Assembly: GCF_000422365.1 (NCBI RefSeq)
Contig: NZ_AULQ01000001.1
Coordinates: 372,001 to 436,000 of the forward strand
DNA: 64,000 nucleotides
Direction of reading: 5' to 3'
Source: Mesoflavibacter zeaxanthinifaciens DSM 18436
GTDB taxonomy: Bacteria; Bacteroidota; Bacteroidia; Flavobacteriales; Flavobacteriaceae
Position numbers and translations under genes: made by a program. Numbering within the stretch: position 1 is the stretch's first letter; the number at the start of each line of letters is the position of its first letter. The notes under the pieces are model-generated. The model made no database searches. It saw only the letters and a list, made by a program, of their open reading frames with translations, and was not told where the DNA came from. Below, one piece after another: positions 1-64,000 of the stretch.

Positions 1-213
1 TCTAATTACGTTAAAAATGTAGAGTCAGTAGAAACAAACATCGTTATTTTTGAATTGTATGAAGAAACAAGCGAAAAGTTTTTGAAATCGCTTTCTGACA
101 ATAAAATTCTTATTACCAATATGGGAAATAACAAACTAAGAATGGTAACACATTTGGAAATTACTGATAATGAAGTTGATATGTTAGAAAATGTAATTAA
201 GTCACTTTTTTGA
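1..213 (+). CDS. Threonine aldolase, C-terminal fragment (5' end outside window)
   Basis: The reading frame is open from the first base and stops with TGA at 211-213, giving the last 70 residues. The segment contains RMVTHLEIT followed by an acidic helix, which matches the C-terminal small domain of low-specificity L-threonine aldolase (a PLP enzyme that splits threonine to glycine and acetaldehyde). The PLP lysine and the active site lie upstream of the window, so activity cannot be judged. No terminator follows it before the ompA-like gene. Confidence 0.7.
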   Translation, partial: SNYVKNVESVETNIVIFELYEETSEKFLKSLSDNKILITNMGNNKLRMVTHLEITDNEVDMLENVIKSLF

Positions 214-285
214 ATATAAATTTAATATTATTTAAAAGTTGCTTATGTCGTTTTTTTATGCATTTTATCGATTTTTTGGTTTTTC

Positions 286-302
286 TTAACAGTTAATGTT
301 AA
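286..302. promoter_or_regulatory. Inverted repeat TTAACA-N5-TGTTAA upstream of the OmpA gene
   Basis: This is a perfect 6-bp dyad with a 5-bp spacer, about 100 bases before the OmpA-family start. The 186-base gap (214-399) is very T-rich and has no clear TAnnTTTG element. The dyad could be an operator or only AT-rich chance; there is no second copy nearby. Confidence 0.25.
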
Positions 303-399
303 AATAAGTTTGAATAGTGCTTTTTTTGTCTGAAATTAGTTGTAAAATGCTAATTTATAGTCTTTTATTAATCTATTTATAAACTTAAATTAACAAAAA

Positions 400-2079
400 A
401 TGAAAAAAGTATTACTAACGATTTTGTCTTTTGTAGCCTGTACAGCAGTATTTGCACAAGACTTACCAACAAATCCTGAACCAGGAAAATGTTACGTTCG
501 TTGTGTTACTCCAGATGTATGGGTAAACCAAGATGTAACAGTACAAGTGGCACCAGCTTATAAAAAGCTATCTGTTGTGCCAGCTAGTTACAACACGGTA
601 ACAGAAGAAGTTATTGTGCAAAAAGCAGGAACAGAATTATCAGTAGTTCCAGCAAAGTACGAAACTCAGAATTTTGATGTAGTAGTACAAGAGGCAAGTC
701 AAAAATTAGAAATCATACCATCATCAGTTTCTTACGAAGAGGAAACTGTTGTTGTACAAGAAGCTAGCCAAAGATTAGAGGTAGTTCCAGCTGTTTACGA
801 AACTCGTACTTTTGAAGTAGTAACTCAACCAGCAACGCAACGTTTAGAGGTTATTCCTGCTAAATACGAAACAAGAGAAGAAACAGTAGTTGTTCAATCT
901 GCAAGTCAAAAATTAGAAGTAATTCCTGCTGTTTGGGGAACACAAACTATTACATATAAGAAAAGAGAATTTGGTAACACTTTAAAAGTTGTACCAGCTA
1001 AATTTACTTCTAGTTACCAAGTTATAGAGGTTAAACCTGCAACTGCAAAGTGGGAAATGAGCGATACACCAGCTGCAGAGTGCCAATCAAGTGATCCTAA
1101 CGATTGTAGATACTGGTGTTATAAAAGTGTACCAGCACAAAACATTACAATAAATACTACTGAATTAGCTTCAGATGCTTCTGTAATAACTACTCCAGGA
1201 TGTGATAATTCTAATGGAGGAGCAGATGATTGTGGTATGGCTACTTATACTCAAAAAGTTATAGAAACTCCTGCAACAACAAGAGTTATTGATATTCCTG
1301 CTGTTACAAAAACAGTTAAGAAAACAGTAATGGTTACTCCTCCAACGACAAGAGTTATCGAAGTGCCTGCAAAAACTAAAACTATGGAGCGTGTTGTAAT
1401 GGTTACACCTCCTACAACAAGAGTTATAGATATTCCTGCTGTTACAAAAACAGTTAAGAAAAAAATCATTACTCCAGAAACAACTCGTGTAGTTACCATT
1501 CCAGAAGTTACTCAAACAATGAAGCGTGTGGTTATGTCTACACCTCCAACTACAAGAACTATAGATATAGCTGAGAAACGTTCTACAATCAAGAAAACTG
1601 TTTTAGCTTCAGATGCTAGAGTAGAAGAGTCTGTTGTACCGGCTGTTAATAAGACAGTTACAAAAGAAGTTTTACAAACTAAAGGAGGTTTAACAACGTG
1701 GAAAGAAGTTGACTGTAAGTTAGTAGAATATAATGACCTTAACATAAACTGGAATTTAGGTTCTGCAACTTTAACACCTGCAGCAAAAGCAGAGATAGAT
1801 GCTAAATTATTACCAGTATTAGCAGATGGTGTATCTGTAGAGATTGCTTCTCATACAGACTCAAGAGGATCTAAAGAATCTAATAGATTATTATCAGAGA
1901 GAAGAGCACAAGCTGTAACTAATTATTTAATTTCTAAAGGAATTAATTCTTCAAGAATTACTTCTAACGGTTATGGTGAGTCAAGATTAACTAACAGATG
2001 TTCTGATGGTGTATCTTGCACAGAAAGAGAACACTTAGCAAACAGACGTACTCAGTTTAGAGTTATCAACTCTAAATAA
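400..2079 (+). CDS. OmpA-family outer-membrane/peptidoglycan-binding protein with two 23-residue repeat arrays
   Basis: The protein has 559 residues. A signal peptide covers residues 1-20 (cleavage after AFAQ). Residues 48-208 hold seven copies and residues 287-423 six copies of a 23-residue unit of the form VxVxxAxxRxxxxPAxxxT. The first array is glutamate-rich and the second lysine/arginine-rich. Between them (about 220-285) lies a segment with six cysteines. Residues 441-559 form a C-terminal OmpA domain: the NxNWNLGSATL strand, the SHTDSRGS peptidoglycan-binding motif and the LSERRA-NYLISKGI helix region. Family knowledge puts the OmpA domain in the periplasm, holding meso-DAP of peptidoglycan. 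The repeats probably form an extended stalk between wall and outer membrane. A strong terminator follows directly. The family call is firm; the function of the repeats is not known. Confidence 0.85.
   Translation: MKKVLLTILSFVACTAVFAQDLPTNPEPGKCYVRCVTPDVWVNQDVTVQVAPAYKKLSVVPASYNTVTEEVIVQKAGTELSVVPAKYETQNFDVVVQEASQKLEIIPSSVSYEEETVVVQEASQRLEVVPAVYETRTFEVVTQPATQRLEVIPAKYETREETVVVQSASQKLEVIPAVWGTQTITYKKREFGNTLKVVPAKFTSSYQVIEVKPATAKWEMSDTPAAECQSSDPNDCRYWCYKSVPAQNITINTTELASDASVITTPGCDNSNGGADDCGMATYTQKVIETPATTRVIDIPAVTKTVKKTVMVTPPTTRVIEVPAKTKTMERVVMVTPPTTRVIDIPAVTKTVKKKIITPETTRVVTIPEVTQTMKRVVMSTPPTTRTIDIAEKRSTIKKTVLASDARVEESVVPAVNKTVTKEVLQTKGGLTTWKEVDCKLVEYNDLNINWNLGSATLTPAAKAEIDAKLLPVLADGVSVEIASHTDSRGSKESNRLLSERRAQAVTNYLISKGINSSRITSNGYGESRLTNRCSDGVSCTEREHLANRRTQFRVINSK
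541..1023 (+). repeat. Acidic array: seven 23-codon tandem repeats
   Basis: Leucine or equivalent residues fall at 57, 80, 103, 126, 149, 172 and 195 of the OmpA-family protein, an exact 69-base period. Units read like VVVQEASQRLEVVPAVYET with mostly E and Q at variable positions. The DNA copies are diverged, so this is an old protein repeat and not a recent expansion. Confidence 0.85.
1258..1668 (+). repeat. Basic array: six 23-codon tandem repeats of the same unit
   Basis: Arginines at residues 295, 318, 341, 363 and 386, plus a sixth degenerate unit at 409, repeat with a 23-residue period (one unit is 22). Units read like VMVTPPTTRVIDIPAVTKT. They align with the acidic array through the shared V-x-V, R and PA positions but carry K/R at variable positions. 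Some units are near-identical at DNA level, for example 1277-1320 and 1418-1460. Confidence 0.85.
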
Positions 2080-2102
2080 GAGTAGAAAGACATAATAAAA
2101 AA

Positions 2103-2127
2103 GGAAGCCATTTGGCTTCCTTTTTTT
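2103..2127. terminator. Intrinsic terminator shared by the OmpA and YbaB genes
   Basis: GGAAGCC (2103-2109) pairs with GGCTTCC (2114-2120) over an ATTT loop, followed by seven T. A-rich sequence on the other side makes it usable from both strands; it sits between convergent genes. Confidence 0.9.
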
Positions 2128-2137
2128 GTTTACACTA

Positions 2138-2461
2138 TTATTTAAACATGTCCATGCCAGGTATATTTGGCATACCATCTTTAGCAACAGCAGCTACTTC
2201 TGTTTCATGTACTTCTGTAGCTTTTGTAATTGCTTTATTTAAAGTTAAAATTAAATAGTCTTCCAATTGTTCTTTGTCTTTTAGTAATGCATTATCAATG
2301 TTAATAGATTTTATCTCTCTATTGGCTGTTAATGTGACTTGCAATAGGTTGTCATTACTTTTTTCATCAACTAAAACAGTATTTAAACGCTTTTTAGTTT
2401 CTTCAACTTTTTTTTGGGTTTCTTTAAGCTTACCCATCATTCCCATTAGGTCTCCAAACAT
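2138..2461 (-). CDS. YbaB/EbfC-family nucleoid-associated DNA-binding protein
   Basis: The protein has 107 residues, the usual family length. It begins [21 protein letters not shown], the glycine/methionine-rich start and helix typical of YbaB/EbfC. A central beta region ([18 protein letters not shown]) and a second helix with ALxxK-type charge follow, and the tail is flexible (PGMDMF). Family members form tweezer-shaped dimers that bind DNA. In many bacteria the gene sits beside dnaX and recR; here it stands alone between the OmpA gene and a divergent peptidase gene. The start is clear, with 88 bases to the next gene. Confidence 0.88.
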
Positions 2462-2563
2462 CTTTATTAGTTTTTAAATTATAACTGCAAATTTATTAAT
2501 TTCAATAGATAAATTTCAACTCAATTATTCATTAAATGATTTAGCTGTTTTGTTATTTAACTT

Positions 2564-2571
2564 TACATTTG
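2564..2571 (+). promoter_or_regulatory. -7 element TACATTTG of the S9 peptidase gene
   Basis: It is a perfect TAnnTTTG match, 26 bases before the ATG at 2598. Transcription would begin near 2577. A longer reading frame from a TTG at 2550 would overlap this element, so the later ATG is preferred. No good TTTG -33 box is seen at the usual distance. Confidence 0.55.
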
Positions 2572-2597
2572 CTTTTCCTAAAAAAAAAGAACTTAAA

Positions 2598-4667
2598 ATG
2601 ACAGATTTTAATTCTGAATTAATAGCTCCAAAAGCAAAAAAAATAAAAAAAGAGCTTACCATACATAATGATGTAAGAGTAGATAATTATTATTGGCTTA
2701 ATCAAAGAGAAGATAAAGACGTTTTAGAATACTTGAACGCAGAAAATGATTATACCAATGCAGTATTAAAATCTACAGAAAGTTTTCAGAAATCTCTTTT
2801 TGAAGAGATGAAATCTCGAATAAAAGAAGATGACCAAAGTGTACCATATAAATTTAATGGATACTGGTATATCACCAAATTTGAGCAAGGAAAAGATTAC
2901 CCAATTTACACCAGAAAAAAGGAAACTTTAGAAGCAAAAGAAGAAATTTTGTTTGATTGTAACCAAATGGCTAAAGGCTATTCATACTTTAAGTTAGGTG
3001 GTTTTTCTGTAAGTGAAGATAATACGTTAGTATCATTTTCAATAGATACTGTTAGTCGTAGACAATATACCATAAAAATTAAAAATTTAATTACTGGAGA
3101 GATTTTAGATGATACTATAGAAAATACAACGGGAAGTTCTACTTGGGCTAGTGATAATAAAACTATTTTCTATGCTAAAAAAGATGAAGTTACTTTAAGA
3201 TCGGATAAAATTTTCAGTCATAAAATAGGAGAAAAGGTTGAAGATGATAGATTGGTTTTTATTGAAGAAGATGAAACCTTTCATACATATGTTTACAAGT
3301 CTAAATCAAGAAAATACTTAATTATTGGAAGCTCTAGTACACAAACTTCTGAATATCAAATATTACCAGCTAATAATCCTGAAGGCGATTTTAAAGTGTT
3401 TCAATCTAGAGAACGAAATCTAGAATACTCTATAGCTCATTATGATGATAGTTTTTACATAATAACCAATAAAGATGGAGCGACTAATTTTAAAGTCCAA
3501 AAAACATTAGAAACAGCTACAGCAAAAGAAAATTGGGTAGATATAATACCTCACAGAGAAGACGTCCTAGTAGAAGACATTGAAATTTTTAAAAATTATT
3601 TAGTCGTTAACGAGCGTAAAAATGGACTAAACCACTTACGTATAATAAGTTGGGATAAAAAAGAAGATTACTATCTTGATTTTGAAAGCGAAACTTATAC
3701 AGCAAGCATAGGTAATAACCCAGATTTTAATAGTAATGTTTTAAGGTATACATTTAATGCATTAGCACAACCAAGTTCTGTAATAGACTATAATTTTAAG
3801 ACTAAAACTAAAGAAATTAAAAAGGAACAAGAGGTATTAGATAAAAGTTTTGATAAAAACAATTACACTTCCGAAAGGATTTGGGCGACAGCCAGAGACG
3901 GAAAAAAAATACCAATGTCTGTTGTTTATAAAAAAGGTATCAAATTAGATGGAACAAATCCTTTGCTTCAATATGCTTATGGAAGTTACGGCTCTACAAT
4001 AGATCCTTATTTTTCCACAATAAGATTAAGTCTGTTAGATAGAGGTTTTATATATGTAATAGCTCATATTAGAGGTAGCGAATACTTAGGAAGACCATGG
4101 TATGAAGATGGTAAACTTCTAAAAAAAATGAACACATTTACAGATTTTATAGATTGTTCAAAATATTTAATTGATAAAAAATATACATCTTCAGAGCATT
4201 TATACGCAATGGGAGGAAGTGCAGGAGGATTATTAATGGGAGCAGTAATAAACTTAAACCCCAAATTATATAAAGGTGTTATTGCAGCAGTACCTTTTGT
4301 AGATGTGGTAACAACTATGTTAGATGACACTATTCCATTAACCACAGGAGAGTATGACGAATGGGGTAATCCTAACAATAAAGATTATTATCATTACATG
4401 AAATCCTATTCACCGTATGATAATGTAAAAGAAAAAGAATATCCTAATTTATTAGTCACTACAGGACTACACGATTCTCAAGTACAGTATTGGGAACCAG
4501 CTAAATGGGTAGCAAAATTAAGAGAATTAAAAACAGACAATAATTTGTTATTGTTAAAAACAGACATGGATGCAGGACATGGTGGCGCATCCGGTAGATT
4601 TGAAGCTTTAAAAGAAGTTGCTTTAGAATATGCTTTTTTATTCTATTTAGAAGGAATTACCGATTAA
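2598..4667 (+). CDS. Prolyl oligopeptidase-family serine peptidase (oligopeptidase B-like, S9A)
   Basis: From the ATG at 2598 the protein has 689 residues, normal for oligopeptidase B. The N-terminal half is a beta-propeller with the family opening VRVDNYYWLNQREDKDV. The C-terminal alpha/beta-hydrolase domain carries the nucleophile serine in GGSAGG (Ser541), the aspartate in GLHDSQV and the histidine in DAGHGG. No signal peptide is seen, so it should act in the cytoplasm, cutting short peptides after basic residues if it follows the oligopeptidase B rule. The frame extends 16 codons upstream to a TTG, but that segment overlaps the promoter and I reject it. It is probably monocistronic. Confidence 0.9.
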   Translation: MTDFNSELIAPKAKKIKKELTIHNDVRVDNYYWLNQREDKDVLEYLNAENDYTNAVLKSTESFQKSLFEEMKSRIKEDDQSVPYKFNGYWYITKFEQGKDYPIYTRKKETLEAKEEILFDCNQMAKGYSYFKLGGFSVSEDNTLVSFSIDTVSRRQYTIKIKNLITGEILDDTIENTTGSSTWASDNKTIFYAKKDEVTLRSDKIFSHKIGEKVEDDRLVFIEEDETFHTYVYKSKSRKYLIIGSSSTQTSEYQILPANNPEGDFKVFQSRERNLEYSIAHYDDSFYIITNKDGATNFKVQKTLETATAKENWVDIIPHREDVLVEDIEIFKNYLVVNERKNGLNHLRIISWDKKEDYYLDFESETYTASIGNNPDFNSNVLRYTFNALAQPSSVIDYNFKTKTKEIKKEQEVLDKSFDKNNYTSERIWATARDGKKIPMSVVYKKGIKLDGTNPLLQYAYGSYGSTIDPYFSTIRLSLLDRGFIYVIAHIRGSEYLGRPWYEDGKLLKKMNTFTDFIDCSKYLIDKKYTSSEHLYAMGGSAGGLLMGAVINLNPKLYKGVIAAVPFVDVVTTMLDDTIPLTTGEYDEWGNPNNKDYYHYMKSYSPYDNVKEKEYPNLLVTTGLHDSQVQYWEPAKWVAKLRELKTDNNLLLLKTDMDAGHGGASGRFEALKEVALEYAFLFYLEGITD

Positions 4668-4681
4668 TAAAAAAAAATGCT

Positions 4682-4689
4682 TATTTTTG
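4682..4689 (+). promoter_or_regulatory. -7 element TATTTTTG before the cysteine-synthase-like gene
   Basis: It is a perfect TAnnTTTG match that predicts a start near 4695 and a leader of about 46 bases before the ATG at 4741. Confidence 0.5.
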
Positions 4690-4740
4690 TCAGGTTTTAG
4701 TAATTAAAACCAAAAAATAAGTAGCTTTTAAACAGCATTT

Positions 4741-5781
4741 ATGGAACAAAGTAAACAAGTTTTTAATAGCGCATTAGATCTAATAGGTAATACGCCGCTA
4801 ATAAAACTAAACAAAATGGCGACTGAGTTTAAAGGAAACTACCATGCTAAGGTAGAAGCTTTTAACCCAGGTCATTCTTCAAAAGATCGAATAGCATTAT
4901 ACATTATTGAACAAGCAGAAAAGCAAGGTATAATCAAACCAGGTGACACCATCATAGAAACTACTTCTGGTAACACAGGATTTAGTTTAGCAATGGTAAG
5001 TGTTATTAAAGGTTACGATTGTATTTTAGCAGTAAGTTCTAAGTCTTCAGCAGATAAAATAGACATGCTTAAAACTATGGGTGCAAAAGTATATGTTTGT
5101 CCAGCAAACGTAAGTGCAGATGACCCAAGAAGTTATTACGAAGTAGCAAAACGATTACATAGCGAGATTAAAGGATCGGTTTACATTAACCAATACTTTA
5201 ATCAACTAAATTTAGATGCACATTACAATTCTACAGGTCCAGAAATTTGGAATCAAACTGAAGGTCAAATTACACATTTAGTAGCTTGTAGTGGTACAGG
5301 AGGAACAATTTCTGGTACAGCAAAATACTTAAAAGAACAAAATCCAAACATCAAAATTATTGGTGTAGATGCTTACGGTTCAGTATTAAAAAAATACCAT
5401 GAAACACGTGAGTTTGATAAAGATGAAATCTATCCATATCGTATTGAAGGTTTAGGTAAAAATTTAATACCTACAGCTACAGATTTTGATGTTATTGATA
5501 AGTTTGTTAAAGTAACAGACGAAGAAAGTGCACATACAGCAAGAGAAATAGCATTAACAGAAGGTTTATTTGTAGGGTATACTTCTGGAGCAGCAATGCA
5601 AGCCTTAAAGCAACTAAACGAAGAGGACTACTTTAAACCAACAGACAAGGTAGTAGTTATCTTTCCTGATCATGGTTCAAGATACATGAGTAAGGTTTAT
5701 AGTGATAAATGGATGAACGACCAAGGCTTTTTTGATAGTCAAAATGAAGCAGCAGCACAAAGCATTCAATACGTTAAGTAA
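4741..5781 (+). CDS. PLP-dependent cysteine synthase / cystathionine beta-synthase-family enzyme, candidate cysteate synthase
   Basis: The protein has 346 residues, a single fold-type II PLP domain without CBS regulatory repeats. The Schiff-base lysine is Lys48 in GHSSKDR; the substrate loop TSGNTG is at residues 75-80 and the phosphate loop SGTGGTISG near 185-193. It could make cysteine or cystathionine. The next gene is a fatty-acyl/amino-acid condensing enzyme. In sulfonolipid-making Bacteroidetes this pairing supplies L-cysteate (from O-phosphoserine and sulfite) to the condensing enzyme, so cysteate synthase is a serious alternative. The sequence alone cannot settle which nucleophile it uses. 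SSKDR in place of the usual SVKDR is a small deviation from CysK. Confidence 0.8.
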
Positions 5782-5801
5782 CGTGTAAAAAATATAAAAT
5801 T

Positions 5802-5842
5802 AAAGTTAGCCATAATGAAAATTCATTTTGGTTAACTTTTTT
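5802..5842 (+). terminator. Probable terminator after the cysteine-synthase-like gene
   Basis: AAAGTTAGCC..AATGAA (5802-5819) folds onto TTCATT..GGTTAACTTT (5822-5839) with one wobble and one mismatch, then T6. It separates this gene from the next, which has its own promoter. Confidence 0.65.
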
Positions 5843-5889
5843 GTTAATAACAGATTGACAATTTATTATGCAAGAATAGTAAAATTGCC

Positions 5890-5897
5890 TAATTTTG
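5890..5897 (+). promoter_or_regulatory. -7 element TAATTTTG of the AONS/SPT-like gene
   Basis: It is a perfect TAnnTTTG match. The predicted start near 5903 leaves a leader of about 50 bases that contains the dyad at 5923-5939. Confidence 0.5.
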
Positions 5898-5922
5898 CCC
5901 AATCTAACTAAATACTAATAGC

Positions 5923-5939
5923 TTAAGCCATAGGCTTAA
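5923..5939 (+). promoter_or_regulatory. Leader hairpin/dyad TTAAGCC-ATA-GGCTTAA
   Basis: A perfect 7-bp inverted repeat with a 3-base loop lies 13 bases before the start codon of the condensing enzyme. It could be an RNA stem near the ribosome site or an operator. It is too short to call a riboswitch. Confidence 0.4.
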
Positions 5940-5952
5940 TAATCATTTAAAG

Positions 5953-7212
5953 ATGAAAGACTTATTTGAGAAAATATACAAAGACAAAGGACCGTTAGGA
6001 AAATGGGCGTCGCAAGCAGAAGGTTACTTTGTATTTCCAAAATTAGAAGGACAAATTTCTAATCGTATGAAATTTCAAGGTAAAGAAGTAATTACTTGGA
6101 GTATCAACGATTACTTAGGTTTGGCAAATCACCCAGAAGTAAGAAAGGTAGATGCAGAAGCAGCAGCAAAATATGGTTCTGCTTATCCTATGGGAGCACG
6201 TATGATGTCTGGTCACACAGATTTACACGAAAAACTTCAAAATGAATTAGCAGAATTTGTTAACAAAGAAGCGGCTTACTTATTAAATTTTGGTTACCAA
6301 GGAATGGTATCTACAGTAGATGCGTTAGTATCTAAAGACGATATTATTGTTTATGATGTAGATGCACATGCATGTATAATAGATGGAGTTAGATTACATC
6401 ATGGTAAGCGATTTACTTACAAGCATAATGATATAGAAAGTTTAGAAAAAAACTTAGAACGTGCTACAAAAATGGCAGAGCAAACAGGTGGAGGAATCTT
6501 AGTGATTTCTGAAGGTGTTTTTGGTATGCGTGGTGAGCAAGGACGTTTAAAAGAAATTGTAGCTTTAAAAGAAAAATTCAACTTTAGATTATTTGTAGAT
6601 GATGCTCATGGATTTGGAACATTAGGTGCAACAGGAGCAGGAGCAGGAGAAGAGCAAGGTGTACAAGACGATATTGATGTGTATTTTGCAACTTTTGCAA
6701 AATCTATGGCTAGTACAGGAGCATTTATTGCAGCAGATCAAGAGATTATAGATTATTTAAAATATAATTTACGTTCTCAAATGTTTGCAAAGTCTCTACA
6801 AATGCAATTAGTAGAAGGAGCTTTAAAGCGTTTAGATATGTTACGCACAATGCCTGAGTTAAAACAAAACTTATGGAAAATTGTAGACGCTTTACAATCT
6901 GGGTTAAAAGAGCGTGGTTTTGATATAGGTACTACACAAAGTTGTGTAACTCCTGTATACCTTAACGGAAGTATTCCAGAAGCTATGGCGTTAGTTAAAG
7001 ATTTAAGAGAAAATTATGGTATTTTCTGTTCTATAGTTGTTTATCCAGTAATACCAAAAGGATTAATCTTATTACGTATGATTCCTACTGCGACTCATAC
7101 TTTAGAAGATGTAAATGAAACATTAGATGCTTTTGATGCAATTAGAGAACGTCTTGTAAATGGAACTTACAAGCGTATGTCTGCAGCATTAATAAAAGCA
7201 ATGGGCGAATAA
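5953..7212 (+). CDS. AONS/serine palmitoyltransferase-family PLP acyltransferase, candidate cysteate (or serine) fatty acyltransferase
   Basis: The protein has 419 residues of the alpha-oxoamine synthase family. These enzymes condense an amino acid with an acyl thioester and lose CO2. Lys250 in FAKSMAS is the PLP lysine, Asp217 and His219 are in VDDAHGFG, and His139 in DAHAC stacks on PLP. Members include 8-amino-7-oxononanoate synthase, KBL, serine palmitoyltransferase and the cysteate acyltransferase of capnine synthesis. There is no bioA, bioD or threonine dehydrogenase nearby, which argues against biotin or threonine breakdown. The cysteine-synthase-like neighbour points to 3-ketocapnine or 3-ketosphinganine synthesis. 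No membrane segment is present, as in other soluble bacterial SPTs. The family is certain; the substrate is inferred. Confidence 0.85.
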   Translation: MKDLFEKIYKDKGPLGKWASQAEGYFVFPKLEGQISNRMKFQGKEVITWSINDYLGLANHPEVRKVDAEAAAKYGSAYPMGARMMSGHTDLHEKLQNELAEFVNKEAAYLLNFGYQGMVSTVDALVSKDDIIVYDVDAHACIIDGVRLHHGKRFTYKHNDIESLEKNLERATKMAEQTGGGILVISEGVFGMRGEQGRLKEIVALKEKFNFRLFVDDAHGFGTLGATGAGAGEEQGVQDDIDVYFATFAKSMASTGAFIAADQEIIDYLKYNLRSQMFAKSLQMQLVEGALKRLDMLRTMPELKQNLWKIVDALQSGLKERGFDIGTTQSCVTPVYLNGSIPEAMALVKDLRENYGIFCSIVVYPVIPKGLILLRMIPTATHTLEDVNETLDAFDAIRERLVNGTYKRMSAALIKAMGE

Positions 7213-7232
7213 TTTTCCCTTACATACAAAAT

Positions 7233-7269
7233 AAAAAATCCGATTTAAATATTTAAATCGGATTTTTTT
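7233..7269. terminator. Perfectly palindromic bidirectional terminator
   Basis: AATCCGATTTAAAT (7237-7250) pairs with ATTTAAATCGGATT (7251-7264), flanked by A and T runs. It serves both the condensing-enzyme gene and the convergent acyltransferase gene. Confidence 0.9.
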
Positions 7270-7271
7270 AT

Positions 7272-8390
7272 CTATAATGTTTTTCTGTAAGTGCTTCGTT
7301 TTTTTATAATTTTTGGATCAAAGTTTTTCCAGATTTTATGTATAGCTTCATTGTTTTCTAATTCTGGCGTGCGGTAACAATCTTCTATACCCTTTTCTTT
7401 AAAAATAGGGTAGTATTCGTTAAAAATAATACCGTGTACACCTTTGTTTTGATAATCAGGATGTACACCAATTAAATAAAAGTTTACGCTCTTACTTTCT
7501 TTTTTAGCTTTTAAAAGTTTTAAAAATCCAAAAGGAAATAATTTACCATTCATTTCTTTTAATGCTTCAGTAAACCTAGGCATAACAATAGCAAAAGCTA
7601 CTAGATTATTTTCTTGATCTACAACAAATTTGATGTATTCTGGATTAATAAAATTGATGTATTTTTTCTTAAAATATTCTTTTTGAATATCTGTAATTTC
7701 AACAAAGGAAGATAGTTTAGAATAAGACAGATTAAACAAGTCAAACATCTTATCTACGTAAGGCATTATCTCTTTAGTCTTAGTAAAATTAAGTGGTTTT
7801 AATTTGTAACGTCTTTTAACTAAATCCTGAATTTTACTAAAAGCTTCAGGATTTACATTACTAAATTTAAAGGTGCTTTCTATATAAGTTTTTTCAATAT
7901 TAAAGCCTAACGTTTGATAATGCTTTTGGTAATAAGGATAGTTATACCAAGTAATCATGTCGTTAGGATAATCAAACCCTTCAATCAAAACACCAACTTT
8001 ATCTAAGTTAGAGAAACCTACAGGACCTTCAACAAACTCTAAATTATTGTTCTTTCCTATCTTGATTACTTCTTCTATTAATGCTTTACTAACCTCTAAG
8101 TCATCAATAAAATCAAACCAACCAAAGCGCATTTTTTTATCGCCTTGTTTGTTTACTTCTAACCAATTAATAATCGCAGCTACACGACCAACTATTTTAC
8201 CTTCTTTGTAAGCTAATAATAATGTTGCTTCTGCATCATTAAACACAGGGTTTTTTTCAGTGTTAAAAACCTCTAATTCTTGACTTATTATTGGCGGAAT
8301 CCAATACTTACAATCGTTATAGATTTTAAAAGGAAATTTTACAAAAGCTTTATAATCTGCTTTAGACTTTACTTCTTTAATGGTTATCAT
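7272..8390 (-). CDS. GNAT-fold N-acyltransferase-like protein, candidate lipid N-acyltransferase
   Basis: The protein has 372 residues, twice the size of a simple GNAT. The N-terminal part has the family's KNPVFNDAEATLLLAY and GRVAAI strand, then FGWFDFIDD and GPVGFSNLDKVGVLIEGFD. Near residue 322 YQNKGVHGII resembles the acyl-CoA pyrophosphate loop. Database labels for such proteins are mostly uninformative. From memory, the GNAT-related ceramide synthase found in bacteria that make sphingolipids belongs to a similar group; I cannot align them here. Standing opposite the condensing enzyme, it could N-acylate the capnine or sphinganine base. It lies 16 bases downstream of an outer-membrane barrel gene on the same strand, so the two are probably cotranscribed. 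Confidence 0.7.
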   Translation of the reverse strand: MITIKEVKSKADYKAFVKFPFKIYNDCKYWIPPIISQELEVFNTEKNPVFNDAEATLLLAYKEGKIVGRVAAIINWLEVNKQGDKKMRFGWFDFIDDLEVSKALIEEVIKIGKNNNLEFVEGPVGFSNLDKVGVLIEGFDYPNDMITWYNYPYYQKHYQTLGFNIEKTYIESTFKFSNVNPEAFSKIQDLVKRRYKLKPLNFTKTKEIMPYVDKMFDLFNLSYSKLSSFVEITDIQKEYFKKKYINFINPEYIKFVVDQENNLVAFAIVMPRFTEALKEMNGKLFPFGFLKLLKAKKESKSVNFYLIGVHPDYQNKGVHGIIFNEYYPIFKEKGIEDCYRTPELENNEAIHKIWKNFDPKIIKKRSTYRKTL

Positions 8391-8406
8391 AGATTATAAA
8401 ATAGGA

Positions 8407-9456
8407 TTATTCGTCGTCAAAATTGATGACTTGTGTTTCTTTCTTGCGTTTTCCATCGTCAGCATTATTGTCATCACCTTTTTTCTTTTTCTTATTTCTG
8501 TTTCTGTTAGCTTTTCTTTCGTATTCATCCATCACATTAGTACCATTATCTACTTTAGGATCTTTATGAAAATCAAGCCTGTAAGATGCACCAAAGTTTA
8601 AACTAAACACAGAAGGTGTATCTTTAGTATTAAATGTAAGTGCTGTATCTAACTGAAAATCTTTTCCGAAAAGGTAAGCTCCACCAAATCTAAATAAATT
8701 ATCGGCATAATAATCTCCGCTAATACCTTGAGTTTCTCCGAATAGAACAAATTTTTCGTTTAGAGCTTTTGTTAGTGTTAAAATATATTGAAAGCTAGAA
8801 AAATCTGTGCCTAACCTTTCCATAGAAAAGTTAGTGACAAACACCCAACCGCTACTAAAGTTATTTTGCGTAGCAACCATAGCTTTAAAATTAACGCCAC
8901 CTTCATAAGCAGGACTTGTAAATGGGTTAGAATAAGGAACGTAAATATTATCTTTTGCATCCAAATTAACGCCACCGTAAACAGCTACTGCAGGAATTAA
9001 ATTACTCCACTTAAATTTTCTATTAGCATGATAACTATATAAATTAGGTTTTTCTTCTTCTTTATTTTTATAAGGATCATAGACTAAATACTTGGCTCCT
9101 AAAGCAAAGTTTCTAAAGTTAGATCGGTTTGTTTCATTTGGAGAAAGTGAAGATCTATTATCTGTAAAAGTATCGTTTTGATAAGTTCCTTCTAGATTAA
9201 TTTCTAACTCTTCCCAAAGTAAACCGTAGCGTAAAGCAAAGTCAATACCAAAACCTTTAGCTTCATTCTTTAAAGGTGTATGTTTTTCGTTTACAGTGTA
9301 AGGTCCAGCTTCAATTTGACCAACATTTACACCAACAGCAAAAGCGCTTTTAGACTCGCCAGGTCTGTTAGAGTTTATAACTTCTGTATACTGAGAAAAT
9401 GCTGAAATACTGAAGAAAAATAATATGTATTTACAATAGAATTTTGGGTTAAGCAT
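8407..9456 (-). CDS. Outer-membrane beta-barrel protein (Phenol_MetA_deg/transporter-like) with charged C-terminal tail
   Basis: The protein has 349 residues. A signal peptide ends near residue 21 (SAFSQ). After EVINSNRPGES come alternating amphipathic strands up to NFGASYRLDFHKD near residue 300, as in the MetA-pathway transporter-like barrels common in Flavobacteriaceae. About 45 residues then follow, first lysine/arginine-rich and then acidic, and the protein ends in DDE. An outer-membrane barrel normally ends on an aromatic strand that the BAM complex recognises, so this tail is unusual. It lies upstream of the GNAT-like gene in a likely two-gene operon. The cargo is unknown; many of these proteins are annotated simply as transporter. 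Confidence 0.7.
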   Translation of the reverse strand: MLNPKFYCKYILFFFSISAFSQYTEVINSNRPGESKSAFAVGVNVGQIEAGPYTVNEKHTPLKNEAKGFGIDFALRYGLLWEELEINLEGTYQNDTFTDNRSSLSPNETNRSNFRNFALGAKYLVYDPYKNKEEEKPNLYSYHANRKFKWSNLIPAVAVYGGVNLDAKDNIYVPYSNPFTSPAYEGGVNFKAMVATQNNFSSGWVFVTNFSMERLGTDFSSFQYILTLTKALNEKFVLFGETQGISGDYYADNLFRFGGAYLFGKDFQLDTALTFNTKDTPSVFSLNFGASYRLDFHKDPKVDNGTNVMDEYERKANRNRNKKKKKGDDNNADDGKRKKETQVINFDDE

Positions 9457-9535
9457 AGCTATTTGTTTAAAGTCAAATATAGAGATTTTATATTTTTTTT
9501 AGCTATTAAATAACGAAATTAAAATTAGAGAATTG

Positions 9536-9543
9536 TATTTTTG
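9536..9543 (+). promoter_or_regulatory. -7 element TATTTTTG of the DUF4834-YfhO-GT4-flippase operon
   Basis: It is a perfect TAnnTTTG match 24 bases before the DUF4834 start, and the only good promoter seen before the four co-directional genes. Confidence 0.5.
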
Positions 9544-9567
9544 TATTTATAGAATAAAATTTGAATT

Positions 9568-9819
9568 ATGGGTTTATTAAGAACCATTTTAATAATATTA
9601 TTAATTTACTACGGATTTAAAATCCTATCAAGAATTTTTGCGCCTGTCTTATTTAAATACGCTGCCAAAAAAGCTGAACAACGTTTTGGTGGTGCATTTA
9701 ATCAACAACGTCAAGAACCAATTAATAAAGAAGGTGAAGTGACTATAGACAAAATGCCAGAAAATAAATCTTCAAATAAAAATGTTGGTGAGTATGTAGA
9801 TTACGAAGAAATTGAGTAA
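9568..9819 (+). CDS. DUF4834 small membrane protein
   Basis: The protein has 83 residues. One membrane segment (about 4-25, LLRTILIILLIYYGFKIL) is followed by a basic stretch FKYAAKKAEQRFG and an acidic polar tail ending YVDYEEIE. This layout matches DUF4834, a short Bacteroidetes family of unknown role. It begins the operon, 30 bases before YfhO. The membrane anchor and charged tail suggest a role at the cytoplasmic face, perhaps with the YfhO machinery. Confidence 0.8.
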   Translation: MGLLRTILIILLIYYGFKILSRIFAPVLFKYAAKKAEQRFGGAFNQQRQEPINKEGEVTIDKMPENKSSNKNVGEYVDYEEIE

Positions 9820-9849
9820 TTTTCAACCTCATTGAATTTATAAATATTT

Positions 9850-12264
9850 ATGCCGTTTTCTTTCAAAAAGTTGTTGCCACACATTATTGTGTTGGTAAGT
9901 TTTATTGTTTGCGCTTTATTATATTTTAATCCCGTTTTGCAGGGAAAAACGATTTTTCAAAGTGATATTGTCCATTACCAAGGTATGGCAAAGCAGCAAA
10001 AAGATTTTAAAGCTGAAACTGGAGAAGAAACCTATTGGACAAATAGTGCATTTGGCGGTATGCCAACCTATCAATTAGGAGCAAAATACCCAAATAATTA
10101 TATCAAAAAATTAGATTTATCATTACGCTTTTTACCTAGACCAGCAGATTATTTATTTCTTTACTTTTTAGGCTTTTATATTCTGCTTTTAGTGCTAAAA
10201 GTAGACTGGAAATTAGCTGGATTAGGCGCGTTAGCGTTTGGTTTTTCAACTTATCTTATCATAATACTTGGCGTTGGTCATAATAGTAAAGCACATGCTA
10301 TTGCTTATATGCCTTTAGTGTTAAGCGGTATTATCCTCACCTTCAGAAAAAAATATATCGCTGGTTTTTTACTAACAGCTGTTGCAATGGGATTAGAGCT
10401 TGTTGCAAATCACTATCAAATGACCTATTATTTACTATTGCTAGTCATAATTTTAGGTATAGTGTATTTAATAGACGCTTATAAAAAACAAGAATTACCG
10501 CACTACTTTAAGTCTATTGGCATTTTAGTTGTTGCTGTAATTTTGTCTATAGGCCTTAATGCTACAAATATTTTAGCTACAAAAGAATATGTTAATGAAA
10601 GTACACGCGGAAAATCTGAGTTAACCATTAATCCAGACGGTACAAATCGAGAAAACACAAACGGTTTAAGTAAGGAGTACATCACAGAATATAGTTACGG
10701 TATAATTGAAAGTTTTAATCTATTTATTCCAAGATTTTATGGTGGCGGAAGCGGTGAAGATGTTGGCGAAAACTCTGCAATGTATGAGTTTTTTACAGAT
10801 AGAGGCGTATCACCAGCAGAAGCCAAAGAATATGCAAAAAGTACACCAACATATTGGGGCGATCAAACCATAGTAGAAGCTCCAGCATACATTGGAGCGG
10901 TTGTGATTTTTCTTTTTGTATTAGGATTGTTTTTAGTAAAAGGTCGTTTAAAATGGTGGCTTGTTGGAGGCACAGTTTTATCACTTCTTTTATCCTACGG
11001 AAAGAACCTAGAATTTCTAACCGACTTTTTTATAAACTTTGTACCGTTATACAATAAATTTAGAGCAGTAAGTTCAATACAAGTTATTTTAGAATTGTGT
11101 ATTCCTATTTTGGCAATAATTGCAATAAAAAAATTATTTGATAATACTTCTGATGAAGAAAAGCTAAACGCACTAAAGAAAACAACAATGATAACTGCAG
11201 GATTTGCAGTTTTAATTCTGTTAGGAAAACTATTTGGAGTATTTGATTTTGTTGGTGGTAATGACGGGTATTATCGTCAAAATTACGGTCAAGAATTTGT
11301 AGATGCGTTGCGTGAAGATCGTGCTAGTTTCTTAACTATGGATACGTTTAGAACGTTGATTTTCGTATTGCTTTCCGCAGGAATTATCTATTTATTCTTA
11401 AAGAAGAAATTTACCGAAACTAAAGTCATTCTTGCGTTTGCTGTTCTTATTGTAATAGATCTTGTAAGTGTAGATAGACGTTATGTTAACAATGACGATT
11501 TTGTTTCTAAAATTAAAATGGAACGTCCATATCAAGCTAATAAAGCCGATTTACAAATCCTAAAAGACGATTCTAATTATAGAGTGTATGATTTAACTTC
11601 AGGTGGCGCAAAAGCAAGTTATTTCCACAATGCTTTAGGCGGTTATCATGCTGCAAAACCTAAACGTTATCAAGATTTATACGAATTTTACCTATCAAAA
11701 AATAACATCAATGTTCTTAATATGCTTAATGCTAAGTATATTATTGGACAAGGTGAAAACGGAGAGCCTTTCCCATATCTAAACAATGACGCTAACGGAA
11801 ATGCTTGGTTTGTAAAACAACTTAAAAACGTTAAAAATGCAGATCAAGAAATAAAAATATTAGATAGTTTAGATAATAAAAATGTAGCTGTTTTTAGTAT
11901 AACAGATCTTAAAGCAAAAACTTTCAAAGTAGATTCTACAGCATCTATAAAAGTTGAAACTTATAAACCTAACTATATCAAATACAGTTCAAATAATTCA
12001 AATGATGGTTTTGTAGTATTTTCAGAAATGTATTATGCCAATGGTTGGAATGCTTATATTGACGGAAACGAAAAGCCTCATTATAAAGTGAATTACGCAT
12101 TAAGAGGTTTACAAATACCAAAAGGCAATCATACTATTGAGTTTAAATTTGAGCCAAAAGTAGTTAAAACTGGTAGTCAGATTGCTTTAGCAAGTTCGGT
12201 AATATTATTTCTTTTAATAATAGGAGGATTATTTTATCAGTTTAAAACAAGTAAACCAGAATAA
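9850..12264 (+). CDS. YfhO-family integral membrane protein
   Basis: The protein has 804 residues with roughly a dozen membrane helices, starting with LPHIIVLVSFIVCALLYF. Long loops hold QSDIVHYQGMAKQQKDF and a C-terminal soluble domain of about residues 550-770, then a last helix. The family relates to GT-C glycosyltransferases; in Gram-positive bacteria YfhO homologues add sugars to teichoic or lipoteichoic acids using lipid-linked donors. The opening loop with acidic residues fits a GT-C active site. The next genes are a GT4 glycosyltransferase (1 base after its stop) and a flippase, so it probably modifies an envelope glycan or glycoprotein. The acceptor is unknown. Confidence 0.85.
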   Translation: MPFSFKKLLPHIIVLVSFIVCALLYFNPVLQGKTIFQSDIVHYQGMAKQQKDFKAETGEETYWTNSAFGGMPTYQLGAKYPNNYIKKLDLSLRFLPRPADYLFLYFLGFYILLLVLKVDWKLAGLGALAFGFSTYLIIILGVGHNSKAHAIAYMPLVLSGIILTFRKKYIAGFLLTAVAMGLELVANHYQMTYYLLLLVIILGIVYLIDAYKKQELPHYFKSIGILVVAVILSIGLNATNILATKEYVNESTRGKSELTINPDGTNRENTNGLSKEYITEYSYGIIESFNLFIPRFYGGGSGEDVGENSAMYEFFTDRGVSPAEAKEYAKSTPTYWGDQTIVEAPAYIGAVVIFLFVLGLFLVKGRLKWWLVGGTVLSLLLSYGKNLEFLTDFFINFVPLYNKFRAVSSIQVILELCIPILAIIAIKKLFDNTSDEEKLNALKKTTMITAGFAVLILLGKLFGVFDFVGGNDGYYRQNYGQEFVDALREDRASFLTMDTFRTLIFVLLSAGIIYLFLKKKFTETKVILAFAVLIVIDLVSVDRRYVNNDDFVSKIKMERPYQANKADLQILKDDSNYRVYDLTSGGAKASYFHNALGGYHAAKPKRYQDLYEFYLSKNNINVLNMLNAKYIIGQGENGEPFPYLNNDANGNAWFVKQLKNVKNADQEIKILDSLDNKNVAVFSITDLKAKTFKVDSTASIKVETYKPNYIKYSSNNSNDGFVVFSEMYYANGWNAYIDGNEKPHYKVNYALRGLQIPKGNHTIEFKFEPKVVKTGSQIALASSVILFLLIIGGLFYQFKTSKPE

Positions 12265-12265
12265 T

Positions 12266-13549
12266 ATGCCTAAACGTGTTCTTATAGTTACTTACTATTG
12301 GCCACCAGCTGGAGGACCAGGTGTACAACGTTGGTTAAAATTTGTAAAATACTTACCAGAACATGATATAGAACCAATAGTTTATTGTCCTTCTAATGCT
12401 AATTACCCTATAATTGATAAGACTTTAAAGGATGAAATTCCTGAAAATGCAATCATTTTAAAACAACCCATAAAAGAGCCATATAAATTGGCTAATTTGT
12501 TTTCTAAACAAACCAAAACAATTAGTAAAGGGATTATAAAAGAAAAAAACAAGCAAAGCATACCAGAACGTTTGTTGTTATTTATTAGAGGTAACTTTTT
12601 TATTCCAGACGCCAGAAAACAATGGGTAAAACCATCTACTAATTTTTTAACAACTTACATTCAAGATTTTAATATAGATACTGTAATTACAACTGGTCCG
12701 CCACATAGTTTACATTTAATTGGTTTAAAAATTAAACAAAAATTAGATGTTAATTGGATTGCAGATTTTAGAGATCCTTGGACAAGTATAGGTTACCATA
12801 AGCAGCTTAAATTAACCAATTATGCAAAAAAGCAACACAAGCAATTAGAAAGCAAAGTGCTTAATCAAGCCGATCAGATTGTGGTAACAAGTCCAAGTAC
12901 AAAAACTGAATTTGAAACTATTACAGATAAGCCAATTAGCGTGATAACAAACGGTTACGATAAAGAAAAAGTAATAGTTAACGATTTAGATGAAAAATTT
13001 ACCATATCTCACATAGGTTCTTTATTATCTAAAAGAAATCCTGAGATTTTATGGCAAGCACTTTCTGAATTTGTTAAGGAAGATGAAAATTTCGCAAAAC
13101 ATTTTCAGTTAAATTTAGTAGGTGAAGTAGGAGAGAACGTGTTAAACTCTTTAAAACATCATAATCTAATTGATTATGTAAATAAAGTTGGGTATGTTTC
13201 ACATAGTGAAGCTGTTAAATTTCAAAAAAAATCACAAATATTGTTGCTTATTGAAATAAATTCTGAAGATACTAAAGCTATTATTCCTGGTAAATTATTT
13301 GAATATATGGTGTCTAATAGACCAATATTAGCAGTTGGACCTAAAGGTGCGGATATTGAAAATATTATTAAGCAAACAAATACAGGACAGTTTTTTGATT
13401 ACTCAGAATTTTCAGCTTTAAAAACAGCTATAAAACAACTTTTTGAAGATTATCAAAATAATTCTTTAAAGGTTAATGCTATTGGATTACAACGTTTTTC
13501 GCGACAAGCGTTAACAAAACAATTAGTAGATTTGATTAATAATCTATAA
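12266..13549 (+). CDS. Glycosyltransferase family 4-like protein
   Basis: The protein has 427 residues with a GT-B fold. The N-terminal domain starts KRVLIVTYYWPPAGGPGVQRW, a glycine-rich acceptor-domain loop. The C-terminal domain has ISHIGSLLSKRNP and later IIPGKLFEYMVSNRPILAVGP, the nucleotide-sugar binding region with the E-x-x-x-x-x-x-P pattern of GT4 enzymes. It should move a sugar from an NDP-sugar to a lipid- or glycan-linked acceptor on the cytoplasmic side. It is translationally linked to YfhO and lies 32 bases before a flippase, which is the order expected for building and exporting a glycan. Confidence 0.85.
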   Translation: MPKRVLIVTYYWPPAGGPGVQRWLKFVKYLPEHDIEPIVYCPSNANYPIIDKTLKDEIPENAIILKQPIKEPYKLANLFSKQTKTISKGIIKEKNKQSIPERLLLFIRGNFFIPDARKQWVKPSTNFLTTYIQDFNIDTVITTGPPHSLHLIGLKIKQKLDVNWIADFRDPWTSIGYHKQLKLTNYAKKQHKQLESKVLNQADQIVVTSPSTKTEFETITDKPISVITNGYDKEKVIVNDLDEKFTISHIGSLLSKRNPEILWQALSEFVKEDENFAKHFQLNLVGEVGENVLNSLKHHNLIDYVNKVGYVSHSEAVKFQKKSQILLLIEINSEDTKAIIPGKLFEYMVSNRPILAVGPKGADIENIIKQTNTGQFFDYSEFSALKTAIKQLFEDYQNNSLKVNAIGLQRFSRQALTKQLVDLINNL

Positions 13550-13581
13550 ATTTCAACCACAAAATTTAATTTGTAAACTTA

Positions 13582-15036
13582 ATGGGTATAGTCGTTAATC
13601 AATCCATAAAAAACACGGTAATTACTTACCTTGGTTTTGGTATTGGTGCTATTAATGTAGTGTTTTTATATACTAAATTTTTATCCGACGACTATTTTGG
13701 ATTAATTACTTTTATACTCTCTACAGCCAATATTTTAATGCCTTTAATGGCTTTTGGTACACATAATACGATAATTAAATTCTTTTCGTCATTTAAGACT
13801 AGACAATCACAAAATGGGTTTTTAACCTTAATGTTATTTTTGCCTTTAATTGTCATTATTCCGTTAGGTTTTATAGGTGTTTTAGCATATGATACCATTG
13901 GAAATTGGCTTGCAAAAGAAAACCCAATAATCAAAGATTACAGTTGGTTAATTTACGTTTGCGCTATTGCTTTTGCTTACTTTGAGGTGTTTTATGCATG
14001 GAGTAAAGTACATTTACATAGTGTGTTTGGTAATTTTATGAAAGAGGTTTTTCATAGACTTTGTATTTCTATTTTGTTGTTAGCACTTCATTTTAGATAT
14101 TTAAATGTACAGCAGCTTATTTATGGTATAGTTATCGTTTATATTGTAAGAATGGTCGTGATGAAACTTTATGCATTCAATTTAAAACTACCAGTATTTA
14201 AATTTGTTAAAATTCCTAAATTATCAAGTGTTTTAAAATACTCTTCATTAATAATTATTGCAGGCTCTATCGCAAATATCATTCTTGAAATTGATAAGTT
14301 TATGATTGGTCAGTTTGAAGCATTAAATAATGTAGCTTATTATGGCGTAGCTATTTATATTGCTACGGTTATTGGTGTGCCATCACGATCTATGCATCAA
14401 ATAACAAACCCATTAACAGCACAATTTTTAAATGAAAAAAATAAAGTTGAACTTAAAAAACTATATCAAAAAAGCTCGTTAAATTTATTCATAATTAGCG
14501 GATTTATCTTTTTAGCAATTATAGTCAATATTAATCAGCTATATACAATGATTCCTGATAATTACTCAGAAGGTTTTTTAGTAGTTCTAGTTATTGGTTT
14601 AGCTAAACTATTTGATAATCTTTTAGGAAACAATAACGCTATTCTTTTTAATAGTGATTATTATAGAATGGTATTGGTCTTTGGAGTTATGTTGGCTATT
14701 TTAACCATAATTTTAAATCTGGTTTTTATTCCCGTTTACGGTATTAATGGTGCAGCTTACGCAAGTTGTATAACCATCTTTGTGTACAATACTGTAAAGT
14801 TGTTATTTGTTTATAGTAAATTTAAAATTCAACCGTTTACCAAAGAAACATTAAACTCTGCGTTACTAATTTTAGTTTGTGCTTTTGGTTTATTCTTTTG
14901 GGAATTTCCTTTTCATTCAATAATTAACATAGGTTTAAAATCAATACTTCTTGTATTAATTTATGGATTAAGCGTTTATAAGCTTAATTTATCTTCAGAA
15001 ATTACAGGAATTTTAAATTCATTTTTAAAGAAATAA
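13582..15036 (+). CDS. Oligosaccharide flippase-family (Wzx-like, MOP superfamily) membrane protein
   Basis: The protein has 484 residues and about 12-14 helices across its length, opening with SIKNTVITYLGFGIGAINVVFLYTKF-type sequence, the N-terminal helix of polysaccharide biosynthesis flippases. A conserved-looking segment AGSIANIILEIDKFMIGQF is near residues 225-245. The role would be to move lipid-linked saccharide units from the inner to the outer leaflet of the inner membrane. It is last in the four-gene operon. No polymerase (Wzy) or chain-length regulator is nearby, so the exported unit may be short, or polymerised by YfhO or by genes elsewhere. Confidence 0.85.
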   Translation: MGIVVNQSIKNTVITYLGFGIGAINVVFLYTKFLSDDYFGLITFILSTANILMPLMAFGTHNTIIKFFSSFKTRQSQNGFLTLMLFLPLIVIIPLGFIGVLAYDTIGNWLAKENPIIKDYSWLIYVCAIAFAYFEVFYAWSKVHLHSVFGNFMKEVFHRLCISILLLALHFRYLNVQQLIYGIVIVYIVRMVVMKLYAFNLKLPVFKFVKIPKLSSVLKYSSLIIIAGSIANIILEIDKFMIGQFEALNNVAYYGVAIYIATVIGVPSRSMHQITNPLTAQFLNEKNKVELKKLYQKSSLNLFIISGFIFLAIIVNINQLYTMIPDNYSEGFLVVLVIGLAKLFDNLLGNNNAILFNSDYYRMVLVFGVMLAILTIILNLVFIPVYGINGAAYASCITIFVYNTVKLLFVYSKFKIQPFTKETLNSALLILVCAFGLFFWEFPFHSIINIGLKSILLVLIYGLSVYKLNLSSEITGILNSFLKK

Positions 15037-15038
15037 AA

Positions 15039-15082
15039 AAGCCCTATAACTTAAGGTTGTATAAACCATCGTTACAGGACTT
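15039..15082 (-). terminator. Nested-hairpin terminator of the repeat-protein gene
   Basis: On the minus strand AAGTCCTGTAAC pairs with GTTATAGGGCTT with two G-U pairs, enclosing a GGTT/AACC inner stem, followed by TTTTTTATTT. On the plus strand the same pairs would be A-C mismatches, so it works mainly for the minus-strand gene. Confidence 0.7.
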
Positions 15083-15103
15083 ATAGTAAGTGTTATAAAT
15101 ATT

Positions 15104-16237
15104 TTATCCTCTTCTTCCAGATCTAGAAGACGATCTTGATGTACTTCTTGATTTAGAACTTGATCTACTTGAAGATGCTTTTGATCTTGAGTTAGATCTA
15201 TTTGTAGTTGCTTTAGTAGATGTTTTTGGTCTACTTGTGTTAGCTCTAGTTTGTGTTCTAGTTCTAGGCTTAGAAGTAACAGTGTTATTTCTAACTGCTC
15301 TTGGTTTGGAAATATTACTATTACTGCGTGTTCTAGGTTTTGTAATATTTTTTGAATTACCTCTAGTTTTTGGAGCGCTAATAGAGTTATTTTCTCGTGT
15401 TCTAGGTTGCGTAGCAGAACTATTTCCTCTAGTTCTTGGTCTAGAAGCTACTCCGTTTCCTCTTGTTCTAGGAGAAGAAGTAGTTGCATTACTACGTGTT
15501 CTAGGCACATTATTTCTTGTAATATTTCTTACAGCTCTACCATTACCACGAGTAGCTAAACTTCTGTTTCTTGATATTGTATTACCACGTCTTGTTGCTA
15601 CAGCAGTTGTACGTCTGTAATTGTTTACAAAAGGTCTTGTATATGCATATCTAATAGGTCTATAATATCTTCTATATGGAGTAGTATAAACAACTCTGTA
15701 TAATGGAGCAGGTACTACATAATATGAATGCCAAGGTCTATATACATAAACTCTGTTGTAAATATTTATAAATCCTGTACAGTGAGAAAAGCGGTTGTAA
15801 CGGTTATAATGAACATAAAGTCCGCCAACTCTAGTAACAAAACCACGATTATTATAGTTAATCCTAACGTTACCAATTTGATTTACACGTCCATAATAAT
15901 CATAGAATATTGGTGTGTTTTCAACTTGTATAATAGCACCATACTCATCATATTGTACATATGGGTTGTAATCATAACCAGTATTAAAACTAATAGAAGC
16001 ATTTGGAGTGTTTACTGAAACATTTACGTTAGGACCATAATTTGGTATATAAAAATCAAATTGCCCATCTGCAAAAACTGAAAACTCAATTCCAGCTTCT
16101 GTAAAAATGAAAGAATTGCCATAACCTCGGTTATAAGATTCGTTTATAGTTAAACTTTCAGCGTTTTTTGTTGTGTCTGCATTAACAGCAAAAATACTTA
16201 AAGTAAATGCTGATAATAAAAGGAATAATTTCTTCAT
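15104..16237 (-). CDS. Secreted protein with 16-residue YNRxG repeats and an Arg/Ser/Thr-rich tail
   Basis: The protein has 377 residues. A signal peptide covers 1-20 (FAVNA). Residues 47-64 (EAGIEFSVFADGQFDFYI) match the paralogue next door. Residues 96-159 are four tandem 16-residue units (pattern Y-x-x-x-G-x-V-x-x-I/V-G-x-x-x-x-x), followed by a Tyr/Arg/Pro-rich segment. From about residue 208 to the end the chain is low-complexity and very basic, with about seven copies of an 11-13-residue unit centred on PRTRGN, and then an RS/SR/SK run. I recognise no named domain. After export the tail should bind acidic polymers such as DNA, LPS or polysaccharide. The apparent opposite-strand frames are by-products of the tail composition. 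Confidence 0.8.
   Translation of the reverse strand: MKKLFLLLSAFTLSIFAVNADTTKNAESLTINESYNRGYGNSFIFTEAGIEFSVFADGQFDFYIPNYGPNVNVSVNTPNASISFNTGYDYNPYVQYDEYGAIIQVENTPIFYDYYGRVNQIGNVRINYNNRGFVTRVGGLYVHYNRYNRFSHCTGFINIYNRVYVYRPWHSYYVVPAPLYRVVYTTPYRRYYRPIRYAYTRPFVNNYRRTTAVATRRGNTISRNRSLATRGNGRAVRNITRNNVPRTRSNATTSSPRTRGNGVASRPRTRGNSSATQPRTRENNSISAPKTRGNSKNITKPRTRSNSNISKPRAVRNNTVTSKPRTRTQTRANTSRPKTSTKATTNRSNSRSKASSSRSSSKSRSTSRSSSRSGRRG
15107..15616 (-). repeat. Low-complexity Arg-rich tail with tandem PRTRGN units
   Basis: Units begin SPRTRGN, RPRTRGN, QPRTREN, APKTRGN, KPRTRSN, KPRAVRN and KPRTRTQ at 11-13-codon spacing, then run into RSNSRSK and SSSRSS-type sequence. Confidence 0.8.
15761..15952 (-). 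repeat. Four 16-codon tandem repeats in the larger secreted paralogue
   Basis: Residues 96-111, 112-127, 128-143 and 144-159 each start with YD or YN. The middle units read YDYYGRVNQIGNVRIN and YNNRGFVTRVGGLYVH. Confidence 0.8.
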
Positions 16238-16328
16238 AACTAATTGTTTTATGATTGAACATTTAAATATTTACAAGCATCATGCCAAAAACCAAAACAG
16301 CTATAATTGTTATTAGGTTGTAAAATGA

Positions 16329-16363
16329 AAAAACCTCGTAAATAAAGACTTACGAGGTTTTTT
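16329..16363. terminator. Intrinsic terminator after the smaller secreted paralogue
   Basis: AAAAACCTCGTAA (16329-16341) pairs perfectly with TTACGAGGTTTTT (16350-16362). It lies between the two paralogues, so they are probably transcribed separately. Confidence 0.85.
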
Positions 16364-16376
16364 GTTTTGATTGAAA

Positions 16377-17051
16377 TTATTTTTTCAATTTAGGTTTTTC
16401 GGTTTTTACACCATTTCTATAGTAGTAAAAATCGTCATTATTATAATTGTAATCATAATTATTATCTATTGGTGATCCGTATGGATTTCCGTAGTTATTA
16501 TCTAACACAAAAGACGTATTGTATCTATTTACATGACCAATTGTTCTAATTAACCTTCCGTGTCTGTTATAAATCAAACGCATTCCGCCAATACGACTTA
16601 CCAAGCCTTGTCTATTATAACTTACATAAACAGACCCTAATCGTTTAACCTGTCCTTGTCTATTATAATTTAAAAACACATAGCCAACACGTCTTACTTT
16701 ACCAGATCTATCATGTAAAACAATGGTTCCGTTGTTTGTTGGTCCATAGTAGGTATTGTAAGTGCCTGGTGCTCCATAAGTACGATTTATACTGCTACGT
16801 CTTGTGTTTACATTTACATTGTTACGTCTGTAATAATTATCACCTTGTGTATAATCTAATTGAGTATTAAAATCAAAGCTTCCATCAGGAAAGATTAAAA
16901 ATTCTACACCGCGTTCTACAAACATAGTAGGTTGTACAAAACGGTTTGGGTTAACAACTAAATCTTCACCTTGCGATGCAGACTTATTTTCTGCTGTTAC
17001 AGTGGTTAATCCCATTAACACACCTGTAATTAAAAGTACTAGTTTTTTCAT
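16377..17051 (-). CDS. Secreted protein with four 16-residue YNRxG repeats
   Basis: The protein has 224 residues. A signal peptide covers about 1-20. Residues 44-60 (FVERGVEFLIFPDGSFDF) match the larger paralogue. Residues 113-176 are four exact 16-residue units: HDRSGKVRRVGYVFLN, YNRQGQVKRLGSVYVS, YNRQGLVSRIGGMRLI and YNRHGRLIRTIGHVNR. The pattern, with glycine turns and alternating hydrophobic positions, suggests beta-hairpin stacking like YD/RHS-type or MORN-type repeats, though it matches neither exactly. The rest is Asn/Tyr-rich, ending in a short lysine tail. No named domain is recognised. Export to the periplasm or surface is likely. Confidence 0.8.
   Translation of the reverse strand: MKKLVLLITGVLMGLTTVTAENKSASQGEDLVVNPNRFVQPTMFVERGVEFLIFPDGSFDFNTQLDYTQGDNYYRRNNVNVNTRRSSINRTYGAPGTYNTYYGPTNNGTIVLHDRSGKVRRVGYVFLNYNRQGQVKRLGSVYVSYNRQGLVSRIGGMRLIYNRHGRLIRTIGHVNRYNTSFVLDNNYGNPYGSPIDNNYDYNYNNDDFYYYRNGVKTEKPKLKK
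16524..16715 (-). repeat. Four 16-codon tandem repeats in the smaller secreted paralogue
   Basis: Consensus YNRxGxVxRIGxVxxx at residues 113-128, 129-144, 145-160 and 161-176, with no gaps between units. Confidence 0.85.
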
Positions 17052-17258
17052 AGTATTAAGGATTTAGATTTTGCCTACTGTTTAGCGTTTCGGCAATCGC
17101 TATTTGATAAATTAGTTTCAATAGCTGTGCCAAACTTGAAACACGTTAGTTTTACTGGTGTTTTGATACGAAATTATATTTCTACTATTTCAATTTTAAA
17201 AAAGAAATTAGGCATCTTTTAAAGTTTATTTTTACATTTACCTAAACAATCAACCAAC

Positions 17259-18278
17259 ATGTCACTTCAATATAAAGTTTGCGAAAACTGTGAAACAGAA
17301 TTTAAAGATAGCTTTAAGTTTTGTCCTTGTTGTGGTATGAAAAATAGAGAAGAGTTAACAGTTAGAAGTCTTTTTTATAATACTATTAATAACTATTTAC
17401 TATGGGATTCTAAATTTTTAAAGAGCTTTTTGCCTTTAATGACAAAACCTGGATTTTTACCAAAAAAGTTTTTGCAAGGTAAACGTTTAACATATTTACA
17501 TCCTGCTCAGTTTTATTTATTTGTTTCGGTAGTTTTTTTCTTCATCTTCTCATTTTATATTAGAGAAACTAGAACAAAATTAGATAAAGCTATACAGGAA
17601 GAATTAGCAGTAAAAAAGGAAAAAGAATACCGTGAAGCTTTTGAAAGAGTAGCAGATTCTATAAAACTTGATTCTTTAGTAAATGAAAAAATAGACGCTA
17701 AAGATCGAAAAGCTAATGGTAGTGTTTTTGGAACTTCTTTTACTTATGATGAAAAAGAAATAGATTCTTTAATTGATGCAGGAGCAGACAAAAAAATTAT
17801 CCTAAAAAAGATGGGAATGCCTGAAGATGCAGGTTATTTAAAACGAAAGTTTTTTGAGCAAATGTTTAAATTTCAGAAAGAAAAAGGTGTCGGGTCTATT
17901 TATCAAACCATTACAGATAGTTTTCCTATAGCTATGTTTTTTTTACTACCAATTTTTGCGTTCCTTTTAAAGGTTTTCTATTTTAATAAAGGAAGATATG
18001 CTTACCATTTGGTATTTAGCTTTTATTTTTTCTCTTTTATATTTGCAGTAATGGCTATAGATTTAGGCATAAACTGGTTTTATGATATGCCCGATTGGTT
18101 AGACTTTATATTGGTTTTATCTACCTATTTCTACTTTTTTATAGCAGTCAAAAAGTTTTACGATCAAGGTTGGTTTTTAAGTTTTATAAAAAGCGGAGCT
18201 ATAACTACAATTTTTATGGGCATGATTATTCCTTTTGCTTCAATATTAATTGCAGTGTTAGCCTTTATGATTTATTAA
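17259..18278 (+). CDS. DUF3667 membrane protein with N-terminal zinc ribbon
   Basis: The protein has 339 residues. Residues 8-26 form a zinc ribbon (CENCETEF then CPCCGMKN). Next comes the DUF3667 signature LLWDSKFLKSFLPLMTKPGFLPKKFLQGKR and YLHPAQFYLFVSVVFFF, leading into the first helix (about 85-105). A charged cytoplasmic or periplasmic stretch of about 110 residues follows, then four or five C-terminal helices. The family is common in Bacteroidetes and its function is unknown. The stop overlaps the convergent uvrA stop by four bases, leaving no room for a terminator. Confidence 0.85.
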   Translation: MSLQYKVCENCETEFKDSFKFCPCCGMKNREELTVRSLFYNTINNYLLWDSKFLKSFLPLMTKPGFLPKKFLQGKRLTYLHPAQFYLFVSVVFFFIFSFYIRETRTKLDKAIQEELAVKKEKEYREAFERVADSIKLDSLVNEKIDAKDRKANGSVFGTSFTYDEKEIDSLIDAGADKKIILKKMGMPEDAGYLKRKFFEQMFKFQKEKGVGSIYQTITDSFPIAMFFLLPIFAFLLKVFYFNKGRYAYHLVFSFYFFSFIFAVMAIDLGINWFYDMPDWLDFILVLSTYFYFFIAVKKFYDQGWFLSFIKSGAITTIFMGMIIPFASILIAVLAFMIY

Positions 18279-21058
18279 ATCTTATCTTTTAAGTATTTAG
18301 CGGTTGCGCTTTCTTTAACTTTTGTAACTTCTTCAGGTGTACCAAAAGCGACTAATTGTCCACCATTTTCACCACCTTCAGGACCAAGGTCTACAATGTG
18401 ATCTGCACATTTAATCAAATCTAAATTATGCTCGACAACAATAATAGAGTGTCCTTTTTCAATTAAAGCATAAAACGATTTTAGTAGTTTTTGAATGTCA
18501 TGAAAATGCAAACCTGTTGTAGGCTCATCAAAAATAAATAAGGCTTTGTCTTTAGTATTTCCTTTACCTAAAAATGTAGCTAGTTTTATACGCTGTGCCT
18601 CGCCACCAGAAAGGGTAGAACTACTTTGACCTAGTGTTACATAACCTAAACCAACATCTTGTAAGGGCTGAAGCTTGTTTTTTATTTTATTTTGTTTGTG
18701 CTTGTCGAAGAAAGAAATAGCGTCGTCAATAGTCATATTTAACACATCATCAATGCTTTTATCTTCAAAAGTAACTTCTAAAACTTCCTTTTTAAAACGT
18801 TTACCATTACAGGTTTCGCAGACTAAATGTACATCTGCCATAAATTGCATTTCTATTGTAACTTCGCCTTCACCTTTACAGGTTTCGCAACGTCCACCAT
18901 CAACATTAAAACTAAAATGTTTAGCAGCAAAATTTCTTATTTTACTTAGTTTTTGTTTAGCAAACAAAGCTCTAATATCGTCGTAAGCTTTGATGTAAGT
19001 TACCGGATTAGAACGTGATGAACGACCAATTGGGTTTTGGTCAATAAACTCAATATGCTTGATGTTACTAAAATTTCCTTTTAATTCTGAAAATTGACCA
19101 GCTTTATCACTAAATCCAGTTAGTTTTTTTTGAATGGCAGGAAATAAAATTTTCTTAACCAATGTACTTTTTCCGCTTCCTGAAACACCTGTAATAACGG
19201 TTAACATTTCTAAAGGAAAAGTAACATCAATATTTTTTAAATTATTTTCTCTTGCACCAACAATTTCTATGCTATACTTACTTGTACGACGTTTTTTAGG
19301 GACTTCAATTTTTAAAGTTTCGTTTAAATATTGAGCAGTTAGTGACTTTGATTTTAAGATGTCTTTAAACGTTCCTGTTGCAACAACTTCACCACCAAAA
19401 GTACCAGCTTCGGGACCAATATCTATAATGGTGTCGGCTTGTTTCATGATATCTTCATCATGTTCTACAACAATTACTGTATTACCTAAATCGCGTAACG
19501 ACTTTAATACCGATATTAGTTTTTCTGAATCCTTTGGATGCAAGCCAATACTAGGTTCGTCTAATATATACATAGAACCAACTAAGCTACTTCCTAGTGA
19601 TGTTGCTAAATTAATACGCTGACTTTCTCCTCCTGAAAGTGTGTTAGATCGTCTGTTTAAGGTTAAATAATCTAAACCAACGTTGCTTAAAAAGTTTAGA
19701 CGATTTTTTATTTCAATAAGTAAACGTTCGGCAATTTTAGTGTCATAATCATTCAATTCTAATTGGTTGAAAAAATTAGACAATTTATTTAATGGCATTT
19801 CTACTAAATCTGTAATTGTAGCGTTTCCTACTTTTACATAACTAGCTTCTTTACGAAGACGTTTACCGCCGCAAACATTGCATTTTGTTTTTCCGCGATA
19901 GCGAGATAACATTACACGATTTTGAATTTTATAAGCTTTGCTTTCTAGTTCTTCAAAAAAGCTATTTAAACCTTCAAAATACTGATTACCTTCCCAAATT
20001 AAATTTTTATGTTCTTGACTTAATTGAAAATAGGGTTTGTGTATAGGAAAATCGAATTTATGCGAATTGTTTACCAATTGATCACGGTACCAGCTCATAC
20101 TTTCTCCTCGCCAAGGGAAAATAGCCTCTTCATAAACAGAAAGCGCAGTATTTGGGATCACTAAATCCTCATCAATACCAATAACATCACCGTAACCTTC
20201 ACATTTTGGACATGCACCGTAAGGGTTATTAAAGCTGAATAGATGCACATTTGGCTCTAAAAACTGCATGTCATCTAATTCAAATTTATTACTAAAATGT
20301 CTTATGGAATTGTCTTTTAAGGTTTCAATATAGCAATTGCCTTTACCTTCAAAAAAAGCAGTTTGTATGGCATCTGCTAATCGGTTATAAAAATCGTCAT
20401 CGTCTTTGGTTACAATTCTATCAACAACTAAAAATATATCTTCTGTAGATGTTAAATCTTTTGCTTGATCAATTCTTAAAACTTCATCTTTTACTTTAAT
20501 TCTAGAATATCCTTGTGCATTTAAGGCGCTAAGTTTATCCTGAAGTTCTCTACCTTCTTCTAAATAAATAGGAGCTAGAAGTAAGAGTTTTTCTTTTAAA
20601 TCAATTGTTTTTATAAAGTCCAAAACATCTGTAACAGTGTCTTTTTTGACTTCGTTACCAGAAATAGGAGAGTAGGTACGACCAATACGCGCAAAAAGTA
20701 GTTTTAAATAGTCATAAATCTCGGTTGTCGTTCCGACAGTAGAGCGTGGATTAGTAGAGTTTACTTTCTGTTCTATAGCAATTGCAGGCGCAATACCTTT
20801 AATATAGTCTACTTTAGGTTTGTTAAGTCTACCTAAAAATTGTCGTGCATAACTACTAAGACTTTCTACATAACGACGTTGTCCTTCTGCATACAACGTA
20901 TCAAATGCTAAACTAGATTTACCAGAACCTGATAGACCTGTTATAACAACTAATTTACGTCTAGGTATAACAACATCTATATTCTTAAGGTTATGTAATT
21001 TAGCACCTTTAATTATGATGTTCTCTTTAGGGTTTACTTCAGAAAGCGTAGTCTTCAT
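18275..21058 (-). CDS. uvrA: Excinuclease ABC subunit A
   Basis: The protein has 927 residues from the ATG at 21058. It is the damage-recognition ATPase of nucleotide excision repair, acting as a dimer with UvrB. It has two ABC modules: Walker A GLSGSGKSS and GVSGSGKST, signatures LSGGESQR and LSGGEAQR, Walker B ILDEPSIGLH and IFDEPTTGLH. Zinc-binding pairs CPKC, CNVC, CETC and CETC are present, with the RRYVESLSSYARQFLG interaction region. The frame is open for 46 codons further upstream, but those are not UvrA-like and overlap a -7 element (CAAAGATA on the plus strand, 21081-21088), so the inner ATG is right. It is convergent with DUF3667. Confidence 0.97.
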   Translation of the reverse strand: MKTTLSEVNPKENIIIKGAKLHNLKNIDVVIPRRKLVVITGLSGSGKSSLAFDTLYAEGQRRYVESLSSYARQFLGRLNKPKVDYIKGIAPAIAIEQKVNSTNPRSTVGTTTEIYDYLKLLFARIGRTYSPISGNEVKKDTVTDVLDFIKTIDLKEKLLLLAPIYLEEGRELQDKLSALNAQGYSRIKVKDEVLRIDQAKDLTSTEDIFLVVDRIVTKDDDDFYNRLADAIQTAFFEGKGNCYIETLKDNSIRHFSNKFELDDMQFLEPNVHLFSFNNPYGACPKCEGYGDVIGIDEDLVIPNTALSVYEEAIFPWRGESMSWYRDQLVNNSHKFDFPIHKPYFQLSQEHKNLIWEGNQYFEGLNSFFEELESKAYKIQNRVMLSRYRGKTKCNVCGGKRLRKEASYVKVGNATITDLVEMPLNKLSNFFNQLELNDYDTKIAERLLIEIKNRLNFLSNVGLDYLTLNRRSNTLSGGESQRINLATSLGSSLVGSMYILDEPSIGLHPKDSEKLISVLKSLRDLGNTVIVVEHDEDIMKQADTIIDIGPEAGTFGGEVVATGTFKDILKSKSLTAQYLNETLKIEVPKKRRTSKYSIEIVGARENNLKNIDVTFPLEMLTVITGVSGSGKSTLVKKILFPAIQKKLTGFSDKAGQFSELKGNFSNIKHIEFIDQNPIGRSSRSNPVTYIKAYDDIRALFAKQKLSKIRNFAAKHFSFNVDGGRCETCKGEGEVTIEMQFMADVHLVCETCNGKRFKKEVLEVTFEDKSIDDVLNMTIDDAISFFDKHKQNKIKNKLQPLQDVGLGYVTLGQSSSTLSGGEAQRIKLATFLGKGNTKDKALFIFDEPTTGLHFHDIQKLLKSFYALIEKGHSIIVVEHNLDLIKCADHIVDLGPEGGENGGQLVAFGTPEEVTKVKESATAKYLKDKI

Positions 21059-21080
21059 AGTCAATTTTCGTATAGATTTG

Positions 21081-21088
21081 CAAAGATA
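21081..21088 (-). promoter_or_regulatory. -7 element TATCTTTG of uvrA
   Basis: On the minus strand this is a perfect TAnnTTTG match 22 bases before the ATG at 21058. It decides the start of uvrA. Confidence 0.5.
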
Positions 21089-21152
21089 ACACAACAAATT
21101 CAGCTTAAAAAATAGATTATTGTGCATTAAAATGTTAAAACTTGAAATTATG

Positions 21153-21185
21153 TTTGCATTTTTGGAATAATTGTTGTTACATTTG
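21153..21185 (+). promoter_or_regulatory. Promoter of the sigma factor gene: TTTG-N21-TACATTTG
   Basis: -33 box TTTG at 21153-21156 and -7 box TACATTTG at 21178-21185, the most complete housekeeping-type promoter in the window. It leaves a leader of about 100 bases. Confidence 0.6.
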
Positions 21186-21288
21186 AAACATATCAATTAA
21201 CCCACAAACACTTTTGCCTATAGCAAAACATTACTTTTTTAATTTATAAACCCCAAGCCCGAAACACGTTTTCTGTGCAAAAAAAGTA

Positions 21289-21879
21289 ATGATTATGCAA
21301 AAAGAATTAATCTCTGATGCTCAATTAGTGAGTAATTATATAAGAGGCGAAGAATCTGCTCTAGAAGTTTTAATTACAAGACATAAACAAAGAATTTACA
21401 GTTTTATATACTCTAAAGTTTTTGATAGAGATATATCTGAAGATATTTTTCAGGATACCTTTATCAAAGTAATAAGAACTTTAAAAAGAGGTAAATATAA
21501 CGAAGAAGGTAAGTTTTTACCATGGGTAATGCGTATTGCCCATAATTTGGTTATAGATCATTTTAGAAAAAACAGTCGTATGCCTAAGTTTGACAACTCA
21601 GGAGATTTTAATATTTTTTCTGTAATAAGTGATAATGCTTTAAATGCAGAAAAAACAATTATTAAAGGTCAAGTAGAAGCAGATGTAAGACGTTTGATTG
21701 ACGAGTTACCAGAAGACCAAAAAGAAGTATTGGTAATGCGTATGTATAAAGATATGAGTTTTAAAGAAATCTCAGAACGCACAGGAGTAAGTATAAATAC
21801 TGCTTTAGGACGTATGAGATATGCATTAATTAATATGAGAAAAGTAATAGAAAAGCACAATATTGTTTTAACAAATTAG
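21289..21879 (+). CDS. RNA polymerase sigma factor, sigma-70/ECF group
   Basis: The protein has 196 residues. Region 2 has FxxxYSKVFDRDISEDIFQDTFIKVIRTL and FLPWVMRIAHNLVIDHFRK; region 4 has LPEDQKEVLVMRMYKDMSFKEIS-type helix-turn-helix sequence, with SINTALGRMRYAL as recognition helix. The linker is short, as in ECF factors. No classical anti-sigma gene follows; instead a 47-residue protein gene lies 63 bases downstream. A second ATG at 21295 is an equally good start. Its targets cannot be read from the window. Confidence 0.9.
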   Translation: MIMQKELISDAQLVSNYIRGEESALEVLITRHKQRIYSFIYSKVFDRDISEDIFQDTFIKVIRTLKRGKYNEEGKFLPWVMRIAHNLVIDHFRKNSRMPKFDNSGDFNIFSVISDNALNAEKTIIKGQVEADVRRLIDELPEDQKEVLVMRMYKDMSFKEISERTGVSINTALGRMRYALINMRKVIEKHNIVLTN

Positions 21880-21942
21880 GATAAACAATAAAGTTAAATC
21901 GTATCCGTTATAATGTAGTAACAAACTAAAAATCTACATTAA

Positions 21943-22086
21943 ATGGCAAAACTTTACTCTAATAAACCTAAATCAGATTTTAAATTGAACCCAAAAGATG
22001 AAACAATAAGTTTTATCCTTAATTACTCTAAGGCTTTAAGTGTTATAAATTATAAAAGCATGAAGTTTGAATCACTTCAAAATTAA
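21943..22086 (+). CDS. Small conserved-looking protein downstream of the sigma factor (47 aa)
   Basis: The ATG at 21943 opens a 47-residue frame. It starts MAKLYSNKPKSDFKLNPKDE, continues through TISFILNYSKALSVINYKS and ends FESLQN, with TAA at 22084-22086. It is lysine- and serine-rich with one amphipathic helix and no signal peptide. The gap before it (21880-21942) has no terminator, and a strong one follows at 22091, so it is probably cotranscribed with the sigma factor. I recall similar short products after this sigma factor in related genomes, but cannot check. A role as sigma partner is only a guess. Confidence 0.65.
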   Translation: MAKLYSNKPKSDFKLNPKDETISFILNYSKALSVINYKSMKFESLQN

Positions 22087-22090
22087 AAGA

Positions 22091-22121
22091 AAAACGTCCT
22101 AAAACATTAGGACGTTTTTTT
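22091..22121. terminator. Bidirectional terminator overlapping the nth stop codon
   Basis: ACGTCCTAA (22094-22102) pairs with TTAGGACGT (22107-22115) over AACA, then T6. The TTAGGACGT arm is also the last codons of the minus-strand endonuclease III gene, so the hairpin includes its stop codon. Confidence 0.9.
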
Positions 22122-22763
22122 ATGATATTCTTTTAAAACTGTAGCTCTTCCAATAGTTTTTGTAATAATATCTTTATCTAAATCCCAACCACGAGCAGGA
22201 GAATATTCTCTTCCATACCAAATGATTTGCAGATGTAAATCGTTCCATAGTTCTTTAGGAAATAGTCGTTTAGCGTCTTTTTCGGTTTGAGCTACGCTTT
22301 TTCCGTTAGATAAATTCCAACGATACATCAAACGATGGATATGTGTGTCTACAGGAAAAGCAGGTACACCAAATGCTTGACTCATTACAACACTAGCTGT
22401 TTTGTGTCCAACTGCAGGTAACTCTTCTAAAGCTTCAAAAGATTGCGGGACTTCACCGTTATGTTTTTCTATTAAAATTTTTGAAAGACCGTAAATGCCT
22501 TTACTTTTCATTGGTGATAAACCACAAGGTTTTATTATCTCTTTAATTTCTTCTACAGATAATTTAACCATATCATAAGGGTTATCTGCTTCTGCAAATA
22601 ATAAAGGCGTTATTTGGTTAACTCTAACATCTGTGCATTGAGCAGATAATAAAACAGCAACTAAAAGAGTGTATGGATCTTTATGATCTAAAGGAATAGG
22701 AATTTCAGGATATAACTTATTTAACGTATTTATAACAAAATGTACCTTTTCTTGCTTAGTCAT
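22107..22763 (-). CDS. nth: Endonuclease III homologue lacking the 4Fe-4S cysteines
   Basis: The protein has 218 residues. The helix-hairpin-helix LPAVGHKTASVV carries catalytic Lys121, and FPVDTHIHR carries catalytic Asp139, so DNA glycosylase/AP-lyase chemistry on oxidised pyrimidines is expected. In E. coli Nth four cysteines near the C terminus (C-x6-C-x2-C-x5-C) hold an Fe-S cluster. Here that region reads WYGREYSPARGWDLDKDI with no cysteine at all; the only cysteines are Cys43 and Cys80. The segment is full length and not frameshifted, so this is a natural cluster-free form. It diverges from the peroxiredoxin gene with 35 bases between starts. Confidence 0.9.
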   Translation of the reverse strand: MTKQEKVHFVINTLNKLYPEIPIPLDHKDPYTLLVAVLLSAQCTDVRVNQITPLLFAEADNPYDMVKLSVEEIKEIIKPCGLSPMKSKGIYGLSKILIEKHNGEVPQSFEALEELPAVGHKTASVVMSQAFGVPAFPVDTHIHRLMYRWNLSNGKSVAQTEKDAKRLFPKELWNDLHLQIIWYGREYSPARGWDLDKDIITKTIGRATVLKEYHKKTS

Positions 22764-22770
22764 TAATTTG

Positions 22771-22778
22771 TATTTTTG
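22771..22778 (+). promoter_or_regulatory. -7 element TATTTTTG of the peroxiredoxin gene
   Basis: It is a perfect TAnnTTTG match; transcription would start near 22784, 15 bases before the ATG. Confidence 0.5.
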
Positions 22779-22798
22779 AATAAATCAAAATTACAACT

Positions 22799-23257
22799 AT
22801 GAATACATTAAAACAAGGTGATAAAGTACCAAATTTTACAGTTAATGACCAAGATGGTAATGCTGTATCTTTATCTGACTATAAAGGAAAAAAATTAATT
22901 GTTTTTTTCTATCCAAAAGCAAGTACGCCAGGTTGTACTGCAGAAGCATGTAACTTAAGAGATAATTATAAAGTTTTACAAGATAAAGGTTTTGAGTTAT
23001 TAGGTGTTAGTGCAGATTCTGAAAAAAGACAAAGCAATTTTAAGAACAAATATGAGTTTCCTTTTCCTTTATTAGCTGATGAAGAAAAAGAAGTAATTAA
23101 TGCATTTGGTGTTTGGGGATTAAAAAAGTTTATGGGTAGAGAGTATGATGGTATACATCGTAAAACTTTTTTAGTTGATGAAGATGGAGTAGTAGCGCAT
23201 GTTATTGATAAAGTAAAAACTAAAGATCATGCAGCTCAAATTTTAGAGTTAATTTAA
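22799..23257 (+). CDS. bcp: Thioredoxin-dependent peroxiredoxin (BCP/PrxQ)
   Basis: The protein has 152 residues. It reduces hydrogen and organic peroxides in the cytoplasm. Peroxidatic Cys46 lies in STPGCTAEA and the resolving cysteine five residues on at Cys51 (EACNLRD), the atypical 2-Cys layout of BCP/PrxQ. FFYPKASTPG and the later RKTFLVDEDG match the family. Its length is normal and it is probably monocistronic, with its own promoter and a strong terminator. Confidence 0.95.
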   Translation: MNTLKQGDKVPNFTVNDQDGNAVSLSDYKGKKLIVFFYPKASTPGCTAEACNLRDNYKVLQDKGFELLGVSADSEKRQSNFKNKYEFPFPLLADEEKEVINAFGVWGLKKFMGREYDGIHRKTFLVDEDGVVAHVIDKVKTKDHAAQILELI

Positions 23258-23286
23258 TTGAATTTAATCTTTTAAAAATAAAAAAA

Positions 23287-23316
23287 GGCGCTAATTTATA
23301 TTTAGCGCCTTTTTTA
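23287..23316. terminator. Bidirectional terminator after bcp
   Basis: GGCGCTAA (23287-23294) pairs with TTAGCGCC (23302-23309), with A6 before and T7 after. It is shared with the convergent gene ending at 23333. Confidence 0.9.
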
Positions 23317-23332
23317 TTTATTGTAAACTGTA

Positions 23333-24784
23333 TTATTTATTCTGAATTTCTTCGGTTTCGCAACCAAACAAGCTTTGTTCTGCAATTAATTTAGACACAC
23401 CTTCAGGTAACATAGGTTGCCAACCATCTTCACCTTGGGCAATCATTTTTAAAACTTTTCTAGAGAAAACATTTAATGTTGATGGGTCATAGTCTGCAAT
23501 ATCTACAACTTTACCGTTGTATTTAAAGAATTTATAAAGCTCTTTCATACGAGGATGTACTTTTAAGTTATCACTTGTGGTAATGGTTCCATCTTCATTT
23601 TCCATAGGGTAAAGATATACACGTAAATCTTTAAAGAATAACTTACCAAAAGCTTCTAAAATACCACCACTTAAATGACGATAATACTTCTCGTCAAAGA
23701 TATCTACAAGATTATTTACACCCATTGCTAATCCCATACGGTTTTTAGTGTATTGAGAGAAATATTCTACTAATTTATAGTACTCTTGGAAGTTAGATAT
23801 TAAAACGGTTTGTCCTAAAGAACATAGTAAACGTGCTCTATCCATAAAGTCTTGCTCGTCTATTTCTCCTTCTGCTCTCAGGTTTGATAAAGTGATTTCA
23901 AAAATTACTTGTGTTCTTTCTTCGTCAACTTTATTTTCTTTAATAAACATATCTAAAGACTTCTGGTACATGTCCATATTTACCTTTGTTACAGGTCTAA
24001 AGCTACCACGAAGTGCTAAAATGTTTTTCTTATATAAAACTCTTGCAGGAAGTACGTTATTACCATCTGGAGCAAACATTACGGCGTCAGTCATTCCATT
24101 TTTTACTAGCTGTAAGCTCATTAAACGGTTATCTACGTTTTTAAATACAGGACCAGAAAAGTTAATTGTATCAATTTCTAATTGGTCTTTATCTAAATGG
24201 TCGTATAAATATCTTAATAATTTTTTAGGTTCGTTGTATTTATAGAATGCGCCGTAAATTAAGTTAGTACCTAATATACCAAGAGTTTCTTGTTGTAATC
24301 TTGCGTCATTTTCTTTAAAACGAATATGTAAAATAATTTCGTTAACTTCTTTATCTTCAGGATCTATTTGGTATTTAATACCAACCCAACCATGTCCTTT
24401 ATATTTTTTTGCAAAATCTATTGTAGCAACAGTGTTAGCAAAACTAAAAAACATTCTATGTGGGTTACTTTCTCTACCTATACGCTCTTCAATTAATCTA
24501 TATTCATGATGAAGCATTTTGCGTAACCTAGCTTCGGTTACGTAGCGTCTATCATCTTCAATACCATAAATAGCATCGCTAAAACTTTTATCGTAAGCAG
24601 ACATTGCTTTTGCGATAGTACCAGATGCGCCACCAGCTCTAAAAAAATGTCTTACAGTTTCTTGTCCAGCACCAATCTCGGCAAAAGTACCGTAAATGTT
24701 TTCGTTTAAGTTAATACGAAGCGCTTTGTCTTTTAAGGATGGAATATTTTCAAATTCTTTATCTCCTTTTAGCGTAATTTCCAT
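23333..24784 (-). CDS. Conserved cytoplasmic protein of unknown function (483 aa)
   Basis: No signal peptide or membrane segment is present. The N-terminal region has a glycine-rich stretch ENIYGTFAEIGAGQETVRHF followed by RAGGASGTIAKAMSAYDK, which looks like a conserved ligand or nucleotide site. Further landmarks are NTVATIDFAKKYKGHGWVGI, a central FRPVTKVNMDMY and a C-terminal DYDPSTLNVFSRKVLKM. I recall homologues in Bacteroidetes carrying unhelpful labels (TonB-dependent receptor, nucleotide adenylyltransferase). The TonB label cannot be right, since the protein has no export signal or barrel. It diverges from the metallo-hydrolase gene. Its function is open. Confidence 0.75.
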   Translation of the reverse strand: MEITLKGDKEFENIPSLKDKALRINLNENIYGTFAEIGAGQETVRHFFRAGGASGTIAKAMSAYDKSFSDAIYGIEDDRRYVTEARLRKMLHHEYRLIEERIGRESNPHRMFFSFANTVATIDFAKKYKGHGWVGIKYQIDPEDKEVNEIILHIRFKENDARLQQETLGILGTNLIYGAFYKYNEPKKLLRYLYDHLDKDQLEIDTINFSGPVFKNVDNRLMSLQLVKNGMTDAVMFAPDGNNVLPARVLYKKNILALRGSFRPVTKVNMDMYQKSLDMFIKENKVDEERTQVIFEITLSNLRAEGEIDEQDFMDRARLLCSLGQTVLISNFQEYYKLVEYFSQYTKNRMGLAMGVNNLVDIFDEKYYRHLSGGILEAFGKLFFKDLRVYLYPMENEDGTITTSDNLKVHPRMKELYKFFKYNGKVVDIADYDPSTLNVFSRKVLKMIAQGEDGWQPMLPEGVSKLIAEQSLFGCETEEIQNK

Positions 24785-24851
24785 AAAAAAATCCCTATAA
24801 ATTTAGTGTTACAAAGGTACCAAATAACTATAGTAAACAAAAAAATTAACT

Positions 24852-24859
24852 TATTTTTG
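24852..24859 (+). promoter_or_regulatory. -7 element TATTTTTG of the metallo-hydrolase gene
   Basis: It is a perfect TAnnTTTG match. The predicted start near 24865 is only about 14 bases before the TTG start codon at 24879, which supports that start. Confidence 0.5.
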
Positions 24860-24878
24860 TTTTCAAATTTTATAGATT

Positions 24879-25640
24879 TTGAAAATTACTTTTTTAGGTA
24901 CTGGTACATCTCAAGGAATTCCTATTATTGGAAGTACACATCCAGTGTGTTTAAGTAAAAATCCTAAAGATAAACGTTTGCGTGTTTCAATTTTGGTAGA
25001 ATGGGATGATTATACCTATGTTATAGACTGTGGACCAGATTTTAGACAACAAATGCTTAGAGCTAATGTAAATAAAATTGACGGAATCATTTTTACGCAC
25101 GAACACGCAGACCATACAGCTGGTTTAGATGATATCAGACCCTTCTTTTTTAGACAAGGAGATATACCTATTTACGCACATAAAAGAGTAGTAGAGCAAC
25201 TTAAGCAACGTTTTGCTTATATATTTGCTACAGAAAATAAATATCCTGGCGTACCAAACTTACAGGTAAATGAAATTGAAAACAAACCTTTTAAATTGAA
25301 TAATTTAGAAGTGTTTCCTGTAGAAGTTTTTCATCATAAATTGCAAGTATTTGGATTTAGATTTAACAACTTTGCTTATTTAACAGATGTTAAAACCATA
25401 CCTGATGAAGAAATGGAAAAACTAAAAAACTTAGATGTTTTAGTAATTAATGCCTTAAGAGAAGAGACCCATATTTCGCATTTAAATTTAGAAGAAGCAT
25501 TACAAATTATAAACACACTACAACCTAAAAAGGCTTATTTGACGCACATAAGCCATTTATTAGGTTTTCATGAAGAAGTCCAACAAAAGCTACCTAAAGA
25601 TGTGTTTTTAGCTTACGATGAACTTCAAATTAAACTTTAA
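24879..25640 (+). CDS. MBL-fold metallo-hydrolase, PhnP-like
   Basis: The protein has 253 residues from a TTG start. The opening KITFLGTGTSQGIP and the metal motif THEHADHTAGLDD (H-x-H-x-D-H) are those of PhnP/RNase Z-like phosphodiesterases. Later ligands are in YLTDVKT (Asp) and THISH (His). It may hydrolyse cyclic phosphodiesters, but in Bacteroidetes it is not linked to phosphonate genes and the substrate is unknown. No ATG fits the N terminus; TTG at 24879 preserves the full first strand. The next gene follows 14 bases later, so they are likely cotranscribed. Confidence 0.88.
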   Translation: MKITFLGTGTSQGIPIIGSTHPVCLSKNPKDKRLRVSILVEWDDYTYVIDCGPDFRQQMLRANVNKIDGIIFTHEHADHTAGLDDIRPFFFRQGDIPIYAHKRVVEQLKQRFAYIFATENKYPGVPNLQVNEIENKPFKLNNLEVFPVEVFHHKLQVFGFRFNNFAYLTDVKTIPDEEMEKLKNLDVLVINALREETHISHLNLEEALQIINTLQPKKAYLTHISHLLGFHEEVQQKLPKDVFLAYDELQIKL

Positions 25641-25654
25641 AATCAAATATTATA

Positions 25655-26158
25655 ATGAAGAATAAAATTTTTATGTACTTGTTTATCTTTACGTTACTTG
25701 TTGTTTTGTTTCAGTACGTAAACACTAAAAACTATGTAAAAGCTAATGATAGTCAGTTTAAAAGTTTAAAAGAAAAAAATATTAGAATGAAAGATTCTTT
25801 AGCGCTTTTAAACAATCAGCTAAATGATTTTATCATGTTTGATTTTAGGTATAATCAAGAAGCTAAAGATTATTTTTATGATAGAGGTATTGATACTGAT
25901 AAGCTTACAATACTTATAGAAAATGAATTATACGATTTAACAGACGCATCTGGAGAAGATCATCCACTAATTCCTTACGCTGCTTCAGGTGGCAAAAAAA
26001 TGCAATTTAATTCTATAAAAATACTAAACCATAAATGGGTTATAGCAGATTTTTCTGATGGTGTTTTTTGGGGAGAATTACTAATTAAATATGAAATTAC
26101 TCCTGATAATCAGTTAAACTTCAAAGTTTTAGATCACTTATTGTATCCTACAAATTAG
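25655..26158 (+). CDS. Membrane-anchored coiled-coil protein of unknown function
   Basis: The protein has 167 residues. One N-terminal membrane segment (about 4-22, KIFMYLFIFTLLVVLFQYV), a short coiled coil (about 35-60, FKSLKEKNIRMKDSLALLNNQ) and a globular C-terminal part with GRG/DTDK and YPTN at the end. There is no lipobox, so the anchor is probably uncleaved with the domain in the periplasm. It follows the metallo-hydrolase by 14 bases and overlaps the end of the convergent esterase gene by 11 bases. No family is recognised. Confidence 0.75.
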   Translation: MKNKIFMYLFIFTLLVVLFQYVNTKNYVKANDSQFKSLKEKNIRMKDSLALLNNQLNDFIMFDFRYNQEAKDYFYDRGIDTDKLTILIENELYDLTDASGEDHPLIPYAASGGKKMQFNSIKILNHKWVIADFSDGVFWGELLIKYEITPDNQLNFKVLDHLLYPTN

Positions 26159-26801
26159 AGTTTTCTTTTAGCCATTCTCTAAACTCATAAAAATTCTGTG
26201 GTGCAACACCATGACCAACAGGAAATTCGCTATACTTATAGTTAACTCCTAATTGCTCCATAAATGGTTTGGTTTGTCTAGCCCAATCCACAGGTATAAC
26301 TTGGTCAACACTACCGTGTGAACAATAAAAATTAAGATTTTTATATGTTACTGGATCTTTTAATTCAAATAAATCAGGATTTACATAACCGCTTAAAGCA
26401 ATAATATTTTTAACTTTTTCAGGATATGTAAATGCTACAGCATAACTTAAAATAGCACCTTGACTAAAGCCTAAAAGCGTTACATTATTTCTATCTGCGT
26501 TGTATTTAGCTAAAATTTCATCTATAAAATTAGCAATCAAATCTCTAGACTGTTTGGCTTGCTCGTTATCACTCCATTTTCCTTTTTCAGCATCAAAATT
26601 TATAGCATACCATGCATTACCAAAAGGCTGCATTGGGTAAGGTGCTTTAGCAGAAATTATTAAAAATTCCTCAGGTAATTCTGATGCAAAACTAAATAAA
26701 TCATTCTCATCACTTCCATAACCATGAAAGAGTAGAAGTAATGGTGCATTTTCTTTTAAGGTTGAAGGTCTTACTAAATATTCTAAGCTTAAATCTGTCA
26801 T
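26148..26801 (-). CDS. Alpha/beta hydrolase, carboxylesterase/phospholipase family
   Basis: The protein has 217 residues, typical of the small YpfH/carboxylesterase group. LLLFHGYGSDENDL is the oxyanion-hole strand, Ser113 in GFSQG the nucleophile, with the aspartate in SVDQVIP and the histidine in PVGHGVAP. There is no signal peptide, so it should act on soluble esters or lysophospholipids in the cytoplasm. It is the last gene of the operon that begins at 30311, with only two bases after the DUF4870 stop. Confidence 0.9.
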   Translation of the reverse strand: MTDLSLEYLVRPSTLKENAPLLLLFHGYGSDENDLFSFASELPEEFLIISAKAPYPMQPFGNAWYAINFDAEKGKWSDNEQAKQSRDLIANFIDEILAKYNADRNNVTLLGFSQGAILSYAVAFTYPEKVKNIIALSGYVNPDLFELKDPVTYKNLNFYCSHGSVDQVIPVDWARQTKPFMEQLGVNYKYSEFPVGHGVAPQNFYEFREWLKENSNL

Positions 26802-26803
26802 TA

Positions 26804-27136
26804 TTATTTAACTATTGATGAAAAAATTTTTTGAAAAAATGGTCCTACTAGAGGAACAGCTTGCATTTTACCGCTAATAGCATTTATAATTCCGTAGAAA
26901 AATAATAAACCCATTCCTACCCAAAAAGCGACAGAGATTTGCATATTATCAAATTGACTAATAAAATATCCAATAATCATATACATTAAACAAAGTCCTA
27001 AACCTTGACGGTTATGAAAAGCTGTAAACTCGTTTTTTTTATCGTTATTCATTATGATAGCAATAACACTACCTATGATGGTTAAGTAGCTTACTACTGC
27101 TAATGTTTTTCCTTCTTCAGCTGTATTTTGATTCAT
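26804..27136 (-). CDS. DUF4870 small membrane protein
   Basis: The protein has 110 residues with three helices (about 11-28, 49-65 and 71-90). The signature TAFHNRQGLGLCLMYMIIGYF places it in DUF4870, a family distantly like Tic20 whose role is unsettled. The start codon overlaps the upstream stop by one base, so translation is coupled within the operon. Confidence 0.85.
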   Translation of the reverse strand: MNQNTAEEGKTLAVVSYLTIIGSVIAIIMNNDKKNEFTAFHNRQGLGLCLMYMIIGYFISQFDNMQISVAFWVGMGLLFFYGIINAISGKMQAVPLVGPFFQKIFSSIVK

Positions 27137-28386
27137 TATAAAACTATTTTTTTGTTGGCATAAATACCATATGCTTTTCCTTTTAATTCTTGTCCTAAAA
27201 AGGCACTATTTTTTGATTTTGATAAAATGTTTGACTTACCAAATACGTATTTTTCATTTGGATTAAATAGCGTAATGTTTGCAACTTCTCCTTCTTCAAT
27301 TTTAGAAGTTATAGAACCAAAACGTTCTTTTCCTTTAGTTAATAGTTGAATAGATTTTTTTGTGGAAAATATCTGGTTTAAAGCACTAAAAGCACTTTCT
27401 AATCCAATAGTACCGTAGTTGGCGTGGTCAAATTCTACTTTCTTTTCTTCTATAGTTTGCGGATTATGATCACTGGTTACCATATCTATCGTACCGTCTT
27501 TTATACCTTCAATTAAAGCATCTATATCGTCTTGAGTACGTAATGGCGGATTGACTTTGTAACGTGTATCAAATTCGTTTAAAACATCGTCAGTCAAAAA
27601 CAAATTATGTATAGCAACACTACAAGTAACGTCTAATTTTTTTTCTTTGGCTTCTCTAATTAGCTTTACACTTTCTTTAGTTGAAATGGTAGGAATATGA
27701 AGTTTACCACCAGAATATTCTAAAATGTATAAATCTCGAGCCACTTGTAAAGATTCGGCTAAATTCGGGCTTCCTTTTAGACCTAACATAGTGCTAGAAA
27801 CATGCTCGTTAACAATACCTTTACCAGCAATTTTTTGTTCTAAAGGAAAACTACATACCAAGCCATCAAAATTACTAGCATATTGTAAAGCAATCTTTAA
27901 TAGATTAGGGTTAGTAATTGGTTTTTTATAATCACTAAACGCTACTGCGCCAGCGTTTTTCATATCGAAAAGTTCAGCTAAATCAACGCTTTCACTATTT
28001 TTTGTTAATGCGCCAATTGGTAACAAATCAACGGGTTGTGTTTGTGCTTTTGATAAGACAAAAGTAACGTCAGAACTGGTGTCTATGATAGGATTTGTGT
28101 TAGCTTGCAATGCAATGCTTGTAAACCCAGATTTTGCAGCTGTTTTTAAACCGTTTTCTATAGTTTCTCTATCTTCAAAACCAGGTTCGCCAAAGCAAAC
28201 GCTAGAGTCAAACCATCCTTGAGAGATGTGTAAATTATCTAACTCAATTTCTTTATAATTGCTAGTGTTTTTAATAGATTTAGCAATTTGTGAAATCTTT
28301 CCTTTTTCAATTAAAACATCAACAATTTGATTATGAAACTTGCTTGATGTATCAATTACTGTTGCCGATTTGATTAAGACGTTCAT
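27136..28386 (-). CDS. Dihydroorotase-like amidohydrolase with degraded metal site
   Basis: The protein has 416 residues aligning through the dihydroorotase framework: start of the barrel, GEPGFEDRETIENGLKTAAKSGFTSI, LHIPTISTKESVKLI and TSDHNPQ. In active enzymes the first strand reads D-x-H-x-H-x-R-E-P-G. Here it is D-S-S-V-C-F-G-E-P-G (residues 60-69), so both metal-binding histidines and the substrate arginine are gone. The usual HxED site reads CSFPLEQ, and DHAPH reads DHNPQ; the catalytic aspartate of the last strand remains. It is probably not a dihydroorotase by itself. It may be a structural partner of aspartate transcarbamoylase, like PyrC' in Pseudomonas, or have another role. It overlaps the BatA/VWA gene by four bases. 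Confidence 0.85.
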   Translation of the reverse strand: MNVLIKSATVIDTSSKFHNQIVDVLIEKGKISQIAKSIKNTSNYKEIELDNLHISQGWFDSSVCFGEPGFEDRETIENGLKTAAKSGFTSIALQANTNPIIDTSSDVTFVLSKAQTQPVDLLPIGALTKNSESVDLAELFDMKNAGAVAFSDYKKPITNPNLLKIALQYASNFDGLVCSFPLEQKIAGKGIVNEHVSSTMLGLKGSPNLAESLQVARDLYILEYSGGKLHIPTISTKESVKLIREAKEKKLDVTCSVAIHNLFLTDDVLNEFDTRYKVNPPLRTQDDIDALIEGIKDGTIDMVTSDHNPQTIEEKKVEFDHANYGTIGLESAFSALNQIFSTKKSIQLLTKGKERFGSITSKIEEGEVANITLFNPNEKYVFGKSNILSKSKNSAFLGQELKGKAYGIYANKKIVL

Positions 28387-30311
28387 TTAAAATATTTTAA
28401 GATGAGCATTTCTATGATTAAAAACACTAAAGCCAAAATTACAAACCATTTCCATAACTCATCAACTTTAGTGTCATTTTTTATTGTGTTAAAAGCTTCT
28501 TTAACAGAGTTTGAAACAGTGATGCCTTCTATGTTTTCAAGGTTTTGATAGGTTAAATCACTTTCGTTTCTGTTGTAGTTAAAGCTTACGTATTCTAAAA
28601 TTTCATTTTTATTCTTTATTTCATAAACACCAGCGTTTTCTGGTAAATCGTTAGTTTTTATAACCACTTTATTGTTGTAGTATTGCTGTTCTGGTATTAT
28701 AGATTCTTCATTATTAACAAGAGTTAATACAGTATCTGGTTGTAAATTTACAGACACATCAAATTGATTGTTTAGACCGATTGTATAATAAAGTTGGGCA
28801 GCATTTAAGCTTTGTTTAGCAATGTTATAAAATGTAGGTACAATTAGATTTATATTTTTAAAGTTTGAATTGTCCTCATTAATTGCTGCGCTAAAAACAA
28901 ATACATTATTACGTTGTGATAAAAATGGTTTGTTATCTTCAAATTGAAGGATAGCAGTGCTTTGAGATGTATTTTGTGGAAAATACAGATTGACTTTTGG
29001 ATACTGAAAGTTATCTATACGCTTTTCAAAAACACCATTAGCGTAAATTGGATGCGCATAGTTTATGGATGTAATGCGCTTTTCTTGCTCTAAAATTGAA
29101 TTAAAAACACTAAAGTTAAATTGCTGTAAAAACGTGTTGTAGTCTTGTAAATTACCTTTTGTATTAGGTATAAAAGCAACAACGCCACCTTTATCTGTAA
29201 ACACTTTAAGAGCAGTAATTAAAGTGTTTGGCAGGTTTTCAATTTCGTTTAAAACGACTAGATTTTGCGTATCAAAAAGCGCATAATCTAATGTGTTTGG
29301 TGTTTTTTGAGTGAAATTAAATTCGTCTTCTGTAAAAATTCCATTTAAATAGTTGGCATCATCGTTAGACACTGCTAATACATTAATTTTTGAAGGCGTA
29401 TTTATGCTAAAGTATAAGGTGTTATCAAATTGAAGTTGCGTCTCGTCAATAGTAATTTTACCTTTTATAGTTTGATTGTTAGGTATTGTAAAAATAGCTT
29501 TGTTTTCGTTTTTAATTTCAACTGAAACTTTTGAGACTAATTGATCATTATTATATAACGATACAGGTAAATTAAAAGTAGTAGTTTGATTACTTTTTAA
29601 TAAAGCAGTCAACTCATAATTAGTTGCGTTTTGTTTAGAGATATACAAACTATCAATAAATGCATTTGTTTTATTAACAGGGTTTAACTGAACAGCACTT
29701 AAAGTGATGCTTGAATCTTTTTCAATACTAAATTCTTGTGTTTTTTGTTGGAAATCTGACACAAAAATCAAGTTTTTAATGCTATTTGCTTTATTAGAAA
29801 ATAGCTTTTTAGCTTTCAATAAAGCAGCGTCATAACTTAATTGATTTGAAGAATATTCAAGTTGAAGTAATTCGTTTTTAATTGCCTTTATAGTTGTGTT
29901 TCTATAACTATCAGTATTGGTTATTAGTGAGAATTTTTCATTCTCATCAATAGAAGTAATGATATCTTGTATTGCACGTTTTAAAAGTGGACCATTATTA
30001 CCTTTAGCTTGCATACTAAACGAGTTGTCTAGGTATATAACGGTTTCCTTTTCTGTGTTAAAACTATTAGTTTTTGAAAAATAAGGCTGAGCAAAAGCAA
30101 TGATAATAGCAGTTAAAAGTAGTAGCCTAGTTAATAAGACTAGCCACTTTTTAATTAGTTGACTTTTACGTGTTTGTAATTGTACCTTTTTTAAAATAGC
30201 AACGTTTGTAAAGTATTCTTTTTGAAACTTTCTTAGTTGAAATAAGTGAACAATAACGGGAATTAGCAGTAAGAAAAGCGCGTAAAGAAGTTCTGGGTTT
30301 TTAAACTGCAT
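28383..30311 (-). CDS. BatA-domain/VWA membrane protein
   Basis: The protein has 642 residues. The N terminus MQFKNPELLYALFLLLIPVIVHLFQLR is the BatA (TIGR02226) signature, followed by a second helix (LVLLTRLLLLTAIIIAFAQP). A von Willebrand A domain begins near residue 90 with IYLDNSFSMQA, a MIDAS-type DxSxS variant with N in the first gap. A large extracytoplasmic beta-rich region follows, and a C-terminal helix near 620-640. It is related to the Bacteroidetes aerotolerance (Bat) proteins but stands apart from any MoxR/BatB cluster here. It is first in an operon with the dihydroorotase-like, DUF4870 and esterase genes. Confidence 0.85.
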   Translation of the reverse strand: MQFKNPELLYALFLLLIPVIVHLFQLRKFQKEYFTNVAILKKVQLQTRKSQLIKKWLVLLTRLLLLTAIIIAFAQPYFSKTNSFNTEKETVIYLDNSFSMQAKGNNGPLLKRAIQDIITSIDENEKFSLITNTDSYRNTTIKAIKNELLQLEYSSNQLSYDAALLKAKKLFSNKANSIKNLIFVSDFQQKTQEFSIEKDSSITLSAVQLNPVNKTNAFIDSLYISKQNATNYELTALLKSNQTTTFNLPVSLYNNDQLVSKVSVEIKNENKAIFTIPNNQTIKGKITIDETQLQFDNTLYFSINTPSKINVLAVSNDDANYLNGIFTEDEFNFTQKTPNTLDYALFDTQNLVVLNEIENLPNTLITALKVFTDKGGVVAFIPNTKGNLQDYNTFLQQFNFSVFNSILEQEKRITSINYAHPIYANGVFEKRIDNFQYPKVNLYFPQNTSQSTAILQFEDNKPFLSQRNNVFVFSAAINEDNSNFKNINLIVPTFYNIAKQSLNAAQLYYTIGLNNQFDVSVNLQPDTVLTLVNNEESIIPEQQYYNNKVVIKTNDLPENAGVYEIKNKNEILEYVSFNYNRNESDLTYQNLENIEGITVSNSVKEAFNTIKNDTKVDELWKWFVILALVFLIIEMLILKYFK

Positions 30312-30414
30312 GTGTTATTAAAAGTTTGTCAAAGATAATAATTGAACAATTAAAAACAGCAATAAGAAATTAACATTTTAACAAAATCTTAATCTTTACG
30401 ATTGTAACAAATTT

Positions 30415-30422
30415 TACTTTTG
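30415..30422 (+). promoter_or_regulatory. -7 element TACTTTTG of the M61 peptidase gene
   Basis: It is a perfect TAnnTTTG match about 42 bases before the ATG. No clear -33 box is present. Confidence 0.5.
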
Positions 30423-30463
30423 AGCGTCTTGTTACCAAGACCATTAACAAATAATATTTAAAT

Positions 30464-32356
30464 ATGAAAAAACTCCTATTATCAGCACTTGCTTCAGGAC
30501 TTTTACTAGTAGGTTGCGGTGGATCTAAAACCACTACAAGTCTTTTAGCAACACAAACACCTATTGAAACTTCAATAGACTTATCTAAAGTTACAAATGA
30601 TAAAGTACCAGTAACCATTAACCCTGGTCGTTTTACTACAGAAACAGTAACTTATAGACTGCCAAGAGTTGTACAAGGAACATACTCGGTAAGCGATTTT
30701 GGTAAATATATTGATAGTTTTAAAGCTTTTAATTATAAAGGAGAAGAGTTATCTACAAGTAAGGTAGACACAAATACCTGGACAATTACTAATGCTAAAG
30801 ACTTAGATTATATTACCTATTATGTAAATGATACTTTTGATCAAGAAGTTGAAGGAGGAATAGGAGGCGAGCAACCTTTTTCGCCAGCAGGAACAAACAT
30901 AGAGCCAACAAATTATGTAATGAATTTACATGGATTTATAGGGTATTTTGATAGTTTAAAAAACAGTCAATATAAATTAGATGTAACTGCGCCAGCAAAC
31001 TTTAAACGTACATCTGCTTTGCAGGAAACTTCAAATAAAACAAGCGAAGACGGAAGCTTAATCACATCAAGCTACTTTGCACCAAGATATTTTGACATTA
31101 CAGATAACCCAATGTTTTATGGAGAGTTAGATGTTGAAGAATTTCAAGTAGGTGATATTAAAATTGTATTAAGTGTTTACTCTCCAAACAAAGTACATTC
31201 AGCTACAGAAATTAAAGGTGTTGTTGAAAAAATGATGCAAGCTCAAAAAACATATTTAGGCGATATAAACAGCACACCTCGTTACGATATCTATTTATAC
31301 TTATCTGATGGATCAGAAGGTTCTCCTAAAGGATTTGGAGCTTTAGAGCATCATACGTCTACAGTAGTTGTTTTACAAGAAGATATGCCATTTGATGCTT
31401 TAGCAGAAAGTATGATAGATGTCGTATCTCATGAGTTTTTTCACATCGTAACACCATTAAGTGTACACTCTGAAGATGTACATTATTTTGATTACAACCA
31501 GCCAACATTTTCTAAGCATTTATGGATGTATGAAGGTGTAACAGAGTATTTTGCAACATTATTTCAAGTAGATCAAGGTTTAGTGGATAACCAAGAATTT
31601 TACGGTGATATTTTACAAAAAATACAAACCGCTAAAAACATGAATGACTCAATGAGTTTTACCGAAATGAGTGAAAATGTTTTAGACGAGCCTTACGCAC
31701 CACAATATTATAACGTTTATATGAAAGGTGCTTTAATCGGTATGTGTATTGATATCATTATGCGTGAAGAAAGTAATGGACAGCGTGGTATTTTATCTTT
31801 AATGAAAGAATTATCTAACAAATACGGAAAAAATAAACCATTTGAAGACGATAAATTAATAGACGAAATTACAGCAATGACTTACCCAAGCGTTGGAGAA
31901 TTTTTAAATACACATGTAGTTGGAGGAACACCAATAGACTATAATGTATATTTTGAAAAAGTAGGCTTAATGATGAGTGAAGGAAAAGTAAAAACTAACT
32001 ACATTCAGAATGGTGGCGAGTTAATTTTTGCTCCTAATCAAGAAACCATGAAACTTCCATTTTCTGAAGCTGTAAAAAACAACAGTTTTTGGGCAGATAA
32101 TGGTGTACAACCTGGTGATGTAATGAAAACCGTAAATGGTGAAGCCTTTTCTTTTATGACTGCGCAAAAAATCTTAACAGATATGTATATGTGGAAACCA
32201 GGACAAGAAGTAGAAGTTGTTATTGATAGAAATGGTAAAGAATATACTGTAAAAACAAAACTAACACAGTCTTATACTACAGGAAAAAATATTACCGAAA
32301 ACCCTGAAGCAACACAAAAACAAAAAGAAATTAGACAAGCTTGGCTAAAAGGTTAA
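30464..32356 (+). CDS. M61-family metallopeptidase lipoprotein with PDZ domain
   Basis: The protein has 630 residues. A lipoprotein signal ends at LLVGC (Cys18), so it is lipid-anchored on the periplasmic side or the surface. The N-terminal beta domain (PVTINPGRF to YFAPRYFDI) matches M61 glycyl aminopeptidases. The zinc site is HEFFH starting at His323, with the third ligand glutamate in WMYEGVTEYFA. A PDZ domain lies near 520-600 (DNGVQPGDVMKTVNGEAF). Enzymes of this group remove N-terminal glycine or alanine. It is monocistronic with a strong terminator. Confidence 0.9.
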   Translation: MKKLLLSALASGLLLVGCGGSKTTTSLLATQTPIETSIDLSKVTNDKVPVTINPGRFTTETVTYRLPRVVQGTYSVSDFGKYIDSFKAFNYKGEELSTSKVDTNTWTITNAKDLDYITYYVNDTFDQEVEGGIGGEQPFSPAGTNIEPTNYVMNLHGFIGYFDSLKNSQYKLDVTAPANFKRTSALQETSNKTSEDGSLITSSYFAPRYFDITDNPMFYGELDVEEFQVGDIKIVLSVYSPNKVHSATEIKGVVEKMMQAQKTYLGDINSTPRYDIYLYLSDGSEGSPKGFGALEHHTSTVVVLQEDMPFDALAESMIDVVSHEFFHIVTPLSVHSEDVHYFDYNQPTFSKHLWMYEGVTEYFATLFQVDQGLVDNQEFYGDILQKIQTAKNMNDSMSFTEMSENVLDEPYAPQYYNVYMKGALIGMCIDIIMREESNGQRGILSLMKELSNKYGKNKPFEDDKLIDEITAMTYPSVGEFLNTHVVGGTPIDYNVYFEKVGLMMSEGKVKTNYIQNGGELIFAPNQETMKLPFSEAVKNNSFWADNGVQPGDVMKTVNGEAFSFMTAQKILTDMYMWKPGQEVEVVIDRNGKEYTVKTKLTQSYTTGKNITENPEATQKQKEIRQAWLKG

Positions 32357-32385
32357 TCAAGTGGTAAATTATTTATAATAACTTG

Positions 32386-32415
32386 AAAAGCTTGGTTTTA
32401 CACCAAGCTTTTTAT
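32386..32415 (+). terminator. Terminator of the M61 peptidase gene
   Basis: AAAAGCTTGGT (32386-32396) pairs with ACCAAGCTTTT (32402-32412), followed by T. Confidence 0.85.
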
Positions 32416-32501
32416 TTTGGTATAATAAGTGAATAATAAGTTAAATGTAAAATCAAACAGTAAAAAATTATTATATTTATTAATATTAAAATCTAAATAA
32501 G

Positions 32502-32822
32502 ATGAAACAAATATTCCTTTTTATATTTGCTCTGTTTATAACAACTGGAGCAGTTATGGCTCAAGATAAAATGCAGGTAGAAGACGCCAATTATGTTATT
32601 TTACTAAATGAAAAAGTTTTTCATTATAAAAAAACAGGTGTAGAGTTACTCAAATCTGATTTAAAATTAAATAATGGAACAGTTGTTAAAACTGATGGAA
32701 GTTATATTACAAAAGATGGAGACAAAACGATGCTTAAAGATGGGCAGTGTTTAGGCATGAGTGGTAAATTATACAAGGATCAAGCTACATTATCCAAAAA
32801 GCTTAAAAAAGAAATGAAATAA
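32502..32822 (+). CDS. Small secreted protein, DUF6799-like
   Basis: The protein has 106 residues. A signal peptide is cleaved near residue 20 (AVMAQ). The mature part has two or three short repeats of the type L-x-N-G-T-V-V-K-T-D-G-S-Y-x-x-K-D-G, like the DUF6799 family of periplasmic proteins. It ends in a lysine-rich helix. It has its own space on both sides and a terminator after it. The function is unknown; the metal-like MKDG repeat of other DUF6799 proteins is only weakly present. Confidence 0.7.
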   Translation: MKQIFLFIFALFITTGAVMAQDKMQVEDANYVILLNEKVFHYKKTGVELLKSDLKLNNGTVVKTDGSYITKDGDKTMLKDGQCLGMSGKLYKDQATLSKKLKKEMK

Positions 32823-32843
32823 ATAAAACATTATAATATTGTG

Positions 32844-32875
32844 AAAAAGCCTGATAATAATATCAGGCTTTTTTT
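32844..32875. terminator. Bidirectional terminator between the small secreted protein and the histidine kinase
   Basis: AAAAAGCCTGATA (32844-32856) pairs perfectly with TATCAGGCTTTTT (32861-32873) over ATAA. The T side runs up to the kinase stop codon. Confidence 0.9.
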
Positions 32876-34070
32876 ATTTTTCTACAGAAAAACTAAAAGT
32901 CGTTCCTTCATTAACTTTTGATGTTAGACTAACTTCACCACCTAATTTTTCAACTAAAGTTTTTACAGTATACAATCCAATTCCTGTACCCTTATTTCCA
33001 TACTTATCTGAATCATGCGCTGTATTAAACAGGTCAAATAAAGATTCTTTTTTACTATCAGGAATACCATTACCATTATCTGAAACAGAAAAGTGATGGT
33101 GCGTTTCATTTTCCTTATAATCTAAAACAACTAATGGATTATTGTTTGTGTTATATTTAACTGCATTATCTACCAAATTAAGAATAATTTGAGTTATAGC
33201 AGATTTATTGATATCTCCTAAATTTGGATTGTTTTTTAACTTAAACTGAGTATCTTTTAAGCTAAGCATCTGTTTTACATCATTAAAAATATTAGACAAA
33301 TCTATTGTTTGTTTCTTATCTTGTAGTAACGCTTCAGATTTATAATGTTTTAAAATTCCGTCTATGTATGCTCTTAACGTATCAGCAGACTCTTCAATAA
33401 AGTCTAAATATTCTAAATTTATTTCAGGATTAGACGCTTTTAATTCATCTTTAAATAATTGAGATAATGATGTAATATTTGCTAAAGGCGATTTTAAATC
33501 ATGAGACACTTTTCCTGCAAAAGTTTTTAAGGATTGATGCCTTTCATCTAACAAATAATATGCGTTGGTTAACTGATTGTTTTTTAATCTTAACTCAAAT
33601 AGATTAACAACTTGTTTAGCTAAAATAATCATAGCTTCTTGTTGTTGTTTTGTCAGTTTTTTGGGTTTTACATCATAAACGCATAATGTTCCTAAAGGAA
33701 AACCTTCTGGATTGATTAATGGTACACCTGCATAAAATTTAACGTTGTGATCCTTTATTAAAGGATTGTCGTAAAAACGTTGATCTTTAGTAGCATCTTC
33801 AACAATAAAAATGGAATTGTTTTCTAAAATAGCATGACCACAAAAAGATATATTTCTTGGTGACTCATTAAAAGGTATGCCATAATGAGATTTTAAAAAA
33901 TTTCTGTCAGCGTCTATAAGTGTAATTAAAGAGATTGGTACATCGCAAATATTAGCTACAAGGTTAGTTATATTATCAAAATCTTCTTCTGGTAATGTGT
34001 CTAGTAGTTTATATTCTTTTACTGCTTTTAAACGTTGTTTTTCGTTTTTTGGTAATTTGGGTCCAATCAT
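32874..34070 (-). CDS. GAF-domain sensor histidine kinase (copy A)
   Basis: The protein has 398 residues and no membrane segment, so it is a cytoplasmic sensor. A GAF domain covers about 25-160 (ISFCGHAI, KFYAGVPLINPEGFPLGTLCVYD). The dimerisation/phosphoacceptor domain has His190 in KVSHDLKSPLANI. The ATPase domain has the N box NLVDNAVKYN, DNGNGIP and GTGIGLYTVKTLVEKLGG. There is no receiver domain or response regulator nearby. It is a close relative of the kinase at 34907-36115, with the same length and order. It probably belongs to the same transcription unit, 68 bases after the TIGR02757 gene. Confidence 0.9.
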   Translation of the reverse strand: MIGPKLPKNEKQRLKAVKEYKLLDTLPEEDFDNITNLVANICDVPISLITLIDADRNFLKSHYGIPFNESPRNISFCGHAILENNSIFIVEDATKDQRFYDNPLIKDHNVKFYAGVPLINPEGFPLGTLCVYDVKPKKLTKQQQEAMIILAKQVVNLFELRLKNNQLTNAYYLLDERHQSLKTFAGKVSHDLKSPLANITSLSQLFKDELKASNPEINLEYLDFIEESADTLRAYIDGILKHYKSEALLQDKKQTIDLSNIFNDVKQMLSLKDTQFKLKNNPNLGDINKSAITQIILNLVDNAVKYNTNNNPLVVLDYKENETHHHFSVSDNGNGIPDSKKESLFDLFNTAHDSDKYGNKGTGIGLYTVKTLVEKLGGEVSLTSKVNEGTTFSFSVEK

Positions 34071-34138
34071 TATGTGTGTAGGTAAGCTTTGGTTTTGATA
34101 AGCTTACGTAAATATAAGTATCTTGGATTTTAATTATG

Positions 34139-34903
34139 TTAAAACTTTTCGAAAACTCCTAAACCAAATAAAGCAAAGTCGTATTTAACAGGATCTATAG
34201 GATCTAATAGTCTTAAATTTTTATCTAATTCTTGTAAAGCCTTAGCATCATTTTGTTTTCTGCTTAAAAGCCCAAGTTTTCTAGCTACATTGCCAGAGTG
34301 CACGTCTAAAGGACAAGATAATTCTGAAGGTTTAATGCTTTTCCAAATGCCAAAATCTACACCTGTATTGTTAGGTCTTACCATCCAGCGTAAAAACATG
34401 TTAATACGTTTTGCTGCACTATTTTTTAAGGGATCACTAATATGTTTTTGAGTTCTTGGTAGGTGATTAATATCAAAAAAAATCTGTTTAAATTGAGAAA
34501 TAGAATGCTGTAAATTTTCATTATTACCTTTACTGAAAACAGCTTCTAAACCATTGTGATTATTATAAATATTTTGAAGTGCTTTTATAAAAGTAATACA
34601 GTCTACATTATTAAAAGTGCGATGTACAAAGTTGTCAAAGCGTTGTAAGTCTTCTTCTTTATGGTTTAAAATGAAATCGTGTGGTGAATGATCTAATAAA
34701 TCCATTAATTTATTAGCGTTATTGATTATACTTTTACGATTTCCCCAAGCAATTGTAGCGGTTAAAAAACCTGCTATTTCAATATCTTCTTTTTTAGAAA
34801 ATTTATGCGGAATTTGTATTGGGTCACTATCAATAAACTTAGGATTATTATAAAGAATAACTTTTTCGTCTAAAAACTCTTTGAGATTATCTATAGTCTT
34901 CAA
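34139..34903 (-). CDS. TIGR02757 family protein
   Basis: The protein has 254 residues. The motifs IQIPHKFSKKEDIEIAGFLTATIAWGNRKSI and NMFLRWMVRPNNTGVDFGIW match TIGR02757, a Bacteroidetes and Chlorobi family of unknown role. The arrangement with LSCPLDVHSGNVARKLGL suggests a helix-hairpin-helix-like fold related to DNA glycosylases. It starts three bases after the stop of the upstream kinase and ends 68 bases before the downstream one, so it sits in the middle of the kinase pair. Confidence 0.85.
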   Translation of the reverse strand: MKTIDNLKEFLDEKVILYNNPKFIDSDPIQIPHKFSKKEDIEIAGFLTATIAWGNRKSIINNANKLMDLLDHSPHDFILNHKEEDLQRFDNFVHRTFNNVDCITFIKALQNIYNNHNGLEAVFSKGNNENLQHSISQFKQIFFDINHLPRTQKHISDPLKNSAAKRINMFLRWMVRPNNTGVDFGIWKSIKPSELSCPLDVHSGNVARKLGLLSRKQNDAKALQELDKNLRLLDPIDPVKYDFALFGLGVFEKF

Positions 34904-34906
34904 TTT

Positions 34907-36115
34907 TTATTTTTTGATAGAAAATTTAAAAGTACTACCAACACCAACTTTAGAATTTACTGTTATATTTCCACCTAAATTAGTAACTAATTTTTTTACT
35001 GTTGATAAGCCAATACCATGACCTTTTTGACCAAATCTATCGGTCTCTTCAATGGTAGAAAATAACTTAAATATTTTTTTCTGCTTTTTTTTAGGTATAC
35101 CAATACCGTTATCTTTTACTGTTATAAAGTTAAGATCTTCCTGGGTTGTGTCTAACTCTACATCTATTATAGTTTCTTCTTTATCGTTGTATTTAAGACT
35201 GTTGGTAATTAAATTAAGTAAAATAAGCTCTAAAGCAGCTCTGTTACTTGTTATATCAAAGTCTTTTTCGGGTAAATTAATGGTGCAGTCTACTTTGATA
35301 TTTATAATATCTATAACTTCTTCTAGTAAATGATTAAAAGAAAAAGTATCTACAGAAGTTGAAGATGTATTACTGTTTTCGTAATAGTTTAATAGGTTAT
35401 TTATATAGCTACTTAATGATAAAGATGAAGATTTAATGTTTTGTAAATAATTAATACCAGTATCATCTATATGTTTTTTGTATTTAGATTTTAATATGTC
35501 TGTTGTTAAAATCATATTTGCTAAAGGCATCTTCATGTCATGTGCTACTTGAGATGCAAATCCTTTTAGCATTTTATTTTTTTTAGTTAGTTTTTTCTTA
35601 GTTTGTTTAAGATTAAGATTACTTTTATTAAGCTCTATTAATTTTACAACTTGTTGTGCTAGTAGTTTTAGTGCTTCTTTTTGATCTTTGTTTATTGCAT
35701 TAGGTTTATGATCTATCACACATAAAGTACCAAGTTTATGGTTATCTTTATCTGTTAGACATACACCTGCATAAAAAGCTATAGATTTATCTCCGTTTTT
35801 AGTAAAAGGATGGTTTACAAAACGCAAATCTTTTTTTGTGTTTTCTACTATGTAAACATCATCATCACTAGCTATTGCATAACTACAAAAGGATAATTCT
35901 TTTTCAGAGCTGCTAATTTGCATGCCTTTTGCAGATTTAAACCAAACTTCGTCCTTATCTACTATAGAAATTAATGAGACAGGCATATTGGTTATTTTTG
36001 TAGCCAGTGCAGTTATATTGTTAAAACTAATGTCTTTTTGACATCTGTTTAGCTTATAACTTTTTACAGCTAAAAGCCTTTCTTTATCATTTTTAGGAAT
36101 CGTGTTTAGCTGCAT
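34907..36115 (-). CDS. GAF-domain sensor histidine kinase (copy B)
   Basis: The protein has 402 residues and is soluble. GAF domain at about 28-160 (LSFCSYAI, AFYAGVCLTDKDNHKLGTLCVID), phosphoacceptor His192 in QVAHDMKMPLANM, ATPase domain with NLITNSLKYND, DNGIGIP and GHGIGLSTVKKLVTNLGG. It has the same architecture as the kinase at 32874-34070, with many conserved positions even at the N terminus (KND/KNE-KxRLxAVKxYKL). Tandem duplication followed by divergence is likely, with the TIGR02757 gene between. It is first in the unit, and no response regulator is present. Confidence 0.9.
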   Translation of the reverse strand: MQLNTIPKNDKERLLAVKSYKLNRCQKDISFNNITALATKITNMPVSLISIVDKDEVWFKSAKGMQISSSEKELSFCSYAIASDDDVYIVENTKKDLRFVNHPFTKNGDKSIAFYAGVCLTDKDNHKLGTLCVIDHKPNAINKDQKEALKLLAQQVVKLIELNKSNLNLKQTKKKLTKKNKMLKGFASQVAHDMKMPLANMILTTDILKSKYKKHIDDTGINYLQNIKSSSLSLSSYINNLLNYYENSNTSSTSVDTFSFNHLLEEVIDIINIKVDCTINLPEKDFDITSNRAALELILLNLITNSLKYNDKEETIIDVELDTTQEDLNFITVKDNGIGIPKKKQKKIFKLFSTIEETDRFGQKGHGIGLSTVKKLVTNLGGNITVNSKVGVGSTFKFSIKK

Positions 36116-36181
36116 TATTTTGAGAGTCAGAAATTTTGTTTAACTAAATTAGTAAAAATATAAACACGGATAACAAAAAAG

Positions 36182-36841
36182 TTAAACAATTTTTCCATCA
36201 ACCATTGTAAGTTTTCTATCTGCTAGATTGGCTAACTCTTCGTTGTGTGTTACAATCACAAAGGTTTGTCCAAATTCATCACGAAGTTTAAAGAATAGAT
36301 TATGAAGGTTTTCTGCACTTTCGCTATCTAAATTACCAGAAGGTTCGTCTGCAAAGATTAGTTCTGGGTTGTTAACTAGTGCTCTTGCTACTGCAACACG
36401 TTGTTGTTCTCCTCCAGAAAGCTCGTTAGGTTTATGGTTGTATCTGTGTGACAAACCTAAAAAGTCTAATAATTCTTTAGCGCGTTTGTTAGCTTCTGTT
36501 TTATTAGTTCCTTTTATAAATGCAGGAATACATACGTTTTCTAAAGCTGTAAACTCTGGTAATAATTGATGAAACTGAAAAATAAAACCTATGTGCTTGT
36601 TTCTAAATTCAGCTAATTGTTTTTCGTTTAATTCTGTAATATTTTTATCATTAATAATTAGCTCTGTTTCTGAGTTTTTATCAATAAAATCTAAAGTGCC
36701 TAATATTTGAAGTAAGGTGGTTTTTCCTGCTCCAGAAGCACCAACTACAGATACAATTTCACCTTTTTTAATAGTAACGTCTACACCTTTTAAGACATGT
36801 AAATCGTCATAATATTTATGAATGTTTTTTGCTTTAATCAT
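36182..36841 (-). CDS. ABC transporter ATP-binding protein, LolD-like
   Basis: The protein has 219 residues. Walker [12 protein letters not shown], signature [15 protein letters not shown] and Walker [14 protein letters not shown] are present, plus the MacB/LolD-type insertion NELSGGE context. LolD drives release of lipoproteins from the inner membrane with LolC/E permeases, but no permease gene is next to it, so in this genome the permease lies elsewhere. The next gene upstream (36892) is an outer-membrane protein, and 66 bases separate it from the kinase gene. FtsE or MacB are alternative names; I favour LolD by length. Confidence 0.85.
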
Positions 36842-36891
36842 AGGCTTATATAAAGCTTGAAAATTACTACTTTAAATTAGCTTTAGCAAGT

Positions 36892-39387
36892 TTAGATTAA
36901 GTTACTTTTTTTAGTAAATACCTTTTTTAAATCGTTATAATCTATAAAATAAACCATTCTTAAAGATACAGTGTTACGCTGCTTTTGCTTAAACAAATCG
37001 TCTAAAGTATCAAAATAACTATCTTCTGAGTTAGAAGATTGATTAAAAATCTGATTACGATATAATGCGGTTAATTGGCTACCAGGTGCAAATTGCCAAG
37101 TATAGCTTAAGTCTAAATTCCATGTATTAAAATTAATATCTGGATTAAAATTAGGATTGTAACTTATGTTATCCCTAGTATAAACTTCAGACTGTACAAG
37201 ACTACCGTTGTTTTGTAGTACATACATTTCAGTGTCATAAGTTACAGTACTTACATAGTTTCTAAAACTTAGTGTTAATGCGTTAAAAGAGTTAAAATTG
37301 TAGCTGCCGGATATATTTGAGGTTATTTGCTTTCTGTCGCGTTGACCAAAAATTATACGATCGTAAATTTGTTGTCCGTTTACATAACCTCTATCTGCTG
37401 TGTAATCGTCATAATCAAAACCTAGTAATAGTAAAAACTTATCATTAAACTTAAACCTTGGATTGATACCAAACCAATAATTATTAAAATTATCACGCTC
37501 TTTATCAAAAAATCGTCCGTAACCAAAGTTAGCATCTATAGCAAAAAAATTGTTGTAATTGGAAGAAATCCACATGTTTGCTTGAGCGTAATTTTTGGTT
37601 GTAAAGAAGCTATTAAAACCATTACGAGGCTCAAAATAATCATGTTGTTCGCCAATATTCCAGTTACCATTAATACCAAAACTGTGTAGTTTTTTATTGG
37701 TAGCATTAAAGTTAAAACCAGTGTTTTTTCCTGTGTATACGTTTGGCGTAGCTAGCATGTTATAATTAAACCATGTGCCTAAATACATGTTATTTAGGTG
37801 TTTTGTTGGCTCAAAAATACGATAGCTAGCATCAAAACTATAGTTACTGTAGTTATTCCTGAATTGAATACCTAAATCGTTTGGATCAAAATTAACATCT
37901 GCATAGTTATAGTCTAAAGACACACGATATTTACCACTAATTTTTCCAATTCCTGCTTCTACAGCATAGCCATTTTGTTTGTTAGATACGTCATTAAACG
38001 TGCTCATCTTTCCGTTAGCATAGACGCCATAAGTGTTCTTTTTATTAACGATATTGGTTAAAAAACCAGTAACATTAGCATCTCTAAAATCGCCATCTCT
38101 TGTAACATTGGTGTTGATTAAAGTTACAGACGAGTTTTTATTAAACTGCTGATCTAAAACCATGATGTTGTAGTTTGCTAATGGCTCTACTATAGCACGC
38201 CTATTAGATTTTCTAATTTCTTCAGCTTCAGAATTTGGGTTTAAAACTTCAGTTTTTTCAATATCTACATAGGTTTTTTCTGTAATAGCATTAAAAAAAC
38301 CAATACCTAAACCGTTTTTTGTACGTCCGGAAATTTTAACTGCATTTAATAGCTGAACTTTTTCAGGATATTCAACAATATCTTCATCTTCATCTAAAAT
38401 AGGAAATCCGCTAGGCGCATCACCAATACGTCTAGAGTAGAAGAGGTTACCTTTGCTAAATAAATCTATACCTTCTGTAAAAAACTGGCGTCTTTCTGAA
38501 AATTGTTGCTCAAAAGGACCAAGGTTTAATATGACATTGTCAAAACCAGCTTGGCTAAAATCAGGTATTAAAGTAGCATCTAAAGTAATATTTTCTGTAA
38601 TCCCATATTTTACATCCATACCTGCAGCAAGTTCGGTTTCTGTTTCTCCGTCAAAAGAGCTTGTTAAACCAGATGCGTAAGGAAAAAAACTAAGTCTTGT
38701 TGGAGGCGTAATGTTTTTTAATCCTTTTAATTCTGCATGGTATAGTCCATTATTTCCTTTTGTTGGATCTAAAGGATTCCATGTCATTTGTTCTCTTGTA
38801 TTGCGATAATGTCTATGAAATTGTATACCCCAAGTTGGGTTTTCTTGTTGTGTAAAACGTAAAGCTCTATATGGTATTTTAACCTCTACAATCCAACCGT
38901 CATTTTGCATTTCTACACTACTTTCCCAAACGGCGTTCCAGCCTAAATCTTCACCATTATTTGGGCTTTCTACAGCATCTGCTTGTGTGCCAGAGCTAAA
39001 CACAAAAAAATTAGTGTTGTTTTGCGCATCATTATTTGGATTAAAAATAATACCAAAAAAATCTGATTGTCCAAAATTATCACGTTGTGTAAACTGCGTC
39101 ATTATATCTTCTGGTTTATCATAACAGTAAGCAGCAATGTAGATTCCAGAATCATCATAAGTCATTTTAACTTCTGTTCTTTTCTCTTTACTAGGTAGGT
39201 CGCCTAAATCAGGTCTAAACTCGGTAAAATTTGTAGCTATTTGTGCGTCATTCCAGGCTATATCATCTAAAATACCATCTATTTTTGGAGCTATATCAGT
39301 ACGTTTGATTTGATAAGTTTTTTTGTCTTGAGCTTGTAATTGACAACTTATAAAAATGAAAAATAGCGCTTTAAATAAAATTTTCAT
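36892..39387 (-). CDS. DUF5916 outer-membrane protein with N-terminal CBM9-like domain
   Basis: The protein has 831 residues. A signal peptide ends at LQAQ (residue 20). Residues 25-210 form a carbohydrate-binding family 9-like beta-sandwich (KIDGILDDIAWNDAQ, VEVKIPYRALRF). The rest is a DUF5916 region of repeated amphipathic strands ending in VYFIDYNDLKK, consistent with a large outer-membrane barrel. DNVILNLGPFEQQFSERRQFFTEGIDLF is a family signature. It is an envelope protein of unknown role, possibly binding or importing a carbohydrate. No SusC/SusD or glycosidase genes lie nearby. Confidence 0.85.
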   Translation of the reverse strand: MKILFKALFFIFISCQLQAQDKKTYQIKRTDIAPKIDGILDDIAWNDAQIATNFTEFRPDLGDLPSKEKRTEVKMTYDDSGIYIAAYCYDKPEDIMTQFTQRDNFGQSDFFGIIFNPNNDAQNNTNFFVFSSGTQADAVESPNNGEDLGWNAVWESSVEMQNDGWIVEVKIPYRALRFTQQENPTWGIQFHRHYRNTREQMTWNPLDPTKGNNGLYHAELKGLKNITPPTRLSFFPYASGLTSSFDGETETELAAGMDVKYGITENITLDATLIPDFSQAGFDNVILNLGPFEQQFSERRQFFTEGIDLFSKGNLFYSRRIGDAPSGFPILDEDEDIVEYPEKVQLLNAVKISGRTKNGLGIGFFNAITEKTYVDIEKTEVLNPNSEAEEIRKSNRRAIVEPLANYNIMVLDQQFNKNSSVTLINTNVTRDGDFRDANVTGFLTNIVNKKNTYGVYANGKMSTFNDVSNKQNGYAVEAGIGKISGKYRVSLDYNYADVNFDPNDLGIQFRNNYSNYSFDASYRIFEPTKHLNNMYLGTWFNYNMLATPNVYTGKNTGFNFNATNKKLHSFGINGNWNIGEQHDYFEPRNGFNSFFTTKNYAQANMWISSNYNNFFAIDANFGYGRFFDKERDNFNNYWFGINPRFKFNDKFLLLLGFDYDDYTADRGYVNGQQIYDRIIFGQRDRKQITSNISGSYNFNSFNALTLSFRNYVSTVTYDTEMYVLQNNGSLVQSEVYTRDNISYNPNFNPDINFNTWNLDLSYTWQFAPGSQLTALYRNQIFNQSSNSEDSYFDTLDDLFKQKQRNTVSLRMVYFIDYNDLKKVFTKKSNLI

Positions 39388-39568
39388 GATGGTTTAAAAA
39401 TTTCGGTATTCTCAATAAAGAGTAAACTAAAATATAAATGTTACACTTAAAGACACAAAACTAACTTTGTTGTTATACTTTTCTCATAATATAACGTTAA
39501 AATCTTTTTTGAAACTATAGATTATAACCTGTAAATTAACAGAAAACACTATTTTTATTGTAAAGTGA

Positions 39569-39590
39569 TTTGACATTATGTTATGTCAAA
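39569..39590. promoter_or_regulatory. Dyad TTTGACAT-N6-ATGTCAAA, possible activator site
   Basis: Perfect 8-bp arms, 22 bases in all, centred about 155 bases before the predicted start at 39733. That distance is usual for NtrC-type enhancer-binding proteins. Confidence 0.45.
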
Positions 39591-39706
39591 GATTTTAATA
39601 TAGAGGTCAAAAATTGATCTTTATAAAGAACAATTTATATTAATAGTGAGTAATAATGGTGACTAATTAAGGTTAGTAATTTACTACTATTTTATCTTGT
39701 TTATTT

Positions 39707-39721
39707 TGGAACACTATTTGC
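39707..39721 (+). promoter_or_regulatory. Sigma-54-like promoter TGGAAC-N5-TTGC
   Basis: Against the consensus TGGCAC-N5-TTGC there is one mismatch (A for C at the fourth base), and the GG-to-GC spacing is exact. Transcription would start near 39733, 20 bases before the ATG. No TAnnTTTG element is seen here. Confidence 0.45.
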
Positions 39722-39752
39722 TTATAACTTGTTAGAATTTAAAATCTTATAA

Positions 39753-40052
39753 ATGAACAACAACACAAACAAATACACAAAACTGTTTTTAGGTTTGCTT
39801 TTTGATGCTTTAGGATATGTTACTTTTATTATACCTGGTATTGGCGAATTTGGAGATATTATTTGGGCACCAGCATCTGCATGGTTAATGACCAAACTTT
39901 ATAAAGGTAAAACGGGTAGAGTAGCAGCGGTAGTATCTTTTATAGAAGAGGCGTTACCTGGTTTTGACGTTATACCAACCTTTACCATTATGTGGTTATA
40001 CACTTATGTGTTTTCAGGTAAAAAACAAGATAAAACTATTGAAGTGAAATAG
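39753..40052 (+). CDS. Small membrane protein of unknown function (99 aa)
   Basis: Three hydrophobic segments: about 10-28 (LFLGLLFDALGYVTFIIPG), 33-46 and 72-92 (FTIMWLYTYVF). A KLYKGKTGR loop lies between, and the tail ends KKQDKTIEVK. GYVTFIIPGIGEFGDIIWAPASAW looks like a conserved core. I do not recognise a named family. It stands alone, with its own sigma-54-like promoter and a terminator, so it may be a stress- or nitrogen-responsive inner-membrane protein. That is inference from the promoter only. Confidence 0.75.
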   Translation: MNNNTNKYTKLFLGLLFDALGYVTFIIPGIGEFGDIIWAPASAWLMTKLYKGKTGRVAAVVSFIEEALPGFDVIPTFTIMWLYTYVFSGKKQDKTIEVK

Positions 40053-40080
40053 GATTAATTTTTTAACGCTGAATTATAAA

Positions 40081-40107
40081 AAAAACACCTCTTTTTGAGG
40101 TGTTTTT
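40081..40107. terminator. Bidirectional terminator between the 99-aa and 168-aa protein genes
   Basis: AAAAACACCTC (40081-40091) pairs perfectly with GAGGTGTTTTT (40097-40107) over a T5 loop. Confidence 0.9.
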
Positions 40108-40613
40108 TATTCATGTTTTTTTATTAATTCTTTTAAAGTTTTAATTTTTCTTTTAATTCTCTTCTCATGGAATTCAATTTTTTTTGATTTTTTAACTAAT
40201 TTATAATTGTAAATTATACTTCCAATAATTTTCATAATTAGAGTAGTTGAAGTTCCAAGAAAGCTGTAAAAAAACAGGTCACTAGTTACTTTATTAATAA
40301 ATAAAAGAGAGATTACAATTATTAAACAAAATAAAAAGTAGTTATAAGTTTCCTCAATTAAATTTAACAATTCATCATTATTATTTTCAGATATCTTTTT
40401 AAGTGATTTTAATTCATCTTTATAATGATTAACTAAAAATTCAATATTTTTTAATGACCATCTATTCGTTTTAGTTATGGAGAATTTTATTATAGAAAAG
40501 AAAAGTTTTTTTAGTAGATCATATATTATATTTAAAACTAATGAAACTAAAAGAACTGAAGTTAAAGAATTGTCTCTTACGAAGCTATTTAACCAATTTA
40601 AAATATTCTCCAA
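40107..40613 (-). CDS. AT-rich hypothetical membrane protein (168 aa)
   Basis: Two or three membrane segments lie at about 18-40, 88-106 and 113-133, and a long lysine-rich helical tail (EFHEKRIKRKIKTLKELIKK) at the C terminus. The DNA is clearly more A/T-rich than its neighbours and uses many AAA, TTT and ATA codons. It is flanked by terminators on both sides. No family is recognised. The composition and lack of context suggest a strain-specific or recently acquired gene. Confidence 0.65.
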   Translation of the reverse strand: MENILNWLNSFVRDNSLTSVLLVSLVLNIIYDLLKKLFFSIIKFSITKTNRWSLKNIEFLVNHYKDELKSLKKISENNNDELLNLIEETYNYFLFCLIIVISLLFINKVTSDLFFYSFLGTSTTLIMKIIGSIIYNYKLVKKSKKIEFHEKRIKRKIKTLKELIKKHE

Positions 40614-40640
40614 AATTTATTTAATATTTATAATTTAATA

Positions 40641-40678
40641 AATATAAAAAAAACCCAACGCTAAGGTGGGATTTTTTT
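40641..40678 (-). terminator. Weak hairpin with T tract
   Basis: CCCA and TGGG arms extended by A/T runs, next to a T7 run. It lies between the 168-aa gene and the lipoprotein gene. It is less stable than the others in the window. Confidence 0.35.
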
Positions 40679-40740
40679 GAAGTAATCTTCACTATGTTAT
40701 TAACAGTTATATTGTTTATATCAAAAAGCTTGTTAACTAA

Positions 40741-40767
40741 AAAATCCCGCTATTTGCGGGATTTTTT
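40741..40767 (-). terminator. Terminator of the TonB receptor/lipoprotein operon
   Basis: AAAATCCCGC (40741-40750) pairs perfectly with GCGGGATTTT (40756-40765) over TATTT, directly after the lipoprotein stop. Confidence 0.9.
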
Positions 40768-40788
40768 AATATAAAAGTGTTTAACAAA

Positions 40789-41367
40789 TTACTGTACAGT
40801 AACATTAAAAGTTACTTCAACATCTGTTTCTCCACCTGCATTTGTAATGTCTCCAGCGCTTACACCAGCTGCATCTTTACTAGGCTCGTGTCTTAAAGTA
40901 ATAGTAAATGCTTCTGTACCAGTTGTAGCATCTGTTGTAACGATAAAATCTAATCCAATTGGGTTACCGTCTGCATCCATATCATTATAAGCTACGCTAA
41001 ATAAATCGTTAGATACATCAAAGAAAAATTGGTGCTCTAAAGCTTCTTCTTCAATTTCTTCTGTAATAGACTCAGCAGGAGATTCTGTTTCATTTAATAA
41101 ATCTAAGCTACCGCTATAAGTTGTATTTGCAGCTAAATTACCAGATATAGTAATTACAGGTGCATCTGGTCCGTCTCCATCTAAATCTTGAGATTGTAAA
41201 GTAACAACTGTACCACCACCAGCAGGTGTTAATGTAGCTGTTACAGTTGTAATTACTTCTTCTTCGTTTACAGGATCAGGAATGTTGTTGTTGTCGTCAT
41301 CATCAGAACATGATACAAAGATTAAAGAAGCGATTAATAAGTATGATAAATGTTTTAAAGTTTTCAT
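40789..41367 (-). CDS. Lipoprotein partner of the TonB receptor
   Basis: The protein has 192 residues. The lipobox ends at FVSC (Cys20), followed by a tract of aspartates and asparagines (SDDDDNNN), a typical surface-export signal in Bacteroidetes lipoproteins. The mature part is acidic and beta-rich with two similar halves: TVTATLTPAGGG/ITISGNLAANTTY and DFIVTTDATTGTEAFTITL. It starts 10 bases after the TonB receptor stop, so the two are cotranscribed, and it is probably the receptor's capture or accessory protein. The ligand is unknown. Confidence 0.8.
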   Translation of the reverse strand: MKTLKHLSYLLIASLIFVSCSDDDDNNNIPDPVNEEEVITTVTATLTPAGGGTVVTLQSQDLDGDGPDAPVITISGNLAANTTYSGSLDLLNETESPAESITEEIEEEALEHQFFFDVSNDLFSVAYNDMDADGNPIGLDFIVTTDATTGTEAFTITLRHEPSKDAAGVSAGDITNAGGETDVEVTFNVTVQ

Positions 41368-41377
41368 TTTTGTGTTT

Positions 41378-43777
41378 TTAATAATTATACTGAATTTTTA
41401 AAGTGAAATTTCTTCCTACGTCATCAGCAAAAAAACGTAATCTGTTTAAGTAAGACCTGTATTTTGTGTCTAATAAGTTAGATACACCAAACGCAAGATT
41501 TAATCTAGAATTTTCTGTTATTTTAAAATCTACATTACTATCAAAGTGTAATAAATGATAGGCGCTTGGCGGCGTACTTATGTCTACTAATACATTTTGG
41601 TTTGTTGTTGGGTTTAGTGTTTCAAAATTAAAATTTGGATAATCCGTTTGTTCTAAAACCCATTCACTTTTTAGACTAATACTTAAATTATTTAAGTCTG
41701 AATTAAAGTACTTTATTTGATTAGATATGTTTATTGGTGGTATATCAATAAGGTCTTGGTTATCGCTTAAGTCGTTTCCTTTTGTAAAAGAAGACTTGTT
41801 TGTAATACTAAACCTATCATTTAATTGATAGTTAACCGCTAGACCTAAACCGTACAAAGCAACGTTAGTGGTCTGGTATTCCCATACCGGAAATGCACCT
41901 CTTATAGTAAACTCTACACCTGTTGGCTTTAAATAAATAAAATTATTTATGTGATTATAAAAACCTTCAATATTTAGTTGAAACTTATTTTTTGAGTAAT
42001 TGTAAGTTGAAGAAATTCTGTTAGAAACTTCTTGTTTTATTCTTAAATCACCTAATTCTATTCTTGCTGCCGAATGGTGCAAACCATCACTAAATAACTC
42101 TGATGGGTTTGGTGGACGTGTAGTTAAACTATACTGTCCGTTTATATAAGAGTTGCTATTTAAATTATATTTTGCACCAGCGCTAAGCGATATATTATGA
42201 AACGTAAACTCTGGATTAACCAATAATTGTGTACCAAGATCATCAATAATTAAATCATTAAACTCTTGGTCATAATTACGTTCTTCCCATCTGCTTGTTT
42301 TATAATACTTGTATGCATTTATAAAGTTGTAATCGTATCTTATACCAGCATCAAGACTTAAGTTACTATTTACATTCCAATTAGTTGTAAAATAGGCACC
42401 AAAATCATATTTTTCGTAATCTGGTATTAAACGTCTTACACCAGTATCTGGATTAGCAAAATTATCTTGAAATCTAAATAAAACACCTGCATTGTGCTCA
42501 AAATTATTCTTAGCATCTAAAAGTATATTACTTGTTAGTGTATGCGTTGTTAAATTAAGGTCTAAAGCAGGTTTATCACGATCATCACCAACTCTTATGT
42601 CATACTCAAATCGTTGGTTTTCTTGATAATCATACTGAATATCAATTTTACCAAAGTTTTTAAAACGCTTGTAATAATTAGCCTTAAAAATTTGATGTGT
42701 AACGTCTTGTTTTGGATTGTTAATATCATAGCTAAAATCTTCGGCAACTAAAGGTTGGTTAGAATTAATAGCATTGATTAAATCGTTAATATTTCCTATA
42801 TGAGATGCTCTTAAAATACCTATTTCGCTATTTAAATAGCTGTAATAAGCTTCAAAACCAGACTCAAAAGATTTTTTACCAGCTCTTAGGGTTATTCCTT
42901 TAGAATTTAAACCTGTATTGGTTAAATAATAATCAGGAGACTTTAAATCGCCACTTTTTTTAAAGCTTCCTTGTACATTGGCAAACCAACCACTTTTAAA
43001 GCTTTTGTTTAAAGATGAATTTATTAAAAATCCACGACCATTACTATAACCATTAATAGAGGTTTTACCGTATAATGTATCTTTAACAATAACACGGTTT
43101 GGATTAACAACAATTATACCTCCAATAGCATCTCCACCATAAGCTAATGTACCAGAACCTTTAATTACAGAGATTTGATCTGCCGAATTTATATCAATAT
43201 TTGGCGCGTGCTCAATTCCCCAATCTTGGTCTTGTAACCTAACATTATTGTTTAAAACAATTAGTCTGCTACTGTGTAAACCGTTAATAACTGGTTTTAC
43301 AATGGTGCTTCCTGTATTTATTGAAGATACACCAGGTACTTCTTTTAGAGCATCACCTAAGCTTAAAGTGTTGTATTTGTAAATATCTTGAGATTTTATG
43401 ATAGTTTCTTGACCTGAATTAGTGTTTTCTTTAACAGTTTTACCGTTAATTGTTACTTCTTCTAAATCTTCAATATGGTGTTCTAACAAAATGGTTTCAT
43501 AAGTATCAGAATTAATGCTAAATGACACAGATTTTGTATCACAAGCGACATGACTTATGGTCAAATTTAAATTACCTTCACATAGGTTTTCAATTTTAAA
43601 TTTTCCATTAATATCAGATACAACGTATTTATCCAAATTCTCTATATGTACAGTAGCACCAACAATAGGCGTTGCATCATGAAAATCTGAAATCTCTCCT
43701 ATAAAAGTATATGTACAGTTTTGAGCACTTATAGTTTTTGGTACTACAAATGCTAAAATAATTAGCAAGTATTTCAT
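41378..43777 (-). CDS. TonB-dependent outer-membrane receptor with carboxypeptidase-like N-domain
   Basis: The protein has 799 residues. Signal peptide (about 1-18), then a carboxypeptidase-D-type beta domain (residues 25-110, FIGEISDFHDATPIVGATVHI). The plug has YNTLSLGDALKEVPGVSSINTG and IVKPVINGLHSSRLIVLNN, with QDQDWGIEHAPNIDI. A 22-stranded barrel ends with FTLKIQYNY, an aromatic C terminus. The DWGxEHAPNID motif is what I associate with ZnuD-type zinc/copper receptors. The upstream His/Cys-rich protein supports metal. It is not a SusC-type receptor; no SusD is present. Confidence 0.88.
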   Translation of the reverse strand: MKYLLIILAFVVPKTISAQNCTYTFIGEISDFHDATPIVGATVHIENLDKYVVSDINGKFKIENLCEGNLNLTISHVACDTKSVSFSINSDTYETILLEHHIEDLEEVTINGKTVKENTNSGQETIIKSQDIYKYNTLSLGDALKEVPGVSSINTGSTIVKPVINGLHSSRLIVLNNNVRLQDQDWGIEHAPNIDINSADQISVIKGSGTLAYGGDAIGGIIVVNPNRVIVKDTLYGKTSINGYSNGRGFLINSSLNKSFKSGWFANVQGSFKKSGDLKSPDYYLTNTGLNSKGITLRAGKKSFESGFEAYYSYLNSEIGILRASHIGNINDLINAINSNQPLVAEDFSYDINNPKQDVTHQIFKANYYKRFKNFGKIDIQYDYQENQRFEYDIRVGDDRDKPALDLNLTTHTLTSNILLDAKNNFEHNAGVLFRFQDNFANPDTGVRRLIPDYEKYDFGAYFTTNWNVNSNLSLDAGIRYDYNFINAYKYYKTSRWEERNYDQEFNDLIIDDLGTQLLVNPEFTFHNISLSAGAKYNLNSNSYINGQYSLTTRPPNPSELFSDGLHHSAARIELGDLRIKQEVSNRISSTYNYSKNKFQLNIEGFYNHINNFIYLKPTGVEFTIRGAFPVWEYQTTNVALYGLGLAVNYQLNDRFSITNKSSFTKGNDLSDNQDLIDIPPINISNQIKYFNSDLNNLSISLKSEWVLEQTDYPNFNFETLNPTTNQNVLVDISTPPSAYHLLHFDSNVDFKITENSRLNLAFGVSNLLDTKYRSYLNRLRFFADDVGRNFTLKIQYNY

Positions 43778-43818
43778 TTTAAATATTTAAGTGAATGAGT
43801 TTTTAATCTACAAACAGA

Positions 43819-44148
43819 TTAACAACTTGGTGGTCCTCTTAAATACGTATATGATTGCTGATGATTAAAAAGAAATTTATAGTAATGATAATTTGTAGAA
43901 TAAATATTATCATTAAAACTTATATCAAATGAAGTAGGTAAGTGGTAGTATGTATTGTTTAGTTTAAACTTATAAAACTCGCAGTCTACATCTACTTGGT
44001 GTAAATGGTGGTCGCTAGTTTTTTCTGTACAAACTTCATGTTTATGATTTTCAAACACATGCAATGCTTTTACTGTCGCAGGTAGTAATACCGTAACAAC
44101 AAGTATAAGCGCTAAGCTTTTTGATATGATGTGTTTAATAGTGTACAT
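43819..44148 (-). CDS. Small His/Cys-rich membrane protein linked to the TonB receptor
   Basis: The protein has 109 residues. An N-terminal membrane or signal segment (about 8-27) is followed by HVFENHKHEVCTEKTSDHHL and HQVDVDC, a cluster of seven histidines and two cysteines within 30 residues. The protein ends RGPPSC. Such a cluster strongly suggests binding of zinc or copper in the periplasm. The gene starts directly at the stop of the DUF6787 gene and lies 41 bases before the TonB receptor, so it is in the same operon. It has no named domain that I can assign with confidence. Confidence 0.75.
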   Translation of the reverse strand: MYTIKHIISKSLALILVVTVLLPATVKALHVFENHKHEVCTEKTSDHHLHQVDVDCEFYKFKLNNTYYHLPTSFDISFNDNIYSTNYHYYKFLFNHQQSYTYLRGPPSC

Positions 44149-44640
44149 TTATTCGTTTAAAAAACGTCCTAAACCAAATCGTTTTAGCATTTTCTTTTCA
44201 AAGTTCCAAAAAAATTGAAATTGACCAAATAACCAACCATAAAATACTAGTAAAACTTGGTAAAAAATGAGGCCAATAATAATATATAAAATCCAATAAA
44301 TAAAAGGATTTAAGTTTTCTTTAGTAATTCCTATATATTTTATTAAAGGTCTTCCAATAAACACAGAGGAAGATCCTGTAATAGCAAATACTATAAAGAT
44401 AGCTATTAATTCCCATCTATAAGTTACTTTCCATTTGTTTTCTAATTTGCTAAACAAGAATAAAGTAACCTTTAATAATAGGTAGGTAATAATAATAGTA
44501 AAGCCAATTTTTAGGTAAATATTTTCAAAAAATAAATTAGCTAGTTTATATCCAGAATAAAGTAAACCTAATAAGCCTAAAATAGGAAATAGAAGCTGCC
44601 AATTTTTTTGAATTTGCCAGCGTTGTTTAAATACTTTCAT
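44149..44640 (-). CDS. DUF6787 membrane protein
   Basis: The protein has 163 residues with four membrane helices. The N terminus MKVFKQRWQIQKNWQLLFPI and the C-terminal GWLFGQFQFFWNFEKKMLKRF match DUF6787, a Flavobacteriia family of unknown role. It lies 35 bases after the DUF6146 stop and touches the His/Cys-rich gene, joining the lipoprotein gene above to the metal genes below. Confidence 0.75.
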   Translation of the reverse strand: MKVFKQRWQIQKNWQLLFPILGLLGLLYSGYKLANLFFENIYLKIGFTIIITYLLLKVTLFLFSKLENKWKVTYRWELIAIFIVFAITGSSSVFIGRPLIKYIGITKENLNPFIYWILYIIIGLIFYQVLLVFYGWLFGQFQFFWNFEKKMLKRFGLGRFLNE

Positions 44641-44675
44641 AGCTGTTTTTTAAGTCTGCAAAAGTACAAAACGAT

Positions 44676-45107
44676 TTAAAAAGGAGGCACACGACCACCT
44701 AAAAGATTTTGATTATATTTATTTTGGAAGTAAATAAAGTAATTATACAATTTATAATTAAGCTCATAACCATAATCAATATTCTGTCTATAGTCAATTT
44801 GCATTTCATATAAATTAGGATTGTAACGTTGTGGTTGCAAAACTCTGTTATTCCATGCTTGTACATAGAAAATATTTTTATTTTCTAAATAAGTTTGATT
44901 GTAAAACCCTTCTGGTCTTGCAGTTGTATTTAACCAAACATTAAAACCTGGTTCTATTATGATTATTTCGTATTCTGTTTTATCACTAGTTATTTTAATA
45001 GTATCTCCAATTTGTGCAGAACTATTATCTGCTTCTACAGTTTTTTTAGATGTAGTACAACTATAAGCAATTAAGATAATGCAAGCAGCTAAAGCTAAAT
45101 TTTTCAT
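44676..45107 (-). CDS. DUF6146 lipoprotein
   Basis: The protein has 143 residues. The lipobox LIAYSC places the lipid cysteine at residue 17. The mature part has YEIIIIEPGFNVWLNTTARPEGFYNQTYLENKN and YNPNLYEMQIDYRQNIDYGYELNYKLYNYFIYFQ, the DUF6146 signature. It is an envelope protein of unknown function found across Flavobacteriaceae. It has its own space upstream and is probably the first gene of the unit that runs to 40789. Confidence 0.8.
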   Translation of the reverse strand: MKNLALAACIILIAYSCTTSKKTVEADNSSAQIGDTIKITSDKTEYEIIIIEPGFNVWLNTTARPEGFYNQTYLENKNIFYVQAWNNRVLQPQRYNPNLYEMQIDYRQNIDYGYELNYKLYNYFIYFQNKYNQNLLGGRVPPF

Positions 45108-45144
45108 CGTTCTGTTTTTACTAAAGTTACTAAAATTATAGGAT

Positions 45145-45175
45145 AAAAAAAGCCAAACATTTTGTTTGGCTTTTT
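45145..45175. terminator. Terminator of the DUF937 gene
   Basis: AAAAAGCCAAACA and TGTTTGGCTTTTT pair perfectly around a TTT loop. Confidence 0.9.
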
Positions 45176-45195
45176 CTTGAAATATTTAATAATAA

Positions 45196-45834
45196 TTATT
45201 TTCCAAATAATCCTCCTAAAAGTCCGCCAAGACCGCCTTTTTTCTTAGCTCCTCCTAAAACCATACCAGCTACGTCATCTACAACGCTACCATCTCCATC
45301 TGCATCTAATATTTTTTCTAAAAAGCTTTGTTCTTCTTTAGCTTCACTACCGCCAAGTAAACCACCAAGTAAACCTCCTAAATCATTAGTAGAACTAACG
45401 TTGTTTTGTCTTGCTTGTTTACCTAAAACACCCATTAAAATAGGTGCAGCTACTTTAAGGATATTACCAACAGAACCAGCATCTAAACCAGCTTTTTGGC
45501 CTATTACTTGTTCTACACCTTGCTTTTTTGCACCTAAAACATGACCTAAAATTTTATCACCATCAGTTTTTACAGACTCATCAACACCACCATTAAATAA
45601 TCCACCAAGGTTATCTAAAATACTACCATCATGTTTATCCATTATAGCTCCAAGTAATCCTTGTGCGCCTTCTGGAGATGCAGAAGCGTTACGCTCCATA
45701 GCTTTCATTAATACAGGTAAAGCCATAGTTAATACGCTTCCTGTTCTGTTTTCGTCTGTTCCTGTAGATCCAGAAACACCACTAATTATTGTTTTTCCTA
45801 AATCTGAATTTAATAAGTCTAAAATACCTGCCAT
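45196..45834 (-). CDS. DUF937 domain protein
   Basis: The protein has 212 residues. N-terminal MAGILDLLNSDLGKTIISGVSGSTG and VLTMALPVLMKAMERNA are the DUF937 (YidB-like) signature. Glycine/leucine-rich motifs GLLGAIMDKH and LGGLLGGLLGG follow, with a glycine-rich tail ending GGLGGLLGGLFGK. There is no signal peptide. The family's role is unknown; the tail may drive assembly. It is monocistronic with a terminator. Confidence 0.85.
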   Translation of the reverse strand: MAGILDLLNSDLGKTIISGVSGSTGTDENRTGSVLTMALPVLMKAMERNASASPEGAQGLLGAIMDKHDGSILDNLGGLFNGGVDESVKTDGDKILGHVLGAKKQGVEQVIGQKAGLDAGSVGNILKVAAPILMGVLGKQARQNNVSSTNDLGGLLGGLLGGSEAKEEQSFLEKILDADGDGSVVDDVAGMVLGGAKKKGGLGGLLGGLFGK

Positions 45835-45887
45835 TTTTATTATGTTTTAAAGTTTGTTTAAATTTTGTGATTGTAAATTACAAAAAA

Positions 45888-45914
45888 AAAGTCCCAAGCT
45901 ATTCTTGAGACTTT
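45888..45914 (-). terminator. Terminator of the serC-serA operon
   Basis: On the minus strand AAAGTCTCAAG pairs with CTTGGGACTTT with one G-U pair, followed by a long T run. Confidence 0.8.
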
Positions 45915-45956
45915 AATTAATAATTTTTTTAAAAGAAATCCGATAAAAGGTAAATT

Positions 45957-46913
45957 TTAATCGTTTAAAAGCAAGCTTTTAATCTGGTCTGCTAACTCAA
46001 CTCCAATTCTGTCTTGTGCTTCGTTAGTTGCTGCACCTGTATGCGGAGTTAAAGATAAGCTACTATTCATTAATAATTGAATTTCTGGTTGAGGCTCTTT
46101 TTCAAAAACGTCTAGTGCTGCTCTTGCTACTTTTCCGCTTTCAATAGCATTAACTAGAGCGATTTCATCTAAAACGCCACCACGAGCTGCATTTACAATA
46201 ATAACACCTTCTTTCATTTTATCAAATTCGTCTTTACCAATCACATATTCTTTTTGTGCCGGTACATGAAGTGTTAAAAAGTCTGAGTTTTTGATAACTT
46301 CTTCTTTAGACACAGTTTTAATATCGAAATTTAGTTTTTGACCATCAAAAAACTCTAATTCTAAATCAGCCTTTTCAATAAATGGATCAAAAGCAATTAC
46401 TTTCATTCCTGCGCCAATAGCTACTTTTGCTGTAGCTTGTCCAATACGACCAAAACCAATAATACCTAGTGTCTTACCTTTTAATTCTGTTCCTTTAGCA
46501 TAAGCTTTTTTTAATGCCTTAAATTTAGTGTCTCCTTCTAAAGGCATGTCTCTATTGGCATTATGTAAAAATCTTGCTAAACCATAAAGATGAGCAAAAA
46601 CTAGTTCTGCAACAGAATGAGAAGATGCTGCAGGAGTATTGATTACGTGTATACCTTTATTACGTGCATAGTCTACATCTATATTATCCATACCAACGCC
46701 ACCACGACCTATTATTTTTAGTTCTGGACAAGCGTCAATGATGTCTTTTCTAACTTTTGTTGCGCTTCTTACTAAAAGTACAGTTATATTATTGTTATTA
46801 ATATAATTTATTAATTGTTCTTGTGCTACAGTAGTGGTATTAACTTCAAATCCAGCAGCTTCTAAAGCTTCGATTCCGCTATTTGATATACCATCGTTTG
46901 CTAATACTTTCAT
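45957..46913 (-). CDS. serA: D-3-phosphoglycerate dehydrogenase (short form)
   Basis: The protein has 318 residues. NAD site GIIGFGRIGQA, catalytic arginine in NAARGGVLDE, glutamate in VFEKEP and histidine in TPHTGAATNEAQ are all present. It lacks the C-terminal ASB and ACT domains of long SerA, so serine feedback through ACT is not expected. It starts 31 bases after serC. It catalyses the first step of serine synthesis, 3-phosphoglycerate to 3-phosphohydroxypyruvate. The sequence allows other D-2-hydroxyacid dehydrogenase activities, but the serC partner decides it. Confidence 0.93.
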   Translation of the reverse strand: MKVLANDGISNSGIEALEAAGFEVNTTTVAQEQLINYINNNNITVLLVRSATKVRKDIIDACPELKIIGRGGVGMDNIDVDYARNKGIHVINTPAASSHSVAELVFAHLYGLARFLHNANRDMPLEGDTKFKALKKAYAKGTELKGKTLGIIGFGRIGQATAKVAIGAGMKVIAFDPFIEKADLELEFFDGQKLNFDIKTVSKEEVIKNSDFLTLHVPAQKEYVIGKDEFDKMKEGVIIVNAARGGVLDEIALVNAIESGKVARAALDVFEKEPQPEIQLLMNSSLSLTPHTGAATNEAQDRIGVELADQIKSLLLND

Positions 46914-46944
46914 TATTATATTTTCTTTTTCTGTTTAAAAATGA

Positions 46945-48006
46945 TTAAGCTTTACTTTCTAATTCGCTCATAACTTCTACTAATACTTTAACACTGTCTA
47001 GTGATAAAGCATTATACATACTTGCACGGTAACCACCAACACTTCTGTGTCCGTTAAGTCCGTTAATACCAGCTTCTTTCCACATGGTATCAAAAGTTTC
47101 TTTTAAATCGTCGTTTGTTAATGTAAAAGTTGCATTCATGTAAGAACGATCTTCTTTAGCTGCAAATCCTTTAAATAGAGGATTTAAATCTATTTCAGAA
47201 TAAATTAAACGCGCTTTCTTTTCGTTTTCTTCCTCAATTGCTTTAATACCTCCTAAATCTTTTAACCATTGTAATGTTAACATGCTTGTATATACTGCAA
47301 ATACTGGAGGCGTATTAAACATTGAGCTTTTTTCAATATGCACTTTGTAGTCTAACATAGAAGGTATTTTGCGTGATACTTTACCTAAAACATCTTCTTT
47401 TACTATAACTAGAGTAGTACCAGCAGGACCCATATTTTTTTGAGCACCAGCATAAATAATATCAAATTTTGAAAAATCTAAGGTTCTTGAAAATATGTCA
47501 GAACTCATATCACAGACCATTGGTATTGGTGAGTTTGGAAACTCTTTTATTTGTGTTCCAAAAATGGTATTGTTAGATGTACAGTGAAAATAATCGTAAT
47601 CTTCTGGGATTTCGTATCCTTTAGGGATATAATTGTAATTAGCATTTTTAGAAGACGCAACTTCAATAATGTCATCAAAGATTTTAGCTTCTTTAATAGC
47701 TTTGTCAGACCAAGTTCCTGTATTTAGATACGCAGCTCTTTTTTCTAACATATTTTGAGCAACCATTAAAAATTGCATACTTGCGCCACCTTGTAAAAAT
47801 AAAGCTTTATAACCTTTGCCTTCTAAACCAAGTAATTCTAAAGCCAAAGATCTTGCTTGCTCCATAATATCTACAAAGGATTTACTTCTATGAGAAATTT
47901 CAATTAAAGATAATCCGTTGTCATAATCTAAAACCGCTTGAGAGGCTTTTTGTAATACTTCTTGAGGCAATACGCATGGTCCTGCGCTAAAATTGTGTCT
48001 TTGCAT
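46945..48006 (-). CDS. serC: Phosphoserine aminotransferase
   Basis: The protein has 353 residues. It opens with RHNFSAGPCVLPQEVLQKA, GGASMQF binds the PLP phosphate, and AGAQKNMGPAGT carries the PLP lysine. HRSVGGYRASMYNALS near the C terminus is the SerC signature. It converts phosphohydroxypyruvate to phosphoserine with glutamate. It is first in the serC-serA operon, and its product would also feed a cysteate synthase. The start is clear, with a T/A-rich leader of about 115 bases upstream. Confidence 0.95.
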   Translation of the reverse strand: MQRHNFSAGPCVLPQEVLQKASQAVLDYDNGLSLIEISHRSKSFVDIMEQARSLALELLGLEGKGYKALFLQGGASMQFLMVAQNMLEKRAAYLNTGTWSDKAIKEAKIFDDIIEVASSKNANYNYIPKGYEIPEDYDYFHCTSNNTIFGTQIKEFPNSPIPMVCDMSSDIFSRTLDFSKFDIIYAGAQKNMGPAGTTLVIVKEDVLGKVSRKIPSMLDYKVHIEKSSMFNTPPVFAVYTSMLTLQWLKDLGGIKAIEEENEKKARLIYSEIDLNPLFKGFAAKEDRSYMNATFTLTNDDLKETFDTMWKEAGINGLNGHRSVGGYRASMYNALSLDSVKVLVEVMSELESKA

Positions 48007-48121
48007 TTTTTAATATTTTATGCATACACTGTAAAAGATTTACAGTATATATAGTTTGTTTAGCATTACAAAGGTGCTAATTAATACTGTAAAAAATGTT
48101 ATTAATATGATAATTTATCAA

Positions 48122-49183
48122 CTATATTTTTAACAAAAACTCAATAGTATTAATATCATCTGCGTAGTCCCAAAGTTGTGGTTTTTGGGTCATACCAAAA
48201 TCTACATCGTTTTCGGTTAGCCCTTTAGACACAACACATTGAATTAAATCTTTATCAATGTTTAGTTTGTTTTGAAGTTGTTCTAAGCTATCATAGTATT
48301 CATAAAAAACAGTTGCGATAGGAGATGCATAGCTTTGGTCTTCTTTTATCATTAAAAAACCATTTTCTAACATGTCAAATTCGCTCATTAAATAGACTGC
48401 TTTATTATAATCATAATTATTAGCGTATTTAGCCTCTTCAATTATAGGATGCCATTTATACATCGCGTTAAAAAAGCCATCAAAATTGTAATTTTTTGGA
48501 ACAAATAATTTAGAAACGTTGCGACAACCTAATCCATAATATCTAAAAATATCTTCTGATAAGTCATTAAGTTGATCTTCAGTTTCATCACCAGTTAAAA
48601 TTGCTACTGAATTTCTGTTTTGCCTAATTATTGATGGTTTATTTTTAAAATAATACTCAAAATACCTAGCAGTATTGTTGCTTCCTGTTGCTATCACAGC
48701 ATCAAAATCTTGAAGTTTGTCTTCGGTAAATGTTATTTTTCCTTTTAATTCAGGAGAAACATACTCTAAATATTTAGCTAAAAAAGGTAAAAGATGTTTA
48801 TCGTTAGACGATTGTTTTGCCAACACATCATGTCCAGTGATTAAAACACTTAAAAAGTCATGAAATCCAACCAAAGGGATATTTCCTGCCATTATAATAG
48901 CTACTTTTTTTGGTTGGACTTCACTTAAATTATAACTTGATAACCATTGTTTTAAATTATTTTCAGTCAATAAATTAGCCCAACCTTCTAAAGCGAATAA
49001 AATATTGTTTTCAGTAAACCAGCCATTATGTTCTTTGGCTAATTTTATTTGATGTTTAAATCCATCAAAAAACAAGTCATTATGTAGAACATTTTCTTTT
49101 TTTTCAATTCCTTTAGTGGTAAATTGGCTTAAAAATTGGCCTAATTCGGCGAAAGCTTTAGTTATGTAATATTTGTTACCCAT
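48122..49183 (-). CDS. LuxC-like acyl-CoA reductase
   Basis: The protein has 353 residues from the ATG at 49183 (GNKYYITKAFAELG). The reductase core has IIMAGNIPLVGFHDFL-type sequence, ITGHDVLAKQSSNDKHLLP, FDAVIATGSNN and SIIRQNRNSVAILTGDE. The cysteine of YYGLGCRNVSKLF would carry the acyl thioester. It reduces acyl-CoA or acyl-ACP to aldehyde with NADPH, as LuxC does. No LuxD, LuxE or luciferase is nearby. A longer start at a TTG (49225) overlaps the -7 element, so I reject it. It lies back to back with the ferredoxin gene. Confidence 0.85.
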   Translation of the reverse strand: MGNKYYITKAFAELGQFLSQFTTKGIEKKENVLHNDLFFDGFKHQIKLAKEHNGWFTENNILFALEGWANLLTENNLKQWLSSYNLSEVQPKKVAIIMAGNIPLVGFHDFLSVLITGHDVLAKQSSNDKHLLPFLAKYLEYVSPELKGKITFTEDKLQDFDAVIATGSNNTARYFEYYFKNKPSIIRQNRNSVAILTGDETEDQLNDLSEDIFRYYGLGCRNVSKLFVPKNYNFDGFFNAMYKWHPIIEEAKYANNYDYNKAVYLMSEFDMLENGFLMIKEDQSYASPIATVFYEYYDSLEQLQNKLNIDKDLIQCVVSKGLTENDVDFGMTQKPQLWDYADDINTIEFLLKI

Positions 49184-49200
49184 TATAATTTGTATAACCG

Positions 49201-49230
49201 TATTTTTGGCTTTATTTTTGTACAAAGTTA
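49201..49230. promoter_or_regulatory. Divergent overlapping promoters of the acyl-CoA reductase and ferredoxin genes
   Basis: On the plus strand TATTTTTG occurs at 49201-49208 and 49213-49220; on the minus strand TAACTTTG (plus-strand CAAAGTTA) is at 49223-49230. All fit TAnnTTTG, and they lie within 30 bases. Confidence 0.5.
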
Positions 49231-49254
49231 AGTAAACAAAAACGAAATTACGCT

Positions 49255-49608
49255 ATGGCAATTATTATAACAGACGAATGTATAAACTGCGGAGCTTGTG
49301 AGCCAGAATGCCCAAACACTGCAATTTACGAAGGTGCTGACGATTGGAGATATAAAGACGGAACAAGTTTAGAAGGTAAATTAGTTTTACCTGATGGAAA
49401 AGAAGTTAATGCAGATGAGGCGCAAGAGCCTTTAAGTGATGAGATTTATTACATTGTCCCTGATAAATGTACAGAATGTAAAGGATTTCATGAAGAGCCA
49501 CAATGTGCTGCAGTTTGTCCTGTAGACTGTTGTGTACCTGATGATGATCATGTAGAAAATGAAGAAACCTTACTTGGTAAACAAAAATTTATGCATCCTG
49601 ATGGATAA
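49255..49608 (+). CDS. Two-cluster 4Fe-4S ferredoxin
   Basis: The protein has 117 residues. The first cluster motif is [13 protein letters not shown] (residues 9-21), the second [22 protein letters not shown] (about 79-100). The longer spacing in the second motif is that of Alvin-type ferredoxins. The middle is acidic and the C terminus extended. It carries electrons in the cytoplasm. It lies divergent from the acyl-CoA reductase and shares its promoter region. Its partner enzymes cannot be named from here. Confidence 0.93.
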
Positions 49609-49630
49609 CATAATATTTATCTAAAAATTT

Positions 49631-49658
49631 AAAATCTCAAGTTAACACTTGGGATTTT
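49631..49658 (+). terminator. Terminator of the ferredoxin gene
   Basis: AAAATCTCAAGT (49631-49642) pairs with ACTTGGGATTTT (49647-49658) with one G-T pair, then T. Confidence 0.85.
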
Positions 49659-49674
49659 TTATTGGATTAATGTG

Positions 49675-49682
49675 TACATTTG
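49675..49682 (+). promoter_or_regulatory. -7 element TACATTTG of ychF
   Basis: It is a perfect TAnnTTTG match; the start near 49688 is 20 bases before the ATG. Confidence 0.5.
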
Positions 49683-49707
49683 CACTCGTTAAAAATAAAA
49701 TATAACA

Positions 49708-50802
49708 ATGAAAGCAGGAATTGTAGGCTTACCAAACGTAGGAAAATCGACTTTATTTAATTGTTTATCTAATGCAAAAGCGCAAAGCGCAAACTTTCCG
49801 TTTTGTACGATAGAGCCTAATATTGGTGTGGTAAATGTACCAGATCCAAGGTTGGAAAAGTTAGAAAGTTTAGTAAAACCAGAACGTGTTTTACCAGCAA
49901 CAGTAGAAATTGTTGATATCGCAGGATTAGTAAAAGGAGCTAGTAAAGGAGAAGGTTTAGGTAATCAATTTTTAGCAAATATTAGAGAAACAGATGCAAT
50001 TTTACACGTGTTACGCTGTTTTGATAACGATAATATTGTACATGTAGATGGTAGTGTTGATCCAATTAGAGATAAAGAAACTATAGATATAGAGCTGCAA
50101 TTAAAAGACTTAGAAACAGTAGAAAAAAAGCTTGACAAAGTAAAAAGAGCTGCAAAAACAGGCGATAAAGAAGCTCAAAAAGAAGAAGCTGTTTTATTAA
50201 AAATTAAGGAAGCTTTAGAGGCAGGAACATCAATTAGAGCTTTAGATTTTTCTGAAGAAGACCATAAAGCTTACGTAAAACCATTACAGTTTATTACAGA
50301 AAAACCAGTAATGTATGTGTGTAATGTAGACGAAGGTAGTGCTGTTTCTGGTAATGAATATGTCGAAAAAGTTCGTGAAAACGTAAAAAATGAAAATGCT
50401 GAAGTTTTAGTGCTAGCAGTAGGTACAGAAGCAGATATCAATGAATTAGATGATTACGAAGAGCGCCAAATGTTTTTACAAGATATAGGATTAGACGAGC
50501 CTGGATCTGCTAAATTAATCCGTTCTGCTTATAAATTATTAAACCAACAAACCTACTTTACTGCAGGAGTTAAAGAAGTAAGAGCTTGGACTGTAAATGT
50601 CGGTGCAACTGCACCGCAAGCTGCAGGAGTAATTCATACCGATTTTGAAAAAGGATTTATTAGAGCAGAAGTTATTGCTTACGATGATTATGTACAATTT
50701 GGTAGTGAAGCTAAAGTAAAAGAAGCTGGTAAAATGCGTGTTGAAGGTAAAGAATACATCGTAAAAGATGGCGATGTGATGCATTTTAGATTCAATGTGT
50801 AA
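49708..50802 (+). CDS. ychF: YchF/OLA1-family redox-regulated ATPase
   Basis: The protein has 364 residues. P loop [12 protein letters not shown], switch region [28 protein letters not shown], and the NVDE variant in place of NKxD, which gives ATP preference. The C-terminal TGS domain is [29 protein letters not shown]. It acts with the ribosome and in stress and redox control. It is monocistronic with its own promoter and terminator. Confidence 0.96.
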
Positions 50803-50850
50803 TTTACATTTTAGATTGCTTCACAATTAGATATTAAGATTTAAGACATT

Positions 50851-50881
50851 AAAAACGAGATGAAAATTCATCTCGTTTTTT
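50851..50881 (+). terminator. Terminator of ychF
   Basis: AAAAACGAGATGAA (50851-50864) pairs perfectly with TTCATCTCGTTTTT (50867-50880). The rest of the gap to 51068 has no recognised feature. Confidence 0.9.
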
Positions 50882-51068
50882 GTTTAGAAGTGATTGAATT
50901 AAAATGTAAAACACTAGATGATTTTTGAAAATTCGTGAAATTTGTGTCGATAAAAAATAGTTTACTACTTATCAAAATATATTGTTAATTAATTTCATAG
51001 TCTACTATTTCATTTTTTACTGGGTTGTATTATATTAGCAACATATCTCACATTTTGCACCTAAATTT

Positions 51069-52925
51069 ATGTCAGAACAAACAAATTATACCGAAGACAA
51101 TATACGCTCGTTAGACTGGAAAGAACACATCCGTATGCGACCTGGTATGTATATTGGTAAACTTGGTGATGGATCTTCGCCAGACGACGGTATATACATT
51201 CTGCTTAAAGAAGTATTAGACAACTCGATAGACGAGTTTGTTATGGGCGCAGGAAAAACCATTGAGATTTCCATACAAGGCAATAAAGTAATCGTACGCG
51301 ATTATGGTCGTGGTATACCATTAGGAAAAGTTGTAGACGTCGTGTCTAAAATGAATACCGGTGGTAAATACGATTCTAAAGCCTTTAAAAAATCGGTTGG
51401 ACTTAACGGTGTTGGTACAAAAGCAGTTAACGCTTTATCAACATATTTTAGAGTAGAATCATCTCGTGATGGTAAAAGTGCATCTGCCGATTTTGAACAA
51501 GGAAACCTTGTAGATCAAGAGTTTTTAGAAGAAACGTCAAGACGAAAAGGAACAAAAGTCTCATTTATTCCTGACGAAACTATCTTTAAAAATTACAAGT
51601 TTCGTCATGAGTATGTAGCAAAAATGCTTAAAAACTATGTGTACTTAAATCCTGGTTTAACCATAGTTTTTAATGGCGAAAAATACTTTAGTGAAAATGG
51701 ATTAAAAGATCTTCTTTCAGAAAAAATTAAAGAAGACGATCAACTTTATCCAATAATACACTTACGTGGTGACGATATTGAAGTAGCAATAACGCACAGT
51801 AAAACACAATATAGCGAAGATTACAACAGTTTTGTAAACGGACAAAACACAACACAAGGAGGAACGCATTTAAACGCTTTTAGAGAAGCAATTGTAAAAA
51901 CCATTAGAGATTTTTATGGCAAAAATTACGATGCTTCAGATGTTAGAAAGTCTATTGTTTCTGCAATTGCCATAAAGGTAATGGAACCAGTTTTTGAAAG
52001 TCAGACTAAAACAAAATTAGGTTCGACAGATATGGGTGGAGATTTACCAACCGTTAGAACTTATGTTAACGATTTTATCAAAACTTACTTAGATAACTTT
52101 CTACATAAAAATACTGAAACAGCCGAAAAGCTTCAACGTAAAATATTACAAGCCGAACGTGAACGTAAAGAGCTTTCTGGTATTAGAAAATTAGCTAAAG
52201 ATCGTGCTAAAAAAGCAAGTCTTCATAATAAAAAATTACGCGATTGTCGTGTGCATTTTGGTGATACAAAAAACGAAAGAAATCTAGAAACCACCTTATT
52301 TATAACTGAGGGAGATTCGGCTTCGGGAAGTATCACAAAATCTAGAGATGTTAATACGCAAGCCGTTTTTAGTTTAAAAGGAAAACCACTAAACAGTTAC
52401 GGTTTAACCAAAAAAATAGTTTACGAAAACGAAGAGTTTAATCTACTTCAAGCAGCTTTAAATATAGAAGAATCTTTAGAAGATTTACGTTACAATAACA
52501 TCGTAATTGCAACCGATGCCGATGTAGATGGTATGCATATTAGACTGTTGTTAATTACTTTTTTCTTACAGTTTTTTCCAGAAGTTATTAAAAACGGACA
52601 TCTTTACATCTTACAAACACCATTATTTAGGGTAAGAAACAAAAAAGAAACTATTTATTGTTACAGTGAAGAAGAACGTCGTAACGCTATAGAAAAACTA
52701 AAGCCAAAACCAGAAATTACACGATTTAAAGGTTTAGGTGAAATTAGTCCAGACGAATTTAAACATTTCATAGGTGACGATATAAGACTTGATCCTGTAA
52801 TGCTTGACGATAATATGTCTATAGAAGAATTATTGTCTTTTTACATGGGTAAAAACACACCATCGCGACAAGAGTTTATTATAGATAACTTAAAGGTTGA
52901 AATGGATTTAATAGAAGAGAAGTAG
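51069..52925 (+). CDS. parE: DNA topoisomerase IV subunit B
   Basis: The protein has 618 residues. The GHKL ATPase has [21 protein letters not shown] and [20 protein letters not shown] residues are in TEGDSASGS and DADVDGMHI. It lacks the DNA-gyrase-type insertion and stands with parC, so it is the ATPase subunit of topoisomerase IV, which unlinks replicated chromosomes. A lipoprotein gene starts one base after the stop, then parC follows. I see no strong TAnnTTTG promoter directly upstream. Confidence 0.93.
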
Positions 52926-52926
52926 G

Positions 52927-53454
52927 ATGAAATATAAAGCTATATTAAATTTATTATTTGTTTTATTGTTATGTTTTAATTGTTCTTCTAGCGATGAAAA
53001 CGAAGATTCAATTCAAAGTTGTACAAAAACAATAACCATAACTCAGTTTTATATTCTTGACGGAGCATCTTACAGCTATAACACAGAACAAGAAGTGCCT
53101 TGTGATTTTTCAGAGCCAACTAGTGCAGAACAAATAGAACCTCAAAAATTAGAAGACTTTAGCTATGATGTAATTCAGTTTGAATACACACAAGACACAG
53201 GTAATAATACGTCTAGATTACAATTTGAAATTCAATTAAATAACCTTAGCGACCAACCAGTAGAAGGTATACAAAGAATAACTATTAATTCAGATAATAT
53301 CCAATTTTCAACTAATTATGGCATAAATTCTTGTACATCAATTGATGCAAATTCAAGTTGTGTTATTACATATGATGTTGAAGAGCCACATTCAACAGGT
53401 ATATCAAATACTTTTGAATTGATAGATGTAGAATATTATTTAACTATCGAATAA
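52927..53454 (+). CDS. Lipoprotein of unknown function inserted between parE and parC
   Basis: The protein has 175 residues. The lipobox LLCFNC gives lipid Cys19, followed by SSSDENEDS, an acidic export-type stretch. Mature sequence is Asn/Ser/Thr-rich with several cysteines (SCTKT, PCDF, NSCTSIDANSSC), probably disulfide-bonded and beta-rich. It starts one base after the parE stop and ends 55 bases before parC, so it is probably cotranscribed with topoisomerase IV but has no obvious link to it. No domain is recognised. It may be a lineage-specific insertion. Confidence 0.75.
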   Translation: MKYKAILNLLFVLLLCFNCSSSDENEDSIQSCTKTITITQFYILDGASYSYNTEQEVPCDFSEPTSAEQIEPQKLEDFSYDVIQFEYTQDTGNNTSRLQFEIQLNNLSDQPVEGIQRITINSDNIQFSTNYGINSCTSIDANSSCVITYDVEEPHSTGISNTFELIDVEYYLTIE

Positions 53455-53509
53455 TTAAAACTTATATTTAAGTCTAAATAAATAATTTCCTTTAAACAGG
53501 AATAACAAT

Positions 53510-56143
53510 ATGGCAGAAGAAGAAAACGAAGACTTAACAAACGACCAAAACCAAGACGCAAACGAAACCATTACCAGGATTACTGGTATGTATAAAGAAT
53601 GGTTTTTAGATTATGCGTCTTATGTTATTTTAGAACGTGCAGTACCAGCAATAGAAGATGGTTTTAAACCAGTGCAACGTCGTATCATGCATTCTATGAA
53701 AGACTTAGATGATGGTCGTTACAATAAGGTGGCTAATATTGTTGGTCATACCATGCAGTATCATCCGCATGGTGATGCCAGTATTGCAGATGCTATGGTA
53801 CAAATTGGTCAAAAAGACCTGTTAATTGATACGCAAGGTAACTGGGGAAATATCCTTACCGGAGATAGCGCAGCAGCATCACGTTATATCGAAGCACGTC
53901 TTTCTAAATTTGCTTTAGACGTAGTTTATAATCCAAAAATTACCGAGTGGCAAGCGTCTTACGATGGTAGGCGTAAAGAGCCAATCAATCTACCAGTAAT
54001 GTTTCCGTTATTGTTAGCGCAAGGCGGAGAAGGTATTGCAGTAGGATTATCAACAAAAATATTACCACATAATTTTATAGAGCTTATCGATGCGTCTGTC
54101 AAGCATCTTCAAGGTAAGCGTTTTACAATTTTACCAGATTTTCCAACAGCAGGTATTGCAGATTGTGGCGATTATAACGACGGTATGCGTGGCGGAAAAG
54201 TTCGTGTGCGTGCAAAAATTTCGCAATACGATAAAAACACATTGGTAATTACCGAAGTACCTTTTGGTACAACAACATCGTCGTTAATAGATTCTATCTT
54301 AAAAGCGAACGACAAAGGTAAAATCAAAATCAAAAAAATAGAAGATAATACTGCTGCAGAAGTAGAAATCTTGGTGCATTTACCGTCAGGAATTTCACCA
54401 GATAAAACTATAGATGCACTTTACGCATTTACAAATTGCGAAATCTCTATTTCGCCATTAGGCTGTGTGATTGAAGATAACAAACCGTTATTTATAGGTG
54501 TTTCTGAAATGTTACGTCGTAGTACAGACAACACAGTTCAGTTATTAAAACAAGAATTAGAAATCAAACTTAACGAGTTTGAAGAGCAGTGGCATTTTGC
54601 ATCGTTAGAACGTATTTTTATAGAAAACCGTATCTATCGTGATATTGAAGAGGAAGAAACTTGGGAAGGTGTTATCCAAGCAATAGACAAAGGACTTCAG
54701 CCACATATAAAACATTTAAAACGTGCCATTACAGAAGAAGATATTGTACGTTTAACCGAAATTAGAATTAAACGTATTTCTAAATTCGATATCGATAAAG
54801 CGCAACAAAAAATTGATGCTTTAGAAGATCAAATCGCCGAAGTTAAACATCATTTAGCTAACCTAATAGATTACGCAATAGCGTACTTTAAACGCTTAAA
54901 AGAAACATATAGCGAAGGTAAAGAGCGTAAAACAGAACTACGCGCTTTTGAAGATGTAGATGCTACAAAAGTGGTGATTAGAAACACAAAACTTTACGTA
55001 AATAGAGAAGAAGGTTTTATTGGTACATCGTTAAGAAGAGACGAGTATGTTTGCGATTGTAGTGATATAGATGATATTATTGTATTTACTGCCGAAGGTA
55101 AAATGATGGTCACTAAAGTAGATAGCAAAACCTTTATTGGTAAAAATATTATACACGTTGCAGTCTTTAAAAAGAAAGACAAACGTACTATTTACAATAT
55201 GATTTATCGCGATGGAAGCAAAGGACCTTCGTATATCAAACGTTTTGCCGTAACTTCCATGACTAGAGATAAAGAGTACGACTTGACTAATGGAAACAAA
55301 TCGAGTAAAGTTTGGTATTTCTCTGCAAACCCTAATGGAGAAGCCGAAGTCATTTCGGTATTTTTAAGACAAGTTGGAAGTATTAAAAAACTTAAATGGG
55401 ATATAGATTTTGCAGACATTTTAATAAAAGGTCGAGCAAGTAAAGGTAATGTGGTTACCAAATATGCCATTAAAAAAATAGAATTAAAAGAAAAAGGTGT
55501 ATCTACACTAAAACCTCGTAAAATATGGTTTGACGATACAGTACAACGTTTAAATGTAGATGGAAGAGGCGAGTTGTTAGGCGAATTTAGAGGTGAAGAT
55601 CGACTATTAGTAATCAACCAACGTGGTTATGTAAAAACTATAATTCCAGAAGTAACAGCGCATTTTGATGACGATATGATTGTGCTGGAAAAATGGATAC
55701 CAAAAAAGCCAATTTCAGCTATTTATTATGACGGCGATAAAGAACGTTACTACGTAAAACGTTTTTTAATTGAAAACGAAAGTAAAGAAGATTTATTTAT
55801 ATCAGAACATCCAAAATCACAATTAGAAATTGTATCTACCGACTGGAAACCTATGGCGGAAGTAGAATTTACTAAAGAAAGAGGTAAAGATAGAAAGGAA
55901 AATCTTCAAGTTAATTTAGAAGAATTTATAGCAATTAAAGGTATAAATGCACTTGGTAATCAATTAACTAAAGATAAGGTTAACCAAATAAGTCTTTTAG
56001 ATCCTTTACCTTATGAAGCGCCAGAAGACGTTCCAGCAGATACCATTGATGTAATAGACGAAGAAAATGTTTCTTCAAAACCGTCAGAAGATTTAGAAGA
56101 AGGAAGTAACCTTGATGATTCCGGTCAACCTACACTTTTTTAG
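53510..56143 (+). CDS. parC: DNA topoisomerase IV subunit A
   Basis: The protein has 877 residues. The winged-helix core has FKPVQRRIMHSM and HPHGDASIADAM; the catalytic tyrosine is Tyr126 in SRYIEARLS. A long C-terminal pinwheel domain follows. The end is acidic and low complexity (DVPADTIDVIDEE to DDSGQPTLF). Together with parE it makes the decatenase. It overlaps the convergent terC gene by 14 bases at the tail. The tail is unlike gyrase A. Confidence 0.95.
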   Translation: MAEEENEDLTNDQNQDANETITRITGMYKEWFLDYASYVILERAVPAIEDGFKPVQRRIMHSMKDLDDGRYNKVANIVGHTMQYHPHGDASIADAMVQIGQKDLLIDTQGNWGNILTGDSAAASRYIEARLSKFALDVVYNPKITEWQASYDGRRKEPINLPVMFPLLLAQGGEGIAVGLSTKILPHNFIELIDASVKHLQGKRFTILPDFPTAGIADCGDYNDGMRGGKVRVRAKISQYDKNTLVITEVPFGTTTSSLIDSILKANDKGKIKIKKIEDNTAAEVEILVHLPSGISPDKTIDALYAFTNCEISISPLGCVIEDNKPLFIGVSEMLRRSTDNTVQLLKQELEIKLNEFEEQWHFASLERIFIENRIYRDIEEEETWEGVIQAIDKGLQPHIKHLKRAITEEDIVRLTEIRIKRISKFDIDKAQQKIDALEDQIAEVKHHLANLIDYAIAYFKRLKETYSEGKERKTELRAFEDVDATKVVIRNTKLYVNREEGFIGTSLRRDEYVCDCSDIDDIIVFTAEGKMMVTKVDSKTFIGKNIIHVAVFKKKDKRTIYNMIYRDGSKGPSYIKRFAVTSMTRDKEYDLTNGNKSSKVWYFSANPNGEAEVISVFLRQVGSIKKLKWDIDFADILIKGRASKGNVVTKYAIKKIELKEKGVSTLKPRKIWFDDTVQRLNVDGRGELLGEFRGEDRLLVINQRGYVKTIIPEVTAHFDDDMIVLEKWIPKKPISAIYYDGDKERYYVKRFLIENESKEDLFISEHPKSQLEIVSTDWKPMAEVEFTKERGKDRKENLQVNLEEFIAIKGINALGNQLTKDKVNQISLLDPLPYEAPEDVPADTIDVIDEENVSSKPSEDLEEGSNLDDSGQPTLF

Positions 56144-56927
56144 TAGGTTTTTTGCTTATTTTCTGATTCAAAAATTCGACAAATAAAGAAAATGCAATTG
56201 CAAAATATAGATATCCTTTAGGTATTGCACCAACCTTTTTATCAAAGAAAGTTGTGTGAGATAAATGACCAGCTTCTGTAATTAGCATAAATCCAATTAA
56301 GATTAAAAAAGAAAGCCCAAGTATTTGTATACTTGGGTTTTTGTCTATAAAACGTCTAATTTTATTAGCAAATCCAATCATTATTATTATTGAAATAACA
56401 ACCGCAATTATCATTAAAATTAAATTGTAGTTGTGATTGTCTGATAAACCATTAGTCATACCAACAGCTGTTAAGATAGAATCTATAGAGAAAATAAAAT
56501 CTATAATTAAGATTTGAATTATAGCTTGTTGTAAAGATTTAATAGCTTTGCCTTTAACTTCATCTTCATCATGTTTTGGATCAGAGACTTTTTCTCTTAT
56601 TTCAGAAGTACTTTTGTATATTAAAAATAATCCACCAGCAAATAAAATTATGGCTTGCCAGCTTAACTCTAAATGCATCCAATTTAAATCTAAAGTATAA
56701 AAAGGCTTAGATAAACCAACTAAAAAAGACACAAAAAACAACAAAATAATACGTTGTACCATTGCTAGTAAAAGTCCAATATTTGTGACTTTACCACGTT
56801 GTTCTTCAGGAAGTTTGTTTGCAGCGATAGAGATAAACACAATATTGTCTATTCCTAAAATTATCTCTAAAAATGTAAGCGTTAGTAATGCAAAAATGGC
56901 ATCACTAGAGGTTAAAAACTCTATCAT
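56130..56927 (-). CDS. TerC-family integral membrane protein
   Basis: The protein has 265 residues and seven or eight helices. Signature LEIILGIDNIVFISI with its acidic membrane residue, and LIIDFIFSIDSILTAVGM as the second half of the repeated motif, are the TerC pattern. TerC/Alx proteins are linked to manganese or tellurite resistance; here Mn/metal export is most likely. It lies two bases after the upstream lipoprotein gene, so they form a pair. Its start has no alternative. Confidence 0.9.
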   Translation of the reverse strand: MIEFLTSSDAIFALLTLTFLEIILGIDNIVFISIAANKLPEEQRGKVTNIGLLLAMVQRIILLFFVSFLVGLSKPFYTLDLNWMHLELSWQAIILFAGGLFLIYKSTSEIREKVSDPKHDEDEVKGKAIKSLQQAIIQILIIDFIFSIDSILTAVGMTNGLSDNHNYNLILMIIAVVISIIIMIGFANKIRRFIDKNPSIQILGLSFLILIGFMLITEAGHLSHTTFFDKKVGAIPKGYLYFAIAFSLFVEFLNQKISKKPTKKV

Positions 56928-56929
56928 GA

Positions 56930-57301
56930 TTATTGTTGTTTATAAGCTATACCTTTTTGCTTTTTAGATTCGCCAACATAAGAATATTCAAAGGTATAAG
57001 TAGAATCTGTTGTGGTTAATATTTTTAAGTGAATATCTTTTTGCTCAGCCATACTCTTTGGATTTATGGTTTTAAAAATAACTTCGCAATTATTAATCCA
57101 TCGCAAAGAAGAACTATCGGTTTTACCTTCGTAAGTTTCTACTTGTAGCGTATCATTTCTAAAAAATGTAGACTTATACAGTTTATCATTAATGGTTACT
57201 TCACTTGTAAATTTACCTGTTTTAAAATCTTTACAATTTCTTTCAACCTGATAACAACTAAATAAACTTAATGTTAAAAGCAAAAGGATAAAATGTTTCA
57301 T
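56930..57301 (-). CDS. Small lipoprotein upstream of terC
   Basis: The protein has 123 residues. Lipobox LSLFSC gives lipid Cys16. The mature part has NCKDFKTGKFTSEVTINDKLYKST and YTFEYSYVGESKKQKG, one small beta domain. Such proteins are sometimes mislabelled as topoisomerase because of the parC neighbour; the sequence has nothing of topoisomerase. It is cotranscribed with terC. Its function is unknown. Confidence 0.75.
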   Translation of the reverse strand: MKHFILLLLTLSLFSCYQVERNCKDFKTGKFTSEVTINDKLYKSTFFRNDTLQVETYEGKTDSSSLRWINNCEVIFKTINPKSMAEQKDIHLKILTTTDSTYTFEYSYVGESKKQKGIAYKQQ

Positions 57302-57400
57302 AAAAAAATATTTACTACAAAATTACAAAACTAGCTTATTAAAAACGTATAATTTTTCACCTACTTATAACTTTCGTATTTGAAAATTTTATGGACTTAG

Positions 57401-57823
57401 TTACGAATTCTCAAAATTTTGAAAACTACCATCTTTATAAAAAATCACAATACGATCAATTTCTTTTTTTGAATTTTGTTCAATTCGTGAAATTGAAGTC
57501 GAATTTGTTTCTTGAGTTTTCTCTTCAACTTCAGAAAATAAATTTTGTGATTCTGGTCGAGTAGGAATTTCAGATTTAATTTCTGTTGAATTTTTTTCAG
57601 CAGGAAAATTTCCTTTGCCATTTAACAACCAATACAATTCTACTTCAGGATAAGAGGATAGGACTTTTAAAACAAATTCTAAACTTGGTTTATTTCTACC
57701 AGATAGTATGTGCGAAATACTTGAGCGTTGCACACCGATTTTTTCAGCAAAAGAAGAGCCACTTTCACCGTAATAATCTATGACTTTTTGAAGTCTTTTA
57801 GCAAATTCTGTATTGTTTATCAT
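57401..57823 (-). CDS. XRE-family helix-turn-helix transcriptional regulator
   Basis: From the ATG at 57823 the protein has 140 residues. Residues 5-65 hold an XRE helix-turn-helix: FAKRLQKVIDYYGESGSSFAEKIGVQRSSIS then HILSGRNKPSLEFVLKVL, followed by ELYWLLNGKG. The C-terminal 70 residues are acidic and serine-rich with no domain, ending FYKDGSFQNFENS. A longer start (TTG at 57853) would run through the operator, so the ATG is preferred. TTACAWWTGTAA palindromes lie directly upstream and again before the divergent M14 peptidase gene, so it probably regulates itself and that gene. Confidence 0.9.
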   Translation of the reverse strand: MINNTEFAKRLQKVIDYYGESGSSFAEKIGVQRSSISHILSGRNKPSLEFVLKVLSSYPEVELYWLLNGKGNFPAEKNSTEIKSEIPTRPESQNLFSEVEEKTQETNSTSISRIEQNSKKEIDRIVIFYKDGSFQNFENS

Positions 57824-57827
57824 AGTG

Positions 57828-57839
57828 ATACAAATGTAA
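57828..57839. promoter_or_regulatory. Operator-like site ATACAAATGTAA next to the XRE start
   Basis: One mismatch from TTACAWWTGTAA. On the minus strand it contains TACATTTG, a perfect -7 element, only 8 bases before the regulator's ATG. Confidence 0.5.
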
Positions 57840-57862
57840 ACAAAGCAGTTCAAATTTCAATG

Positions 57863-57874
57863 TTACAATTGTAA
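57863..57874. promoter_or_regulatory. Operator palindrome TTACAATTGTAA, regulator side
   Basis: It is a perfect 12-bp palindrome about 40 bases upstream of the XRE ATG, identical to the copy at 58063. Confidence 0.6.
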
Positions 57875-58048
57875 AAAAATAGTTAATTATGTAAATATTA
57901 TTGCTTATTTACAGTTAAAATATTTAAACTTAAACTTTAAATAAACTACATAAATAGCTGATAAACAATTATTAATGTGTGTTATTTGTTTAATAAAGCT
58001 TTCAACTACTTTCTTAATTAAAAAAGCCTTTAAGATTGATTGCAGGTG

Positions 58049-58120
58049 TTTACAAACGTAAATTACAATTGTAAATTATGTTGTTTACATTTGTAAAATT
58101 TAGTTTGTTTACATTTGTAA
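58049..58120. promoter_or_regulatory. Four-operator array before the M14 peptidase gene
   Basis: TTTACAAACGTAAA (58049-58062), TTACAATTGTAA (58063-58074), TTACATTTGTAA (58085-58096) and TTACATTTGTAA (58109-58120). Core starts are 13, 22 and 24 bases apart, about one and two helical turns. The last two contain TACATTTG; the one at 58110-58117 puts transcription near 58124, 12 bases before the ATG. Confidence 0.65.
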
Positions 58121-58135
58121 CGTATAAAATTTAAT

Positions 58136-59272
58136 ATGACAATTACAGACTTAAACACTAGACATAAACAAGATAAAGAATACACTTTATTTGGGCGTTA
58201 TATTTCATTAAATGACATAGCTCCTTTAATAGATAAATTACCTTCAAATTTTATAACTGAAATTATTGGACGTTCTGTATTAGATCAAAAGATCTATGCT
58301 ATAACTATTGGTAATGGACCAAAAAAAATACTAATGTGGTCGCAAATGCATGGTAACGAGTCTACAACCACCAAAGCAATTTTTGACTTATTAAACAGCT
58401 TTAAAAACAATTATTTTGATGATATATTAAAATGCTGTACTATTAAAATAGTACCCATGCTTAATCCTGATGGGGCTAAAGCTTATACTAGATTAAATGC
58501 TAATAATGTAGATTTAAACAGAGACGCTCAGGATTTATCACAACCAGAAAGTAAAGTACTGTTAGATTGTTATAATGCTTTTAAGCCTGACTTTTGTTTT
58601 AATTTGCATGGGCAACGTACCATATTTAGTGCAGGTAAAACAAATAATGTTGCAACATTGTCTTTTTTATCTCCAGCAGTAAACAAAGAAAGAGATATTA
58701 ATAGCACAAGAGCTATATCTATGCAGATTATAGCCTCGATTAATAGTTTTATGCAAACCGAGTTACCTAATCAAATTGGTCGTTATGATGACGATTTTAA
58801 TGCTAATTGTGTTGGTGATAGCTTTCAAATGAAACAAACTCCAACAATTTTATATGAAGCTGGACATTACAAAGATGACTATAATAGGGAAGAAGTAAGA
58901 CGATTTACATATCAAGCTATAATAGCAGGGTTATTAATTATAACTAAGGAAGATGTGAAAGGTGACAATTATAAGGCTTATTTTGATATACCAGAAAATC
59001 AAAAACTATTTTATGATGTTATTATAAAAGACGCATTAATAGACGGAGAAATTAAAGATGTTGCAATTCAATTTCAAGAAAAATTGATTGATAATAAGCT
59101 GAATTTTATTCCTAAAGTTGAGAAAATTTTTAAAAATGATTCTTTTTTTGCTCATAAATGGATTGAAGCCAATAATTTAGAGGTAAGGACAGTAAATAAG
59201 GAACTGTTATATGAAGGTTACGAAAACGATTTCGTTTTTATGAATAATGTGAAAAAATCATTAAAACACTAA
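58136..59272 (+). CDS. M14-family zinc carboxypeptidase
   Basis: The protein has 378 residues. Zinc ligands are in MHGNEST (His, Glu) and FNLHGQRT (His); the substrate arginine is in DLNRDAQD, and the general-base glutamate is probably in ILYEAGHY. There is no signal peptide, so it is cytoplasmic, which is less usual for M14 and fits a role on wall peptides or modified amino acids brought inside. It is controlled by an array of XRE operators and followed by an Lrp-type regulator. No long-known substrate class can be assigned. Confidence 0.85.
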   Translation: MTITDLNTRHKQDKEYTLFGRYISLNDIAPLIDKLPSNFITEIIGRSVLDQKIYAITIGNGPKKILMWSQMHGNESTTTKAIFDLLNSFKNNYFDDILKCCTIKIVPMLNPDGAKAYTRLNANNVDLNRDAQDLSQPESKVLLDCYNAFKPDFCFNLHGQRTIFSAGKTNNVATLSFLSPAVNKERDINSTRAISMQIIASINSFMQTELPNQIGRYDDDFNANCVGDSFQMKQTPTILYEAGHYKDDYNREEVRRFTYQAIIAGLLIITKEDVKGDNYKAYFDIPENQKLFYDVIIKDALIDGEIKDVAIQFQEKLIDNKLNFIPKVEKIFKNDSFFAHKWIEANNLEVRTVNKELLYEGYENDFVFMNNVKKSLKH

Positions 59273-59313
59273 AAATCTTTGTTTAAAATACAGAATAATC
59301 AAAGATTTTGTAC

Positions 59314-59321
59314 TATTTTTG
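59314..59321 (+). promoter_or_regulatory. -7 element TATTTTTG of the Lrp gene
   Basis: It is a perfect TAnnTTTG match 25 bases before the ATG, so the Lrp gene may be transcribed separately from the peptidase gene. Confidence 0.45.
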
Positions 59322-59345
59322 CCTAAAATCTATTAATTCAATAAA

Positions 59346-59825
59346 ATGGCAAAGTTTAAATTAGACGAAATTGATCATCAAATTCTTGATATGTTAATCG
59401 ATAACACAAGAGTTCCTTTTACAGATATCGCTAAAAAATTATTAATCTCTGCTGGTACAGTTCATGTACGAGTAAAAAAGATGGAAGATGCAGGTATTAT
59501 TAAAGGGTCTTCTTTAACTTTAGATTATAAAAAATTAGGATATTCTTTTATTGCTTATGTAGGAGTTTTTTTACAAAATACATCTCAAACTACTTTTGTT
59601 TTAGAGCGTATAAACGAAATACCTTTTGTTACTGTTGCACATATTACTACAGGAAAATTTAATGTATTCTGTAAAATTAGAGCAAAAAATACAGAACACG
59701 CAAAAGATGTAATCTTTATGCTAGATGATATTGAAGGTGTTTATAGAACAGAAACAATGATATCTATGGAAGAAAGTATTAATGATAAAAAGCGTTTAAT
59801 GCACAGTATTTTTAATGAGCTTTAA
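59346..59825 (+). CDS. Lrp/AsnC-family transcriptional regulator
   Basis: The protein has 159 residues. N-terminal winged helix-turn-helix: LDEIDHQILDMLIDNTRVPFTDIAKKL, with recognition helix SAGTVHVRVKKMEDAG. C-terminal RAM (ligand) domain: SFIAYVGVFLQNT, VTVAHITTGKFNVFCKIRAKN, and GVYRTETMISM. It senses an amino acid, probably a branched-chain or sulfur type in Bacteroidetes. It lies 73 bases after the M14 gene. A divergent pair with a metabolic target is not evident. Confidence 0.93.
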   Translation: MAKFKLDEIDHQILDMLIDNTRVPFTDIAKKLLISAGTVHVRVKKMEDAGIIKGSSLTLDYKKLGYSFIAYVGVFLQNTSQTTFVLERINEIPFVTVAHITTGKFNVFCKIRAKNTEHAKDVIFMLDDIEGVYRTETMISMEESINDKKRLMHSIFNEL

Positions 59826-59850
59826 GCTTTTTTCATTTTTAAAATATTAA

Positions 59851-59888
59851 AAACGCTTCAGGTATAATTATCTGAAGCGTTTTTTTTA
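59851..59888. terminator. Bidirectional terminator after the Lrp gene
   Basis: AAACGCTTCAG (59851-59861) pairs with CTGAAGCGTTT (59872-59882), followed by a T run that overlaps the convergent gene's stop at 59886. Confidence 0.85.
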
Positions 59889-60203
59889 TTCTTCCTCATC
59901 AATTAAAACGATATCATTACTTAGTGTTGTGTCTTTATTAAAATCCATCACAACATGTCCGTCGCTATTAGTTGTAAAATCTAAATTGCTATCAAAATTT
60001 GTCATGGTGTAGTGTAGTTTACTACTAACTTTTACAAGATAAATAGCATCTTTTGTTTTTACTTCAATAGCTTCAATACTGTGGTTGTGATGATCATCAA
60101 ACTTGATAATATCATCATCTCCATAACCATCAGGAAATTTTTCTGTAAGTAATTGTAATACTTCAGGCGTTAATTTTTTGTAATCGACAATAACTTTTTT
60201 CAT
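59886..60203 (-). CDS. Small acidic protein of unknown function (105 aa)
   Basis: The sequence starts KKVIVDYKKLTPEVLQLLTEKFPDGY, followed by an acidic stretch DDDIIKFDDHHNHSIEAIEVKT and a beta-rich middle. It ends DIVLIDEEE. It is cytoplasmic with no signal peptide. The length and the opening look typical of a conserved Flavobacteriia protein with no known role. It lies 86 bases upstream of aroB's stop and is probably independent. Confidence 0.7.
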   Translation of the reverse strand: MKKVIVDYKKLTPEVLQLLTEKFPDGYGDDDIIKFDDHHNHSIEAIEVKTKDAIYLVKVSSKLHYTMTNFDSNLDFTTNSDGHVVMDFNKDTTLSNDIVLIDEEE

Positions 60204-60289
60204 ACCTAATAATTTATAAATTAAGAGGTTAGTGTAGTCATGTAAAAAGTAAAGTATTTAAAATTACAATTTATTTTAATATAAAGGTG

Positions 60290-61354
60290 TTAATTATTAT
60301 AAAATTCAAAAGATTTGATAACCAGATCATTAGGTGCTTCTTGATTAATTTTACAGGTTCCTATATTTTCTAAAAGCACAAATTTAATTTTACCATTTTC
60401 GTTTTTCTTGTCATGTTTCATAAGCCCTATAATTCCTTCAAAGTCTTTAGGGTTAATTTTAGGTTGACCAAATGTTTTAATTAAAAATGACTTAATTTTT
60501 TCGACAGAATTAATGTCTAATCCAAGTATTTTGTGTGATAAATAACTTTCTAAAATCATTCCTATAGCTATCGCTTCACCATGTAATAACGCTTTATCTA
60601 CTTGGTTTAAGTAGTAAGATTCTATAGCATGACCAAGTGTATGGCCAAAATTTAAAGTTTTTCTTAGGTTTTGCTCTGTTGGGTCTTTTTCAACAATTTC
60701 TTTTTTAACATTAATAGAGTCATAAATTAACCAATCTAAATCTTCAAGTGTTAAATTAGATAAGTTTTGTAAATCGCTATAATGCTTTGGGTTATTTATT
60801 AGTCCATGTTTAATCATTTCAGCTAATCCAGAACGCAAATCGCGTTGTGATAAACTGTTTAAAAATGAGGTGTCAATTAAAACCATAACAGGTGTTTTTA
60901 TTATACCTATTTGGTTTTTTAAAGCCCCTAAATCTACACCATTTTTGCCTCCAATAGACGCATCTACCATAGATAATAGGGTAGTGGGTATATTTATAAA
61001 ATCAATACCACGTTGGTAGCAACATGCAACAAAACCACCTAAATCTGTAACAACACCACCACCTAAATTAATCATTAAGCTTTTTCTGTCTGCTCCAAGT
61101 TCGCTTAAAGCTTTCCATAAACTACTACAAGTATCTAAGTTTTTATGCTGTTCTCCAGGCTCAATCTCTAAAACCTCAATTCTAATATCTGTATTTATAT
61201 TGGCTAAAAGTTGTGATGAGCAATGTTCATTAGTATTGCTATCGGTTAAGATGAAAATTGAAGAGTAATTTTTATTATTTATTTGTTGGTTAAGATTATC
61301 GTAAGATTTTTGATTAAAATAAATAGTGTAATCTTGTGTTTGGATAGCTGTCAT
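60290..61354 (-). CDS. aroB: 3-dehydroquinate synthase
   Basis: The protein has 354 residues from the ATG at 61354 (TAIQTQDYTIYF). NAD and metal residues: MINLGGGVVTDLGGFVACCYQRG, AEMIKHGLI, and NFGHTLGHAIESYY with the zinc histidines. It forms 3-dehydroquinate from DAHP, step two of the shikimate path. A longer start at 61414 adds 20 residues unlike AroB, so I reject it. It is divergent from the proline dehydrogenase gene. Confidence 0.94.
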   Translation of the reverse strand: MTAIQTQDYTIYFNQKSYDNLNQQINNKNYSSIFILTDSNTNEHCSSQLLANINTDIRIEVLEIEPGEQHKNLDTCSSLWKALSELGADRKSLMINLGGGVVTDLGGFVACCYQRGIDFINIPTTLLSMVDASIGGKNGVDLGALKNQIGIIKTPVMVLIDTSFLNSLSQRDLRSGLAEMIKHGLINNPKHYSDLQNLSNLTLEDLDWLIYDSINVKKEIVEKDPTEQNLRKTLNFGHTLGHAIESYYLNQVDKALLHGEAIAIGMILESYLSHKILGLDINSVEKIKSFLIKTFGQPKINPKDFEGIIGLMKHDKKNENGKIKFVLLENIGTCKINQEAPNDLVIKSFEFYNN

Positions 61355-61415
61355 ATTGTGTATAATGAAGTGTAAAAATAAGGAGTTTTTTAAATAATTT
61401 CTATTATAGTTCATT

Positions 61416-61423
61416 TATATTTG
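61416..61423 (+). promoter_or_regulatory. -7 element TATATTTG of the proline dehydrogenase gene
   Basis: It is a perfect TAnnTTTG match. It overlaps a TTG start at 61421, so the ATG at 61442, about 12 bases after the predicted start near 61430, is the true start. Confidence 0.55.
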
Positions 61424-61441
61424 CACATAATTTTTTTGATA

Positions 61442-62617
61442 ATGGTCGATAAAAAACTTTTTGAAAATACAGAGATAGCTTTTAAACTTAAAAGTGATTC
61501 TCAATTAGATCGTGCTTACTTTTTGTTTAAAATGATAGCTAACGAACCGTTAGTTAGAATTGGTACAGCAGCAACAAACTTTGCTTTAAAAGCTCATTTA
61601 CCTATTGAAGGTCTTATTAGAGCAACTGTTTTTGATCATTTTTGTGGTGGAGTAAGTGAAGAAGATTGTTTGGATGTTATAGATAAGATGTATGAAGCTA
61701 AAGTAAGCTCTGTTTTGGATTACTCTGTAGAAGGAAAAGAAATAGAATCTCATTTTGATGACGCAGCTCAAAAAATCATTAAAATAATTCGATTTTGTGA
61801 AGAAAGAGAAGCAATGCCAATAGTTGTATTTAAACCTACTGGGTTTGGTCGTTTTTACTTATTTCAGAAAAAAGGAGAAGGAAAACCGTTTACAGAAGAA
61901 GAACAAAAAGAATGGGATAGAATAGTACAGCGTTATCATGACGTCTGTAGTCTAGCAAAACAGAAAGATGTAGAAGTTTTAATAGATGGTGAAGAAAGTT
62001 GGATGCAAGATGCTGCAGATGAGTTAGCTGAAGAAATGATGAAAACTTACAATACAGATATTCCAATAGTTTATAATACTTTACAAACTTATCGTCATGA
62101 TAGGTTGGAGTTTTTAAAAGCTTCTCATAAAAGAGCAAAAGAGCAAGGATTTAAACTTGGATACAAAATTGTAAGAGGCGCTTACATGGAAAAAGAAAGA
62201 GAACGTGCAGAAGAAAAAGGCTACGAAAGTCCAATTTGTAAAGATAAAGCAACTACAGATGCTAATTTTAATGACTGCTTAACTTATATTTTACATCATA
62301 TTGATGATATTTCAGTTTTCATAGGAACACACAATGAAATTAGTAATTACATTGCTATGGAACTTATGGAGACTTTAAATATAGATATAAAAGATAATCG
62401 TGTATGGTTTGGACAGCTTTACGGTATGAGCGATAATATTAGTTTTAATTTAGCAGCTAAAGGATATAATGTTGCCAAGTACTTACCATTTGGACCTGTT
62501 AAAGATGTTATGCCTTATTTGATTAGAAGAGCAGAAGAAAACACATCTGTTGCAGGACAAACCAGTAGGGAATTAACATTGATTAAAAAAGAAAGACAAA
62601 GAAGAAAAAATGCTTAA
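61442..62617 (+). CDS. Proline dehydrogenase
   Basis: The protein has 391 residues from the ATG at 61442. A FAD-dependent TIM barrel with DYSVEGKE, VVFKPTGFGR, LIDGEESW, YNTLQTYRHDR, KLGYKIVRGAYMEKERERA and, near the C terminus, YLPFGPVKDVMPYLIRRAEENTS. It oxidises proline to pyrroline-5-carboxylate. It is a stand-alone PRODH with no P5C dehydrogenase domain, unlike PutA. It overlaps the convergent DUF4258 gene by four bases. The first 20 residues are poorly conserved, but the start is fixed by the promoter. Confidence 0.92.
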   Translation: MVDKKLFENTEIAFKLKSDSQLDRAYFLFKMIANEPLVRIGTAATNFALKAHLPIEGLIRATVFDHFCGGVSEEDCLDVIDKMYEAKVSSVLDYSVEGKEIESHFDDAAQKIIKIIRFCEEREAMPIVVFKPTGFGRFYLFQKKGEGKPFTEEEQKEWDRIVQRYHDVCSLAKQKDVEVLIDGEESWMQDAADELAEEMMKTYNTDIPIVYNTLQTYRHDRLEFLKASHKRAKEQGFKLGYKIVRGAYMEKERERAEEKGYESPICKDKATTDANFNDCLTYILHHIDDISVFIGTHNEISNYIAMELMETLNIDIKDNRVWFGQLYGMSDNISFNLAAKGYNVAKYLPFGPVKDVMPYLIRRAEENTSVAGQTSRELTLIKKERQRRKNA

Positions 62618-62994
62618 TCTTCAATCTTTATTGATTGCAAAGTGACAGTTTTTTTACAATTTATTACAGTAAGGATAATAGTTTTATTATCCTTTTCTTT
62701 TTCAATATGATAGATGCCGCAAGGTTCTTTTCTTGGTTCGCTTTTAGAGAAAACAACATCACCTTCTTTTAGTATGTTTTTTATGGTAGTAGTATCAATT
62801 TCTTTATTCTGCAGTAAAATTTGACTATCTGCTGAGTATTTTAAGACTTTATTATTTATATCCTTTAATACTCTAGATTCTGGACCATAATCGTATTGGC
62901 AAGACGTTTTACTTCCGTTTAAAAAAAAAGCTAATAATACTAATCCGATAGCAAAACCACCAAGGTAATATCCTAATCTGTGAATAAATTTCAT
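62614..62994 (-). CDS. DUF4258 domain protein with N-terminal anchor
   Basis: The protein has 126 residues. One N-terminal membrane helix (about 9-27, YLGGFAIGLVLLAFFL) and then a small domain DSQILLQNKEIDTTTIKNILKEGDVVFSKS, CGIYHIEKEKDNKTIILTVINC, which fits DUF4258. These domains are related to RelE-like or mobile-element nuclease folds, but no antitoxin gene is next to it. It is probably an inner-membrane protein of unknown role. The stop overlaps proline dehydrogenase by four bases. Confidence 0.65.
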   Translation of the reverse strand: MKFIHRLGYYLGGFAIGLVLLAFFLNGSKTSCQYDYGPESRVLKDINNKVLKYSADSQILLQNKEIDTTTIKNILKEGDVVFSKSEPRKEPCGIYHIEKEKDNKTIILTVINCKKTVTLQSIKIED

Positions 62995-63060
62995 GAAGTT
63001 TAAAATTTGAGCAAAATTCGTAAAATGATTTCACTTAAATAATAAATTCTAAAAGTATTT

Positions 63061-64000
63061 TTAGAAAATAAGAAGGTTAATATCGCTATGTTTTAAATCA
63101 AACCATTCACCAACTGCACGACTAGTTAAAATTCCATGATAAAAGTAAAGACCGTTTTTTAAGCCTTTATCAAATCTAATGGCATGTTCAAGACCGCCAT
63201 CATCTGCTATTTTTAATAAATAAGGAGTAAATATATTACTGATAGAAGCAGAAGCTGTTCTAGAATATCTTGCAGGAATATTAGGGACACAATAATGAAT
63301 AACATCGTGTTTTCTAAATGTTGGCTTGTTATGAGATGTAATTTCGCTGGTTTCAAAACATCCTCCCATATCAATACTAACATCTATAATTACGGAGCCT
63401 TTTTTCATGTTTTCAACCATTGCTTCTGTAACTATAATAGGAGATCTATCTTTTCCTCTTACAGCACCAATTACAACATCGCATCTCTTTAAAGCTTTAC
63501 TTAAATATTTAGGCTGAATAGTAGACGTATATATTGTACGATTTAAGTTAGTTTGTAAGCAACGTAGTTTTGTTATAGAATTATCAAATACTTTTACATT
63601 AGCTCCTAATCCTATAGCGCTTCTTGCTGCAAATTCGCCAACAGTTCCTGCACCTAGTATAACAACTTCTGTTGGAGGAACACCGCTAATATTGCCAAAC
63701 ATTAGACCATTACCTTGACTAGAGCTACTTAATAGTTCTGATGCTATAAGCACAGATGCTGTACCAGCAATTTCGCTTAAAGCTCTAACAGCAGGGTAAG
63801 CACCTACATCATCTTTTATAAATTCAAAAGCTAGTGCTGTTATGCGTTTTGCTGCTAGTTTTTCAAAATATTTTTTAGTTTGAGTCTTTATTTGTAGTGC
63901 AGAGATAAGAGTAGCTTGAGGGTTTATTAGATCTAATTCTTCTAGAGTGGGTGGTTCAACTTTTAGAATCATAGGGCAACTATAAACTTTAGCTGTATCT
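63061..64000 (-). CDS. ald: Alanine dehydrogenase, partial (N terminus outside window)
   Basis: The frame remains open to the window edge, with DTAKVYSCP in frame before MILKVEPPT, so about 310 C-terminal residues are seen. Motifs: VILGAGTVGEFAARSAIGLGANV (NAD site), VRGKDRSPIIV and VIIDVSIDMGGCFETSE. It interconverts alanine and pyruvate with NAD. The first 90 or so residues are missing. It reads convergently with the DUF4258 gene's promoter region. Confidence 0.9.
   Translation of the reverse strand, partial: DTAKVYSCPMILKVEPPTLEELDLINPQATLISALQIKTQTKKYFEKLAAKRITALAFEFIKDDVGAYPAVRALSEIAGTASVLIASELLSSSSQGNGLMFGNISGVPPTEVVILGAGTVGEFAARSAIGLGANVKVFDNSITKLRCLQTNLNRTIYTSTIQPKYLSKALKRCDVVIGAVRGKDRSPIIVTEAMVENMKKGSVIIDVSIDMGGCFETSEITSHNKPTFRKHDVIHYCVPNIPARYSRTASASISNIFTPYLLKIADDGGLEHAIRFDKGLKNGLYFYHGILTSRAVGEWFDLKHSDINLLIF

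Follow-up and report, generated by a model that had tools for sequence, protein, structure and literature searches.

The pseudo-dihydroorotase gene (pDHO, Table 1) of Mesoflavibacter zeaxanthinifaciens, located in the analysed window of 64,000 nucleotides, probably codes for a catalytically dead dihydroorotase (DHOase) that acts as a structural, and possibly regulatory, subunit of aspartate transcarbamoylase (ATCase), in a manner resembling the class A2 enzymes. Sequence comparisons indicate that the metal site has been lost, that the fold and the gene are kept, that the genome has a separate DHOase, and that pDHO follows one particular group of PyrB proteins.

Table 1. Positions of pDHO, two of its segments and the adjacent genes in the window
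Feature	Positions	Strand	Remarks
Pseudo-dihydroorotase (PyrC'-like, pDHO)	27136..28386	-	416 aa, ATG start, type-I DHOase fold without metal site
Codons 60-67 of pDHO, D-S-S-V-C-F-G-E	28186..28209	-	Replaces D-x-H-x-H-x-R; H61, H63, R65 lost, D59 kept
Codons 180-214 of pDHO, counterpart of A. aeolicus loop A	27745..27849	-	Includes lost H180 (F here)
BatA-N/VWA membrane protein	28383..30311	-	642 aa, D-x-S-x-S motif; 4-base overlap with pDHO start
Small membrane-protein-like ORF (DUF4870-like)	26804..27136	-	110 aa; 1-base overlap with pDHO stop
Carboxylesterase-like (Abhydrolase_2) ORF	26148..26801	-	Last of co-directional run

Fold and remodelled active site of pDHO

A full-length type-I DHOase fold is supported by profiles, PDB relatives and a structure model. 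The protein aligns with DHOase profiles from end to end (pyrC_multi, 284 bits; cut-off 279), gives a weak match to Pfam Amidohydro_1 (36 bits), and has the A. aeolicus DHO chains as its best PDB relatives (E ~1e-68). The model, made with 24 homologues as input (mean pLDDT 92), is closest to type-I DHOases and superimposes on the ATC-bound form of A. aeolicus DHO (3d6n_A) with a TM score of 0.94, as against 0.77 for isolated A. aeolicus DHO. This agrees with the preliminary description of the gene, according to which length and framework are kept. The gene is intact and under constraint: relative to Olleya, which provides the nearest relatives among the named genomes (79-82%), and other near relatives, its dN/dS is about 0.06-0.11 (NG86), values that are only rough because dS exceeds 1.

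Alignment to A. aeolicus DHO, whose numbering is used here, reveals the changes H61 to S, H63 to C, R65 to G, D153 to Y, H180 to F, H232 to T and H309 to Q, with D59, N95 and D305 retained. The replacement of D-x-H-x-H-x-R by D-S-S-V-C-F-G had been described exactly; the additional claim that further ligands are missing is right in that five of the six metal-ligand positions of active type-I dihydroorotases are gone (H61, H63, D153, H180 and H232), and needs amending in that the sixth, D305, survives. Among 110 sequences from Flavobacteriaceae the altered residues are nearly fixed as D-S-S/C-G-N-Y-F/Y-T-D, a near-identity which means that they reflect neither chance nor sequencing error, and S61, G65, Y153 and T232 have entropies of 0.25 or less within this family, compared with a median of 0.86. 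The former active site as a whole (codons 60-66, 153, 180 and 233) combines above-average conservation in Flavobacteriaceae with wide variation between the families of the class. It is possible that the remodelled site of the Flavobacteriaceae constitutes a new ligand pocket.

The segment corresponding to loop A displays a conserved NE-x-x-x-STxLGLKGxPxxAE stretch after position H180, and only at its residues 190-194 does the pLDDT of the model fall below 50. In A. aeolicus, loop A is disordered as long as DHO is free and adopts an ordered form only when ATC is bound (PMC3880350). A segment that is conserved, yet predicted with least confidence in a model of the lone chain, fits one that is bound by a partner.

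Association with PyrB and with the neighbouring VWA gene

A second DHOase of the PRK09236 type, which is not the type of pDHO and forms a separate branch in the tree, is encoded on another contig (L002, 1342-2688, 448 aa). It has Q at H61 and keeps all other compared ligand positions, with H63, R65, H180, H232 and D305 in place, and it closely resembles a P. gingivalis protein of the same type whose structure has been solved (2gwn) and which shares the motif DDQVHFREPG. Homologues of L002 from two PyrI-bearing genomes (L240 and L241) have H instead of Q at the first histidine of H-x-H. In G230 and G238, which comprise all PyrI-bearing Bacteroidia genomes of the phylum sample and are without pDHO, the PRK09236 type is the only DHOase relative detected, so it is presumably sufficient as DHOase. 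L002 is a plausible catalytic DHOase in its own right. The preliminary description had pointed to a second pyrC as a check on its proposal of a non-catalytic role; L002 supplies it and rules out that pDHO is the only DHOase of the genome.

The form of pyrB, likewise raised there, is that of a pyrR-pyrB operon without pyrI: on a third contig (L008), pyrB comes after pyrR, with the pDHO gene on contig C1 and pyrB, not adjacent to it, on C5. No PyrI_C match was found in the Mesoflavibacter genome (G000), which sets its ATCase apart from class B, where PyrI is the regulatory subunit. Among solved structures, its PyrB is nearest to the ATC proteins of S. aureus and A. aeolicus, and it belongs to the ATC branch that pairs with type-I DHO.

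Phyletic patterns connect pDHO with this form of PyrB. If non-catalytic type-I proteins matching at E<=1e-30 are counted as pDHO, it is present in 117 of 139 sampled Bacteroidia genomes, and all 117 carry the same PyrB orthologue, 63-100% identical to that of Mesoflavibacter; in none of them (0/117) does another PyrB take the place of the orthologue. At these thresholds 20 genomes have neither protein and two (G319 and G379) have PyrB only, and in both of the latter a more sensitive search recovered a 419-aa pDHO copy of 26% identity adjoining the VWA gene. Some of the 20 are cases of divergence: the four genomes of family f85, likewise accounted for by searching with greater sensitivity, have a diverged pDHO homologue (cut by a contig end in G330) together with a diverged PyrB (44-46%), and the three of family f92 have PyrB at 47-48% identity. 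Next to a diverged VWA gene, the f92 genomes (L250/G374, G346 and G399) also have ORFs (about 350 aa) whose similarity to pDHO is confined to the N terminus; this is no more than suggestive, and the ORFs may be an extreme remnant of pDHO or another protein.

Clear absence of pDHO goes with a PyrB accompanied by PyrI in families f11, f96 and f101 (all five genomes with PyrI are without pDHO), and in f82 and f71 no PyrB was found. Family f2, which belongs to the same order and lacks pDHO, has a PyrB closest to that of B. subtilis (E 1e-103), and G372, whose congeners have pDHO, is without it and has a PyrB of the ATC-II type. Most lineages whose PyrB is of another form (accompanied by PyrI, Bacillus-like or of the ATC-II type), or that have no PyrB, are without pDHO. 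The one exception left is G311, with a diverged pDHO beside VWA (L342) and no PyrB found in an assembly of 230 contigs; either this assembly is incomplete or pDHO is retained there for another reason. In G343 this PyrB is intact and pDHO is split into two frames. As the genomes share ancestry, the 117 co-occurrences are not independent and amount to far fewer events, with about half a dozen separate exchanges. Since pDHO is retained wherever this one form of PyrB is retained, it is most likely the structural partner of that ATCase. After correction for PyrR, the evolutionary distances of pDHO still track those of PyrB (partial r 0.51, n=49) and, almost as closely, those of VWA (partial r 0.44), so that this measure does not tell PyrB and VWA apart.

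Translation of pDHO is coupled to that of its neighbours, as had been noted from the operon: an ATGA overlap joins it to the upstream VWA gene and TAATG joins it to the downstream small ORF. The assignment of the upstream neighbour as BatA/VWA also stands, and the DUF4870 label of the downstream one finds weak support, as the DUF4870 profile gave no match to the protein encoded in the window and 23.8 bits, below the cut-off of 25, to the orthologous neighbour in L010. In the class-wide loci compared, the DUF4870-like gene adjoins pDHO in Flavobacteriaceae only. The VWA protein has two membrane-anchor ends in addition to its D-x-S-x-S motif. For the Abhydrolase_2 ORF at the end of the run no link to pyrimidines or to the function of pDHO was seen.

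The VWA gene lies upstream of pDHO, with short gaps or overlaps, in most loci across the class, including all 79 Flavobacteriaceae loci in which the upstream ORF could be read; this gene order is strikingly conserved. That pDHO adjoins VWA, and not pyrB, in most of the class counts against a role in ATCase, and pDHO could instead be a partner of this membrane protein with a role outside pyrimidines; the correlation of pDHO and VWA distances that persists beyond PyrR and PyrB together (partial r 0.31, p 0.007) and the occurrence of pDHO and VWA in G311, where PyrB was not found, point the same way. However, G408, G372, G327, G359, G385 and G166 have a full-length VWA gene and no pDHO at all, and in G007, G033 and G076 pDHO is present but no full-length VWA was detected. 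Moreover, pDHO disappears when the type of PyrB changes, whereas VWA can stay (G408 and G372). We accordingly regard such a partnership as an unlikely account of pDHO; VWA as an obligate partner explaining its retention is ruled out, as each gene occurs without the other. The pairing of the two genes is old and class-wide, yet separable both ways, and may be regulatory or historical, or conceivably reflect a physical link.

Class-wide extent and origin of the loss

In 67 Bacteroidia homologues from outside the Flavobacteriaceae the ligand positions are scrambled and differ from family to family, with the framework retained. Scoring these class-wide pDHOs at 75 positions that show no variation among 12 active type-I DHOases, 10 of them from other classes of the same phylum, gave a mean retention of 26% for ligand positions versus 79% for non-catalytic ones (one-sided p 0.0003), and positions 61, 63 and 232 exceed the 80th percentile of variability across the class. 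As to fixation of these changes in the clade, also raised in the preliminary description, the answer is thus two-fold: the residues are fixed within the Flavobacteriaceae, and the loss of the site extends to the whole class.

All 10 homologues sampled in other classes of the phylum are fully catalytic. Three of these (L191, L193 and L194) show the gene order pyrR-pyrB-pyrC, in which an active type-I PyrC directly follows a PyrB that is 58-59% identical to that of Mesoflavibacter. In a tree of 52 rows with the PRK09236 type as outgroup branch, all 38 non-catalytic rows form one clade (support 100/99), which adjoins active enzymes of the same phylum at a fork supported by 94/77. A single clade implies one ancestral inactivation, and one event before the radiation of the Bacteroidia is the economical reading of the tree; a merely local loss of function is ruled out by this class-wide, single-origin pattern. 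The apparent ancestry of the loss to the class is a point beyond the preliminary description. As the inactive proteins group inside the phylum's own DHOases, an origin independent of Pseudomonas PyrC' is suggested by this tree, in which Pseudomonas sequences were not included.

One member of the Bacteroidia (G072, L184) carries a fully catalytic type-I pyrC immediately adjoining a pyrB of another kind, and none of its genes passed the threshold for the PRK09236 type. Given that this PyrB is only 45% identical, the two genes form a separate pair, which apparently replaced the original one.

The loss of zinc ligands alone is no proof of inactivity, and activity has been reported for one PyrC paralogue whose ligands are altered (PMC2770081). 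It is thus conceivable that pDHO is still an enzyme, either a dihydroorotase or another amidohydrolase, whose mechanism has changed or works without metal, especially as D305, N95 and D59 remain and the remodelled pocket is so strongly conserved in Flavobacteriaceae. Against this, the high variability at positions 61, 63 and 232 across the class allows no common chemistry, five of the six ligand positions are gone, and another DHOase is present; we hence consider continued catalysis very improbable. That the pDHO gene is decaying into a pseudogene, or survives as an inert remnant carried along by its operon, as the extreme divergence in lineages such as f92 and the split frame in G343 might hint, is the least credible reading of all and already largely refuted by constraint, given the open frame in nearly all genomes, the presence in 117 of 139, the dN/dS of about 0.1, the 79% retention of non-catalytic invariant positions and the high-confidence fold of the model.

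Comparison with known ATCase complexes and implications

As in PyrC' of the class A2 ATCases of Pseudomonas putida and P. aeruginosa, we are dealing with a full-length type-I-like DHOase homologue that has lost its zinc ligands (other than D305) and with an active DHOase encoded elsewhere in the genome, which in Mesoflavibacter would be L002 as judged from its sequence. In Pseudomonas the PyrC' gene typically adjoins pyrB, though adjacency is not required for function, whereas in Mesoflavibacter the gene is unlinked from pyrB and paired with the VWA gene. The P. aeruginosa pDHO is inactive, yet needed for the activity and assembly of ATCase, and brings the melting temperature up to 77 C (PMC7053772). 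A non-catalytic role like that of PyrC', as previously proposed for the Mesoflavibacter protein, gains support from the separate DHOase, the fixed residues, the pyrB without pyrI and the co-occurrence with PyrB.

The DHO-ATC complex of A. aeolicus (class A1; 3d6n, 4bjh) offers a second parallel, as its DHO has the same fold and length as pDHO and the Mesoflavibacter PyrB comes from the same ATC branch; the A. aeolicus DHO is, however, catalytic, with all six ligands in place. An inactive DHO-like domain has also been kept with ATCase in the fungal CAD-like protein of Chaetomium (5nnl), a weak PDB match to pDHO, but this domain is part of a single multifunctional chain and belongs to a different DHOase branch.

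By homology with the A. aeolicus DHO-ATC and P. aeruginosa ATC-pDHO complexes, three pDHO dimers would hold two PyrB trimers in a 6+6 dodecamer, and this bridging would stabilise or activate PyrB. The history may have begun with an ancestor in which pyrR-pyrB-pyrC encoded an active ATC-DHO pair. Toward the Bacteroidia, the dihydroorotase chemistry would have passed to a PyrC of an unrelated branch, the PRK09236 type; the old type-I PyrC would have lost its metal site once, its gene would have moved from pyrB to the VWA gene, and the inactive protein would have been retained for its contact with PyrB. More speculatively, and with rather little probability in our estimate, pDHO might tether ATCase to the VWA protein so that pyrimidine synthesis is membrane-tethered or gated, or the pocket of the Flavobacteriaceae might be a ligand sensor controlling ATCase.

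The function proposed for pDHO is already known from Pseudomonas. What appears to be new is its ancestral spread in the Bacteroidia, the unlinked gene beside VWA, and the pairing with a PRK09236-type DHOase; the literature searched, which covered papers outside subscription, described no such case in Bacteroidia and yielded no pyrC mutants of Bacteroidia or Flavobacterium. If pDHO is indeed a subunit of ATCase, the usual ATCase architecture of the Bacteroidia would be an A2-like association of ATCase with pDHO, known to date from Pseudomonas, which would have been reached through an apparently separate inactivation of a DHOase. A gene present in most genomes of a large class, which matches dihydroorotase profiles, would then not be a dihydroorotase, with consequences for metabolic models and annotation. 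The Bacteroidia would also provide natural tests of this association, as several of their lineages exchanged PyrB and lost pDHO with it.
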